Source: a virus. From it: a stretch of 40,592 bases of DNA. Every line of letters starts with the position of its first letter. Within the stretch, counting starts at the first letter, position 1. Under the pieces are notes generated by a model, which ran no database searches, was not told the DNA's origin, and saw only the letters and a program-made list of their open reading frames with translations. Position numbers and translations under genes: made by a program. Location of the stretch: the IMG/VR virus record IMGVR_UViG_3300043395_002772, positions 1 to 40,592 of that record; one strand, given 5' to 3'. Positions 1 through 40,592 of this stretch are shown piece by piece.

Positions 1-127
1 CTCTTTTCCGTAGTACACCATGGCTATTGGATCAGCGCCCGTATATCTTCAAGGGGCACCATATCCAAGAGCTCCCCCTGGTGGTCGTCTCTGTCGTCCT
101 CGATATAGCCGACAGAAAACTCCGAAT
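1..127. repeat. Terminal direct repeat (left copy)
   Basis: Bases 1-127 are identical to the last 127 bases. The repeat spans the start of groEL and the 3' end of groES, so it is coding sequence rather than a dedicated terminal element. A 127-base overlap equals a common maximum assembly k-mer, which suggests an assembly overlap of a circular or circularly permuted molecule. A true short direct terminal repeat cannot be excluded from sequence alone. Confidence 0.95.
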
Positions 128-350
128 ACCACACCCTGTCGCCAGCTTGAATGGAGACTGGGTTGATTGGTCTACTTCTATCAAGTAGCATGTTCTGGTC
201 TTCCGGAGCGTAGAGCACCGTGCCATAGCAAAGCCCAGAAGCTTGGAGCTGGTCGTTTGCCTGTTTCAGGACGCCGCTCTTTCTAAGAATGGTTTCTGTT
301 TTGATTTTGTCGCGTTCGATGAGAACGCTTTGACCGAGAGGAATAATCAT
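24..350 (-). CDS. groES: GroES-like co-chaperonin (Cpn10)
   Basis: This 108-aa protein is slightly longer than the usual ~97-aa GroES. It starts with an IIPLGQSVLIER strand, like the IRPLHDRVIVKR start of GroES. A mobile-loop-like stretch follows around residues 24-40 (SGVLK in place of GGIVL), then a GTVL strand, an AGDRVWY strand matching VGDIVIF, and a C-terminal DIRALI helix like DILAIV. It would cap a GroEL ring and close the folding chamber in the cytoplasm. A GGAG ribosome site lies about 7 bases before the ATG. It sits between the major capsid gene and groEL, and its TAG is 2 bases from the groEL ATG once the ends are joined. The degenerate mobile loop suggests it is tuned to the phage GroEL rather than the host ring, which is an inference. 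Confidence 0.85.
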   Translation of the reverse strand: MIIPLGQSVLIERDKIKTETILRKSGVLKQANDQLQASGLCYGTVLYAPEDQNMLLDRSRPINPVSIQAGDRVWYSEFSVGYIEDDRDDHQGELLDMVPLEDIRALIQ

Positions 351-387
351 TGATTTCTCCGTTAATGTTCAATGTCCTTCAATTCCT

Positions 388-433
388 GCCTGACCAACCC
401 TTCGCCCTTCAGGTCAGGCTGTTGGGCGAAAGG
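388..433 (-). promoter_or_regulatory. Two mutually exclusive RNA hairpins between capsid gene and groES
   Basis: Read on the minus strand, four segments occur in the order A (433-424), B (419-412), A' (407-398), B' (395-388). A pairs with A' over about 10 bp including one G-U pair. B pairs with B' over 8 perfect bp (GCCTGACC with GGTCAGGC). The pairings interleave, so the RNA can form either hairpin or a partial pseudoknot. It lies in the 97-base gap between the highly expressed capsid gene and groES. Attenuation, RNA processing or translational control of the chaperonin are possible roles; none is shown. Confidence 0.5.
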
Positions 434-447
434 TCTACTGCGAACGC

Positions 448-1410
448 TTACGCGCTTGCAGCGGTGTAGATGGAGATAATCCAGCTAGAGTCGAGTACCA
501 CAGGAGCCATCGCGGCCTTCCAGCCGATGGTCGAGAACATATCGAGCGGGTTGCCCGTATCGTTTCGGCCAGGTTCCTTGATAATCAACTGTGCGTTGGT
601 CTTCCCAGTAACGTCTTCAGAGTCGATGGTGACCACACCGAGCGACTGATCGCCCATGATGAAGGTCTGATAGAGCACCGAAGAAGCAGCGAGAGCCGTG
701 GTATAGATGTTATTGGTCTCTACCCACTCCACGCCAGCGAATGTACCTAGGATACCCCGTTTGATCGGGTCTGGGTTGACATATTGCTGTGCGTTCTGCC
801 ACTGCGCGTCTCCGAAGAGGTCATACGCCACTTGCGGCCCAACAAGACCACCAAACACCGGGTTCCCCAGAGCGCCGATGACCGGCAATGCTCGGTTGAC
901 TTTCAGTGTTCGGACTGCGCGTCGAAGTTGGTAGGTGTTCATAATGTCTGAAACCACCAGGTTCGAGCGAGCGGTCGTTGTTGAGTTTCCAGAAGCGTAC
1001 TGCGGAGTCGTTAGGTCTCCACCAGCGTAGAACACGACACGAATAATCGTATCCATGCTCTCACCGGCATTTTGCCCAAAGATTGACACCTGCTCTTCGA
1101 GACCTACATCGATGGACGTTCGGTCATAGAGAGAGGAGATTTGGGTGTAGGAGCCATATTCGACAAGCGTTGCAGCGATGGTCGCGGCGGTAGCATTCGC
1201 CCCAGATGGGTTGACAGCTTCCGTGAGACCAGTCGTCGCAACCGCCGGAGCAATATGCTTCGTGAAGTTGACGACTTTACCACCGTTCTTGGGGATACCG
1301 CGACGTTGTGCGAACGTATCGAACTTCAGAAGAAGTTTTGCTCTTTCGAGAAACAGCTTCGAGTAGTACGTCGCCATTGTGGCGGTAAGACCACCAGTTG
1401 TGATTGCCAT
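448..1410 (-). CDS. Major capsid protein, N4-gp56 family
   Basis: This 320-aa protein matches the N4-gp56 type of HK97-fold capsid protein. Its N terminus has LLERAKLLLKFDTFAQRR followed by IPKNGGKVVNF. A TEAVNPSG segment precedes ATLVEYGSYTQISSLYD, then comes a LRRAVRTLKVNRALP helix. The C terminus has the family ending with MFSTIGWKAAMAPVVLDSSW. It would assemble as the icosahedral shell on a scaffold. An AAGGA ribosome site precedes the ATG by about 8 bases. It follows the scaffold-like gene by 39 bases and is followed by groES and groEL, suggesting the chaperonin may fold it. Confidence is high from the combined motifs and position. Confidence 0.92.
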   Translation of the reverse strand: MAITTGGLTATMATYYSKLFLERAKLLLKFDTFAQRRGIPKNGGKVVNFTKHIAPAVATTGLTEAVNPSGANATAATIAATLVEYGSYTQISSLYDRTSIDVGLEEQVSIFGQNAGESMDTIIRVVFYAGGDLTTPQYASGNSTTTARSNLVVSDIMNTYQLRRAVRTLKVNRALPVIGALGNPVFGGLVGPQVAYDLFGDAQWQNAQQYVNPDPIKRGILGTFAGVEWVETNNIYTTALAASSVLYQTFIMGDQSLGVVTIDSEDVTGKTNAQLIIKEPGRNDTGNPLDMFSTIGWKAAMAPVVLDSSWIISIYTAASA

Positions 1411-1449
1411 TGTAGTTGTCCTTGGACAACCGTGAAAGAACGACTATCG

Positions 1450-2151
1450 CTATCGCTGAGTGACCGGCAGGTGCTTCCTCATTTCTTCGGAAGTCATTTT
1501 TTTGAAGTCCAGCCTTGTGTCAGGTTCTGATGCGGTAGAAGTTGCCTTTGCGGGTTGCCCCTCAATGGTTTGCTGTAACTTCTTTCCGCCACTTGCCGTG
1601 CCAGCTTTGAAGATTGGTTCATACTCTTCTGCCCAGATTTGCTCAGGGTCTTTTCCTGAAACGAGCGCCTTCTGCAAGATTGCGTCCTGCAGGGGTTTAG
1701 CTTCAGGTTTCTCTCTGATGAAATCACGGACAAGGACTTTCGTAGAACGCTCAAGGGCGATTTTCGTCTCCCTTGAGATCTGCGGCTGCGCGGTCGCCGT
1801 TTCCGGCTGATTGACCGCAACATTTCCTTGGGCAAGATATTCCGCGAGCTCTTCTGGGCTCAGTCCTGTCTGCTCAACGAGCGCTTCGGTGACTTTGCGT
1901 TGCTGGGCAACGGTCTGGTCTCCGACGAGTTTATTGAGATTCTTGAGTCCTTCGATAGCTTCCTCGCGTGTGGAATACTTGTTAATTCCAGCCTCCTTAA
2001 GTATTGCCAATGGATCTGACTGATCCTGCGCCTCCGGAGTTGACGGCTCTGGGTTGGCGACAGTGGTAGTTGACGCTTCTTCTTCTGGAGGCATTCCAGT
2101 CTGCGGCGTGGCCGTTGTCTCGGCGTCCGCTTGTGGGGTTTGGTCTTCCAT
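1450..2151 (-). CDS. Putative capsid scaffolding protein
   Basis: This 233-aa protein has an acidic, Thr/Pro/Gln/Glu-rich N terminus (residues 1-45), a helical middle (AILKEAGINKYSTREEAIEG onward) and a basic, hydrophilic C terminus. That composition and its place directly upstream of the major capsid gene are typical of tailed-phage scaffolds, which are poorly conserved in sequence. No protease motif was seen. It would fill and shape the procapsid and then leave or be degraded. The assignment rests on context and composition, not on homology. Confidence 0.6.
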   Translation of the reverse strand: MEDQTPQADAETTATPQTGMPPEEEASTTTVANPEPSTPEAQDQSDPLAILKEAGINKYSTREEAIEGLKNLNKLVGDQTVAQQRKVTEALVEQTGLSPEELAEYLAQGNVAVNQPETATAQPQISRETKIALERSTKVLVRDFIREKPEAKPLQDAILQKALVSGKDPEQIWAEEYEPIFKAGTASGGKKLQQTIEGQPAKATSTASEPDTRLDFKKMTSEEMRKHLPVTQR

Positions 2152-2209
2152 AGATTCTGATGAAATTACTTTACTAAGTTTGAGCCTGTTCGACCTTTAA
2201 TCCAGCACT

Positions 2210-2243
2210 CAAAGAATGCCGCGATACTTCGCGAAATTCTTTG
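2210..2243. other. Hairpin upstream of the scaffold gene
   Basis: CAAAGAAT (2210-2217) pairs with ATTCTTTG (2236-2243), and inside it CGCGA pairs with TCGCG around a 4-base loop. It lies in the 102-base gap between the 103-aa gene and the scaffold-like gene. There is no T-run on either side, so it is not a typical terminator. A processing or stability element in late mRNA is possible. Confidence 0.5.
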
Positions 2244-2253
2244 CGTGTTCGAT

Positions 2254-2565
2254 TTACAGCTCTGTTGAGTCTATTTCTTGATTCTCCCTCGCCTGACGTG
2301 ACGCTTCTGCGAGCTGGCGTTCACGGGCAAAATCACCAGCGTCCTCATACTGTTTGAGAAGATCTGTGATGAAGGAGAGCCCCTCGTACAGCCCGTCAAG
2401 CCTTGCCATCTCTTGCAGCGTCTTACATTTGTAGGCATGTTTCAGTCCGTCGAGTTCTTTTTGGAGTGGTTCGACGAGAAGGGTGTAGGCGCGGCTTTGT
2501 TTGAACGCCTCAATCGCCGCAAGATTCTCGGCTGCTTCTACAATCGCTTGGTCGAGTTTCTTCAT
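2254..2565 (-). CDS. Small helical head-region protein, unknown
   Basis: This 103-aa protein is predicted to be nearly all helical and charged, with long runs such as AAENLAAIEAFKQSR and QLAEASRQARENQEI, so a coiled coil is likely. It overlaps the portal stop by ATGA and so is translationally coupled to it. Its position between portal and scaffold is often taken by small head-assembly or accessory proteins. No family is recognised. Confidence 0.7.
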   Translation of the reverse strand: MKKLDQAIVEAAENLAAIEAFKQSRAYTLLVEPLQKELDGLKHAYKCKTLQEMARLDGLYEGLSFITDLLKQYEDAGDFARERQLAEASRQARENQEIDSTEL

Positions 2566-4517
2566 ACTTCTCCTGCGTTTGCTAGTTGCTGCATCGGTTC
2601 ATTCGTTTGGGTTTGTGGTATACCGCCCTCCATCCCTGGTTCTTGTCCTGGTTGCATACCATTACCATGAGCCGCAAGTTCTCCTTGAATGTGCATATCA
2701 AGTAATCGGTCAACCTCCGGCCCAGTTTCCGCGCGACGCAGAAACTCAACGTGACGCTGTGTATGCGCGACGGATGCGTTTGGTGTCGGTGGGAGCTGCA
2801 TACCCTGAGCCATCTTTTGGTTTTCCAGATCCGCGACTGAAAGGTCTGATGTTTGGTTTTGGCGGATGAGTTCATCGAACTTCAGTGCAAGATCGGTCAG
2901 GTCGTTAAACTCAAGCCACTGCTGATAGCCGAGCATTTTGAGTTGCTGCGGAACTGCTGCATCCTTTGAGGTGATACCAAGCCACTCCACAATTCTCCGT
3001 GAGAGAATAGATTTGTTTTGTGTAGTAAATCCAACAGAGACCTCAACATCTCGATCTTTGATGAGCGAATCTTTCTCGACAGTAAATTCCTGTGAACTCT
3101 CTGGATTAGTGCTCCCGAGTTTCTCAAGAAGCTCTGGTGCGTAGACTTGTATCGTCAGTGAGTCTGGGCCGTAGACCTCGTACATCTTTTTGAGAATCTG
3201 CCATATGTCGAGCATGGTTCCCTTCATGCCATCAACAATCTTGTCGATAGGAACCTTTGCATTCGTATCAAGGATGTTGGACTCAGTTGCCGTGTTTGCT
3301 GATGCGTCACCGATGCCAGAGGAGATGTCGAGTGAGTTCACCACTCTCTTCCAACGCTCGAAGAGCGCACGAATCATGGTGAGTGACTCTCCAATATGAG
3401 ACTTGAAATTCAGCGGGGTGATGGAGTTCGCATCGCGACCGCGAGGCAGTCCAGCACCAGGAGCCATGATGAACGTCCGGGGGTCGATGTTCCTATCGGT
3501 CTTGTCGTAGGTAAACCCAGGATTATCTACCATGAGGGAATTGAAGACTGCTTGGTTCATGGCGCGTTGGATTGCGTCTTCAATCTCTCCGCCACGGGCA
3601 ACGTCGGTCACGCCAAGGAGCCTGTCTGGGAGTGGGTGTCTCTTATAGCGGAAGAGGACGACATTCTTCATGCCGATTTTGTTCTTTACTCTCCGCAGAC
3701 GAATCCAGTTCCCGCCGTCAATCGCAAATGTGTAAATCCACTTATCCGACTGGAGTTCAAAGATCTTCGCCATGCGGTGATGCTTGCTCGCAATCTCTCC
3801 TGATGGCGTGTCGCTTCGTTCTGTGGTGGTTGAGTCCTCGTCTTGCGAGGAAACTTCGGTGGTTATCCCGCGAACGTATTTCGTGTTCTTAAAGCCCATT
3901 GTCTTCGCACTGTCTTTCACCCACTGCAAGGGAACGGTGAATTGATAGCCGATTTCTGGGAGGTCTTGTACTTCGGAGAAAAACTTATTATAGAAGACGT
4001 TGAAGATATTGAGCGGGTAAAACCCAGGATCGCTCTTGATGATATTTCCATTTTCATCAATTTTTGTCTCCCAAAGAACCTGACAAAAACAGTTGCCAAA
4101 AAGCGCCATCTGCTTGCGGATGTTTTCCATCCGTGTTGGCCCATTCATCATCATCGGAGATTCCCACGTCTGACGTAAGACCTCGGACACAAGGAGCGCA
4201 TCACGCACGTCGTCTTCTCCTACGGGTTTTGCGATAAAACCAAACTCACGGCCAGGAAGTTCTGCCGCTTTTCGTTCGGTGGCGTCATAGGTCAGCCCAA
4301 GATGAACGTCATCAATGTAGTCATATTCCGAAAGATTTCTCGCGAGCTTATATCGGTCGTACGCCCTCCGCCATTCAGCGCGTTCTTTCTGTGTTTGTCG
4401 GTATGCCTCGTCCTTAAAGGAGCGTGCATACGCAATATCTTTTTCCTCCTGTGCTGACGGGACGTAGCTCAGGGCGTCCGCCTCTTCAATTTCTTCAATC
4501 TCTTTTTCTTGTGGCAC
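2562..4517 (-). CDS. Portal protein
   Basis: The reading frame gives 651 aa from a GTG at 4517, inside the terminase 3' end by 23 bases. An ATG 65 codons further up lies wholly over terminase coding sequence, and that stretch looks like out-of-frame residue noise. The next internal ATG is more than 100 codons in, so GTG is the best start. The protein has the long portal layout of podovirus-like phages: an acidic helical N terminus, a conserved RMENIRKQMALFGNCF segment, a DVARGGEIEDAIQRAMNQAV helix and a C-terminal Gln/Pro/Met-rich tail. It would form the dodecameric DNA gate at one capsid vertex and the docking site for terminase. The identification rests on size, place after terminase and the helix pattern. 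Confidence 0.82.
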   Translation of the reverse strand: MPQEKEIEEIEEADALSYVPSAQEEKDIAYARSFKDEAYRQTQKERAEWRRAYDRYKLARNLSEYDYIDDVHLGLTYDATERKAAELPGREFGFIAKPVGEDDVRDALLVSEVLRQTWESPMMMNGPTRMENIRKQMALFGNCFCQVLWETKIDENGNIIKSDPGFYPLNIFNVFYNKFFSEVQDLPEIGYQFTVPLQWVKDSAKTMGFKNTKYVRGITTEVSSQDEDSTTTERSDTPSGEIASKHHRMAKIFELQSDKWIYTFAIDGGNWIRLRRVKNKIGMKNVVLFRYKRHPLPDRLLGVTDVARGGEIEDAIQRAMNQAVFNSLMVDNPGFTYDKTDRNIDPRTFIMAPGAGLPRGRDANSITPLNFKSHIGESLTMIRALFERWKRVVNSLDISSGIGDASANTATESNILDTNAKVPIDKIVDGMKGTMLDIWQILKKMYEVYGPDSLTIQVYAPELLEKLGSTNPESSQEFTVEKDSLIKDRDVEVSVGFTTQNKSILSRRIVEWLGITSKDAAVPQQLKMLGYQQWLEFNDLTDLALKFDELIRQNQTSDLSVADLENQKMAQGMQLPPTPNASVAHTQRHVEFLRRAETGPEVDRLLDMHIQGELAAHGNGMQPGQEPGMEGGIPQTQTNEPMQQLANAGEV

Positions 4518-5895
4518 CGAAATATGTGTTATGTTCCTTGTAGTAGTCCTCCGTCTTTGACACGGGTTCTTCCCCCCAGAATGATCGGTCTCGTGCCGGG
4601 AGTTTTTCTGGTAATTCCCACGCAGTGAGTGCACGCGCGATGACCGTGTCGTCGTGTTTCCCAGACGGCGCTCCGAACTGGTAGGTTCCCGATGGGAGTC
4701 TATTGAACGCAAAGTCCCTCATTTCCCCCATAGCGACTTGGTCTGGAAGGAAACGAATCGTCAGCGCGTCAATCTTCAGTGAAAGCTCCGTAATGAGTCT
4801 TTGTTTGTTTGTCCCCGTCTGTACGGGGAAGATGGGGAGTCCGCGGTCTCTCAAGTGGTCGGCAATCGGTCTCCCGATACCAGCTTCATCGATGACAATC
4901 TCCGCCATGCCATACTTTCGACACAGGGCCTCTGTCCGCGCTTCACCAAGAGCGGTGTCATTCGGTTGGAATCTTTCGATGGCAACCTCATGGTGTGAGT
5001 GAAGGTCAAGAACGGAGTTCACCCAGTAGTCTGAGGTGATTGCCGGGTCACAGCCGATGCGGTAGTAATGTCCTTCTTCGGGGTCTTTCGGCTCAAGCAA
5101 CTTTCCAACATCATCCTTCACGACATCTTCAATTCTTCGGAAGACTTGATTGGCGTCTTGGTTAAAGGCGCACATCATTTCTTGCTCGAATGCACCACCA
5201 ACCCCTGAGGCGATGTAGTCTTTTTTGATGAGCTCGAGTTGCTCGTCGGTGAGCAGCCTTGAACCATCGAAGCGACGGCTCAGTGTCGCAGGAAGAAGCC
5301 TCGACCACCACTGTGGTCTCTCTGGGTCTTGTCCTGCGACGTAGGCATTATGGAGCTGCTTCACCCCGCGAGGGGTTCCAGAGAGTACCGCAATACCACC
5401 GTTGAACTCAACGATAGGGCGGATGATTTCCGTGAAGATTCTCTCTTGTTGGTCGTCGTACTCATCGACGACATACACTCTTCCGTTTCCCCCTCGATGT
5501 TTGTCTGGGTTTTCGTCCGTACCGTCGAAGATGAGCTGCCAGCCGCCCTTAAAGTAGAGCACCATGCGCTGGTCGTCTTTCTTCTTCACCATGCTCCGAG
5601 GAAGATACTTTGGGAGTAGCTCCGGGTTGTCCCAGATGTGTTCTCGAATTTTCTTCTGCTGCGGGTAGAAGTAATACGCTTGTCCTGCTGGCTTGACGGT
5701 AGTACAGATTTTGATGAGCGAGTTCACGAGACCTGATGACTTCCCGCTTCTGCGGTGGTCAACAGGTACGAAGAACTGCGGCCCTTCTTGCGAGACCGCC
5801 CGACGAAGGAGGAGATCATCGAGTTCCGTCTGGTGTGGGTACGGCGAATAGTCGATAACCTCGACGACTTTCCCTCGGATAACGGCGGTCTGCAT
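4495..5895 (-). CDS. terL: Terminase large subunit
   Basis: This 466-aa packaging motor has an ATPase half and a nuclease half. A Walker A-like HRRSGKSS lies at residues 47-54, and Walker B VYVVDEYD has D144/E145. The coupling motif is LSGTPRG, near residue 171. The RNase H-like nuclease acids appear as GCDPAI (D283), VIDEAG (D336/E337) and GKHDDTV (D415/D416). It cleaves concatemeric DNA and pumps it through the portal. AGAGGAGG lies directly against the ATG, an unusually short spacing. It overlaps the portal start. All catalytic residues are present. Confidence 0.95.
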   Translation of the reverse strand: MQTAVIRGKVVEVIDYSPYPHQTELDDLLLRRAVSQEGPQFFVPVDHRRSGKSSGLVNSLIKICTTVKPAGQAYYFYPQQKKIREHIWDNPELLPKYLPRSMVKKKDDQRMVLYFKGGWQLIFDGTDENPDKHRGGNGRVYVVDEYDDQQERIFTEIIRPIVEFNGGIAVLSGTPRGVKQLHNAYVAGQDPERPQWWSRLLPATLSRRFDGSRLLTDEQLELIKKDYIASGVGGAFEQEMMCAFNQDANQVFRRIEDVVKDDVGKLLEPKDPEEGHYYRIGCDPAITSDYWVNSVLDLHSHHEVAIERFQPNDTALGEARTEALCRKYGMAEIVIDEAGIGRPIADHLRDRGLPIFPVQTGTNKQRLITELSLKIDALTIRFLPDQVAMGEMRDFAFNRLPSGTYQFGAPSGKHDDTVIARALTAWELPEKLPARDRSFWGEEPVSKTEDYYKEHNTYFGATRKRD

Positions 5896-5907
5896 CCTCC
5901 TCTTCGG

Positions 5908-6144
5908 TTATTCCCGATTCATCTGCCGACCAGCGAAATACGAACCGTCACCTGTTGGCTTGTGTTCGCCCTTCTGGTCTGCAATCTCGCGCTGTCCCTC
6001 AAGCTGTCCGCTTGCTGAGACATGCTTCGGCGAGGAATGATCGCGCATATCCATGTTCTCCTTGTAGCCGCCCTTCTTGGCGTTCGCGTTCATTCGCGCT
6101 CGGTCGGTGTTTCCCCCCTCAACGCGCTTGTCGATTGTGTCCAT
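5908..6144 (-). CDS. Small hydrophilic protein, unknown
   Basis: This 78-aa protein is rich in Gly, Asn, Asp, Lys and Met and has no hydrophobic segment, so it is probably disordered. It sits 12 bases upstream of the large terminase in the same direction. No family is recognised. Its place among packaging genes suggests a late role only by context. Confidence 0.6.
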   Translation of the reverse strand: MDTIDKRVEGGNTDRARMNANAKKGGYKENMDMRDHSSPKHVSASGQLEGQREIADQKGEHKPTGDGSYFAGRQMNRE

Positions 6145-6155
6145 GTTTTCTTTCT

Positions 6156-6311
6156 TTATTTATTATTCGGTGGTCGCATATCCCCCTGCGCGGTACCAAA
6201 AGACGGTGTCCTTGGTGCTCGCGGATTCGCCTTCACGCCAAAACCCATGTTCTTCGAGACTCTCGACCGTTCATAGTCCCGCTCGGCCTTTGTTGTTCGT
6301 TCTTTTGCCAT
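6156..6311 (-). CDS. 51-aa basic small protein, unknown
   Basis: An ATG at 6311 opens a 51-codon frame that begins MAKERTTKAERDYERSR and ends MRPPNNK. It is rich in Lys, Arg and Pro and low in hydrophobic residues. It fills an otherwise empty gap and its stop lies 11 bases before the next ATG, as expected in this packed operon. No strong ribosome site is seen. Function is unknown. Confidence 0.5.
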   Translation of the reverse strand: MAKERTTKAERDYERSRVSKNMGFGVKANPRAPRTPSFGTAQGDMRPPNNK

Positions 6312-6316
6312 TGAAG

Positions 6317-6451
6317 TCAATGTTTCTTTTTGAAATATTCTATTTGTCGTAAGCGCTTGAGCGCTGCCCTCTTCGACCTGAGAACTTTTGCAAGGCGCTT
6401 TCCCGTCTTTTTTGAGACGACGGTAAATCCATTTTTCAGTTTCTTTATCAT
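6317..6451 (-). CDS. 44-aa basic protein with KRLRQIEYFK motif
   Basis: The ATG at 6451 overlaps the glycosyltransferase stop by ATGA, so this start is preferred over one 27 codons earlier inside that gene. The product has VVSKKTGKRLAKVL followed by KRLRQIEYFKK, a pattern resembling small basic proteins of other tailed phages that lie near packaging genes. The dense positive charge suggests nucleic-acid or virion contact. No function is established. Confidence 0.65.
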   Translation of the reverse strand: MIKKLKNGFTVVSKKTGKRLAKVLRSKRAALKRLRQIEYFKKKH

Positions 6452-7002
6452 ACAGTTTTCGATGTTATATGCCCGACCACAATCGATGGGTCGCAGAACA
6501 TTTTGAGTCCTGCCTTTCTCGCCCGGTAGCAAAAGGCGATGTCGTCGCCAAGGAAGGCCGATCCGCGTTTCACGCGCTCGAAAGGACGAAAGGGGAGTCT
6601 CTGCATCGCTCTGGCGCTCATCATCGTAAACGCCATATGGCAGGCGACGATTTCAAATGGTTCTTTTGGGAGTTCCGTACAAGCCTCATAGAAGGGCTCG
6701 TCCTTCTCGTAGAGCATGTAGGTATGCGGGGGACGTCCCGTGCGGCAGACGGCGGCGATAATATCCTTCCCATCCTCAACGTGCCGAACCATCTTCTCCA
6801 CGTCTTCTTTCGTGAAGACCATGTCAGAGTCCACCATGAGCAGCCACGGTTCGTTCCTCGCGAGATACAAAAGGTCGTTGCGGTTGTCGTCGATATAACA
6901 CCCGTTTGAGGTTTGGATTTTGAATTTTCCTTCTAGGGAAAGCAGGGATTCCACAAACTCCCACGGAGCGAAGAAGCGGTTAGGACGCGCTATACCGAGC
7001 AT
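6448..7002 (-). CDS. GT-A fold glycosyltransferase
   Basis: This 184-aa protein carries the DxD metal and nucleotide-sugar site as MVDSDMVF (D58, D60) after a Rossmann-like NDLLYLARNEPWLL segment. A later GDDIAFCYRARKAGLKMF motif is followed by VGHIT, the usual acceptor-side and C-terminal part of small GT-A enzymes. It lacks a membrane anchor. It would transfer a sugar from an NDP-sugar to an unknown acceptor in the cytoplasm. It lies apart from the other glycosyltransferases, between the terminase subunits. Substrate cannot be predicted. Confidence 0.8.
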   Translation of the reverse strand: MLGIARPNRFFAPWEFVESLLSLEGKFKIQTSNGCYIDDNRNDLLYLARNEPWLLMVDSDMVFTKEDVEKMVRHVEDGKDIIAAVCRTGRPPHTYMLYEKDEPFYEACTELPKEPFEIVACHMAFTMMSARAMQRLPFRPFERVKRGSAFLGDDIAFCYRARKAGLKMFCDPSIVVGHITSKTV

Positions 7003-7071
7003 AAGTTCTTATAGCTCTCCAATAAAAACCCATACCCAGAGAGCGTCAACGAAGGCCCGGGAACACTTGGG

Positions 7072-7395
7072 TTACCTTTTCTTTTCTTTGGGTTCCTGGA
7101 GCTTGTGCGGGAAGGTCGTGATCCCCTTGTTGTAGTCCTCGACCTGTTTCGCATAGACATAGCCTTCTACCTCCTGTTGAACGATCGCAGAGACTTCCTG
7201 TGAAGAAAGGTCTGGGATGAACTTCTTAATAATCGCTGCTGCCAACGTTGGATTGGTAAGGGAGAGTTTGACTATCTCCTCCCAATACTGGATATTCCGC
7301 TCCTTTTCTACTTTTTTTATCGAACGCCTGAGAACGTCAATTTCGGGCGCTTTTGGGCGTCCGAGAGGATTTCCTGATTGTCCTTTTTTCCACAT
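7072..7395 (-). CDS. Putative terminase small subunit
   Basis: This 107-aa protein opens with WKKGQSGNPLGRPK, the KGQSGNPxGRP signature common at the N terminus of small terminase-type phage proteins. A helical body follows (TNPTLAAAIIKKFIP). It is the first well-supported gene of the late minus-strand block, upstream of the large terminase with four other genes between. It would recognise phage DNA for packaging. The motif is good but also occurs in other phage proteins, so the call is probable rather than certain. Confidence 0.65.
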   Translation of the reverse strand: MWKKGQSGNPLGRPKAPEIDVLRRSIKKVEKERNIQYWEEIVKLSLTNPTLAAAIIKKFIPDLSSQEVSAIVQQEVEGYVYAKQVEDYNKGITTFPHKLQEPKEKKR

Positions 7396-7529
7396 CTTGT
7401 TTCGTACTTATGACAGCACCTTCCTGGTTCATGGAGAAGAAAACATCTCTGTGGTGCTGGTTGATAGACCTCCCCACATAACGGGCAAAGATATTTTTCT
7501 GGATACTGGTGAGAAAAATTTTTCTGCAT
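7317..7529 (-). CDS. Possible Cys-rich small protein overlapping terS
   Basis: An ATG at 7529 opens a 70-codon frame containing YLCPLCGEV followed by further cysteines (GRCCHKYETRCG), which resembles a zinc-knuckle. It overlaps the small terminase start by 79 bases in another frame, which counts against it. It could be the true first late gene or a chance frame. Confidence 0.3.
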   Translation of the reverse strand: MQKNFSHQYPEKYLCPLCGEVYQPAPQRCFLLHEPGRCCHKYETRCGKKDNQEILSDAQKRPKLTFSGVR

Positions 7530-7601
7530 AGTGGGGGAAAAAATTTTAGGATGGCTTGGGGGAGAAGTGTATGGGAGATGGTGGAGGAGGGGCACGGTTT
7601 T

Positions 7602-7664
7602 ATAATATACTCCACACCCCAGTCACCAGAATCGCCTACCCATACTGGGGGTCACTTTTGTCAA
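7602..7664 (-). promoter_or_regulatory. Candidate late control region
   Basis: On the minus strand an AT-rich GTATATTATAAA (7610-7599) could serve as a -10, and a perfect TTGACA lies further up (7664-7659), but the two are too far apart to be one promoter. Between them CCCCAGT and ACTGGGG form a 7-bp inverted repeat (about 7617-7648). This is the only sizeable gap upstream of the whole late block, so the late promoter or an activator site should lie here. No complete sigma-70 promoter was seen. Confidence 0.3.
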
Positions 7665-7733
7665 GTTTGGCTAACGTAAGCTATTTTTATTCGTTTCTCT
7701 CGATGGACAAAACACTTTTATGTCTCTCTTTTA

Positions 7734-7742
7734 TGGTATAAT
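7734..7742 (+). promoter_or_regulatory. Extended -10 promoter candidate
   Basis: TGGTATAAT is a perfect extended -10 (TGnTATAAT) on the plus strand. There is no good -35 at 16-18 bp, which extended -10 promoters tolerate. It would transcribe the AT-rich 7750-8130 stretch, which holds no convincing gene, towards the early region. Confidence 0.45.
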
Positions 7743-7749
7743 ATGCGTT

Positions 7750-8132
7750 ACAAGTGTCGCACAATAATCATTATGCGTCCCTTATTCTCCGCTAACCTTA
7801 GCCAATTCACCTGTTCTTTACCGTCTTTTTGACCATAAACCAACGTATTTGCTAGTGTTTGTGGTGTTTTTGTTCGTATAGTGTGGGTTTTTCATGGGAA
7901 TATGCCCACAATCTACCAACCCCGAACCACAATCCACCATCCAAAGACCACCTACCGATCACAATAAACCCAATGAATACTACTCTTTGAGTATGAGATT
8001 GTTGATTTTCCTATAGAAAAGAGAAGCGCGGGGCGAAATTATTGAGTCTCCTTCTACAATCTCCTAAAACAGTTTTCCCCATACTGTGCACAGAGAGAGG
8101 GGTATATATAGAAACATCAGCAAAAAGGGGTA
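7750..8132. other. AT-rich intergenic control region
   Basis: No convincing gene is present on either strand. It contains short inverted repeats, such as TGTGGG with CCCACA near 7885-7911 and TACTCTTTGAGTA near 7979. A perfect 10-bp palindrome CTGTGCACAG lies at 8084-8093, 40 bases upstream of the next promoter's -35, and could bind a dimeric regulator. The region separates the divergent late and early blocks and could also hold an origin, though no iterons were seen. Confidence 0.45.
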
Positions 8133-8161
8133 TTGACAGTGGTATTTGTTGGGTGTATGAT
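8133..8161 (+). promoter_or_regulatory. Early promoter P1 (sigma-70-like)
   Basis: TTGACA (8133-8138), a 17-bp spacer and TATGAT (8156-8161) form a near-perfect sigma-70 promoter. The spacer contains GGTATTTG and GGTGTA, and AGGTCAG follows 9 bases after the -10. The same words occur at the same spacing in the promoter at 12057. It would drive the first plus-strand genes. Confidence 0.85.
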
Positions 8162-8167
8162 GAAACC

Positions 8168-8540
8168 AAGGTCAGAGAAACACCTGCCGATTCCCAAGAG
8201 GGAACAGTGAACATTGACAACCTAAAACGATAGACAGGGGCAACGGGCGGCAATAAAGACGCATAGCGAAATGGCAACGGTTCGTCGCCGACCATATATC
8301 TATGGCCGTCCATTCTCCTTGTCTATCAACAATGATTCTCTTATTCGTGGTGGTGTTGCGCCGTTTGCCGAAAGGCAACCAAGCGGACGGGGGCAAAGCG
8401 GTGAAAACGTGGTGCGAGTCATGCCCGAAAGGGACAGCAGCAATGCTGGCGCAGTAATGCCTACCAAGGCCACGTTCTATCCTACGCGACCGTCAATCAC
8501 ATCATCACGAACGAGGGAAGTAACAGTATCAACGAACTAA
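8168..8540 (+). ncRNA. Candidate structured leader RNA after P1
   Basis: From the predicted start of P1 to the first well-supported gene there are about 380 bases. They include small hairpins with GAAA tetraloops: TTGCC-GAAA-GGCAA (8365-8378) and CCC-GAAA-GGG (8424-8433). Further stems are CAGC/GCTG (8438-8448) and CCATA/TATGG near 8303. An 89-codon frame covers 8271-8540, but it lacks a ribosome site and has a composition unlike a protein. A structured leader is the better guess. Confidence 0.35.
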
Positions 8541-8547
8541 GAAACCT

Positions 8548-8718
8548 ATGGACAACGAAACGAGGGGTGCGCTCAAGCGCATTGTCGAAGAGGTAAAAGA
8601 GAAGCGGAACGCCGACTGCCAGATGAAAGATTGCGTGGTCAATCATATAATTGGCGGGAACGATATACAACTTGTCGAGGCGTGGCTTTCTGAGACGGAA
8701 AAAGAAGAAACAGAATGA
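8548..8718 (+). CDS. 56-aa small protein, unknown
   Basis: The frame starts MDNETRGALKRIVEEVKEKR and is mostly helical, with two cysteines (CQMKDC). Its TGA overlaps the methyltransferase ATG as ATGA, which supports both starts. It is the first probable early gene after P1. No family is recognised. Confidence 0.7.
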   Translation: MDNETRGALKRIVEEVKEKRNADCQMKDCVVNHIIGGNDIQLVEAWLSETEKEETE

Positions 8719-9146
8719 TACAGCCAGAACTCTACGCCTCACGTCGCATGGACTGGGAGACGCCGGATGAGTTATTCAAAAAGCTCAACGACGAATTCCA
8801 TTTCACGCTTGACGTATGTGCGAACAAGTCAAACCACAAGTGCGAGAGATATTTTACCGAGCAAGATGACGCGCTCCTGCAAGAATGGCATGGCGTGTGC
8901 TGGATGAATCCGCCATACGGCAGAAGCATCAAGTACTGGATGAAAAAAGCGTATCAGGAATCACAGCGCGGTGCGACAGTCGTGTGTCTCGTCTTTGCTC
9001 GCGTTGATACGGCGTGGTTCCACGAATGGGTATACGGAAAGGCAGAGATACGTTTTCTCCGAGGTCGGGTACGGTTCAAGGGCGCAAAATCATCCGCACC
9101 GTTCCCAAGTATGATAGTGATATACAAACAAAAACTAACAAGCTAA
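8715..9146 (+). CDS. Phage N6-adenine DNA methyltransferase (Dam type)
   Basis: This 143-aa protein fits the small phage Dam family (PF05869-like). It has a WETPDELFKKLNDEFHF start, a LDVCA segment, and the catalytic NPPY at residues 65-68 in WMNPPYGRSIKYWMKK. The ending is RFLRGRVRF with an APFPS loop. It would move a methyl group from S-adenosylmethionine to adenine N6 in phage DNA, commonly as protection against host restriction. It is short but complete for this family. Translation is coupled to the preceding gene. Confidence 0.92.
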   Translation: MIQPELYASRRMDWETPDELFKKLNDEFHFTLDVCANKSNHKCERYFTEQDDALLQEWHGVCWMNPPYGRSIKYWMKKAYQESQRGATVVCLVFARVDTAWFHEWVYGKAEIRFLRGRVRFKGAKSSAPFPSMIVIYKQKLTS

Positions 9147-9155
9147 CGTAAATCT

Positions 9156-9635
9156 ATGAACAAATTCTCAGCGAAGAACCCGACAGCAGCAAAATGGTAT
9201 CTTCTCCTAGCGATCAGTTTCTTTCTTGGACTGGCGATATGGACGAGGGGCTACGATGCGCTGTATGAAGAGGAGGTGGCAGTTCTGGTACTTCCTACCA
9301 TAAACCATGCAAACGCCTCTCAGAACGCAACCAGTGGCCTTACAGAGAGTCCTAGTGGTATTGGTGGGGGTAAGATTGTCAAAGTAACAGCGTTTTCATC
9401 CCATGAGTGCAAAACGACGTGGTGTCGGGCTCATGCGGGAGAACCACGGGGGCAACGAGTAGCCGTCAATGCGAAGTTTGGAAAGGTCTCACGTGTGTAT
9501 ATTCCCGTCTACGAGAAGTGGTACGATGTGATTGGGACGACTGACTACAAGACGGACGTTGACGTATGGTTTGGGGACGAATATGCAAATGCGCTCGACT
9601 TCGGCTCAAAGAACCTGCTCGTCCATTTTGAATAA
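9156..9635 (+). CDS. Secreted 3D-domain (double-psi beta-barrel) protein
   Basis: This 159-aa protein has a positive N terminus and one membrane segment (about residues 14-30, WYLLLAISFFLGLAIW), then a linker. The C-terminal domain starts at KVTAFSSHE. It has the 3D-domain layout: AVNAKFGKVSRVYIP, a turn, then DVDVWFGDEYANALDFG with the clustered aspartates. Such domains occur in lytic transglycosylases and cell-wall remodelling proteins. It would face outside the cytoplasmic membrane. It may act in cell-wall remodelling, superinfection exclusion or lysis; the early position favours the first two. Two extra cysteines (CKTTWC) could form a disulfide. Confidence 0.75.
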   Translation: MNKFSAKNPTAAKWYLLLAISFFLGLAIWTRGYDALYEEEVAVLVLPTINHANASQNATSGLTESPSGIGGGKIVKVTAFSSHECKTTWCRAHAGEPRGQRVAVNAKFGKVSRVYIPVYEKWYDVIGTTDYKTDVDVWFGDEYANALDFGSKNLLVHFE

Positions 9636-9719
9636 AAGAGGCGTCGTGCTTCTTCTCACGCTTTCTGATATGTTCTCACCGGAAATGAGGGTACATCGGG
9701 AAGCGGAGAAGGAACATCT

Positions 9720-9821
9720 ATGAAACAACTTGAGTGTGAAAACTGTGGGAATATCGAGCTCATACGCGACGATGACGTGGTGGATGAGTGGCGGTGTCCC
9801 CTGTGTGGGTTTATCAACTAA
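9720..9821 (+). CDS. 33-aa zinc-ribbon peptide
   Basis: The frame begins MKQLECENCGN and ends WRCPLCGFIN. Two CxxC pairs 18 residues apart form a minimal zinc ribbon. A GGAG-AAGG stretch lies 7-20 bases before the ATG. It is probably a nucleic-acid or protein-binding peptide. Similar CxxC peptides occur elsewhere in this genome. Confidence 0.7.
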   Translation: MKQLECENCGNIELIRDDDVVDEWRCPLCGFIN

Positions 9822-9831
9822 GCAAAAGCCT

Positions 9832-10044
9832 ATGACAGCGAGGAAGGATCCGAATGAAGAACCTCTGACGATCGTTTTCACTCCTGAGAGCGTTGACGAC
9901 GACGGGAACCGCGTTGGGTCAGTGACGTGGTCGAATGGAGCGCCGGCGATGCACGGCCTCCACACCGAGGACGAGGTTGCACTGATGGTGAGCAGAATCA
10001 ACGAACGGCTGAGCACTCCCAAACACCACGAGAGCAGCCTATAG
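9832..10044 (+). CDS. 70-aa protein, unknown
   Basis: The ATG at 9832 (MTARKDPNEEPLTIVF) lies 10 bases after the preceding stop and is preferred over an earlier one that runs through the zinc-ribbon gene. The product is acidic, with short beta-like strands and a GLHTEDEVALMVSRINERL helix. No family is recognised. It is the last gene before the promoter and small-RNA locus. Confidence 0.6.
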   Translation: MTARKDPNEEPLTIVFTPESVDDDGNRVGSVTWSNGAPAMHGLHTEDEVALMVSRINERLSTPKHHESSL

Positions 10045-10068
10045 GAGTCTTTTAGGAGCCCCTAGGGC

Positions 10069-10097
10069 TTGACGGTATTTGGGGGGTCTGCTAAGGT
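10069..10097 (+). promoter_or_regulatory. Early promoter P3 (sigma-70-like, extended -10)
   Basis: TTGACG (10069-10074), a 17-bp spacer and TAAGGT (10092-10097) with TGC before the -10 form the promoter. The spacer starts with GTATTTG, which also occurs in the other two early promoters. It is followed by structured non-coding DNA rather than a gene, so it probably makes a small RNA. Confidence 0.7.
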
Positions 10098-10103
10098 CGT
10101 CGG

Positions 10104-10221
10104 GTTGGTTCTCCTCCAACCAACCATTCAGCATTTATGCTGTTACGCGTGGGAGACGTATTTACTCCCAATCATGGGCGACATTTCAATGGCTTGGTGT
10201 CGCCTTTTGATTTATGTTTTT
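10104..10221 (+). ncRNA. Candidate small RNA with four hairpins and a terminator
   Basis: From the predicted P3 start, four hairpins follow in series. They are GGTTGGTT/AACCAACC (10103-10125), CAGCA/TGCTG (10129-10142), TGGGAG/CTCCCA (10150-10170) and GGCGAC/GTCGCC (10177-10204). The last is followed by a T-rich run (10205-10221), the form of a Rho-independent terminator. There is no convincing open frame. Together with its own promoter this makes a self-contained RNA gene of about 115 bases. Its target is unknown. Confidence 0.6.
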
Positions 10222-10233
10222 AGATACAACCCC

Positions 10234-10440
10234 TCTATTCTCCAGTAGACTCCATGAGCCACTAAGTACATGCTTCTATGAAGAACCGAGGATTTATGGG
10301 CAAGCTGGAGACCAGGTCGTCAGGGGTTGGACGTTGCCTGGATTTGTGTCTGCTCACAAACCACTAGTGGGAGTGTTCTCTGTTTCCGATAAATCGGACA
10401 GTCAGAAGTCACCGCACGGTTCGTTGAACTAAGAAAAAAT
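10234..10440 (+). other. Hairpin-rich non-coding stretch
   Basis: Many short stems occur here: CTCCAG with CTGGAG, CCAGG with CCTGG, TTTGTG with CACAAA around a 6-base loop, the palindrome CCACTAGTGG, TCCGAT with ATCGGA, ACCG with CGGT and GTTC with GAAC. A 72-codon frame (10214-10432) begins inside the upstream terminator and looks unlike a protein. The stretch may be a second RNA, or read-through from P3 into a larger structured RNA ending at the terminator near 10521. Confidence 0.4.
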
Positions 10441-10446
10441 ATCTTT

Positions 10447-10521
10447 TAGCACCACCGCCCCTGACTTACGATGTGTAGACCCTACACAGGCCGTTCACGC
10501 GAACCACGCACGATGGTGCTA
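10447..10521. terminator. Branched stem structure, probable bidirectional terminator
   Basis: TAGCACCA (10447-10454) pairs perfectly with TGGTGCTA (10514-10521). Inside are GTGTAG/CTACAC around a 3-base loop (10473-10487) and GTTC/GAAC (10493-10504). T-rich runs flank it on both strands. It sits between the plus-strand RNA locus and the 3' end of the minus-strand island, so it could stop transcription from both sides. A tRNA was considered and rejected. Confidence 0.5.
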
Positions 10522-10534
10522 GAAGCTATCTTTT

Positions 10535-10708
10535 CTATTTCTTCTTATCCTGCTCGATCAAGGAATCAGCAAATGCTCTGGCGTCATTCTCCGTAGAGAA
10601 CCAGTTTTGATGCTGCTTTCCCCGCGAGTCTTTGGCGTTCGGTTCCCCGAAGTATGTCACGACCCACAGATTGGCTCTTTTGACAAAACGGACGGATGAG
10701 AAGGTCAT
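10535..10708 (-). CDS. 57-aa small protein, unknown
   Basis: The frame from the ATG at 10708 begins MTFSSVRFVKRANLWVV and includes NWFSTENDARAFADSL. This strand-strand-helix pattern resembles small phage or integrase-type N-terminal domains. A GTG at 10753 would add 15 residues of poor composition. It is the last gene of the minus-strand island and ends just before the branched terminator. Function is unknown. Confidence 0.55.
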   Translation of the reverse strand: MTFSSVRFVKRANLWVVTYFGEPNAKDSRGKQHQNWFSTENDARAFADSLIEQDKKK

Positions 10709-10771
10709 AGTTGACGGTTCGGGTGAGGTGGCGTGGTATAGCGTACGCCGCACGCCAGCCCGCCCGAAACT

Positions 10772-10948
10772 TCAAGAGCTTTTGAGTGTTTCTTCTTCTA
10801 TCTCGTTGTAGTTGAGCATTCCAGCTTCAATCCTTGCTGCCGTATCAAGAACTTCCATCTGCCGGTAGTCAATCTTTTGTTCGTCGTAGAGTCGTTCAAT
10901 ACGAAGCAGGCGCTCTTCGAGGAGTTTATTCTTTCCCTTCTTGCGCAT
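10772..10948 (-). CDS. 58-aa helical protein, unknown
   Basis: The ATG at 10948 lies inside the last 23 bases of the HNH gene. The product starts MRKKGKNKLLEERLLRIERL and continues as an amphipathic, charged helix. Small overlaps like this are normal here. A DNA-binding or terminase-like helical role is possible, but no family is recognised. Confidence 0.6.
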   Translation of the reverse strand: MRKKGKNKLLEERLLRIERLYDEQKIDYRQMEVLDTAARIEAGMLNYNEIEEETLKSS

Positions 10949-11600
10949 TGGTTTTGTAAAACGAAGTTCTTTGCATCTTTTTCTTATTCCAACCCCATGT
11001 TTCTGTTTTTCTGTGACAATCTACACATAATGTTCTTCCGTTATCTAAATCAAATCTCAATTCTGGAAACATAGCGAATGGCTTTATGTGGTCTGCATTT
11101 AGTCTCCCTCCTCGCTTTCCACAGAATACACACGTGAACCCATCTCTTTCAAAAACGGCCTTTCTCCAATTCACGCTCTCAATCTGCTTTCTTATTCTGC
11201 TGTGTAGCGGTGTGACGCCACCCCTCCAGTTCGGACTTAGTGGACCTCTCCTTGATCGTGCGATTAACCTTTGTTTCGCAGATGGTGGTTGTCCGATATG
11301 TTTTTCCACCTGATTTTTTCTGTAATCCGGCCTACCCCATTGATATACTTGAGAGCAACGCGGCGAACAGAATTTTGCAGTAGCTGTTCTATATCTCTCA
11401 ACGGAAAAGTGTTTTGAACACACAGAACATCTTTTCTCTACTCCCCCGCCGCCCCACCTTGGGTTATTTTCTTTGGTCCACCTATCTCGTGCCGCCCAAT
11501 ATTTGCATTTATTTGAACAGAACTTTCCTCGGCCAATTTCTATAAGGCTTGGATAGGTTGTGAAGTTCTTTCCACAACCAATACAAGACACTTTTATCAT
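10926..11600 (-). CDS. HNH endonuclease with N-terminal zinc fingers
   Basis: This 224-aa protein has two treble-clef-like zinc modules: SCIGCGKNF with KFCSNKCKYW (residues 5-36) and CSVCSKHF with KFCSPRCSQVY (residues 58-87). These precede an HNH domain. The nuclease part starts at WRKAVFERDGFTCVFCGK, continues with LNADHIKPF and ends LCVDCHRKTE. This layout is that of free-standing phage homing-type endonucleases, with zinc modules for DNA binding and HNH for cutting. It is on the strand opposite to its surroundings, which fits an acquired mobile gene. Its ATG overlaps the stop of the upstream membrane protein by ATGA. Confidence 0.88.
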   Translation of the reverse strand: MIKVSCIGCGKNFTTYPSLIEIGRGKFCSNKCKYWAARDRWTKENNPRWGGGGVEKRCSVCSKHFSVERYRTATAKFCSPRCSQVYQWGRPDYRKNQVEKHIGQPPSAKQRLIARSRRGPLSPNWRGGVTPLHSRIRKQIESVNWRKAVFERDGFTCVFCGKRGGRLNADHIKPFAMFPELRFDLDNGRTLCVDCHRKTETWGWNKKKMQRTSFYKTNAQEGKE

Positions 11601-11818
11601 TGGGTGGGCTGCACTTTGTCCTTACTTCCAAGCAAAGTAAACCATTTATCTAAACTTCCAATTCCACTCACAACACCAAGCCAGATGCTGATAGCATTCA
11701 GAAGCGAGGAAAACAAAAAACCGTTCACCTCAACGTATGCGAGGTAAGCGGATGCGCTTCCCAATGTGATGATCCAGAACCGAACTGACGAAAGTATCCC
11801 GAGAATTTTGTCTTTCAT
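11597..11818 (-). CDS. Two-helix small membrane protein, possible holin
   Basis: The ATG at 11818 gives 73 aa: a positive N terminus (MKDKILGIL), two hydrophobic helices (about residues 12-30 and 35-52) and a charged tail ending SKDKVQPTQ. This is the class II holin layout. It starts the minus-strand island, downstream of its own promoter and coupled to the HNH gene. It could be a holin or an unrelated membrane protein; the endolysin-like genes lie elsewhere. Confidence 0.6.
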   Translation of the reverse strand: MKDKILGILSSVRFWIITLGSASAYLAYVEVNGFLFSSLLNAISIWLGVVSGIGSLDKWFTLLGSKDKVQPTQ

Positions 11819-11908
11819 GGCTTGTACTCTTACACGACAAAACCCACTCACAGATTACTGTGGTGGTGGAGTCGCTTTATTGGGTGTTTTACTAGGCTGT
11901 TACTGGGT

Positions 11909-11938
11909 AGTATAGCACGAAAGAGATTGTGGTGTCAA
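11909..11938 (-). promoter_or_regulatory. Minus-strand promoter of the HNH/membrane island
   Basis: On the minus strand TTGACA (11938-11933), an 18-bp spacer and TATACT (11914-11909) preceded by TGC form a strong promoter with an extended -10. It would transcribe the membrane protein, HNH nuclease and two small genes. The spacer lacks the GGTATTTG word of the plus-strand promoters, so it is probably under other control. Confidence 0.75.
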
Positions 11939-11939
11939 T

Positions 11940-12056
11940 CCCCATATTTACTGGGGAATTTGATTCTATCGTCTGACGTGCAGACAGATTCTATACTTAT
12001 CCACATTTCACCGTTTTCGAGAGTCTGATGATATAAAAATCCCAATATAATACCTC
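11940..12056. other. Divergent operator-like region
   Basis: This gap lies between two divergent promoters. It holds the inverted repeat GTCTG/CAGAC (11971-11985), two copies of GATTCTAT (near 11962 and 11987), and CCCC/GGGG arms near 11940-11956. Such a layout is typical of a binding site for a switch-like regulator. No gene is present. Confidence 0.4.
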
Positions 12057-12085
12057 TTGACATGGGTATTTGCAAGGTGTAGAAT
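12057..12085 (+). promoter_or_regulatory. Early promoter P2 (sigma-70-like)
   Basis: TTGACA (12057-12062), a 17-bp spacer and TAGAAT (12080-12085) make a strong promoter. GGTATTTG and GGTGTA lie in the spacer, and AGGTCAG follows the -10 in register with P1. It would drive the structured leader and the HTH, SSB and nuclease genes downstream. Confidence 0.85.
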
Positions 12086-12091
12086 GATGGT

Positions 12092-12195
12092 GAGGTCAGC
12101 TTTCAAGGAGGGAGTTTGAACTGCACACCAAACGAACGACCGCGTTGCGGCCACGCCGATAGGCACCCGTGCGTTCTCACTCCCTCCTGATTTTA
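12092..12195 (+). ncRNA. Structured leader or small RNA after P2
   Basis: AGGAGGGAGT (12106-12115) pairs perfectly with ACTCCCTCCT (12179-12188), closing a ~63-base interior that holds CCGC/GCGG and GCC/GGC hairpins. GATTTTACT follows the closing stem, so it may end transcription. The 5' arm hides a ribosome-site-like AGGAGG. It could be an attenuator for the operon or a ~100-base small RNA. Confidence 0.5.
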
Positions 12196-12229
12196 CTCAT
12201 TCCGACTAACGGAGGACACTCAATGAACC

Positions 12230-12487
12230 ATGATCTATACAGAGACACAGAGAATCAGAGAGCTACAAGACGAGGCCGCAAGACTCGCGTATGAACGCGC
12301 TCAAAAAATATACGATGAAAGACGACAAAGAGTCCCCCTTGAACAAATCGCAGTTAATCACGGCATTACGAGGAGTCGGGTACTTCAGATTCTTGAAAGC
12401 CTACCCAGAATACAAAAGAAAATGGGAAAGAGTTGGTATACAGAAAACCCTGAAGGAGATAAACAGAATGGCGAGAATACTGAGTAG
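12230..12487 (+). CDS. Small helix-turn-helix protein
   Basis: This 85-aa protein has a charged helical N terminus. At residues 35-57 comes RVPLEQIAVNHGITRSRVLQ, a clear helix-turn-helix like those of sigma region 4 or small regulators. It probably binds DNA as an early regulator. The GGAGG at 12211 is 14 bases from this ATG and only 7 from another ATG at 12223, which opens a 23-codon frame; that short frame could be a leader peptide. The HTH pattern decides for this frame. Confidence 0.7.
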   Translation: MIYTETQRIRELQDEAARLAYERAQKIYDERRQRVPLEQIAVNHGITRSRVLQILESLPRIQKKMGKSWYTENPEGDKQNGENTE

Positions 12488-12566
12488 TTGTATTCTCCTT
12501 CTCTCGGCGCTACTTATTGTAGGAGGGATGTATCTTATCTACCGCGTTCTAACCACCACACTATGA
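12468..12566 (+). CDS. 32-aa single-pass membrane peptide
   Basis: AGGAG lies 9 bases before the ATG at 12468. The product (MARILSSCILLLSALLIVGG then a short tail) is one hydrophobic helix. Its stop overlaps the next ATG as ATGA, which supports it as real despite its size and its 20-base overlap with the HTH gene. Function is unknown. Confidence 0.6.
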   Translation: MARILSSCILLLSALLIVGGMYLIYRVLTTTL

Positions 12567-13030
12567 AACGTCTCACACTTTCACAGTTGAAGAAATGGGA
12601 ACCCTGTAATGGCCACGACTGGATCGGAAGGATGCAAAAAGAGTACGGGAAGACCGTTGAGTGGCCGGTGGTGGTAGAGATACTCTCAAAGGAAAAAGAG
12701 TGGGGTGCGCTCTTGTGGTTAATTGGAAAGCGACTGGAAAAGCTTACCAAAAGACAGGTGTGCGCATTTGTCTATCGTTGCGCTCACCGCTCACTAAAGT
12801 ACGCGAGGAAGCGTGATGTTGCGGTTCTCAGAAAGGCTATTTCATTCGCTAAGATATTCGCCGAGACTGGGGAAATAGATGTTGATGCCGCGAAGTCGGC
12901 GGCGAAGTCGGCGGCGTGGTCGGCGTGGTCGGCGGCGAGGTCGGCGAAGTCGGCGGCGAGGTCGGCGGAATTCAAATGGCAATTCGACCAACTCCTCTCT
13001 GTAGAAGAAGAATTACCAAAGAAACTTTAA
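12563..13030 (+). CDS. Alanine-repeat protein, copy 1
   Basis: This 155-aa protein has a conserved N-terminal domain (MKRLTLSQLKKWEPCNGHDW, then LTKRQVCAF and HRSLKYARK). A tandem low-complexity helix of AKSA, AWSA and ARSA units follows (about residues 109-135), then a FKWQFDQLL end. It is a clear paralogue of the gene at 17906, but the repeat units and their codons differ (GCG/TCG here). Ala-rich repeats of this type occur in uncharacterised phage and bacterial proteins. No function is known. It starts at an ATGA overlap with the membrane peptide. Confidence 0.8.
   Translation: MKRLTLSQLKKWEPCNGHDWIGRMQKEYGKTVEWPVVVEILSKEKEWGALLWLIGKRLEKLTKRQVCAFVYRCAHRSLKYARKRDVAVLRKAISFAKIFAETGEIDVDAAKSAAKSAAWSAWSAARSAKSAARSAEFKWQFDQLLSVEEELPKKL
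12887..12969 (+). repeat. In-frame tandem repeat (Ala-Lys/Trp/Arg-Ser)
   Basis: Imperfect 9- and 12-base units of the form GCGaagTCGGCG repeat within the alanine-repeat gene. They keep the reading frame and the Ala/Ser skeleton while the variable codon changes among AAG, TGG and AGG. Slippage or unequal recombination could change its length. Confidence 0.85.
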
Positions 13031-13034
13031 CCCA

Positions 13035-13466
13035 ATGCAATACACCATCACCAAAGTCGCTAGGTACACAACAAAGCAAGACGGTTCACCGCTCGTCTAT
13101 ACAGACAAGACCGGGGCGACCAAACCCTACACCAGCGTCAGGATACAAGTCGCAGAGATTCCCGATAGATGGATCAGCGGATTTGGTACTGCAGAGAATC
13201 AACTGTGGATTGAGGGGGCAAAGGTTGAGCTTGAAATCACCAAGAAGATGTACCCAGATGGGACAAAAGAGTATCTCAACTTTTCTTCTCCTAACTGGAA
13301 GCAACTCACCGAGAAACGCCTGAAGGATCTAGAAGACGATGTTGCATTCATAAAGAAGACAAGAGGAATTACCGACACCCCCGTTGCTCCCGTCTCCTTC
13401 CCAACCTCAGAATATCCGAATGTGAAACGTGAAGAAGAAATCAACGTCGATGATATTCCGTTCTAG
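13035..13466 (+). CDS. Single-stranded DNA-binding protein-like
   Basis: This 143-aa protein has a beta-rich N-terminal part (TSVRIQVAEI, LWIEGAKVELEI, GTKEYLNFSS) fitting an OB fold, then a linker. The acidic C terminus ends NVDDIPF, like the SSB tip (DDDIPF) that recruits repair and replication enzymes. It would coat single-stranded DNA during replication or recombination. It lies in the operon with a RecB/Cas4-like nuclease. The tip is a strong clue; the OB fold is inferred. Confidence 0.72.
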   Translation: MQYTITKVARYTTKQDGSPLVYTDKTGATKPYTSVRIQVAEIPDRWISGFGTAENQLWIEGAKVELEITKKMYPDGTKEYLNFSSPNWKQLTEKRLKDLEDDVAFIKKTRGITDTPVAPVSFPTSEYPNVKREEEINVDDIPF

Positions 13467-13490
13467 CATAATCATCCTAATCATAAACAA

Positions 13491-14093
13491 ATGGAATTCA
13501 ACAAGAGAACACCCAAAGTTGGAGATGTGGTGTTCGCGGACAATGGGTATAGTTGGGGGAGAGCGGTTGTGAGGGTTTGTCAGGTGTATGATAACCACAC
13601 CATCGTTGGGGAGAATATTTCCGTTGAGCATGGTCCAGACGACGCGTTCGAAGTATATGACTGGACTTACCCGCTTTATACCATCACCGGATACGCAGAT
13701 GAAGGAGTGCCAGTCAAACAATATAAGTATGTAAATCCAAAGTATATGGGAACATGGGCGGTATCTGACTACTCAGGGCTAGCAATGGCGATTACGGAAG
13801 ATGAAATAAGAAAAGCGATCGAACAATTAGAGAAAACATATAACCGAGAATCATTAAAGGAGAAAACCATGAGAAAACTCTCAGAGTTGTCGGCAACAAT
13901 CCGACGAGCGTTCAGCAAAGACCAGAAAGACCTCTGGCGAGCGGGATACATTGATGAGTGTGGGAAGTGGTCGGAAAAGGCCATTACCTACGTCAACGAT
14001 GTAAAGTCTCGCGAGTTTGCAGATGCGATGAAGGAGGACATCCTCGCCATCGCACGAGAAGAAATTGAAGTAGAGGAATCAGAAAAAGAATGA
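13491..14093 (+). CDS. 200-aa protein, unknown
   Basis: The N-terminal half is beta-rich (TPKVGDVVFADNG, then RAVVRVCQVYDN), resembling a small barrel. The C-terminal half is helical and acidic, ending EIEVEESEKE. A possible internal domain boundary lies near residue 110. It is coupled by ATGA to the next gene and sits between the SSB-like and nuclease genes, so a DNA-metabolism role is plausible by context only. Confidence 0.75.
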   Translation: MEFNKRTPKVGDVVFADNGYSWGRAVVRVCQVYDNHTIVGENISVEHGPDDAFEVYDWTYPLYTITGYADEGVPVKQYKYVNPKYMGTWAVSDYSGLAMAITEDEIRKAIEQLEKTYNRESLKEKTMRKLSELSATIRRAFSKDQKDLWRAGYIDECGKWSEKAITYVNDVKSREFADAMKEDILAIAREEIEVEESEKE

Positions 14094-14266
14094 TATTCAA
14101 CGACCTCACGGACGATGCGGAGGACTACGTCCGTGAGGAACTCCAATCTACTATTATGAGTGCCGACTTCTGCCAGCTCCACGCATGGGCGCGGGGTTGG
14201 CGGAAGGGGCTGACGATCGAAGACGCGCTTCGGTTTACTAGTACGTTTACCATGAAGAAGCTATGA
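14090..14266 (+). CDS. 58-aa small protein, unknown
   Basis: The product starts MIFNDLTDDAEDYVREELQ and continues CQLHAWARGWRKGLTIEDAL, a compact helical protein. It has ATGA overlaps at both ends, which firmly places it in the operon directly before the RecB/Cas4-like nuclease. It might be a small partner or regulator; no family is recognised. Confidence 0.7.
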   Translation: MIFNDLTDDAEDYVREELQSTIMSADFCQLHAWARGWRKGLTIEDALRFTSTFTMKKL

Positions 14267-15036
14267 AATATTCCTTCGATAAGGCCCAACACGTTCATAC
14301 ACTCGACGGAAGACCACTCACCGGCGTATCTACCGTAGGTTCTGTGGTAGGGAAGGGGGGTCTGACGTGGTGGGCAGTGGGATTAGCCCTAAAAAAACTT
14401 GGCTGGACAAATCCGAAGTTTACCGACAAGCAGACACGGCTAGAAAAGGCCGGCGAAGCATTCGACGTTATTAGAAATCTCCCACATCTTGAGTACCTCT
14501 CTCTGCTCGACGACTGCTACAAAGCCCATGACGTTGAGAAGAAAGAATCGGCGAAGCGGGGGACGGCAAGACACAAGCTTGTTGAGGAGTATGTGAAGTC
14601 GTGTATCAACGGGGACGAACAGGACGCGCCAGAGGAAATTCAATCGTTCGTCAAGTGGGCGAAGGAAAATGTCAAGAAGTTTCTTTGGTCTGAGGCACAT
14701 AGTTTTAGTGAGAAACATTGGGTAGGAGGAATTTCTGACATAGGCGCAGAGTTGAAGGATGGGAACATCGCGGTCATTGACATCAAGAGCTCAAAAACTG
14801 CCTACCCAGAAATGTTTTTCCAGTGTGGTGGGTACGACCTGCTGATTTCGGAGAACGGCTTGTGGACTGCTGATGGAGAGAAAATCGCCGATCCAATAAC
14901 CATTACCAGACATATCATCTTCCCATTTGGTGCTGAGAATCCTACTGCGGTGATCCGTGAAGATGTCGGGAAGAATCGGGAGGCGTTTCTCCACGAGCTT
15001 GCGCTGTATCTGCAGATTCAGAACTACAAACAATAA
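14263..15036 (+). CDS. PD-(D/E)XK nuclease, RecB/Cas4-like
   Basis: This 257-aa protein has the order of motifs of RecB-type exonucleases: RGTARHKLVEEY (H104), GGISDIGAEL (D159), then AVIDIKSSK (D173, K175) and a downstream FQCGGYDLL helix with the conserved Gln. It would degrade or process DNA ends in recombination or replication, with a divalent metal. It lacks the four cysteines of Cas4, so it is not an iron-sulfur form. It is the last coding gene before a large non-coding stretch. Confidence 0.85.
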   Translation: MKYSFDKAQHVHTLDGRPLTGVSTVGSVVGKGGLTWWAVGLALKKLGWTNPKFTDKQTRLEKAGEAFDVIRNLPHLEYLSLLDDCYKAHDVEKKESAKRGTARHKLVEEYVKSCINGDEQDAPEEIQSFVKWAKENVKKFLWSEAHSFSEKHWVGGISDIGAELKDGNIAVIDIKSSKTAYPEMFFQCGGYDLLISENGLWTADGEKIADPITITRHIIFPFGAENPTAVIREDVGKNREAFLHELALYLQIQNYKQ

Positions 15037-15057
15037 CCCCACCAACAAACGTAACGA

Positions 15058-15400
15058 ATGGGGTCGGGTAGTGGGCAGCGGGACTCGGCTATGGGGGAAC
15101 CAACGGCAAACGTAGCCGACGGGCAGACGGAGCCAGAACCCCCGAACGTGGCCGAGTCTCGGTGCTCAGTACAGGAAGTGGGCTGAGAGCCAGTGTCCAT
15201 CGTCGCTAGGGAACGAAAGAAGCGAGTGAGAGCGAAGTGGTCAGATCGTTCCCCGCTGGCTCCTAGTCCATTTCCCTCTTGGAGACTATCGCACGTTGAA
15301 AAATGGAGACTATCGAGCAGGACGTGTCAGCGGCGCGTCAGTGCCTATCGCTTCGGTGATGGTTGGCCGTCCTGCTCAATAGCCTTCAGGGAATCCCAAC
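15058..15400 (+). ncRNA. Candidate large structured RNA
   Basis: This stretch between two genes has at least three stable domains. Domain 1 is nested: GACTCGGC/GCCGAGTC (15082-15158) encloses GGGGG/CCCCC (15093-15143), which encloses CGGC/GCCG (15104-15118). Domain 2 has AGCCAG/CTGGCT (15188-15261) around GGGAACGA/TCGTTCCC (15209-15253). Domain 3 has a perfect 10-bp stem GAGCAGGACG/CGTCCTGCTC (15315-15377) enclosing a UUCG-tetraloop hairpin (15347-15360). GGAGACTATCG is repeated at 15281 and 15305. No open frame fits. It matches no RNA class recognisable by eye. Confidence 0.6.
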
Positions 15401-15429
15401 CCCATAAACAACGTCTATTCGTAACCACC

Positions 15430-15645
15430 ATGAAGCAAACACGCAAACGAGCGAGGGAGAACAGAATAACGCTTGCGACAATGATTGGGGTTAACGATTG
15501 GGCTGAAGCGGCATGGAAACATGGATGGATACGCAAGAGTGGTTGGAGTGGGCCTGATGAGGTTGCTGCCTCAATCCAGTCGTACATCAGATTAACAAAG
15601 CTCCCCGTCCGCCTCCTCCCCATAAGTAAGAAGCGACGAAAATGA
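15430..15645 (+). CDS. 71-aa basic protein, unknown
   Basis: The ATG at 15430 (MKQTRKRARENRITLATMIG) is preferred over one 79 codons up, because the upstream stretch is structured RNA and reads as noise. The product is strongly basic with two short helices and ends SKKRRK. It probably binds nucleic acid. It is coupled by ATGA to the next gene. Confidence 0.6.
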   Translation: MKQTRKRARENRITLATMIGVNDWAEAAWKHGWIRKSGWSGPDEVAASIQSYIRLTKLPVRLLPISKKRRK

Positions 15646-15857
15646 CAACCTTCATCTGTCCAAATTGCGATTATCGAGATACCGACCCGAACCAGACTGA
15701 TGAACGGGATAACTGGAGGTGCCCTCTCTGTGGCGCACGAGTAGAACATAAGATATTACTATCCTATCCGCCGCAAGAAGATTGGCGCTGTTCCAAATGT
15801 ACATATCACAAGACGTTGCGTACAGAATTGCCGCCGTCACGAGTTGCCCCACTATGA
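15642..15857 (+). CDS. 71-aa multi-CxxC zinc-ribbon protein
   Basis: Three CxxC pairs occur (ICPNCDY, RCPLCGA, RCSKCTY), giving a double or split zinc ribbon. ATGA overlaps at both ends support the start and the operon. It may be an RNA-polymerase, ribosome or nuclease-binding peptide, but the family is not known. Confidence 0.75.
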   Translation: MTTFICPNCDYRDTDPNQTDERDNWRCPLCGARVEHKILLSYPPQEDWRCSKCTYHKTLRTELPPSRVAPL

Positions 15858-16171
15858 ACTCCACCCCACAACCAGAGACGATGGAGGAGAACAGGCAGTG
15901 GCTATCAACTTGTCATAATGCACCGGCGCACAGGTGTTGCTATAACCATCCGTATTTCTGCGATGTGTGTCATCAGATGTGCAACACATACGCTAAAGGT
16001 GCCCCAAGTGATTGCCTCCAACAACTTCTCTCCCTCATTGAGCGGGTGGAGAAGCGACTACACGACGAATACGATAAGCAACGCAACTGGCAGGAAGACG
16101 CTGAATCGCCTTCGGTCATAATTGATGGCATCCTCTCCTCCGAGAAAGACCGGATAGGGGGGAAGGGATGA
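15854..16171 (+). CDS. Cys/His-rich protein with shared terminal cassettes
   Basis: This 105-aa protein begins MNSTPQPETMEENRQW and ends SSEKDRIGGKG. Its middle has a metal-site-like cluster (HRCCYNHPYFCDVCHQMC). The start and end are shared at DNA level with the gene at 18613 while the middle is unrelated: 22 and 19 identical bases respectively. Both boundaries look like sites of past recombination. Function is unknown; zinc binding is likely. Confidence 0.7.
   Translation: MNSTPQPETMEENRQWLSTCHNAPAHRCCYNHPYFCDVCHQMCNTYAKGAPSDCLQQLLSLIERVEKRLHDEYDKQRNWQEDAESPSVIIDGILSSEKDRIGGKG
15867..15888 (+). repeat. 22-bp gene-start repeat, copy 1
   Basis: These 22 bases, near the 5' end of this gene, are identical to 18629-18650 near the start of another small gene. 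They include GATGGAGGA, so they carry an internal ATG and a ribosome-site-like GGAGG. Confidence 0.9.
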
Positions 16172-16335
16172 TAGTGAACATACAAACTGGGCGCGTAGCG
16201 TTCCACGCCTTACTTCTGTCCCCGGACCCAGACAAGGGCTCCGAAGTTGTACAGTACGATTATAGCGGCGAACCATTAGGTCGGCTGTTGACTAAAGACG
16301 AAGTACTGATAGACCCTCTAACGAAACGAGAATGA
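16168..16335 (+). CDS. 55-aa small protein, unknown
   Basis: The product starts MIVNIQTGRVAFHALLL and ends PLTKRE. ATGA overlaps at both ends place it firmly in the operon. Its last codons lie inside a 25-bp exact repeat that also occurs at the start of the gene at 19226. No family is recognised. Confidence 0.65.
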   Translation: MIVNIQTGRVAFHALLLSPDPDKGSEVVQYDYSGEPLGRLLTKDEVLIDPLTKRE

Positions 16336-16338
16336 CCA
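16314..16338 (+). repeat. 25-bp gene-junction repeat, copy 1
   Basis: These 25 bases spanning a stop-start junction (CTAACGAAACGAGAATGACC at its core) are identical to 19208-19232. The last 15 bases recur at 16478-16492 at the next gene junction. In each case the repeat carries an ATGACC start. Confidence 0.92.
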
Positions 16339-16490
16339 CTGAACGACCAAACCCAGGAAGTGATGAAGCTATAACGCTTGGTTGTACCTGTGCTGTCCTA
16401 GATAATGGCCACGGCAATCCTGAACTCGGCAAGACGCGTGGATTCTGGATAACAGAAGGCTGCCCGATTCATAACCAGAAACGAGAATGA
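16332..16490 (+). CDS. 52-aa small Cys protein, unknown
   Basis: The product starts MTTERPNPGSDEAITLGCTC and ends CPIHNQKRE. The cysteines and a histidine (CTC, CPIH) could bind one metal ion. ATGA overlaps at both ends support it. Family unknown. Confidence 0.65.
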   Translation: MTTERPNPGSDEAITLGCTCAVLDNGHGNPELGKTRGFWITEGCPIHNQKRE

Positions 16491-16705
16491 CCCTACCACT
16501 CGACAAACAAGTCTGCTCCCTTGAACTGGCGAAACGCCTCAAAGAGCTTGGTGTGCCGCAGGACAGCCTCTTCTACTGGTGGCACGACCAGCAACCGGGG
16601 TGTAGCGACATTGCTTGCCTCGGACACGATACCGAAGCCGACGCTCGCGCCTCGCTTCTTATCCACCTCGTTGAGCACAAGCTGATTGACCCCAATGACC
16701 ATTGA
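16487..16705 (+). CDS. 72-aa conserved-looking phage protein
   Basis: The product has CSLELAKRLKELGVPQDSLF followed by YWWHD, a pattern seen in small uncharacterised phage and prophage proteins. The C terminus is acidic and helical. It starts by ATGA overlap. No biochemical role is known. Confidence 0.7.
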   Translation: MTLPLDKQVCSLELAKRLKELGVPQDSLFYWWHDQQPGCSDIACLGHDTEADARASLLIHLVEHKLIDPNDH

Positions 16706-16754
16706 CTTAACCAGCAAGGACTACAATGACATACAAATCTAACAACCGAACAAT

Positions 16755-16877
16755 ATGAGTCAATGTCATACCATCACAGAATGGATGTTTGTTCACCCCT
16801 GGATGACGTTCTTTATCCTTGCGACGTTTGCCTCTACTTTAGCTAATGGCATTCGTATAACATTCAACCGTAAGTAA
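16755..16877 (+). CDS. 40-aa single-pass membrane peptide
   Basis: The product MSQCHTITEWMFVHPW plus a hydrophobic helix (TFFILATFASTLA) and a basic tail ITFNRK is a typical small membrane peptide. It sits in line with its neighbours with no overlap. Function unknown. Confidence 0.5.
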   Translation: MSQCHTITEWMFVHPWMTFFILATFASTLANGIRITFNRK

Positions 16878-16881
16878 CCCT

Positions 16882-17034
16882 ATGGAATCCTCTAAAGAAC
16901 AACAAAAAATCATCAAAGGCACGACCTACAATAGAGTTGGTCGTTCAGACGAATGGCTCAAAGGACGTGAGCACGCGATTCAGTTTGTGAAAAGATTGCA
17001 CTGGTGGCAACGCCTCTTTAAGTGGTTCTACTAA
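16882..17034 (+). CDS. 50-aa small basic protein, unknown
   Basis: The product begins MESSKEQQKIIKGTTYNRVG and ends with a Trp-rich amphipathic tail (WWQRLFKWFY) that could touch a membrane. It starts 4 bases after the preceding stop. No family is recognised. Confidence 0.5.
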   Translation: MESSKEQQKIIKGTTYNRVGRSDEWLKGREHAIQFVKRLHWWQRLFKWFY

Positions 17035-17048
17035 AATAAGATACTACA

Positions 17049-17270
17049 ATGGTTATCACAAAAAAAGTTATCGTTGAAAGAGAAGAGGGATATCTCTGTG
17101 ACCTGTGTGGAGAAAGGGTCACTCAAGACGGAACGAACATTTCTCTCATCAACCACCCAAGGAAGAGTGAAAAATCACCATACAAAAATGGGTATCTATT
17201 CCATCTCCACACTACCTGTCTCGCCGCGGCAATCAAGGATAAGATTATTGCGCCAAACCAGACCCTATGA
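17049..17270 (+). CDS. 73-aa zinc-binding protein
   Basis: LCDLCGERV (CxxC) near residue 17 and LFHLHTTCLAA (HxHxxC) near residue 51 give a probable four-ligand metal site. The layout is like short treble-clef proteins. It is coupled by ATGA to the next gene. Role unknown. Confidence 0.65.
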   Translation: MVITKKVIVEREEGYLCDLCGERVTQDGTNISLINHPRKSEKSPYKNGYLFHLHTTCLAAAIKDKIIAPNQTL

Positions 17271-17584
17271 CCCAACCATCCTCTAAAGAAAAGATACTGC
17301 GGGAGTTTGATGAGCGGTTTGGTCGTGGCTACAAAGACCCTTTACACCATACCGTAGAAGAGGAAGTACGAGATGTACACAGGGCGTTCCTCTCCCAGGC
17401 CCTCTCTGACCGCAAGGCCAAACTGAAGGAGGCGGTGGAGGCAGGACGGGCAGAAATGCCACCACGTTCCGCCTATCGAGACGATGATGAGGGCAATCGT
17501 GCGTATTGGGAAATGAACCGCCAAGTTACAGGACACAACGCCGCCAAAGACCAAGACCTCCAACTCATCGAGGAGATGTTATGA
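17267..17584 (+). CDS. 105-aa charged helical protein, unknown
   Basis: The product is rich in Glu, Arg and Asp with long helices (VEEEVRDVHRAFLSQAL, LKEAVEAGRAEM). A coiled coil is likely. ATGA overlaps link it to both neighbours. No family is recognised. Confidence 0.65.
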   Translation: MTQPSSKEKILREFDERFGRGYKDPLHHTVEEEVRDVHRAFLSQALSDRKAKLKEAVEAGRAEMPPRSAYRDDDEGNRAYWEMNRQVTGHNAAKDQDLQLIEEML

Positions 17585-17790
17585 AGGACCCTGTATTCAA
17601 GATAATTAGAGACACCGGATTATGGAAACGCGGTCAAAAAGTTTATGGTTACTGGGGGACTGGAGCGTTGGCATATTGTGTTAAAGGTCGTTATAAGGGC
17701 AAGGGACGATGGATAACGGGCTGGGTTCACTTCGCCGATAAAGATGGCAAAGGATTTAGCGGAAAGCCAGATGCGATTTGGTTGTCTTAA
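17581..17790 (+). CDS. 69-aa basic protein, unknown
   Basis: The ATG at 17581 overlaps the previous stop as ATGA and is preferred over an ATG 25 codons up. The product is Gly/Lys/Trp-rich with short strands (KVYGYWGTGALAYCVKGRY), like a small beta-barrel. Its stop codon lies inside the stem of the next RNA structure. Confidence 0.6.
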   Translation: MKDPVFKIIRDTGLWKRGQKVYGYWGTGALAYCVKGRYKGKGRWITGWVHFADKDGKGFSGKPDAIWLS

Positions 17791-17870
17791 CGGGCGTTAT
17801 CGTCCGTAGCTCATTGAAGCGTCCATCGTAACTGGTGGAAAATATCGCGGGGCTTAAAACCCCCGTTAAG
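17786..17870 (+). other. 85-base closed stem structure
   Basis: CTTAACGGG (17786-17794) pairs perfectly with CCCGTTAAG (17862-17870). Inside lie a GGGG/CCCC hairpin alternative near 17850-17863 and TCCA/TGGA. The size and a T-arm-like hairpin recall a tRNA, but the core does not fit. There is no T-run after it. It may be an mRNA stability or regulatory element in the 115-base gap before the next gene. Confidence 0.4.
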
Positions 17871-17890
17871 GTAACTAAACCAACTCCCAT

Positions 17891-17910
17891 CATCGACAAG
17901 ATTCTATGAA
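17891..17910 (+). repeat. 20-bp gene-start repeat, copy 1
   Basis: These 20 bases ending in the ATG context of the alanine-repeat gene recur at 18391-18410 with one mismatch, exactly 500 bases on. The two copies bracket the gene, like a footprint of duplication or insertion. Confidence 0.85.
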
Positions 17911-18385
17911 GAATCTTACCCTAGCACAACTCAAAGAGTGGAAACCCTGTAACGATCAGGATTGGGTTGGTCGTCTTCAGAGAGAATACGGAAAAAGTGT
18001 TGAGTGGGATGTGGTGGTCAATGTTCTTACAAACGAGAAAAAATACTCCGACCTGGGTTGGCTTGTCGGTAAGCGGCTAGAAAGACTGACAAAGCGCCAA
18101 GTCTGTGCATTCTCCTATCGCTGCTCACACCGTTCCCTAAAGTACGCCCGAAAACAAGATTTTGAAGTTTTGAAAAAGGCTGTTGGGTTTGCAAAAGAGT
18201 ATGCTGATACTGGAAGGATTGATAGGGCTGCTGCGTTGGCTGCGAGTGATGCTGCGAGTGATGCTGCGAGTGATGCTGCGTGGGCTGCTGCGAGGGCTGC
18301 GTGGGCTGCGAGTTATGCTGCGGAATATAAATGGCAATTTACCCAACTCCTCGACATCGAAGAAAACTGGAAAGGAAAAGCCTAA
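17906..18385 (+). CDS. Alanine-repeat protein, copy 2
   Basis: This 159-aa paralogue of the gene at 12563 shares the N-terminal domain (MKNLTLAQLKEWKPCNDQDW, LTKRQVCAF, HRSLKYARK) and the FTQLL-type C terminus. The repeat part is DAAS and AAWA/AARA units (about residues 109-140), encoded as GCTGCG blocks rather than the GCG/TCG blocks of copy 1. The conserved domain and separately evolved repeats suggest that the repeat is functional as an alanine-rich helix. It is bracketed by 20-bp direct repeats. Role unknown. Confidence 0.8.
   Translation: MKNLTLAQLKEWKPCNDQDWVGRLQREYGKSVEWDVVVNVLTNEKKYSDLGWLVGKRLERLTKRQVCAFSYRCSHRSLKYARKQDFEVLKKAVGFAKEYADTGRIDRAAALAASDAASDAASDAAWAAARAAWAASYAAEYKWQFTQLLDIEENWKGKA
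18229..18322 (+). repeat. In-frame tandem repeat (Asp/Trp/Arg-Ala-Ala-Ser)
   Basis: Three perfect 12-base GCTGCGAGTGAT units are followed by variants with TGG, AGG and TAT in the variable position. The reading frame is kept throughout. It lies in the second alanine-repeat gene. Confidence 0.88.
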
Positions 18386-18390
18386 CCCCT

Positions 18391-18410
18391 CATCAACAAG
18401 ATTCTATGAA
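18391..18410 (+). repeat. 20-bp gene-start repeat, copy 2
   Basis: This copy matches 17891-17910 in 19 of 20 bases. Its ATG (18406) opens only a 5-codon frame, so it looks like a displaced gene start. Confidence 0.8.
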
Positions 18411-18419
18411 CACACGACG

Positions 18420-18662
18420 ATGATTGAAATTATGATTACGACAACACGAAGGATGACCGAGGAGCAGTACGGATTCTACAAGGAAGAATCGCCGATTCAA
18501 CCGAATTGGGCGGAGCTAGAACGTCTTGGGTACTGCGAAGTAACCACGTCCATACCTGGTGAAGACGTGAGGTCTGTTTATACCCTAAAGACCATTAAAC
18601 AGAAACCCCAAAATGACCACCCCCACCACACAACCAGAGACGATGGAGGAAATGTCTGTTGA
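18420..18662 (+). CDS. 80-aa protein, unknown
   Basis: The product starts MIEIMITTTRRMTEEQYGFY, continues with strand and helix (LERLGYCEVTTSIPGEDV) and ends in a His/Asp-rich tail. The last 50 bases overlap the next gene's start in another frame, within the shared 22-bp cassette. That suggests the C terminus was altered when the cassette was joined. Function unknown. Confidence 0.5.
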   Translation: MIEIMITTTRRMTEEQYGFYKEESPIQPNWAELERLGYCEVTTSIPGEDVRSVYTLKTIKQKPQNDHPHHTTRDDGGNVC

Positions 18663-18879
18663 ATGCTTGTTAGACCATGCTTCGGACGCTGCACACAATC
18701 TCCTGCTGGAATATGGGCGCGACGTGAAGAAGCACGATGTACGGTTGCGATTGATGTTGAATTATCGAACAAGAGTATTGCCGGAGTATGAACGAGAACA
18801 CATCGTCGATAAGGTGTGGCGAGAAATAAAGAAAGCCCTCTTCTCCTCCGAGAAAGACCGTATTGAGAGGAAGGGATGA
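18613..18879 (+). CDS. 88-aa protein with shared terminal cassettes
   Basis: The product begins MTTPTTQPETMEEMS and ends SSEKDRIERKG. Both ends match the gene at 15854 at DNA level, but the middle (helical, with RLRLMLNYRTRVLPEYERE) is unrelated. An internal ATG at 18643 follows the cassette and could be the real start, as it would avoid most of the overlap. Function unknown. Confidence 0.55.
   Translation: MTTPTTQPETMEEMSVECLLDHASDAAHNLLLEYGRDVKKHDVRLRLMLNYRTRVLPEYEREHIVDKVWREIKKALFSSEKDRIERKG
18629..18650 (+). repeat. 22-bp gene-start repeat, copy 2
   Basis: These 22 bases are identical to 15867-15888. The matching gene ends also share a 19-base word (18842-18860 and 16134-16152). Confidence 0.9.
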
Positions 18880-19205
18880 TGGAATACCCAAATCTATCAG
18901 ACTCGCTCGACAGAAGAAAAAAATTGACGCTTGATGATATAAAAACTATCCACACCTTATATGAACGTGGATTTTCACAAAGCTATATTGCAAAACAAGT
19001 AGGAGTATGCCAAAGGACGATCTCCTATCATGTATCTATAGAAGTGAACAAACGTGACCGTGAGAGGGCGTCAGCAAGAGTAAAAGAGAAATGGAAAACT
19101 GATAAAGCGTTCAAAGAGAAACACCGAGAAAAGCGACGTGATTCAAGACACTATGTGGAAACAGTGAGTGAGCCGCACAGGACATATTATAGATTGAATA
19201 AATAA
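18876..19205 (+). CDS. Helix-turn-helix DNA-binding protein
   Basis: This 109-aa protein has an HTH at about residues 18-52. LTLDDIKTIHTLYERGFSQS is the first part, and YIAKQVGVCQRTISYHV includes the recognition helix. This is like resolvase- or homeodomain-type HTH proteins. A highly basic C-terminal half (EKHREKRRDSRHY) could add DNA contact. It may regulate phage or host genes. Its ATG overlaps the previous stop. Confidence 0.75.
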   Translation: MMEYPNLSDSLDRRKKLTLDDIKTIHTLYERGFSQSYIAKQVGVCQRTISYHVSIEVNKRDRERASARVKEKWKTDKAFKEKHREKRRDSRHYVETVSEPHRTYYRLNK

Positions 19206-19207
19206 AC

Positions 19208-19232
19208 CCCTCTAACGAAACGAGAATGACCA
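19208..19232 (+). repeat. 25-bp gene-junction repeat, copy 2
   Basis: This is identical to 16314-16338 and spans the start of the gene at 19226. Here the upstream bases are intergenic, whereas in copy 1 they encode the C terminus of another protein. Confidence 0.92.
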
Positions 19233-19558
19233 AACGCAAAGGGAAGAAGCGAGAGCACGAACGAACCATTGCACGGTTGCAGCTTGGCGCAAAACTGCTC
19301 CGAAAGAACGCACCCGTCAAATGGAGCTGGGCCAACGTCTACAAGAACGGTGCACGGATTACCGTAGCAATCGAGAAGCCGCCAAAGTCATGGGCAAAGG
19401 TTGAGCCTGCTGATGTAATACGACTCACCATGCTCAACAAAGAGTATCTTGGGAAGAAGGCAGCAGCAGATGTCATCATGCGACCCGACGAAGCACATGA
19501 AATCATCAATTTGCTCAACAAGGCACTTCAGAAATTAAGCTCCGGATGGAAACCATGA
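19226..19558 (+). CDS. 110-aa basic protein, unknown
   Basis: The N terminus is strongly basic (MTKRKGKKREHERTIARLQ). The body has strands (ARITVAIEKPP) and a C-terminal helix (AHEIINLLNKALQKL). A nucleic-acid-binding role is possible. Its start lies in the 25-bp repeat, and it is coupled by ATGA to the next gene. Confidence 0.65.
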   Translation: MTKRKGKKREHERTIARLQLGAKLLRKNAPVKWSWANVYKNGARITVAIEKPPKSWAKVEPADVIRLTMLNKEYLGKKAAADVIMRPDEAHEIINLLNKALQKLSSGWKP

Positions 19559-19893
19559 CCAACCCTGACACAACTGAATGGGAGAAGAAAGTAGAAAAAC
19601 TCTTACAGATTGTTTGGAAACACAGACACTCCGAGGCGTGTGAATGGGAATGCCGGACGGCGAAAAAGGTGATGCAAGATTTCCGTTCCCTCCTCGCCTC
19701 CTACCAAGAGCTAGTGGAGAGGGAAACCATGGAGAAGATACGAGAACGTATTATGCCGTCAGTTCAGAAGTTCATCACAAAAGTCGAGACAGGAAGGGCG
19801 TTTAGTAAGGAGACGTATACTGACATGCTGGAAATACGGAAGTATTTTGACTCAATCACCAACCCCTCAGAACCCAACCAAGATGGACGATGA
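19555..19893 (+). CDS. 112-aa helical protein, unknown
   Basis: The ATGA start at 19555 (MTNPDTTEWEKKVEKLLQ) is chosen over an ATG three codons up. The product is helical and charged, with HSEACEWECRTAKK as its only Cys-bearing segment and ETMEKIRERIMPSVQKF later. It may be a coiled coil. No family is recognised. Confidence 0.65.
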   Translation: MTNPDTTEWEKKVEKLLQIVWKHRHSEACEWECRTAKKVMQDFRSLLASYQELVERETMEKIRERIMPSVQKFITKVETGRAFSKETYTDMLEIRKYFDSITNPSEPNQDGR

Positions 19894-20071
19894 TTATCTG
19901 TTAGATGTCCTCCCCGATGATGTTGTCGAAGCCCTCAGGATTATTGAAGCACGATTCGATAAGCACTTTGCAAACTCCTTTCGTGAACGCAAAGCTACAA
20001 TGGTCAAAAGATTCTACCGTGAACAGATACGAAGCCTTATTAGAAGATTATATCGAGAACCCCACCTATGA
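19883..20071 (+). CDS. 62-aa small protein, unknown
   Basis: The ATG at 19883 (MDDDYLLDVLPDDVVEALRI) overlaps the preceding stop by 11 bases. The N terminus is acidic and the C terminus basic (REQIRSLIRRLYREPHL). It is coupled by ATGA to the membrane protein that follows. Role unknown. Confidence 0.6.
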   Translation: MDDDYLLDVLPDDVVEALRIIEARFDKHFANSFRERKATMVKRFYREQIRSLIRRLYREPHL

Positions 20072-20256
20072 ACTCACATTTCAAAACTTACCTTGCCGCA
20101 ATGGGCCTTTTGTATATTTCGCATGCAGTCTACGGCTACATCACGTTTGACGTTTCTGGTGAGCCATGGTGGTCGGGAATACTGTGGTTCATGTTCTGTG
20201 CCGTATTCACTGCCATTGCACTTGGCCTCATCAAGTATTGGTGGAAATCTAAGTAA
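20068..20256 (+). CDS. 62-aa membrane protein with two helices
   Basis: Two hydrophobic segments (about residues 7-26 and 36-55) are separated by a short loop with SGEPWW, ending in a basic YWWKSK tail. This could be a holin or antiholin, or an exclusion-type membrane protein. It sits among recombination genes, not beside a lysis enzyme. Confidence 0.6.
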   Translation: MNSHFKTYLAAMGLLYISHAVYGYITFDVSGEPWWSGILWFMFCAVFTAIALGLIKYWWKSK

Positions 20257-20270
20257 CCCCACCAAGAGAA

Positions 20271-20645
20271 ATGAAAGCAAATACCGTCTCCAGTCTCAAA
20301 AAGAAAGTATGGACGGCGTTCAGTCTACACATCCGAAAGAAATACGCGGATTGGAGAGGATACGAGACATGTGTGACATGCGGGAAAAAGGATCACTACA
20401 AAAACCTCCAAGCTGGTCATTTCATCCAAGGCCGGCACAACCAAGTCCTCTTCGATGAACGGAACGTCCACCCGCAATGTGTGAAATGCAATGTCTTCAA
20501 GAGTGGAAACCTCGTAGAGTATTACGGCTTCATGCTGAAGACGTACGGACAAGACGTAATAGACGAACTAAGAAAGCTCGACAAAAAGAACAAGCAATTC
20601 ACGATCAAAGAGTTAGAGAAACTCTTAAAAAAATATAAGCCATGA
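20271..20645 (+). CDS. ninG: NinG/Rap-like recombination endonuclease
   Basis: This 124-aa protein has the NinG core. CVTCGKK (C34, C37) is followed by LQAGHFIQGRHN, then VLFDERNVHPQCVKCNVFKSGN (C70, C73 within it). In lambda, NinG (Rap) is a structure-specific nuclease that cuts Holliday-like junctions during recombination. The domain appears complete but shorter than lambda NinG at the N terminus. It fits the SSB-like protein and the RecB-like nuclease as a recombination set. ATGA-coupled to the next gene. Confidence 0.9.
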   Translation: MKANTVSSLKKKVWTAFSLHIRKKYADWRGYETCVTCGKKDHYKNLQAGHFIQGRHNQVLFDERNVHPQCVKCNVFKSGNLVEYYGFMLKTYGQDVIDELRKLDKKNKQFTIKELEKLLKKYKP

Positions 20646-20998
20646 TTAATCTCTCCAACGCACTTATAGAGCAAATCTCCACCCGCCAAGACGGTTCTCT
20701 GAAGATCGTTCTTGGGACGCAGGAACTCTCACCAGACGAGATGCAGAAGCTCTTCACCGCCTTCGGGAAGTTCCGTGGTGAAGAAGAAGACGCGCTCGAG
20801 TCTGTGAAACTGAATGAACAGAATTCAGAGGGAATAAAAACCCCGTCTTCAAGACTGCGTGCGGTGTTATTCGTCCTCTTCAAACAACAGTCAAAATACA
20901 AATCCTTTGATGCCTACTATGCACAAATAATGGAGACCATCATTGAACAATTCAAAGAGAGGATTGAAAAAGATACGGTGGACGAAGGGAGAGATTGA
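20642..20998 (+). CDS. 118-aa protein, unknown
   Basis: The product has an N-terminal SLKIVLGTQELSPDEMQKLF segment and a C-terminal helical part with RLRAVLFVLFKQQSKYKSFD and TIIEQFKERIEKD. It is acidic overall. Position after ninG suggests a DNA-processing partner, by context only. Confidence 0.65.
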   Translation: MINLSNALIEQISTRQDGSLKIVLGTQELSPDEMQKLFTAFGKFRGEEEDALESVKLNEQNSEGIKTPSSRLRAVLFVLFKQQSKYKSFDAYYAQIMETIIEQFKERIEKDTVDEGRD

Positions 20999-21107
20999 GC
21001 GATGGGAGAGATTCATCGAGCAGTGGACGAATGTGCCCACATCGCAAATAACGGACGATGAAAAATACGAGAGGAAAAAGAAACCCTTACAGGGAAAACT
21101 CTTATGA
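20964..21107 (+). CDS. 47-aa protein from a TTG start
   Basis: A TTG at 20964, just after GAGAGG, opens a frame starting MKKIRWTKGEIERWERF and ending KKPLQGKLL. It overlaps the end of the previous gene by 35 bases. Its stop overlaps the next ATG as ATGA, which supports it. A frameshift extension of the previous protein is an alternative. Confidence 0.45.
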   Translation: MKKIRWTKGEIERWERFIEQWTNVPTSQITDDEKYERKKKPLQGKLL

Positions 21108-21196
21108 CCGCACGCTATGGGAAGTCTCCGCGCAAGAGACACCCAATGAAGAAATATAAGATTGAAAATAGAAAAGCTAATAGGAGAAAAAAATGA
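21104..21196 (+). CDS. 30-aa very basic peptide
   Basis: The product begins MTARYGKSPRKRHPMKKYK and ends ANRRKK, with roughly half its residues Lys or Arg. ATGA overlaps at both ends support it. GGAG lies before the next ATG. It may bind nucleic acid. Confidence 0.5.
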   Translation: MTARYGKSPRKRHPMKKYKIENRKANRRKK

Positions 21197-21627
21197 GCGA
21201 TCATTATTTTAGTCAGCGATATTCTGGGTATGCGGGGTTTGGGATAGGAAGACCAACGATGGCAGAAGCGGGGTGTGTTATTACCTGCAAGGCCATGCTC
21301 CTCTCCTACTTCAATCAGCGCGACTTCTTCCCCGACCAAATGCTGCTCTGGGATAGAGCAAACGGAGGTATCCTTGATGACGGAAGAACCGTATGGAAGA
21401 AGCTCTGTGAGGCTGCTGGAGGCAAGCTCCGCCACACGCTCTTCAACGACGTGCAGCCAGGGGAATTGGTGTACTGTATTCGGAAGGTACACTTTGGCAA
21501 TGGACACTACGTCCTTGACCACCCAGAGCAGCCTGGGAAGATTATTGATCCGCTTGATGGACGGGTAAAGCCGTATGGCACCTACCGATACACTGGAGAG
21601 AATCACTATTACATTGGGAAAAGATAG
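21193..21627 (+). CDS. C39-like papain-fold cysteine peptidase
   Basis: This 144-aa protein has the C39/papain-like order. AEAGCVITCKAMLLSYF holds the likely nucleophile C28. GNGHYVLDH holds H105. KIIDPLDGRVKPYG holds D119. Such domains occur in phage enzymes that cut peptides, including peptidoglycan cross-links, and in bacteriocin-type transporters. No signal peptide is seen, so it would need a holin to reach the wall, or act inside the cell. It is the last gene of the early block, ending just before the terminator. Confidence 0.75.
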   Translation: MSDHYFSQRYSGYAGFGIGRPTMAEAGCVITCKAMLLSYFNQRDFFPDQMLLWDRANGGILDDGRTVWKKLCEAAGGKLRHTLFNDVQPGELVYCIRKVHFGNGHYVLDHPEQPGKIIDPLDGRVKPYGTYRYTGENHYYIGKR

Positions 21628-21640
21628 AAGAGAGCTCCCC

Positions 21641-21676
21641 AACCAAAAAGACCCCCATTTCGGAGGTCTTTTGGTT
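21641..21676. terminator. Bidirectional Rho-independent terminator
   Basis: AACCAAAAAGACC pairs with GGTCTTTTGGTT around a CCCATTTCGGA-type loop. T-rich arms follow on both strands. It lies in the 70-base gap between the convergent early (plus) and late (minus) blocks and would stop both. Confidence 0.85.
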
Positions 21677-21696
21677 TCTGGTCTTCTATTGGTTTT

Positions 21697-22485
21697 CTAT
21701 ATCGTTTTTGGGCTCGTGAGTTTTGAGAGTGGGAGCGTGTGGTACTTCCCGCACTCCGTACACTGGAAGCAGACCCTCCTCAATCCAGACGCCGTTACTC
21801 GCTGTTTGTTGATGATGACCTTGAACGACCCGCACTCGGGACACGAGTTTGTGCTGGAGCCAAAATGTGACTTCGGTTTGAGATAGGGAGACATAACCTT
21901 CCACACGCGCTCGAGAAGTAACACATCGTTCTTGCAGTAGCTGACCATCTTCTGTAACGCTCTTTTGTTGTTCCCTAAAAGCAACCGTTTCCAAAAGTCT
22001 CTGTTCTCTATCTCCGTCTCTCCCATGAGGACTTGTTTCCAGAGCTTCGCCCCACCGGTTTCCAACTTCTCTCCAAGGCCACAGACTTTGGCGATGTGGG
22101 AGAGCTTATTCGACATGAAGTTGAAATGCTGCCGTGCTTCTTTACAGGTGTCGATGCTCGTATATTCAGGCATCATAGGGACGTGATTCACAAGGCACCG
22201 TGTCCTCACCCACGGAAGATCGAAGGTATTACCGTTATGTGTTACTATCTCATCGGCTCTCTCTGTTTCCTTGATGAACGTCTCCAGCATCTTCCGCTCG
22301 TTGTGCTTCTCGTCCCAGGTAAGCGCATACACCGTCTTCTCATCCTCCCATTTCCAGCAGATACAGATAATCGCACCCTCAAGGATGATGTTCTCATGGG
22401 AGACGCGTGTGTAGTGTTCCGGCTTCCAGAACCAGCCTATATTTGGTGAAACCTCAATGTCAAAGATGAGTCGTTTTTTCTTCAT
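21697..22485 (-). CDS. RNase H-fold 3'-5' exonuclease with zinc ribbon
   Basis: The ATG at 22485 with GGAGG two bases before it gives 262 aa; a start 21 codons up is unlikely. The exonuclease motifs are LIFDIEVSP (D9, E11), IVTHNGNTFDLPW and VSYCKNDVLLLERVW (YxxxD), as in RNase_H_2/YprB-type nucleases. The C terminus has two CxxC pairs (SCPECGS and QCTECGK), a zinc ribbon. It would degrade DNA or RNA from 3' ends. It is the last gene of the late strand, an odd place for a DNA-metabolism enzyme. Confidence 0.85.
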   Translation of the reverse strand: MKKKRLIFDIEVSPNIGWFWKPEHYTRVSHENIILEGAIICICWKWEDEKTVYALTWDEKHNERKMLETFIKETERADEIVTHNGNTFDLPWVRTRCLVNHVPMMPEYTSIDTCKEARQHFNFMSNKLSHIAKVCGLGEKLETGGAKLWKQVLMGETEIENRDFWKRLLLGNNKRALQKMVSYCKNDVLLLERVWKVMSPYLKPKSHFGSSTNSCPECGSFKVIINKQRVTASGLRRVCFQCTECGKYHTLPLSKLTSPKTI

Positions 22486-22508
22486 GGCCTCCGAAATGAA
22501 ATAAAAAC

Positions 22509-22530
22509 AAGACTCCCAAAAGAGAGTCTT
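22509..22530 (-). terminator. Terminator-like hairpin
   Basis: AAGACTC (22509-22515) pairs with GAGTCTT (22524-22530). On the minus strand it is followed by GTTTTTATTT. It lies between the HNH gene and the exonuclease gene and may reduce transcription into the exonuclease, which has its own strong ribosome site. Confidence 0.65.
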
Positions 22531-22595
22531 TGTTGAAAGAAAGAACACTTTGAATCCTGAGAGAACTCTGTATGGCTTGTTTGCATTTTCCTCCT

Positions 22596-22808
22596 TTACC
22601 CAAGTTGCTTATGGAGCCAGTCGTGGCATGACCGACAGAGAACCATGAGATTCTGGATACTGTTATCTGATGGATCATGGTTCACATGATGGATAGTGAG
22701 CCTCTTCACTTGAGAGCAGTGCGCACACTGTCGGTTGTAGCTTCTGAGGACAACGACTCTGACGGCGAAGGAAATCCTTCTTCTCCTCGGTCTTCTCTTC
22801 GGCCTCAT
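22596..22808 (-). CDS. Small HNH endonuclease
   Basis: The ATG at 22808 has AAGGAGG five bases before it. The 70-aa product has a very basic start (MRPKRRPRRRRISF). A compact HNH follows: CAHCSQV, LTIHHVNHDPSDNS, then LCRSCHDWLHK. Minimal HNH proteins of this size nick or cut DNA, some during packaging. It lies between the lysis-type genes and the exonuclease. Confidence 0.85.
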   Translation of the reverse strand: MRPKRRPRRRRISFAVRVVVLRSYNRQCAHCSQVKRLTIHHVNHDPSDNSIQNLMVLCRSCHDWLHKQLG

Positions 22809-22834
22809 GGCCACCTCCTTCTCTGCTGTCCCAG

Positions 22835-23206
22835 CTACCCAGTTGTCTTTTGCTTCTTTGGGAGCTTCCTGGTGATGTGCTCAATCCACCAAAGAACCTG
22901 TTTGTCGCTGTTGAAGATATTCTTGACGACCTCCTCTTCAAGACTCCGTATCTGCGGCTCTACAACCCCATATCCAAGCCCCCTCATTCTGCTATTAAAA
23001 AGCTGGTGGAGGAGTTCGTGAACCACGGCTCGTATCCTTCCGCATTTCCCAGCACCAATGATAATGGTGATGCCCTTCCCTGGATGGAAGAACGTTGAAG
23101 ATGCCTCATAGTTCTTGAGTCTTCGGTACTGTATCCTCGTCCTTGGGTATACAAGCATCAAACGAAGTTCTTTCGTTATCTGCCCAATCGTCTTGAAGTT
23201 TTTCAT
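22835..23206 (-). CDS. HELLH zinc metallopeptidase-like protein
   Basis: This 123-aa protein has HELLH (H63, E64, H67) in RAVVHELLHQLF, the metal-binding helix of gluzincin-type peptidases. A later SLEEEVVKNIF helix could give the third ligand. No signal peptide is seen. It overlaps the CHAP gene start by ATGA, so the two are made together. It may process a virion or wall protein. Small peptidases of this type are mostly uncharacterised. Confidence 0.65.
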   Translation of the reverse strand: MKNFKTIGQITKELRLMLVYPRTRIQYRRLKNYEASSTFFHPGKGITIIIGAGKCGRIRAVVHELLHQLFNSRMRGLGYGVVEPQIRSLEEEVVKNIFNSDKQVLWWIEHITRKLPKKQKTTG

Positions 23207-23712
23207 TTATGGATATACGCCCTGATGATAGGGCTGTCGATCGGGATTCTCCCGTGGCTGACGGTGAGGCGGATGTAGTTCTGCTCCTTCACATAGATCC
23301 ACCCGTCTTCTATCTTCTCTATGAGAGCGACGTGGCCCGTTGCCGTTCCCGCCGATGATTCTGTCGTCACAACTACGGATCCTACTTTTGGGTCTTTATT
23401 GACGGTATACCCAGCTTTCTTCGCATTCTCCGGCCATGCACTCGCGTTACCACTCACCCTGAAGCCATACGCTTGCGCTAGAGCGACGCATTGGCCGCTT
23501 CCGTACCTTTCACCCTTTTCGATACTTAAAACCCGTCCTGACGCATTTAAATGCCTTGTGACGGGCTGTGGCTGTTCCACTGGCTTGGGTTCTGGAACAT
23601 AGTGGTAGTCGATGGTTAATGGCTTTGTTTCGTAGATGTGGGGGATGTCTTCACGTTGAACGAGAGTGGTCGTTTCGGCACTATTGGATGGTATAACAGA
23701 GAGAATTGTCAA
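23203..23712 (-). CDS. CHAP-domain hydrolase (endolysin candidate)
   Basis: The frame has a CHAP domain with YGSGQCVALAQAYG (C75), ATGHVALIEKI (H127) and IYVKEQNY (E143). It would cut peptidoglycan amide bonds. The TTG at 23712 gives 169 aa. The frame is open for about 17 more codons upstream and reads as a hydrophobic signal-like segment (IVILSILALTILSV), but no ATG, GTG or TTG begins it. An ATT near 23757 would be needed. AGGAGG (23791-23786) and a 15-base palindrome (23766-23780) lie before it. A linker rich in Pro/Glu joins signal and domain. Confidence 0.8.
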   Translation of the reverse strand: MTILSVIPSNSAETTTLVQREDIPHIYETKPLTIDYHYVPEPKPVEQPQPVTRHLNASGRVLSIEKGERYGSGQCVALAQAYGFRVSGNASAWPENAKKAGYTVNKDPKVGSVVVTTESSAGTATGHVALIEKIEDGWIYVKEQNYIRLTVSHGRIPIDSPIIRAYIHK

Positions 23713-23823
23713 GGCGAGTATTGACAGAATGACAATTCCCTGTCGTAAACTATGAATATGGTTTCAGCTAATAATTAGCTAGGAACCTCCTGTGAATAAA
23801 GAACAGATGCTATAAGTATAGCA

Positions 23824-26800
23824 TTATTTCAGGAATTTGTCTTTCCATTTATCACGGACATCTGAACGAGCCTTGGTGACAAGTCTCTTGATGGTGTAGT
23901 TCTTTTCTTCTGCGGTCATTTGTTTCCAGCCGGGGGTTCTGGAGGCTTGGAGAATGGCGTCGAGCGTCGCCCTTCCCATTTCTGATTGAAAATCCTTTGC
24001 CTCTTTTCCCTTCAGATCACGACGCGACTCGTTCCACTTGTCGGTTTTTTTGAGTTCGGATTTCGGGAGCGTGATGAAGTATCGAGATTCCTTGAGGATG
24101 TTTTCTATTTCCGATTGCTTATTTTTCGGAATAACATTCTTTGGTACGTTTTTAATTTCCCCAGCACCATACGTCTGAACACTAGCACCGAAAGCGGCGG
24201 GAAGCGACATGGGTATTCCCTTTACACCCCATTCTTTATAGGCATCGTGAGCATCCTGAAGAAAGAGTGGGATGAATCGTCGGATGGTTTCCGTTGGAAT
24301 ATCAAACTTCTGGCCAAGCACGTTTTCTCCCCTGAGATACCCAAGAACGAACGAGGCAACAGGGGCGCTCTTGGTTTCCATGAAGCGACCAAGGATGTCT
24401 AGGCGAGTCAGTGGGGTCTCGCCCTCACCGAGACGGATTTCTCTTCCAGTCGTCGAGCTTGTAATCTTCCCAGAAAAAAGCTGTGATGCGAGGCGAATAT
24501 ATTGCTGGAAGCCACCCAGAACATCGTAGCGGGTGTCACCGACCTTAATCTTTCCAAAGTCTGCGCTGGTCGGATTCATACCAACCTCTGCGCCGCCCAT
24601 TTTCGCTAACCCCAAAACCGTCGAGGCAATGCCAAGGTCGGCCAGGAGAATCTTCATCGCTTGCCTCCGAACGATGGGGTCAAGTTTTGCGTAATAGACA
24701 GGGTTGAGCAGTTGGATACGAGAGAGTGCGAGTCTTGGAGAGAAGAAGGCCGTGTTGAGCGGAACCATCGCTTTTTCAAGTGCTGCAATCGAACCCCGGC
24801 CAGCACCGTGGTTGACGAGGGAGCCAAGACTCTTCAAGAGTTTTTCACTGGTTATATCCCCACCCCTTCGTTCCGCGTCTTTCAGGAGCGCATCAAAAAC
24901 ATCCGCTCTGAGCTTATTAAGAAAACCGGTATATGCCCTATTGGATGCCTTGACTGGACTGTATTTTCCTCCAGTGAGCTTCTCTGCAAATCCAGCGCCC
25001 ATCATGGACTCTTCTGCCGAGGTCAGCTTCCCGCCAATATCCGTGAAAACAACTCCGGCTTTCTGCATCAATTCCCTTGTCGGACGGGCGTTGATTTCTT
25101 TCATCGCCGCGTCGTAGTTCTTTTGTGATCCGAAGAACTTGAGCATCGGCCTGAGGTTCGGGAAGAACTCTCGTGGACGGCCAATGAAAAAGATTCCCTG
25201 TCGGAATGGTGCCGAGAGGTCTGTAGAGGCCATAAGTGCTCTTGGGACGTTTAGTGTCTTGACAATAGATGTCCCAATCTTTGATGCTATGGAACTCTTT
25301 TTGGCAAGCTCCTCAACAACCTCCCTGCCAAGGAATTTCTCTAGTACAGCCATCTCACTCGGTTGCGGGACTTCTCCTGCGGTCTTGCCGAAGATTTTAT
25401 CGAGAGCCCTCGTCGCGGTTGCCTTTTCAAACTGCGTAATTTTATCTGTTGTGGCAGCAAGTCGATAGGCCGCATCAATATCAGCTTGTGACATCTTCCC
25501 AAAGAGAGACTCGTAGTCTGCCTTTGGTAGCTTGCCACCGAGCCTGGAGAGCGCAGCGCGGACATCTTTTTGTGTCTTTGCTCCCTCTAGTGCCTTGGAG
25601 TATTTAGCGACACGAGATGATCGTTCTGCGCTGGCAAGCACATCAGTCGCCCTTCTGGAGAGTCTCGCGGATGTCTTGAGGTGTTGCAGGAGTGTATTGA
25701 CCACGGCATCGTCTTGTGTAGAAATAGCAACCTTCTCATCTGGCAAAAGCGAAAGAGCCTTTCTGGAAAGGTCGTCTATGGTGTCCGATGGCTTGACCAG
25801 CTTCATAAATTTATCTGCAAGTCCGGGCTGGTGGACTTCGAGTTTTGTCGCCATGTCCCCAGCTCTCTGGAAAATATCAAGCGTTGGTGCTTTTCCAGAT
25901 TGCGCGAGTTTGATAAGATCGGGGTCTTTCGCCATTGCCTGGAGTGCAGCCTTTGTGTCATCGACAGTAGACTGGATTCCTGTGCGGATTTGTTGCGTCG
26001 TTCTGAAACTTCCGGCGAGGTTTGGTGATGCCGCTGTTTGTTTTGCTGATGCGGCAACGGCTTTTCTCCGCACCGACTCACCAACTTTTTGTCCGACCTT
26101 GCCGATGATAGGTGTTAAGACCGCGCCAAGACCAGCGCCAATACCACCACTAATAAGGGCTTGTTTCGCTATCTCTTTCGCGTCTCCCTCACCCTGGAGG
26201 CCGGATGCTGTGCCGTGGAGCGTCCCATAGGTTCCACCAATTTTTGCTCCCTGCTTTGCGAGTTGAAGTGCCGTCTTTGCCTTCTGTCCTCCCTGAACAG
26301 CCGCTTTCGCACCGACAGCGACTTTACCGAGTTTGGCAAATGGGGCAACCTCAGCAACGGTTCCGAGTGCTTGCCCAGCTATCTTTCTCACACTTGTCGT
26401 TCCCTGCTCTGGGAGAATGTCTTTGAACGAAATACCCGCACGGTTGACGATGTTGTTTTTGATAAACTGTCCAAGACGTTCATTTTGTGCTCCAGCTGGA
26501 AGCTGCCGATACCTCTGAAGAACGCGCATGTCGGTGTCGGTAAGGGAAGATGCGGTTGCCTGGTTACGGACGTTGGGATCTATTACATAGGCAAGTGCCT
26601 CACCAACATTTCTTCCTGCGCCACCAACTAGTGCTTGAGTGTTCTGTGTAAAGAGGTCAACTACTTTTCTTGGGAGGGATTTCTTTCTCACTTCGCCCTG
26701 TTGATTCCTGCTCGTGCTGGTTGGTTGAGTGGTTCTCTGAACAACAGAAATCGGCTCAACGTCTTCCCGTTGGGCTTTCCAGTCTATCACCTTCCTCTCC

Positions 26801-26838
26801 TGCTTTGTTGGGAGAGAGGAACCCCAATCTATCGGCAT
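23824..26838 (-). CDS. Large internal virion protein (LPD38-like)
   Basis: This 1004-aa protein is the longest in the genome. After a charged N terminus, an Ala/Gly-rich segment follows (about residues 150-260, with GGIGAGLGAVLTPIIGK). A long helical middle comes next. The C-terminal part has NPTSADFGKIKVGDTRYDV and GGFQQYIRLASQL, the pattern of the large polyvalent-protein domain LPD38. In short-tailed phages such proteins sit inside the capsid and are ejected with DNA to form a channel. The Gly/Ala segments could insert in a membrane. No lytic transglycosylase motif was seen. Confidence 0.8.
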   Translation of the reverse strand: MPIDWGSSLPTKQERKVIDWKAQREDVEPISVVQRTTQPTSTSRNQQGEVRKKSLPRKVVDLFTQNTQALVGGAGRNVGEALAYVIDPNVRNQATASSLTDTDMRVLQRYRQLPAGAQNERLGQFIKNNIVNRAGISFKDILPEQGTTSVRKIAGQALGTVAEVAPFAKLGKVAVGAKAAVQGGQKAKTALQLAKQGAKIGGTYGTLHGTASGLQGEGDAKEIAKQALISGGIGAGLGAVLTPIIGKVGQKVGESVRRKAVAASAKQTAASPNLAGSFRTTQQIRTGIQSTVDDTKAALQAMAKDPDLIKLAQSGKAPTLDIFQRAGDMATKLEVHQPGLADKFMKLVKPSDTIDDLSRKALSLLPDEKVAISTQDDAVVNTLLQHLKTSARLSRRATDVLASAERSSRVAKYSKALEGAKTQKDVRAALSRLGGKLPKADYESLFGKMSQADIDAAYRLAATTDKITQFEKATATRALDKIFGKTAGEVPQPSEMAVLEKFLGREVVEELAKKSSIASKIGTSIVKTLNVPRALMASTDLSAPFRQGIFFIGRPREFFPNLRPMLKFFGSQKNYDAAMKEINARPTRELMQKAGVVFTDIGGKLTSAEESMMGAGFAEKLTGGKYSPVKASNRAYTGFLNKLRADVFDALLKDAERRGGDITSEKLLKSLGSLVNHGAGRGSIAALEKAMVPLNTAFFSPRLALSRIQLLNPVYYAKLDPIVRRQAMKILLADLGIASTVLGLAKMGGAEVGMNPTSADFGKIKVGDTRYDVLGGFQQYIRLASQLFSGKITSSTTGREIRLGEGETPLTRLDILGRFMETKSAPVASFVLGYLRGENVLGQKFDIPTETIRRFIPLFLQDAHDAYKEWGVKGIPMSLPAAFGASVQTYGAGEIKNVPKNVIPKNKQSEIENILKESRYFITLPKSELKKTDKWNESRRDLKGKEAKDFQSEMGRATLDAILQASRTPGWKQMTAEEKNYTIKRLVTKARSDVRDKWKDKFLK

Positions 26839-26848
26839 CTAGTTATCT

Positions 26849-27889
26849 TTATTTACGGAGGAGACTCCCGCCTGGCCTATTGAGCGGAGAGTTTGGGGCA
26901 CGGTCTATCACTCTTTTCTTTGGCTGACCGATCCTGAAGTTGTCTGGATAAGCAGCAAAAACATCTTTCGTAATGTCCGAGATATTCTTATGGGGGTATT
27001 CCTGTGCGAGTCTCCTGATAATATCCTCTCTTGTGTATTCTCCGTCTCCCTTATCCCCACCAGTAACAACGACATCCGACGCTCCTTGGAGCGAGGCGTT
27101 ATAGTCTTGATCGAGAAGGAATTTCTGTTCCGTCACACTTATCTCTCCACCGCCACTCTCACGTCCGCGATTCGCGATCAGTGACTGTGTATTTGCAAGG
27201 TCAAGCATTTCCGCAGGAGAGGCGGTAAAGAAGTCCTTGCCAATCTTGATAATAGTCTTTCCTGCCTTTTTCGCTTTCGCAACCTCTTTCGGTGTACTGA
27301 GATAGGTTCTTCCTTTTGCCTGTTGCTCGGTGCGAGTCGAAATAGTGTCCGCACGCTCCGTGTCTATTGCCTCTTGTTTCTTGGTCGCCGCGGCTTTAAT
27401 CGGTGCGAGGATGCTTTGGAGGAGGTCGAACTTCTTTTGCTTCTCCGTTACGTCAAGTCCAGAGAGTTTGCTTTGTATGTCCTGTTGTGCTTGTTGCTCC
27501 TCAACATCAAGCCCAGAGAGCGCGTTACGCTGTGCCTCTGACGTGCTTCTGAGCGAAGTAAGGTACGGGGCGAGGTTCTGTGCACCGACCGCCTGGCCGA
27601 TGCCTGAGACCTCTCCTGAGGCGTTGTAGAGCTCTCTCCCGCCATACTGCGCCCGTGTTTGAATACCAGCATTCGCCAGATTCTGGTTGATGGTATCGAG
27701 TTGGTCTTGGTAGGAGCGAATGGTTTGCGCCCTCCGTTGCGCGTAGGTCTGAGGAAGTGAAGACAGTTGACCCTGAAGACCAGTCCGTTGCTGCCCAATA
27801 TCTTCTGTAATCAAAGACTCCGCCTGCGTGTAGGTCGGGTCGCGCTGTGCTTGGATGATTTGATCTTCTGTATAGAGTGGTTCTGCCAT
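26849..27889 (-). CDS. Coiled-coil internal virion protein
   Basis: This 346-aa protein is Gln/Ala-rich and mostly helical (residues 30-190, with SYQDQLDTINQNLANAG and EEQQAQQDIQSKLSGLD). A C-terminal GGGE linker and a REDIIRRLAQEYP domain follow. It lies 10 bases upstream of the large internal protein, like paired ejection proteins of other podoviruses. The role is inferred from context and composition. Confidence 0.65.
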   Translation of the reverse strand: MAEPLYTEDQIIQAQRDPTYTQAESLITEDIGQQRTGLQGQLSSLPQTYAQRRAQTIRSYQDQLDTINQNLANAGIQTRAQYGGRELYNASGEVSGIGQAVGAQNLAPYLTSLRSTSEAQRNALSGLDVEEQQAQQDIQSKLSGLDVTEKQKKFDLLQSILAPIKAAATKKQEAIDTERADTISTRTEQQAKGRTYLSTPKEVAKAKKAGKTIIKIGKDFFTASPAEMLDLANTQSLIANRGRESGGGEISVTEQKFLLDQDYNASLQGASDVVVTGGDKGDGEYTREDIIRRLAQEYPHKNISDITKDVFAAYPDNFRIGQPKKRVIDRAPNSPLNRPGGSLLRK

Positions 27890-27906
27890 TGGTGTTTAAT
27901 TATTTC

Positions 27907-27966
27907 CCCCAAAGATGGACACACGAGAGCGCGGAGGAAACGCCCTCATGTGGCCGTCTTTTGGGG
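27907..27966. other. Long imperfect hairpin in late mRNA
   Basis: A 60-base inverted repeat fills much of the 99-base gap between two late genes. CCCCAAAGATGG pairs with CCGTCTTTTGGGG with one bulge, and inside it ACACGAGAGCG-like and CGCCCTCATGTG-like arms pair around a 9-base loop. Two mismatches on the plus strand become G-U pairs on the minus strand, so the late mRNA folds better. ATTTTTATT follows on the plus strand. Confidence 0.65.
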
Positions 27967-27988
27967 ATTTTTATTGTGGTTTGTCCTT

Positions 27989-28345
27989 CTATCCTACTCT
28001 TCCATTCAGATGCTGATAGACAATGTACATCAGCATCGGAAGGATAATAATGTTTGAGATGATAAGTGCACCAGTGATCTTATTCTTCCATGCGTTGATA
28101 CCGGCGATTTCCCTGAAGGCGTCAGCAACGTGTCCGTTTGTCTTTGTGGTTTCCTCTTTAATAAGCGCAAGGATGTGGTCTTGGCCTGAAAGTTTTTCCA
28201 GTACCAAGTCTCGTGATTTGTCTTGACCGGCGAGCTTCTCCGTCATCAGTTCCTTAAGACTCTGTATTTGGGTACCAAGAACAGCGATGGACACTGCATC
28301 GCTCTCGCGTCTTGCTAATGGGGCTTCGTTGGATTCTGCTTCCAT
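27989..28345 (-). CDS. Coiled-coil single-pass membrane protein, possible holin
   Basis: This 118-aa protein has a helical, heptad-like N-terminal domain (LKELMTEKLAGQ, LVLEKLSGQ repeats). A WKNKITGALIISNIIILPML segment holds one membrane helix (about residues 90-110), then a short YQHLNGRVG tail. The layout resembles XhlA-type hemolysin/holin helper proteins. It may be a holin or an attachment membrane protein. It lies between tail and ejection genes. Confidence 0.6.
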   Translation of the reverse strand: MEAESNEAPLARRESDAVSIAVLGTQIQSLKELMTEKLAGQDKSRDLVLEKLSGQDHILALIKEETTKTNGHVADAFREIAGINAWKNKITGALIISNIIILPMLMYIVYQHLNGRVG

Positions 28346-28353
28346 AGGGTAGC

Positions 28354-29466
28354 TTAGGTAAATCGTTCAAAGGGATAGTATCGTCGGAGTTCTTCGAGCC
28401 AGGTGATCGTGACCAGTTCAAGCCGTGGCGAGATGGTGCCGAAGGTGGATGCCGCGAGCGTCGCTTTCATGCGCATCGCTTCGTTGCCCGTCACTTGGGA
28501 GATGAAGCCGTCATTCACGTTCGAGGTCTGCAGGCTCTGGTAGAGGCCGTTCGTGTACGTCGGGTCGTTCGTGCCGTAGTTCGCTCCACCATCGGCGGAA
28601 TACTGCACCTCCATGGTCAGCCCCGTCGCTGCGTAGCCGTTCGAGGGCGACGCGGACTTGAGCAGCGGCGTGTAGGAGTCCCAGTAGCGCACGTCTGCTG
28701 GCTGGAGCTTCGGGAAGGTCGCAGTTGACACAAGGTCATAGAGCTGTCCGTTCCTGCGATGCCAGATGCGGTCGAGGTAGAAGGTCTTGCCAGCGGTCGG
28801 CGTGTTCGCCACGAAGCGCAGCAGTTCAGGACTTTGCTCGGTGTCGTTGTAGATGAGCGCGTCATTGAGGTAGAGCTGCAGGATGCCGCCGCCTCCCCCT
28901 TCGAGCACCGCACCACCCGTGCGGACGGTGAGCTTGTTCCAGTTCGTGTTGCGGACAATGCCTGTATTCGTCCAGTTACCCGTGCTCAGGTTGTAGTACG
29001 AGTAGTTACCCGTGCTCGTCGCTGCGTCAACGCCGAAGCCTGTTGCGATAGCGGGGGTGCCGCTGGCATTCGACGCCCAGAGAAACGAGAGGTGGTCGGA
29101 GCCGGTGAACACGTCGCCGTTGTCCTTGAACCAGATGATTCCCTGGTTTCCCGTCCAGAGACCTGTGGCGTCGAGCGCGAGCCGAGACTGGTTGCCTGTA
29201 CTGCGGAGCACCTTCGCGCACCCTGCGCCGAAGCGACCGATGTTGGAAACGAACGAGAGGTTGTTTTGGGTCGTCCAGTTCGAGAAGTCGTCGTCGTCAA
29301 GCTCGTCCGCGGTGTTGGTCGTTTGCTGCATCACCAGACCAAGGGACGCGGCAGCTATGGAGCTGTGGTCGTCCTCTAGTCTCGTATTCGAGAGGGTGTA
29401 GCCCGCAGAATCTTCAAGGGTGAAGGTGGCGGTTCTGGTATCGTTGTTGACTGTTGGGTCTGCCAT
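28354..29466 (-). CDS. Beta-rich appendage protein (possible receptor-binding)
   Basis: The ATG at 29466 (MADPTVNNDTRTATFTLEDS) lies 2 bases after the upstream stop, so it is preferred over one 26 codons up. The 370-aa product is Thr/Asn/Ser/Gly-rich. It has a central jelly-roll or LamG-like part (LALDATGLWTGNQGIIWF to LYLNDALIYNDTEQS) and a C-terminal beta domain (LTMEVQYSADGGANYG). Such domains often bind sugars, so it may be a tail fibre or spike part. GC content is clearly higher than in flanking genes. Confidence 0.6.
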   Translation of the reverse strand: MADPTVNNDTRTATFTLEDSAGYTLSNTRLEDDHSSIAAASLGLVMQQTTNTADELDDDDFSNWTTQNNLSFVSNIGRFGAGCAKVLRSTGNQSRLALDATGLWTGNQGIIWFKDNGDVFTGSDHLSFLWASNASGTPAIATGFGVDAATSTGNYSYYNLSTGNWTNTGIVRNTNWNKLTVRTGGAVLEGGGGGILQLYLNDALIYNDTEQSPELLRFVANTPTAGKTFYLDRIWHRRNGQLYDLVSTATFPKLQPADVRYWDSYTPLLKSASPSNGYAATGLTMEVQYSADGGANYGTNDPTYTNGLYQSLQTSNVNDGFISQVTGNEAMRMKATLAASTFGTISPRLELVTITWLEELRRYYPFERFT

Positions 29467-29468
29467 GG

Positions 29469-30056
29469 TTAGCTCTTGAAGACAACCACGCCGCGCTGGA
29501 GCACACCCATGGTGTACTTCGTGTAGGTGACGCGCAGCAAGCACTTCGTTTTCGTCGTGTTGAAGTTCCGTCCGTTCGTCCCTGCGGTGGAGTCGTACTT
29601 GAAGCGAACGTCAGTCGTTCCTGTGAGGCTCACGAAGCCCGTCGGGTCGTTCCCCTCTGCGGAAAGATCGTAGTAGGTGTTGCCGTTACTTAGCCAGCCG
29701 TTCGCAACCGCGTCCAGCATGTAAGTGCCACCGTTGAACTCTCCTGAGTTGCCGTTCAGGGCCGCACCGATGAAGTCACCGATGTAGACGTTCATCACGT
29801 TCGGCAGTGTTCCCGGCTGTGCAGCAGCCTCAACGTAAAAGAACTCAACCACGTCAATCGACTTGACTTTCATGCCACTAAAGAACGCTCCAGTATTGAA
29901 CTGGAAGAACGCGTTGGTCTGGATGAGCGTCGCGGCGTTGAAAGCAACAATGCAGTTGACCCAGCCTGTCGTTGCGGAATAGGTTAGGCCGTTGAAAGCA
30001 ATCTTACCGCTGTTGCCGTCCGTGAACGCAAAGTCGTTGCTTGCCTGCATGCTCAT
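29469..30056 (-). CDS. Virion-associated beta-rich protein, unknown
   Basis: The ATG at 30056 overlaps the upstream stop as ATGA and gives 195 aa; two nearby ATGs differ by only a few codons. The product is Asn/Thr/Gly/Phe-rich with alternating strands (YMLDAVANGWLSNGNTYYDL). It has the look of a surface-exposed tail or capsid-decoration protein. It lies in the GC-rich module. Function not assignable. Confidence 0.6.
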   Translation of the reverse strand: MSMQASNDFAFTDGNSGKIAFNGLTYSATTGWVNCIVAFNAATLIQTNAFFQFNTGAFFSGMKVKSIDVVEFFYVEAAAQPGTLPNVMNVYIGDFIGAALNGNSGEFNGGTYMLDAVANGWLSNGNTYYDLSAEGNDPTGFVSLTGTTDVRFKYDSTAGTNGRNFNTTKTKCLLRVTYTKYTMGVLQRGVVVFKS

Positions 30057-30391
30057 GTTCTCAAGGAGCAAAGGGTACACCCGTCACACTCACACACATG
30101 GCCCTGGCAGGACTCTTTCGGATGGCTACCGTAGACCGAGCACAGACCGTCCTTCGTCATGAAGATGCAGGGTTCGGCAATCATGTCCATGCTTTCTGGA
30201 TTTCTGGGGTCTGCTGGAATCAATATCTTCTCGCCCTTCTTCGTCCACATGCCCGCGTTCGTGCGCGTGAACCAGTCGTCGAAGGTACCGCCGACTTTTG
30301 CAAGGATGCGGTCAACGTCTTCCTGCGTCACCTTGACGGGCGGGCAGCAGCCTGAGAGTCCACAACCACGTTGTTCCTGTACGGTTTCCAT
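30053..30391 (-). CDS. YkgJ-like Cys-cluster protein
   Basis: This 112-aa protein has GCGLSGCCPP near the N terminus. A C-terminal block follows: PCIFMTKDGLCSVYGSHPKE, then SCQGHVCECDGCTLC. The first CCPP motif and the CIFxxxDGxCSVY motif resemble the YkgJ/Fliz-type CxxxCxxCC domain (PF03692), proposed to bind zinc or an iron-sulfur cluster. Twelve cysteines in 112 residues is extreme for a phage tail region. It overlaps both neighbours. An enzyme or a metal-bound virion part are both possible. Confidence 0.65.
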   Translation of the reverse strand: METVQEQRGCGLSGCCPPVKVTQEDVDRILAKVGGTFDDWFTRTNAGMWTKKGEKILIPADPRNPESMDMIAEPCIFMTKDGLCSVYGSHPKESCQGHVCECDGCTLCSLRT

Positions 30392-31482
30392 TACGGTGTC
30401 TCATCAATGAGGAAGTAAGAAATGATGACGTGCGTGTTGCCGCTCGTTGCTGCGCTTGTGGTGATACGCGGCTCCTCTCCAGCACCACCGACGGCGATAA
30501 CACCGCCAGCACCACCACAGATGATGCCCGACCCAGGCATGATGCCTGGATGCGAGGCAATCATGCCGCTCACCCCCGTAGACGATGCTGTTGGAACATT
30601 TGAGGCACCGAAGCCGACGCGGGCAGCGACGTTCACGGTGTTTGCGGTGTCACACATCACCTCTAAGCGCGTGATGTAGACCCGCTCATCGGCAGCGACT
30701 GCTGCTGCTGCGAGGTTCACGTCCGTCTGGGCGCTCGTTCCGAAGTCGTACTCCCGTGTGATGAGGTTCGGGTGGCCCCCGACGACATACGGTATGCCGT
30801 GCTGGTTGGCGATGAAGCGCGTGCGGTCGCCCGCAGCTACCGAGGTAGGTGAGGCTGAGCCGCTGACAGCAACGCCCCCTACTTTCAGTGGGTTACCTGA
30901 GTCTGCCGCATCGTGGGCAACGTCGCCTGTGGTGTCAGTCTTGAGAAGACGCCCTGCCGTGAGCAGAAGAAGGCCGAAGTCTCCGTCGTCGAGTGCTGTT
31001 GGCGATGCTTCATACTTCGCACCGACGAGGAGGCCAGCTGTGCCCGCAGCGGCATTGTTGGTCTTTTCAATGGTCGCGTTTTCGACTTGCACACGAGCGA
31101 ATCCATCAGTTGTGAGACGAATTGGGAATACTTGAAAATCACCGAGTGCTGGTGATGAGTCAAGATAGACGCCAGCATGGACGTTGAGCGCTTTGTCTTG
31201 TGCGGTTTTCGGTGATGCTTGGCGGAGAGCGTTCACCGCTGCATCGTGGCCGATGCCGTAGACCGTCACTCCATCTGTCGATGGGTCAAGAACTCGTATA
31301 TCAACAGCATCACCAGCAATAAGTAGTGCCTCTCCAGACCCAGTAGAAACCGATGCTATCCTCCTTGCCGCTGATCCTCGTTCACCATAGACCTGTGCGG
31401 TCTGTGTCAAATAATCAGGGTCTCCAGATTGGTGGAGCCTTTGTTGTTCGGTATATTGTGTCCAGGGGTGTATGCCGGTCAT
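30391..31482 (-). CDS. Tail or appendage structural protein
   Basis: This 363-aa protein is Ala/Gly/Thr/Val-rich, with repeated strand-turn patterns. It includes DAADSGNPLKVGGVAVSGS, a pattern frequent in tailed-phage structural proteins, then VAAGDRTRFIANQHGIPYV. The C terminus is Gly-rich (CGGAGGVIAVGGAGEE). It starts by ATGA and ends by TAATG overlap. A fibre or trimeric appendage role is likely but not proven. Confidence 0.6.
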   Translation of the reverse strand: MTGIHPWTQYTEQQRLHQSGDPDYLTQTAQVYGERGSAARRIASVSTGSGEALLIAGDAVDIRVLDPSTDGVTVYGIGHDAAVNALRQASPKTAQDKALNVHAGVYLDSSPALGDFQVFPIRLTTDGFARVQVENATIEKTNNAAAGTAGLLVGAKYEASPTALDDGDFGLLLLTAGRLLKTDTTGDVAHDAADSGNPLKVGGVAVSGSASPTSVAAGDRTRFIANQHGIPYVVGGHPNLITREYDFGTSAQTDVNLAAAAVAADERVYITRLEVMCDTANTVNVAARVGFGASNVPTASSTGVSGMIASHPGIMPGSGIICGGAGGVIAVGGAGEEPRITTSAATSGNTHVIISYFLIDETP

Positions 31483-31943
31483 GCTTTAGTCCCAATAGTC
31501 ATCCATGAAAAAAGAATTCTTCGTGTCGCTGCGATAGTCGTCGCATCAACGTCGGCAAAAACTATCTGAAACTGTGTCGCAGTTTGAGCGGACGTTGCGT
31601 TGAATGACGTGAGGTTGTGTGGGGCTGAAGCGTCTACATCTGCGCGGGATGTTGGGTCTGAGTTGTTCTTCGTCCCAAGGATATGCACAAACACATCATA
31701 TGCAGCACTGTCGTATCCTCCATTTGGGAGGGTAATGACAATAGTTGTTGAGGCGTCCCCATCGCCAGCGATGAACCCCCAGCCATGATAAATTTCTTGA
31801 TTATTGGCAAGGGAGTTTGTCGTGATACTTTGAACATACATCGACCGTTGGACGGTTTGTATGTTTTGCAGTTCATGTTGAACCTTCCCGCCATCTGCGG
31901 GTATACCGGCGGGGAACTGGAATGTTCTCTTGTACTGCGTCAT
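31479..31943 (-). CDS. Small virion protein, paralogue A
   Basis: This 154-aa protein is beta-rich and begins MTQYKRTFQFPAG. It shares with the gene at 32122 an ADGG motif at the same distance from the start. They also share ITLP, a DxYxV strand, GTxxxxDPxSRAD, a TATQF/TTSQF motif and the same end (IGTKA / IGEKA). The two are tandem paralogues separated by a 60-aa Cys protein. It is probably a decoration or tail-surface protein. Confidence 0.6.
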   Translation of the reverse strand: MTQYKRTFQFPAGIPADGGKVQHELQNIQTVQRSMYVQSITTNSLANNQEIYHGWGFIAGDGDASTTIVITLPNGGYDSAAYDVFVHILGTKNNSDPTSRADVDASAPHNLTSFNATSAQTATQFQIVFADVDATTIAATRRILFSWMTIGTKA

Positions 31944-32122
31944 TCCATCTTCTCAAGCGGAACGTCACAATACTTCCCATGTCGCAGACATACAGCGCGA
32001 AGGATCGGTTGTTTATCGGTATCGTGGATAAGAGACTTCACTATTTGCGGCTCCTTTTCGGAGCAGCCACAGGGATAAACCATCCCAAGATCTATTTTTT
32101 CTGCGTTTGCCGGTGTGTCCAT
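31940..32122 (-). CDS. 60-aa Cys-rich small protein
   Basis: The product starts MDTPANAEKIDLGMVYPCGC and later has VCLRHGKYC, giving two Cys/His pairs for one metal ion. Its ATG overlaps the upstream stop as TAATG and its stop overlaps the next ATG as ATGA, which confirms it. A virion or assembly role is inferred from place. Confidence 0.65.
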   Translation of the reverse strand: MDTPANAEKIDLGMVYPCGCSEKEPQIVKSLIHDTDKQPILRAVCLRHGKYCDVPLEKME

Positions 32123-32718
32123 TACGCTTTTTCGCCAATGATAAGAAATTCACACATAAGACGCATAGTACCAGCGAAGTTTGACCCCGATGGTTGCGCT
32201 AGTTGTGCGACAAATTGCGATGTTGTTTTTGATCCGCTCTTGACTTGTGCGATGAAGAGTTCAGAGTTCCCGTCGGTATCTGCACGCCCCGATGGGTTAT
32301 CGGTACTTGTTCCAATAGATGTGAGAAGTACTGAGTAGTCAGTGTCGTCCATCGTGACCGGTAAAGTGATTGTTGCGCTGTCGATGACCGCAACGCCAGT
32401 GTTTGCTGCCTTGTAGAACATGCCGGTGATGATAACAAGGTCAGTACGAACGTTCGTTGCGAAACTACCAGCGCTCGATCCTTCTACTCTATCGGGAATC
32501 TGAGAGAGGTGGATGATATTGTCGGAACCTAGTTTGAGAACGTCGGTTTTTGTGCCAGAAGAGTTCTTAATCTGGACATACACATTGTTCGCCAAATCTA
32601 ATTGTCCGGCGACAACATTATTGACCGAGCTTCCTAAGTTGACGATTTCTGTGTTGACTTGTCCGCCATCAGCAGATGCGCCGTTGACGAACGTGGTTGT
32701 TTGAGTGAATGTTGCCAC
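32122..32718 (-). CDS. Small virion protein, paralogue B
   Basis: The GTG at 32718 gives 198 aa and makes the N terminus align in length with paralogue A (ADGG at residues 16-19 in both). It also lies 10 bases after the previous stop. An ATG at 32769 would overlap the previous gene by 41 bases. The product is beta-rich and Thr/Ser-rich with an insert (about residues 30-100) not present in paralogue A. The C-terminal half aligns across its length. Function as for paralogue A. Confidence 0.6.
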   Translation of the reverse strand: MATFTQTTTFVNGASADGGQVNTEIVNLGSSVNNVVAGQLDLANNVYVQIKNSSGTKTDVLKLGSDNIIHLSQIPDRVEGSSAGSFATNVRTDLVIITGMFYKAANTGVAVIDSATITLPVTMDDTDYSVLLTSIGTSTDNPSGRADTDGNSELFIAQVKSGSKTTSQFVAQLAQPSGSNFAGTMRLMCEFLIIGEKA

Positions 32719-32728
32719 GGTTGTTGTG

Positions 32729-34492
32729 TTATCGTTTTTTAAGAGGCCTGAATCTGTATTCAAAATCATACAGTTCAGTCTGCTGGATATTGGCAGATTC
32801 AGAGAAAGTAAACTCAATCTCCTTCCCCCTACCAATAATGGGGAATCTAACGTTGGGATATTGAACGACGGAGGGTTGTCCCCAGAGTGTCCCATCACCC
32901 CAAGAGAACGACCCCCAGACGGCACCAGAGCCTACTATGGGAATTGACTTCATCACCGCAGAACCGTACTGGTCTACATCGACGGCGACATCAAGGTTGT
33001 AGGCTGACGATGATGATTTTAGTGATGCCCAGCCAACCTGATATTTCTTGAAGAGGTTCTTTTCTCCAGCGTCAAGGAAGAGTGTCTTGTATTGAAATTT
33101 CGGAGCAACATAGACCGCCGTGTTATTCGCATGAGTCGCTGCCGTTGTCCCATCAGAGCCACGAACAAGGCCAGTGAAGGTTGTTGATGTCACGCCGGTA
33201 TAGCGGATGGTTTCAGACTCGATGACGATTTTTCCTGTTGTCGGAAATCCAGTGGTTGAGTCAACAGTAAGTTCTGTATCTCCAGCAAGTAGTCCACCAC
33301 CCATATCAACCGCAGTCGCTGGTATGGTAAGGTTGTTCCCACTATTTTCTTGTGCGACAAGCCCAAGGGCGCTTGCTTCTTGCCAGTAGATCGATGGATT
33401 TGGCGAACCGTGCTTTGTGTAGGCGCACGCGGTTCTTCCTGGAAGCTGTATCCACTTTCCACCATTGAAGTCGAATGCGTATGTGGTGTTGTTTGTTGTA
33501 TTCGCTCCGGTTGCCACGGATATTCTATACTGGTTGTTTTGTGCATCATAAACAGCCGCAGCAATGTCGAGGGAGGAGGTGTTGAGTCCGCTTCGGATAC
33601 TCTCCCAGCCATCTCTCCCAAGCACCTCGAAGTTTGTTCCGTTGAACATCCATACATAATCCGCTCCAAGAAAAACATGTACCGGTTCTCCAGTTCTCGA
33701 ATGTCGCATTTGTACAATCGATCGGTGGGAAACGCATGGCTGTGGGTTTTCGATTGTCTGAAAGGAAAGCTGTGTTGGTGTATAACCCTGAATGGTGTGG
33801 ACGGTCTTTTTTGTGTACACAACCTGCAAATCCCCCAATGGTTTCAGACCAACAATCGAGTAGGGGAGTGTCTGTGTGTTCCCACTATATGTTTCCGGTG
33901 CTCCTGCGTTTGAGACACTGAGTTTGTTCGGTGCGTTCACCGTTCTCGCGGCGAACATCATAAAGTTGTGCCACGAAAGATACTTTGCAACAGTCCCGGA
34001 GCCAGAAAGTGGTTCACCAGATGAAAGGGCAGACCAAGTTCCAGCGGCAACCCTCTTCAACACTGCATCAACGCCATTCGTGATATAGAGTGAATCTGCT
34101 GCCTGCTCGAATTCAACGGCATTCCCATTGGTTGAGAACCTTGCGGTAGCACCCTCTGATGTTGGGTCTTCCGCGGTTCCAGCTACAGCACGACGAAGTG
34201 AATATATTTGGGTATCGGGGGTTGCGTCATCCCATGCTGCGTAAATGTAGGTATATGTTCCCGTGGACGGTTGGAAGGAACCAAGACCAAGTCCTGCCTT
34301 CGCACCTGGTAATGTCGCGTTTGTTGTGTATCTTGCGTAGCCAAGTGTCTTCTGAACAGCAATCTCCCCACGCTCCACAGCGTTTGGGTTTGCAAAGAAG
34401 CGGAGATTCAAAAGATCGCCAGATGTCTCGGAGGCAATATTCGCGAGGTCTTTATGTTTGCTGTATGCCCGAACGGGTCTTGGAAATGGCAT
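32729..34492 (-). CDS. Large beta-rich tail protein (nozzle/stabilisation-like)
   Basis: This 587-aa protein has repeated beta-strand blades (SLYITNGVDAVLKRV, VFLGADYVWMFNGTNFEVLG, YAFDFNGGKWIQL), like beta-propeller tail proteins of the P22 gp10 / podovirus nozzle type. At about residues 398-463 an inserted module has TGFPTTGKIVIESETIRYTG and a RGSDGTTAATH turn, a mobile tail-associated domain found in many phages. Its place after the adaptor fits the tail-tube extension. Confidence 0.7.
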   Translation of the reverse strand: MPFPRPVRAYSKHKDLANIASETSGDLLNLRFFANPNAVERGEIAVQKTLGYARYTTNATLPGAKAGLGLGSFQPSTGTYTYIYAAWDDATPDTQIYSLRRAVAGTAEDPTSEGATARFSTNGNAVEFEQAADSLYITNGVDAVLKRVAAGTWSALSSGEPLSGSGTVAKYLSWHNFMMFAARTVNAPNKLSVSNAGAPETYSGNTQTLPYSIVGLKPLGDLQVVYTKKTVHTIQGYTPTQLSFQTIENPQPCVSHRSIVQMRHSRTGEPVHVFLGADYVWMFNGTNFEVLGRDGWESIRSGLNTSSLDIAAAVYDAQNNQYRISVATGANTTNNTTYAFDFNGGKWIQLPGRTACAYTKHGSPNPSIYWQEASALGLVAQENSGNNLTIPATAVDMGGGLLAGDTELTVDSTTGFPTTGKIVIESETIRYTGVTSTTFTGLVRGSDGTTAATHANNTAVYVAPKFQYKTLFLDAGEKNLFKKYQVGWASLKSSSSAYNLDVAVDVDQYGSAVMKSIPIVGSGAVWGSFSWGDGTLWGQPSVVQYPNVRFPIIGRGKEIEFTFSESANIQQTELYDFEYRFRPLKKR

Positions 34493-35161
34493 TTATGCTA
34501 CTGGTGAGAGCGGGGAATCAGACGGCCAACCCCTCTTGATATTCACCCCTCTTGACATTCGTGTTGCCGTACCAGCCTGTGGCATACTATAGAAACTCAA
34601 CATGGAGCTGAGGACTTCTTGGTACGGAAGCTCGAACTCATCAGACGCCTCGCGCTGTTGTTTCGCATAGAGAACGAGCGGCTTCCAGACGAGGATGGAG
34701 TGGAAGTCCGAGAGGAACATCGGCTCATCGCCACTTGCAGAGAGGTCTGTCGTCGATTTTAGATAGTCAACGGTGATAACGTCTGTGGAGTTTGTTGGTG
34801 TCGGGACAAGACCAATACCAAGGTTTCCTGGTGTGATGTAGTATGAATTGGTAATCCCGGGTATATTCCTTTCCTCATATCGTATCGGCTGTAACGGTGT
34901 TTTGTCCGATCCAGAAGAGTTCGCAATCCACACCCGAAGCGGCTTAGCGAAGTCTGTGATAGCGGTTGTGAAAGCTGAAAACAGAGTTTCTTGTGTCCCA
35001 GAGGTAACGGTGTACGACCCATTCCCAACAACAAACGGCCAGTCATGCTCACGCACAAGAAGGCGATAGGCCATGTTTATCCATACCCCAGCCTGAACAT
35101 CACTGATTTGCGGATCGTCAGCGAGGTTAATAAATTGTGTTTTGAGTTCTGAAAATGTCAT
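34493..35161 (-). CDS. Head-tail adaptor or tail tube protein
   Basis: This 222-aa protein starts with a helix (MTFSELKTQFINLADDPQIS). INMAYRLLVREHDWPFVVGN follows, a W-bearing helix typical of podovirus adaptor proteins (gp4/gp11-like). A C-terminal helical part (LPYQEVLSSMLSFYS) comes last. It would sit under the portal and carry the tail. It lies between the 587-aa tail protein and a Ser/Pro-rich protein. Confidence 0.7.
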   Translation of the reverse strand: MTFSELKTQFINLADDPQISDVQAGVWINMAYRLLVREHDWPFVVGNGSYTVTSGTQETLFSAFTTAITDFAKPLRVWIANSSGSDKTPLQPIRYEERNIPGITNSYYITPGNLGIGLVPTPTNSTDVITVDYLKSTTDLSASGDEPMFLSDFHSILVWKPLVLYAKQQREASDEFELPYQEVLSSMLSFYSMPQAGTATRMSRGVNIKRGWPSDSPLSPVA

Positions 35162-35676
35162 GGTTTGTCGTTAAGGCGTGTGATTTCACGCTGGATTTCT
35201 TCCTCGCGTCTTCGGTGTTTCTTTTGGAGCTTGAGAAGTCGTATGCCGTGTGTGAGAAGTTCGAGTGTCCTATATGGATCAAGATTATGGTGAAGGCCGA
35301 GGTTGCTTTTTAGCTCCTCAAGAATGGATGCGTAACTCTCCCTGGTATCTGCCCACTTCCGCTCCGTAATAATATCTAGGATGTATCCGTCAACCTCTCG
35401 GATCGTCCTGTCGAGTTGCCACTGGTCAATAGCTCCAAGGGGAATATCTAAAACCGTCGTCAGATATGGTCTGTCGGTATTCTGAAGCCCCGATGGGCCG
35501 ATGTCTGGTTTTTCTCCTCCATGCACAAACTTCTTCGGTTGTGGAGGAGTTGTGTCTTGTTCAGCCGCCTTTCTTGAAGCCAGCTCCGATATACGGACTG
35601 ATGGCCTCACGCCACCGCTCTCCACCCCTTGGGAAGGAGAAGTCACTGAGGACTCGCTGCTTTGCTGCTCTTCCAT
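35158..35676 (-). CDS. 172-aa protein with disordered N terminus
   Basis: The ATG at 35676 has AAGG just upstream and gives a Ser/Glu/Gln/Pro-rich start (MEEQQSSESSVTSPSQ), then a helical C terminus (LELLTHGIRLLKLQKKHRRR). It overlaps the glycosyltransferase end by 116 bases, which is large; a GTG at 35526 would avoid this and give 122 aa. It lies between glycosyltransferases and tail genes. Unknown role, possibly tail or modification-linked. Confidence 0.5.
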   Translation of the reverse strand: MEEQQSSESSVTSPSQGVESGGVRPSVRISELASRKAAEQDTTPPQPKKFVHGGEKPDIGPSGLQNTDRPYLTTVLDIPLGAIDQWQLDRTIREVDGYILDIITERKWADTRESYASILEELKSNLGLHHNLDPYRTLELLTHGIRLLKLQKKHRRREEEIQREITRLNDKP

Positions 35677-36688
35677 AATCCTTTCGTAGTTGTTCGTTTT
35701 CAATAAGCGCAGAGAGTGCGTCAACCCAGTCGTCCTCGGTCGTGCAAAGGAGCGCGTCTTCTGGCCCAAGTCTTGTATATGGGCCAAATCTCGATGCCAC
35801 AGTCGGTATCTCAAGCATTGAATATTCGTACCACTTCGTCAGAGATCGACCATTATTGAACTGTGATTCAATGAGTGGGGCTATACCAATGTCGTATCCC
35901 TGTCTTGCGAGTTCGCTTGGGTATGTTCTTGGGTCTTCTGGGTTCCCGTTCCACCATCCAATACCGGGATAGGTGCACCAATTCTTATCAGAAATTCCCT
36001 CTGCAAAAACCCATTCTGGTTTCATGTGCCCCATAAAGGAGAACACCACGAATGGATACTTCTTAATAATCCGTCGCATGACCGGGAAGATAAGACTATG
36101 ATCGACGGTATGTGATGCGGACGCTGCCCACCCAATAACTAGTCTAGCGTCCGGTCGTCTTGCACGAACAATCCCATGCCAATCCCTCGGATCGTTGTAG
36201 TTCTGTAAGACGATGATGTTTTTGTTGTATGGCTCGTAAATATCAACAAGATGCTTTGTGGCGACAGTGATTGCCGTCGCCTCTTGCATCATCACATCGA
36301 GGTGATAGCGTTCTTCCGAGCCAGGCTCGAATGACATCTTCTCCGCAGACTTCCCATCTGTCGTAAGTACATTGTCATCAAAATCGACGAAGACTGGCTT
36401 ATTATAGAAATCACACGCGGCAAGTACGGAAAGGATGAGCCAAGGATTTTGTAGGTTCTTGGTAAAGACCAAGTCGTGATCCTCGACTAATTCAATAATT
36501 TTTTCTTTTGTTTTCTCTAAGCCAAGCTCCAAGAAGCTGTGACCCGCGTGAGTGTGTTGAAATCCGGTAAGATACCGTGACGGTGCAACCTGTCTGTAGT
36601 GGCCGACGCCGCCAGGAAGACCCCATTTTTGTGCCTCCGCAGATGAGAACTGTACATTGAGCCAAAGGATTTTCGGTGTTTTAGGCAC
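35561..36688 (-). CDS. GT-B glycosyltransferase, paralogue 1
   Basis: The GTG at 36688, with AAAGGA before it, gives 375 aa; a 55-codon upstream extension overlaps the previous gene and is rejected. The protein has GT4-like features. It has VFVDFDDNVL, then VIGWAASASHTVD, the acceptor/donor-domain link. GYDIGIAPLIESQFNNG and KWYEYSMLEIPTVASRFGPY then form the donor-binding site with the conserved Glu. It would use an NDP-sugar. It is a diverged tandem copy of the next gene. Confidence 0.8.
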   Translation of the reverse strand: MPKTPKILWLNVQFSSAEAQKWGLPGGVGHYRQVAPSRYLTGFQHTHAGHSFLELGLEKTKEKIIELVEDHDLVFTKNLQNPWLILSVLAACDFYNKPVFVDFDDNVLTTDGKSAEKMSFEPGSEERYHLDVMMQEATAITVATKHLVDIYEPYNKNIIVLQNYNDPRDWHGIVRARRPDARLVIGWAASASHTVDHSLIFPVMRRIIKKYPFVVFSFMGHMKPEWVFAEGISDKNWCTYPGIGWWNGNPEDPRTYPSELARQGYDIGIAPLIESQFNNGRSLTKWYEYSMLEIPTVASRFGPYTRLGPEDALLCTTEDDWVDALSALIENEQLRKDYGRAAKQRVLSDFSFPRGGERWREAISPYIGAGFKKGG

Positions 36689-37823
36689 GTTCGAATCCTT
36701 TCCCGATATATTGGTCAAAGACCCTCCCCCACAGCTCCCCATGGTCTTTCCATTGGCGGTTCTGTACAACCTCGTTGTATGCAGCGGTGCCGATTTGTTC
36801 CCTGAGCGTTGCGCTCTCGATGAGTCTGGAAATCCACTCAACCCATTCATCAACTGTGTCGCAGAGGATACCGTCTATTCCGTGTTTGATGTTCCTGGCG
36901 TATGGGCCAAAGTTTGTCGCAACAGTTGGAATCTTATACGACGCATACTCCATCCACTTACCCTCAGCCTTGCCATCGTTGAATGGGCTGCGCTTGAGTG
37001 GCGCAAGGCCAATATCGAACCCCCATTTCGCAACCGACGGAAAGTAGTCCAGTATGCTTTGTGTACCTGAATGCACCTCGTATGCCTCCTTGGGCATTCC
37101 CTCAAAAATCTGCCTCAGAATACTTGGTGGCATCCCCCCACAAAAGAGAAAGATGATCTTTGTATTATATTTATTCCAGATTCTCCGATAGACCTCTACG
37201 ACTTCTAAGAAATCGGAAAAGTGCGTCTGAGAACCCATCCAGCCGATGGCGATTCTCCCGTCCTTGCGTTTTGATTTTTTGTACTGCCAATCGTTAATAT
37301 CGTGGAGGTTCGGCAGAACATGAATGTTTGAACAATATGGCTTGTAGACCTCTGCAAGCGGTTCTGTGGAGACGGTCATTGCCGTTACCGAACGGAAGAG
37401 TTCCTCATGTACCGTCTGCTCTAACTTGTCCCTCTTATAGAACTCAGCGTCGGGGTGTAGTTCATCGACCGCGAAGTAATCATCGTCCATGTCGAGAATG
37501 AGTGGTTTCTTGTAGTACGCGCACGGGGCGACAAACTGCAAAATACCCGCTGGAGAAGAAATGTTCTTCATCCAGACAATATCTGACTTTGATATGAGGT
37601 AGGGGATAGCCTCCTGCGGTGGAACGTTGACGAGGTTCTCATCTACCACGTCCGGCAATCTCCCGAAGTGCACCGCGTCAAATCTCTCTGGGAGATATTG
37701 TAGTGGCTTGACAATTCGGTAATACCCAACGCCGCAGTAGAGGTCGAGCTTGTCGTTTCCTTTTCCTCCCCAGTCGTTACGCCACGCCAGGATCCTTGGC
37801 TTGGATTTCTTTGACTGCTCCAT
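36681..37823 (-). CDS. GT-B glycosyltransferase, paralogue 2
   Basis: This 380-aa protein shares with paralogue 1 an LDMDDDYFAVD segment, an AIGWMGSQTHFSD glycine-rich loop, and GFDIGLAPLKRSPFNDGKAE followed by KWMEYASYKIPTVATNFGPY. These fit the GT4 family. No membrane segment is present, so it acts in the cytoplasm. Its substrate is unknown. Its start overlaps the previous gene by 47 bases. The position between chaperonin and tail genes suggests virion protein glycosylation. Confidence 0.82.
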   Translation of the reverse strand: MEQSKKSKPRILAWRNDWGGKGNDKLDLYCGVGYYRIVKPLQYLPERFDAVHFGRLPDVVDENLVNVPPQEAIPYLISKSDIVWMKNISSPAGILQFVAPCAYYKKPLILDMDDDYFAVDELHPDAEFYKRDKLEQTVHEELFRSVTAMTVSTEPLAEVYKPYCSNIHVLPNLHDINDWQYKKSKRKDGRIAIGWMGSQTHFSDFLEVVEVYRRIWNKYNTKIIFLFCGGMPPSILRQIFEGMPKEAYEVHSGTQSILDYFPSVAKWGFDIGLAPLKRSPFNDGKAEGKWMEYASYKIPTVATNFGPYARNIKHGIDGILCDTVDEWVEWISRLIESATLREQIGTAAYNEVVQNRQWKDHGELWGRVFDQYIGKGFERA

Positions 37824-38727
37824 AGATAACCGAGACCATCGTGCTTATTGGTGTATCCTTGTCTGGGTCTCCGGCGAAATCGAGTAAGGCATCCCTCCGG
37901 TTTGCCCAATTCTCTCCTGGGTTTTCTAAGACACCAAGGAGTGTTTCTTTGAGTGTTTTGAGTGTACAGGGGATCGTCGCTGCTGACGGCTTCGTGTCTT
38001 CTTCCCCCTGATGCGTCCCTTCAAGTTTTCTGTGTTTGAAGTGGTCAACGTGAATGACTGGTATGCCAAGTGAGTAGGCCATAAGCTCCATTGTCCCCTC
38101 GAGCATACACACTACCGCGCTTGCTTTTTTGAGAAGCGTAAAGGTGTCCTCAAGGTGCCCCTCTTTGAATCTATCTGTCTGGAGCCAGTTGCCCGGGAAC
38201 ATCTCCGGGTTGTGTTCGTTGATGAGTTTTGCCACTGGCGTAATCTCCGGTATGGAGAGTAGCTCCGACCATACCTCGTAGTTCTCCTTCACTTCCCCCT
38301 GCCAGTGGACCGCATCAAAGACCACAAGCCCCTCTTCTTGTTCTCTTGCCGGCCTGTAAGTGAACCACGGCGCACCGACGCGGAAGACCTGTTCTGGTTT
38401 CCATCCGCCCTTTATTGCAATCTCTTTGTCTTTCTCTCCCCACACAAATGCCGCATTTGCCCATGGCCTATGAAGGCCGTCGAGGTAATCCCTCATTCCA
38501 CCGCGACCGTGCTGAACGACGAAGGTTGGAATGCCGTGCATGTTCGCCACCGCACACATCATCTGGTAGTCTGGGAGAACGTCATTCCACACAAGCAGGA
38601 CATCGACAGTTTTTTCGTCGTTTGCTAATTCTTCTGGAGACGCTATATCAAAGAATGGATATAATGGCGTGAGGATGTCATTGAAGTTCGCGATAACCGC
38701 TCTGAGTCTTTTCGTTTCTACTGCCAT
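37777..38727 (-). CDS. GT-B-fold glycosyl/glycerophospho-transferase-like
   Basis: This 316-aa protein has two Rossmann-like halves. VVQHGRGGMRDYL and FVWGEKDKEIAIKGG lie in the N-terminal half. The C-terminal half has ASAVVCMLEGTMELMAYSLG followed by IPVIHVD. This pattern is shared by CDP-glycerol transferases, capsule-type transferases and UDP-GlcNAc 2-epimerases. It may add a polyol or sugar to a phage or host surface polymer. It is unrelated in sequence to paralogues 1 and 2 but sits with them. Confidence 0.65.
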   Translation of the reverse strand: MAVETKRLRAVIANFNDILTPLYPFFDIASPEELANDEKTVDVLLVWNDVLPDYQMMCAVANMHGIPTFVVQHGRGGMRDYLDGLHRPWANAAFVWGEKDKEIAIKGGWKPEQVFRVGAPWFTYRPAREQEEGLVVFDAVHWQGEVKENYEVWSELLSIPEITPVAKLINEHNPEMFPGNWLQTDRFKEGHLEDTFTLLKKASAVVCMLEGTMELMAYSLGIPVIHVDHFKHRKLEGTHQGEEDTKPSAATIPCTLKTLKETLLGVLENPGENWANRRDALLDFAGDPDKDTPISTMVSVIYGAVKEIQAKDPGVA

Positions 38728-39056
38728 AGTCGCAAGAATTGTGTTTGTGCTCTACCGTGGATAATGCGCTTACCAAAGAGAAGACGAAGAAAATCGTCCC
38801 TCCCCCTTGTTGGGTAGGAGGTGATCTTTCTCAGCCACATTCCTCTTTCTTTATTCCAGGTATTTTCTACCTTAGTGTTTTTTGTTTTCTTTTCGACGTA
38901 GGATGACGAGAGCGTGAATCCGCAGTATTGGTAGCCCCTGTAGAGGGCAACGGGCTTTAGGTTCTTTCCGTTTGGGAGAAAGACGACCCTACCAGAAACC
39001 AACCGAAGTCGTGGGTCGAGTTTCATGAGCCTGGCTTGTAATTGGTGCCTCGTCAT
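38718..39056 (-). CDS. 112-aa basic protein, unknown
   Basis: The product is Arg/Lys-rich with short strands (LRLVSGRVVFLPNGKNLKPV) and a Trp/Tyr-rich middle. Its ATG overlaps the groEL stop by ATGA, so it is made with the chaperonin. It is followed by the glycosyltransferases. It could be a chaperonin partner or a virion part; no family is recognised. Confidence 0.65.
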   Translation of the reverse strand: MTRHQLQARLMKLDPRLRLVSGRVVFLPNGKNLKPVALYRGYQYCGFTLSSSYVEKKTKNTKVENTWNKERGMWLRKITSYPTRGRDDFLRLLFGKRIIHGRAQTQFLRLWQ

Positions 39057-40486
39057 AGTGCGACGCTTTCTGATAAGAGAATAAGCGATGCGACTGAGAT
39101 AGCGTTTTGAAGTGCCGTATGGGTGACCTTGAAAGGGTCGATGATTCCTTCAACTGGGAGTTTCTCGCCAGCGTTATCATCAAGCGTCTTTCTTGGTTCC
39201 TGAAGCGCCTTCTTGAGTATTTTTGATTCTATGAGCTCTGCGGCGTTTTCAAGTGCTACTCCTCCACCTGGTATCACGCCGTCCTCTAGTGTTGCTATTC
39301 CTGCTCGTATACCGTCATCAACACGGAACTTTTTTTCAGTAATTTCTGTTTCCGTCCTTCCCCCAACTTCGACGACACCGACGAGTCCAGAGATTCTTGA
39401 AAGTCTTTGCTCAAGAACCATTTTCTCAACAGGGTCAGTGGCCGACTGTAAGGCTCCAAAGAGTTCCGCCTTGCGTATTTCTCTGTCCCCAGCACCACCA
39501 ATGATCGTTGTCAGAGTTTGTGATGCTGAAACACTCTCCGCGTGCCCCAGGTCTCCGATAGTTGCCGTACGGAGGTTATCTCCCCCCTCGTGCCAAAATG
39601 GCTTTGCCCCGGTAACCGCCGCTATGTCCTGAATAATCTCTCTTTGGCGTTCTGGGGTACCCACTGGACGCACTACCATAACCTTCAGTACGCCGTTTTT
39701 TCGATTCAACTCGATGTTTTTGATCGCTGAGCCGAATACATCATCTGCTATGATAAGAAGATTCCTCTTCCCAGATTCTGCGACCTCTTCCATGAGCCCG
39801 AAAATCTCGTCGATGAGCTCAATTTTCTTGTTTGTGACGAGGATAAGCACGTCCTCGGCGTCACAGTTTCCAGTCTTGGTGTTGGTAATCATCGACGGGG
39901 ACATATATCCACCATCGAACTGGAATCCAGCAGCAACTTCTGACGTTATCCCCATTCCATGACCTGTCTGTACTGCTATTTTAGCATCTTTCCCGAGCTT
40001 CCACAAGATGTCGGATACTAATGTGCCAATCGTTTCATCCCTCGACGCAAGCGAGATAATCCTTCGTAATTCTTCTTTTTTCCCGACTGGCCTCGCTATC
40101 GTCCGTAGGTAATCCACAACCTTCGTCCCGTCCCTTGCGAGCTCGTCCCGAATGTCCACGGGATTCCTCCCAGATTCTACCTCTTCCATCCCAATGGTAA
40201 GAATCTTGTCAGCAAGGAGTGTCGCTGTAGTCGTTCCGTCCCCAGCAACCTCGTTGGTTTTTGCTGCAACCTCACGAATAAGGTCTGCACCGACAGATTC
40301 GACCTTATCCTCAAACTTCAAGTGCTGCGCGATGGTGACGCCATCGTTGGTAATCGCCGGTGGGTGGCCCTCTTGTGCGAGAATCGCGTACCTCCCGCGT
40401 GGCCCAAGAGTCGGAATAACTGCACGAGCGAGTTTATGGACACCTGCGATGAGCTTTTCTCTTGCCTCTTTTCCGTAGTACACCAT
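39053..40486 (-). CDS. groEL: GroEL-like chaperonin (Cpn60), shortened
   Basis: This 477-aa protein (E. coli GroEL has 548) keeps the ATPase signatures. They are LGPRG (27-31), TNDG (D48), GDGTTT (D83), the VDD motif (D391, matching the general base D398) and PGGG near 407. The apical domain has LMEEVAESGKRNLLIIADDV. After the PGGG loop about 35 residues of the equatorial domain are missing, including the GYNA nucleotide-contact segment, though GIIDPFKV is kept. The Gly-Met tail is absent. It would fold phage proteins in ATP-driven cycles with the phage GroES. The missing segments suggest altered ATP handling or ring assembly. Confidence 0.93.
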   Translation of the reverse strand: MVYYGKEAREKLIAGVHKLARAVIPTLGPRGRYAILAQEGHPPAITNDGVTIAQHLKFEDKVESVGADLIREVAAKTNEVAGDGTTTATLLADKILTIGMEEVESGRNPVDIRDELARDGTKVVDYLRTIARPVGKKEELRRIISLASRDETIGTLVSDILWKLGKDAKIAVQTGHGMGITSEVAAGFQFDGGYMSPSMITNTKTGNCDAEDVLILVTNKKIELIDEIFGLMEEVAESGKRNLLIIADDVFGSAIKNIELNRKNGVLKVMVVRPVGTPERQREIIQDIAAVTGAKPFWHEGGDNLRTATIGDLGHAESVSASQTLTTIIGGAGDREIRKAELFGALQSATDPVEKMVLEQRLSRISGLVGVVEVGGRTETEITEKKFRVDDGIRAGIATLEDGVIPGGGVALENAAELIESKILKKALQEPRKTLDDNAGEKLPVEGIIDPFKVTHTALQNAISVASLILLSESVAL

Positions 40487-40592
40487 GGCTATTGGATCAG
40501 CGCCCGTATATCTTCAAGGGGCACCATATCCAAGAGCTCCCCCTGGTGGTCGTCTCTGTCGTCCTCGATATAGCCGACAGAAAACTCCGAAT
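40466..40592. repeat. Terminal direct repeat (right copy)
   Basis: This is identical to bases 1-127. Joining at the repeat restores groES upstream of groEL with a 2-base gap, with no broken gene. Confidence 0.95.

Follow-up and report, generated by a model that had tools for sequence, protein, structure and literature searches.

In an uncultured phage, the interval between the gene for a RecB-like exonuclease and that for a small basic protein does not look coding and is predicted to fold into three hairpin arms of great stability, with a bias to the RNA of the + strand. Its structure goes beyond chance, and it is absent from the known RNA families. As a tentative first choice among several readings, each short of an even chance, we infer that it is a co-transcribed intercistronic RNA which would be cleaved and would serve to process or insulate the messages on its two sides.

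Results

The gap and its neighbours

The DNA analysed here (the window) is the IMG/VR record IMGVR_UViG_3300043395_002772, 40,592 bases long and classed as linear. It encodes terminase, a major head protein, GroEL, and tail and baseplate-like proteins, together with an HNH endonuclease and a DNA polymerase exonuclease subunit. The structured gap lies within a cluster of small rightward genes:

14263-15036, + strand: upstream gene, phage exonuclease, RecB/PD-(D/E)XK-like (PHROG 298, E 3.5e-17)
15037-15429, + strand: whole intergenic structured gap, 393 bases, from the TAA of the exonuclease gene to the ATG at 15430
15430-15645, + strand: downstream gene, 71-aa basic protein (pI 11.5; 17 K/R vs 5 D/E)

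The exonuclease also matches Pfam PDDEXK_1 at E 0.029, under the cut-off of that family. The basic protein, which begins MKQTRKRARENR, has no family match in PHROGs, Pfam, PADLOC, phages or PDB, and a structure model of low confidence gives it two helices. A longer open reading frame (15193-15645) consists of the basic-protein gene and an upstream extension with a codon score of -0.249. A preliminary description of this DNA had placed a structured RNA without a gene at 15058-15400, and the gap indeed does not look coding: by a codon-usage score trained on 18 genes of the window, its six frames range from -0.25 to -0.50 bits per codon, compared with +0.09 to +0.34 in the reference genes themselves. 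The 31-codon open reading frame at 15091-15186, in the first arm, has a weakly positive score (+0.10) and is not taken as a gene.

Elsewhere in the window, a GroEL-type chaperonin gene (39053-40486, - strand; PHROG 5725, E 2e-103) has at most 38% identity to the chaperonins of the phage collection. Two neighbouring glycosyltransferase-like genes (35561-36853 and 36681-37823, - strand) each match the other's homologues in kin, and are likely to be a tandem duplication. An obvious Shine-Dalgarno sequence is absent, on reading by eye, at most of the listed start codons of the record. Short repeats occur just 5' of start codons, at 17880-17910 and 18385-18410, and again at 16140-16170 and 18845-18876 (CATCGACAAGATTCTATGAA and CATCAACAAGATTCTATGAA are examples), which hints at a duplication of gene cassettes or at a common initiation signal.

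Strength of the fold

The + strand RNA of all 393 nt of the gap folds at -180.5 kcal/mol, with a z of -6.25 against dinucleotide shuffles; the - strand RNA gives -2.85. With DNA parameters, the + strand has a z of -3.5 (0 of 100 shuffles as good) and the - strand one of -1.5. Since the folds are weaker as DNA and on the - strand, the signal belongs to the + strand RNA.

The 360 nt at 15048-15407 fold at -177.0 kcal/mol, against -132.0 ± 5.8 kcal/mol in 200 shuffles, the best of which reached -150. With a pooled standard deviation this corresponds to a z of -9.0, and among 226 windows of 360 nt the runner-up has -4.6; these comparison windows lay on a grid over both strands and the boundaries of the element were picked after its fold was known, so that the element is fairly called an outlier and the value of -9.0 is not unbiased. 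The predicted fold holds 126 base pairs, 19 of them G-U, with a mean pair probability of 0.91. The structured RNA proposed for this interval is thus confirmed, with a fold z well apart from the values found elsewhere in the record. As no homologue was found, selection on the structure is argued from thermodynamics.

Anatomy of the arms

The fold is divided as follows:

15058-15067, + strand: 5' strand of a possible closing helix, AUGGGGU-C-GG (MFE pair probability 0.86-0.98)
15068-15172, + strand: arm A (z -7.61; inverted repeat I1)
15174-15275, + strand: arm B (z -5.21; inverted repeat I3)
15276-15303, + strand: linker containing the upstream copy (15280-15291) of a 12-nt direct repeat, TGGAGACTATCG, from a repeat search
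15304-15388, + strand: arm C (z -6.75; best 100-nt window of the record)
15396-15405, + strand: 3' strand of the possible closing helix, CC-A-ACCCCAU (duplex test)

Folded singly, each arm outdoes its shuffles (0 of 200 as good in every case), which upholds the earlier claim of three separate domains, and the 100-nt window over arm C ranks first among 2,700 from both strands of the whole record. The stem of arm A has 3, 6 and 14 bp with single mismatches between them, then a 4-nt bulge, a GGGGG/CCCCC helix and an irregular inner hairpin. Arm B is built of 12 and 9 bp around one mismatch, a 13-nt bulge, an 8-bp stem (GGGAACGA/UCGUUCCC) and a purine-rich loop of 29 nt. In arm C, a stem of 5, 4 and 10 bp with single mismatches and a bulged U leads to a three-way junction in which every base is paired; C(UUCG)G (15351-15356) caps one of its branches. 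The 10-bp stem and the UUCG tetraloop that had been noticed at the outset are therefore both present, the stem being GAGCAGGACG/CGTCCTGCTC at 15315-15324/15368-15377. The two copies of TGGAGACTATCG, at 15280-15291 and, in arm C, at 15304-15315, compete for one 3' strand at the foot of that arm; the fold prediction gives the two pairings probabilities of about 0.67 and 0.30.

The closing helix is at chance level (shuffling p 0.14; 21% of genomic flank pairs equal it), and hence the three arms are not established as one compact domain. A pseudoknot between the loop of arm A and the bulge of arm B was likewise at chance level (p 0.21-0.23). A common origin of arms A and B was considered and set aside, as the 10-mer that they share is expected by chance on our own estimate. 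The ATG region of the basic-protein gene is predicted to pair with the downstream coding sequence rather than with the arms.

Comparison with known RNA classes

The preliminary description had recognised no RNA class in the stretch, and a search of Rfam 15 (4227 families, GOLLD and ROOL included) agrees, with no match at gathering thresholds across the whole 40.6-kb window. At E<=5 it returned just mir-1307 and mir-512, with 18 bits each against cut-offs of 69 and 94, which is chance level. A group I intron was prompted by a GACUA repeat and rejected, the P7-like partners being in the wrong order by eye and Rfam silent. No reverse transcriptase of the kind that goes with retron RNAs was found by PHROGs, Pfam or PADLOC in the adjacent and other early-region proteins tested, a set that leaves out some small open reading frames. 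RNase III sites between cistrons present about two turns of near-continuous double-stranded RNA; the near-continuous stems of the gap, broken by single mismatches, have 23 pairs in arm A, 21 in arm B and 19 in arm C. ARAGORN finds no tRNA or tmRNA in the 40.6 kb, so that the tRNA neighbourhood of GOLLD- and ROOL-type RNAs, a trait described as occurring often and not strictly defining (PMC12286853), is lacking in the window.

Position in the early operon

A consensus scan of the rightward early operon gave a single strong promoter match upstream of the gap, about 3 kb away on the same strand:

12057-12085, + strand: putative sigma-70-like promoter, consensus match TTGACA-17-TAGAAT

The scan as a whole returned 10 promoter-like sites, vs 10.9 expected from shuffled sequence. 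A divergent sigma-70-like match stands at 11938-11909, each of the two having 11/12, and the region 11909-12085 could be a candidate early control region. A 16-nt inverted repeat, AGGAGGGAG.../...CTCCCTCCT, was seen at 12106-12188 in the leader of the rightward operon, about 20 nt past the early promoter match.

Beside the gap the consensus scan detects no sigma-70-like promoter, and in or around it no intrinsic terminator (a GC-rich stem followed by a U run). The RNA would therefore sit inside the message of the early operon, although a phage-specific promoter of its own is conceivable. The proposal that the gap holds a large structured RNA is thus supported in part: the candidate stands, and stands beyond the known classes; an independent RNA gene does not follow from its surroundings.

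Search for relatives

DNA homologues of the gap were not found in phages or plasmids at BLAST sensitivity, nor exact 20-base matches in viral contigs, nor copies in the records of kin. A 19/21 match in locus L073 falls within apparent coding sequence and was attributed to chance. Single-sequence covariance models of arms A and C had the window itself as their sole confident match in 1.49 Mb, and two scans of prokaryote genomes by way of the neighbour genes returned nothing.

Scans with capsid and terminase identified kin records (G048, G049, G058, G059, G060 and G061), with TerL 60-71% identical and the structural genes in the same order as here, where the records cover it. G048 and G060 were covered essentially as whole records, and G058, G059 and G061 as stored loci. 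Among these kin no credible exonuclease was found; a match in G058 (E 9e-4) lies inside a stretch encoding tail-region homologues and was taken as spurious. Since the kin records are short or end within the early region, the absence of exonuclease and RNA from them is weak evidence. Other structured stretches of the kin were weighed as counterparts and judged to be different things. Scans with the exonuclease turned up a homologue solely in a distant record (G001), 35-40% identical and cut short by the end of its contig. Were the two ends of that contig to join, the next gene would be another one, methylase-like by eye, with no such gap in between.

Long hairpins of similar make occur elsewhere in this record and in kin:

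27905-27967, - strand: hairpin of 25 pairs interrupted by three single mismatches, in the gap separating two late genes; the ATG at 27889 follows after 15 nt
L171 9250-9362, - strand: hairpin of the kin record G048 with an uninterrupted 25-bp stem (z -7.72), between two leftward open reading frames by eye
L173 19830-19925, - strand: long near-perfect hairpin of the distant kin record G051 (z -6.28), which overlaps short open reading frames in a putative gap

The 131-nt stretch that encloses the first has a z of -4.70. The two hairpins of the kin were chosen from a scan that looked for low z, and are not homologous in sequence to the gap RNA. Lying in gaps or putative gaps, all three fit a role in intercistronic processing, and they count among the reasons for putting the processing or insulating reading first.

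Discussion

The reading that we put first is that of an RNA which would work between two cistrons. The early operon message, starting near 12085, would include the gap RNA, which would fold while being transcribed. A double-strand-specific nuclease, for example the RNase III of the host, could then cut the arms at their roughly 19-23 near-continuous base pairs, and the cut would part the message for the exonuclease from those for the small downstream genes. The stable hairpins that remain would block exonucleases, so that the two halves may be expressed at different levels, and the excised RNA may itself persist and act alone. Against this reading, one hairpin is all that a simple processing site needs; with its three arms and its perfect three-way junction, the gap RNA is more elaborate than that. 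In our ranking it is followed by a trans-acting RNA and then by a cis-acting regulator, with a function of the DNA and chance placed last.

A serious rival, which we regard as possible and as the less probable of the two, is a discrete RNA of about 350 nt belonging to an undescribed class of trans-acting phage RNAs, transcribed from a phage-type promoter of its own or released from the operon message by cleavage; during infection it would serve the cell or the phage as a scaffold, a decoy or a regulator. The extent of the structure, its dense and confidently predicted pairing, the junction with its C(UUCG)G cap and the want of an Rfam class all favour such an RNA, and ornate phage RNAs with no known function, GOLLD and ROOL, already exist (PMC12286853). 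It is opposed by the failure to find a sigma-70-like promoter or terminator, by a closing helix within the range of chance and by its absence from kin phages, most of whose records are partial. Structured phage RNA is a known kind; the gap RNA matches no Rfam family, and no second copy of it was found. More specifically, it is doubtful, though worth stating, that it represents a new class of ornate phage RNA, about 350 nt long, early and intra-operon, with an arm foot switchable by a repeat and possibly a basic protein as dedicated partner. If real and self-acting, the gap RNA would add an undescribed class to the few large phage RNAs known.

The gap runs up to the start codon of a protein that is strongly basic, and the 12-nt direct repeat in the gap lets the foot of arm C pair in two alternative ways; both features would suit a cis-acting regulator of that protein or of the operon. 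The protein might bind the RNA for autocontrol, or the RNA, with or without the protein, might alter RNA polymerase, as the antitermination sites HK022 put and lambda boxB/N do. Those sites share with the gap RNA a structured RNA in an early phage operon and an adjoining small basic protein; they are far smaller and near the promoter, whereas the gap lies 3 kb downstream of the sole strong promoter match. The 71-aa protein may bear some likeness to the arginine-rich motif of lambda N. Its failure to match a family, its two-helix model of low confidence and the predicted pairing of the ATG region away from the arms all speak against cis control, which we consider unlikely.

That the element acts as DNA next to the exonuclease gene, as an origin, a single-strand initiation site or a recombination site with arms extruding as single-stranded DNA, agrees with the inverted repeats and with the + strand DNA fold; the poor fold of the - strand DNA and the far stronger + strand RNA signal, with its G-U pairs, make this very unlikely. 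Least probable of all, and already disfavoured by the shuffles of each arm and by the first rank in the record at both 100 nt and 360 nt, is an accidental fold (in sequence that is richer in GC, was joined wrongly in assembly or derives from a decayed gene), for which the missing homologues in the collections searched and the weakly positive reading frame in arm A might be cited.

If the gap RNA is a processing element, as we prefer, it would be an unusually elaborate means of message separation, in an uncultured phage lineage with long intercistronic hairpins in its kin. It would then offer a concrete, testable case of how expression levels are set within one early operon.

Several studies describe RNAs with which it can be compared. 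GOLLD and ROOL are large, highly paired, phage- or prophage-encoded RNAs, often located by tRNA genes and supported by covariation, and many GOLLD RNAs exceed 800 nt (PMC12286853). The gap RNA resembles them in being large, highly paired and phage-encoded, and differs in its smaller size, in having no tRNA gene in the window and in matching no Rfam model. DicF, from the dicBF operon of the Qin prophage, yields fragments of 53 and 190 nt that act by base pairing (PMC10448788), whereas the gap RNA is known here from sequence. The closest parallels to the processing reading are the R1.1 hairpin of T7 and the rpsO-pnp site, cut by RNase III, the latter between coding sequences (PMC8708148). Like these, the gap RNA is intercistronic and belongs to the coding strand of an operon, and small internal mismatches interrupt its long hairpins; in place of their single hairpins, it presents three predicted arms of 85-105 nt, one of them with a three-way junction.

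Follow-up and report, generated by a model that had tools for sequence, protein, structure and literature searches.

The stretch of DNA analysed here in full, hereafter the window, is one record of an uncultivated bacterial virus (IMGVR_UViG_3300043395_002772, 40592 bases), and it encodes a GroES-like protein and a shortened GroEL directly behind the major capsid gene. Phage GroES-GroEL pairs are already known; the shortened GroEL and its placement are new. In our sample, a GroEL that lacks the equivalent of E. coli residues 462–487, has a lid gene adjoining and is located directly behind a capsid gene is unmatched. The explanation that we favour, with about even confidence, is a capsid-directed GroES-GroEL pair of the phage's own, in which GroEL would act as one ring only and the lid would bind weakly, because the elements for two rings and the adenine-contacting segment are lost.

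The order of the head genes was read through the ends of the contig. Comparison of these ends showed that bases 1–127 are identical to bases 40466–40592, the latter copy containing the 3' end of groES and the start of groEL. Because 127 nt is a usual word length of assemblers, the repeat most probably reflects circular closure and not a biological terminal repeat, and the contig would then represent a circle of 40465 bases. Through the circular join the minus strand carries a putative scaffold gene (1450..2151, 233 aa), the gene for the major capsid protein (448..1410, 320 aa), the GroES-like gene (24..350) and groEL (39053..40486). The capsid protein matched phrog_1357 (7.3e-49) and has relatives in phages and in IMG/VR; a scan of the capsid alignment against bacterial genomes gave no relative. 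The scaffold is assigned by its position before the capsid gene alone, as Pfam and PHROG searches yielded no informative family match for it. The groES stop and the groEL ATG are separated by 2 nt, and the groEL stop overlaps by 4 nt the ATG of the next gene (38718..39056, minus strand), which codes for a 112-aa protein. This protein is weakly similar to the small gene, different from the Cpn10-like one, that occupies the post-capsid slot in most other relatives (E=0.05 with the family profile; 1.6 for the next ORF of the window). Further downstream lie, among others, genes for glycosyltransferases and for an adaptor protein of SU10 type. The original prediction of a tightly spaced scaffold-capsid-groES-groEL order on the minus strand was thus confirmed, with the scaffold known by position only, and the family matches and gene order support a GroES-GroEL pair within the head module. 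Glycosyltransferase genes flank the head genes on both sides (35561–37823 and 6448–7002), and in relatives glycosyltransferase or sugar-epimerase genes are also present downstream of the capsid module. Elsewhere in the window, a 143-aa DNA methyltransferase-like ORF (8715–9146) shows a partial match to phrog_111 and is perhaps split or truncated, and short GC-rich tandem-like repeats occur in plus-strand ORFs at 12878–12976 and 18205–18322, which are similar low-complexity coding sequences.

The 477-aa product of 39053..40486 is certainly a Cpn60, a group I chaperonin by sequence and fold (Pfam PF00118, 4.6e-38; phrog_5725, 2.2e-103). The AlphaFold2 model (mean pLDDT 81, pTM 0.72) is a complete chaperonin subunit with the three-domain fold, and it was matched to solved GroEL by Foldseek at E=5.7e-47; the identity to solved GroEL structures is about 33–38%. 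The confidence of the model is good through most of the protein and drops to about 64 in block 441–450, at the deletion junction. The distances to bacterial and to phage GroELs are about equal (identity at most about 39%), and in a FastTree tree the protein is found on a long branch of 1.18 substitutions per site, beside the phage GroELs of loci L154 and L006 with modest support. Each of these is encoded within a DNA-packaging module that also has a GroES-type gene nearby. The GroES-type and groEL genes occupy L154:500–7750 and L006:1059–5165, together with terminase and portal genes, and the terminase family of the two loci (phrog_675) differs from that of the window. Database searches found no close relative of the window GroEL, which is present in a single record.

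An alignment with Cpn60 sequences, proposed as a check in the original prediction, bore out the claim of a shortened GroEL with the key aspartates retained. Residues 1–4, 428–439, 462–487 and 523–548 of E. coli GroEL are absent (edges uncertain by a few residues), whereas D52, D87, D398 and D495 are kept. The alignments place the site that lacks 462–487, that is helix Q and N479–A481, at 39149..39163 (minus strand, edges ± a few residues) and the site that lacks 428–439, which includes E434, at 39221..39226 (minus strand). The phosphate/ribose and catalytic set G32, P33, T91 and G415 is also present, as is I493. The D398–D495 span covers 60 residues in the phage GroEL, compared with 98 in E. 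coli, and no span below 94 occurs among 85 other viral GroELs (the broken ORF L174 and the partial L007 were left out of this sample); the equatorial shortening is therefore no alignment noise. The shortest span among the named phages examined was 81. Residue 479 is N or D in 85/85 other viral GroELs (all viral rows, with E. coli outside the set); in the alignment of the phage protein this position and the rest of the adenine-contacting segment N479–A481 are absent. A pattern search for a short NAG-to-GIxDP distance gave four GroEL loci among the matches listed, and the segment is mostly or wholly present in all of them. At equatorial positions with at least 95% conservation, 39 of 43 residues are kept; the corresponding numbers for conserved apical and intermediate positions are 10/17 and 11/18. 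Since these near-invariant equatorial residues and the catalytic residues are retained, the ATPase core looks constrained and undecayed.

The missing segments were compared with the known contacts of GroEL. N479, A480 and A481 contact the nucleotide (PMC2741606), and the contact of N479 is made through the adenine (PMC3053311). Helix Q (462–471) is located where the two rings meet, and phage EL has a loop in its place (PMC7185714); the listed ring-ring contacts are A109, E434, E461-R452, S463 and V464 (PMC2741606). In the phage GroEL, A109 is changed to S, R452 to K and E461 to K, E434 is absent, and the positions of S463 and V464 are either missing or border the deletion. Ring-ring contact residues vary widely across the aligned viral GroELs, and the deletions are a stronger argument for a single ring than the changed contact residues. 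The N-terminal, stem-loop and C-terminal strands of GroEL connect neighbouring subunits, and all of them are retained in the AlphaFold2 model. Because the deletions remove ring-ring contacts while the inter-subunit strands stay, a single seven-membered ring is most likely the best reading of the sequence. The single-ring GroEL that was originally predicted thus gains indirect support, in that listed contact residues are deleted or changed, with the ring state itself being what we infer from them. Loss of the adenine segment would probably alter nucleotide handling, and it could give a poor rather than a tuned ATPase. In the apical domain, Y203 is changed to S and V263 to E (263 is V or I in 82/85 viral GroELs), and lid binding is uncertain because these residues are not conserved. 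R197 is replaced by G.

The GroES-like (Cpn10) protein has 108 amino acids and matched Pfam PF00166 at 0.0023, with a score of 18.4 bits, which is under the cut-off of 21.1. When the Cpn10 profile was run against the 319 ORFs of the window, the GroES-like ORF came first (E=2.7e-5; next 0.19), and this single-family test is fair because the gene adjoins groEL. Comparison with a ten-sequence Cpn10 alignment by hhalign yielded E=1.9e-5 over residues 1–83 of the protein. AlphaFold2 gave a pLDDT of 37 from an alignment of eight sequences, and a search for relatives of the protein found none. For the mobile loop, a profile alignment places V27-L28-K29 (264..272, minus strand) at the position of E. 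coli I25-V26-L27, and MAFFT places LQA there instead. The hydrophobic tripeptide is missing in both alignments, in contrast to nearly all of 47 viral GroES proteins, which have hydrophobic triplets, and to IVL in E. coli; the degenerate loop noticed in the original prediction is thereby confirmed. A charge pair between K29 of the GroES-like protein and E259 of GroEL (E. coli L27 and V263) was considered and set aside as a guess, as L198 has K at the loop and V at 263. A single-ring GroEL becomes functional in E. coli once the contact with the GroES mobile loop is weakened (PMC5575113). The degenerate loop and the lost ring interface would fit this precedent and may be linked changes. The GroES-like protein presumably pairs with the phage GroEL.

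The post-capsid slot was surveyed across 91 IMG/VR loci that carry related capsid genes. GroEL was found in 0/91 of these within the locus stretch examined, so that the search of related genomes for the same gene order, suggested in the original prediction, did not recover it. GroEL was also absent across the full length of 25 capsid-relative contigs of up to 37 kb, which are maybe fragments and have no positive control among them, and, conversely, no related capsid was found when 30 GroEL contigs were searched. A Cpn10-type protein of 86–91 aa is encoded directly after the capsid gene in 12 loci (L010–L012, L014–L019, L105, L123 and L124), which include some near-duplicates. The L105 protein is above the Pfam Cpn10 cut-off (2.1e-6) and is found by the A3 profile at 9.3e-11, and a profile of nine post-capsid genes matched the Cpn10 alignment at E=2.1e-6. 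The 88–91 aa proteins of L010–L018 are unrecognised by Pfam and are taken as Cpn10-like only via L105 and the profile comparison. Most other capsid relatives have a different small gene in the slot and no recognisable Cpn10-like gene; in L112 a clear Cpn10 gene is present, some 4 kb away from the capsid gene. The sharing of the post-capsid slot by a Cpn10-like gene in some relatives without detected GroEL is new. The simplest account looks like a capsid-side lid gene that is recurrent in the phage group, with GroEL added beside it here, the direction of gene gain being one that we infer. The nine-gene profile matched the window GroES-like protein at E=3.2 only, and because the protein is no close member of that group, independent gain of both groES and groEL in the window phage is possible.

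Known phages encode GroEL and GroES, GroES alone or GroEL alone (PMC7185714). A Cpn10-like gene lies near GroEL in 50/87 viral GroEL loci. The rarity that had been ascribed to a matched pair in a genome of ~40 kb therefore holds in trimmed form, given these loci, the 42.9-kb phage MW202497 and the lone GroES genes present in phages of 40–50 kb. The Flavobacterium phages immuto and elemo and the Cellulophaga phage phi38:1 likewise have a GroES gene beside or near GroEL; however, in the stretches read the pair is elsewhere than behind the capsid gene, the genomes are 60–160 kb, and the GroELs (520–544 aa) have the 479 region, whereas the window GroEL has 477 aa and the pair immediately follows the capsid gene. 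MW202497 (L021), a circular phage from Manatee Spring, also combines a small genome with a GroEL near head genes, but this GroEL has 522 aa, a near full-length equatorial domain and a span of 95. Its gene (35734–37302) lies between two glycosyltransferase genes, near the terminase, and a Cpn10 match was not found in the record. T4 gp31 and RB49 CocO are phage-encoded lids of GroES type, tied to capsid folding, that use the host GroEL; the window phage has its own GroEL beside the lid gene. The Cpn60s EL gp146, OBP gp246 and AR9 gp228 are reported to be single rings during some or the whole of the cycle (PMC5934643, PMC9598537, PMC7185714) and function without a lid (PMC9598537), and EL forms double rings through a different interface (PMC7185714). 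These are proteins of giant phages that need no lid, and the adjacent Cpn10-like gene of the window argues against lid-free working. EL also keeps the nucleotide pocket and hairpin (PMC7185714), whereas the window GroEL has the adenine segment deleted. Single-ring mutants of E. coli GroEL of the SR1 type likewise lack ring-ring contacts, and their function requires weakened GroES binding (PMC5575113); they are engineered point mutations, whereas the window GroEL has natural deletions of whole elements.

Other explanations were weighed against the same data. The GroES-like protein could be a lid of the T4 gp31 type that acts on the host GroEL, with the phage GroEL as an extra holdase for unfolded capsid protein and without a full ATP cycle. 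The relatives with a Cpn10-like gene, in which GroEL was not found in contigs up to 37 kb, the missing N479–A481 segment, the change of R197 to G and the lid-free operation of the EL, OBP and AR9 chaperonins (PMC9598537) agree with such a division of tasks. We consider it unlikely but well worth keeping in mind, given that the catalytic aspartates and phosphate-binding residues are retained, that the genes are 2 nt apart and viral GroEL loci usually include a nearby Cpn10 gene, and that the degenerate mobile loop lowers the likelihood of good binding to an ordinary host GroEL. Distinctly unlikely is an ordinary double-ring GroES-GroEL pair with a general client range and divergent but harmless trimming: the missing segments are those known to lie at the ring interface and to contact adenine, and among the matches listed and the 85 viral GroELs no further GroEL was found to lack them, even though many viral GroELs have a Cpn10 gene nearby, the interface residues are variable among them and the double rings of EL use a different interface (PMC7185714).

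Decay of groEL, or an in-frame fusion of two ends by misassembly, would account for the great length of the branch (1.18 substitutions per site) and for the one record without a close relative found; it is hard to reconcile with an intact ORF, 39/43 near-invariant equatorial residues, tight spacing on either side of groEL and good AlphaFold2 confidence over most of the protein (about 64 at the junction block 441–450), and appears very improbable. The small post-capsid gene might also encode a protein that decorates or completes the head and has a Cpn10-like fold but no lid function, as several relatives without detected GroEL have kept it in the post-capsid slot. This is improbable as well: in the window GroEL comes directly after it, as in real pairs, the clear Cpn10 gene of L112 is about 4 kb from the capsid gene, and most relatives have no recognisable Cpn10-like gene, hence it is no required head part.

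The favoured capsid-directed pair with a single-ring GroEL would work as follows. The phage would encode its own GroES-GroEL pair of group I type, tightly packed together with the head genes; a post-capsid Cpn10-like gene recurs in the phage group, and here a GroEL would have joined it. GroEL retains its catalytic core together with the strands needed to form a ring of seven subunits, and it has lost elements that join two rings back to back as well as the adenine-contact segment. ATP would close the single ring, and the weak mobile loop would free the lid with no second ring needed to signal its release. The client would be the major capsid protein, which is likely from gene position, the Cpn10-like gene being kept at this place in some relatives too. 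More tentatively, and with clearly less confidence than in the pair itself, the system could be a natural obligate single-ring machine for one capsid protein, in which the loss of the interface and of the adenine contact is balanced by a weakened lid contact and GroEL was added to a capsid-linked lid that formerly used the host GroEL.

Whether GroEL-type cycling with a lid can proceed as a single ring has long been argued, and most work on the question has used engineered mutants and mitochondrial Hsp60. The pair in the window is a natural candidate for such cycling, with the second-ring elements deleted and the lid contact altered, and its small size would allow expression. The post-capsid Cpn10-like gene that recurs in relatives without detected GroEL suggests a route by which phages may come to whole chaperonins, with the lid first and the ring later.
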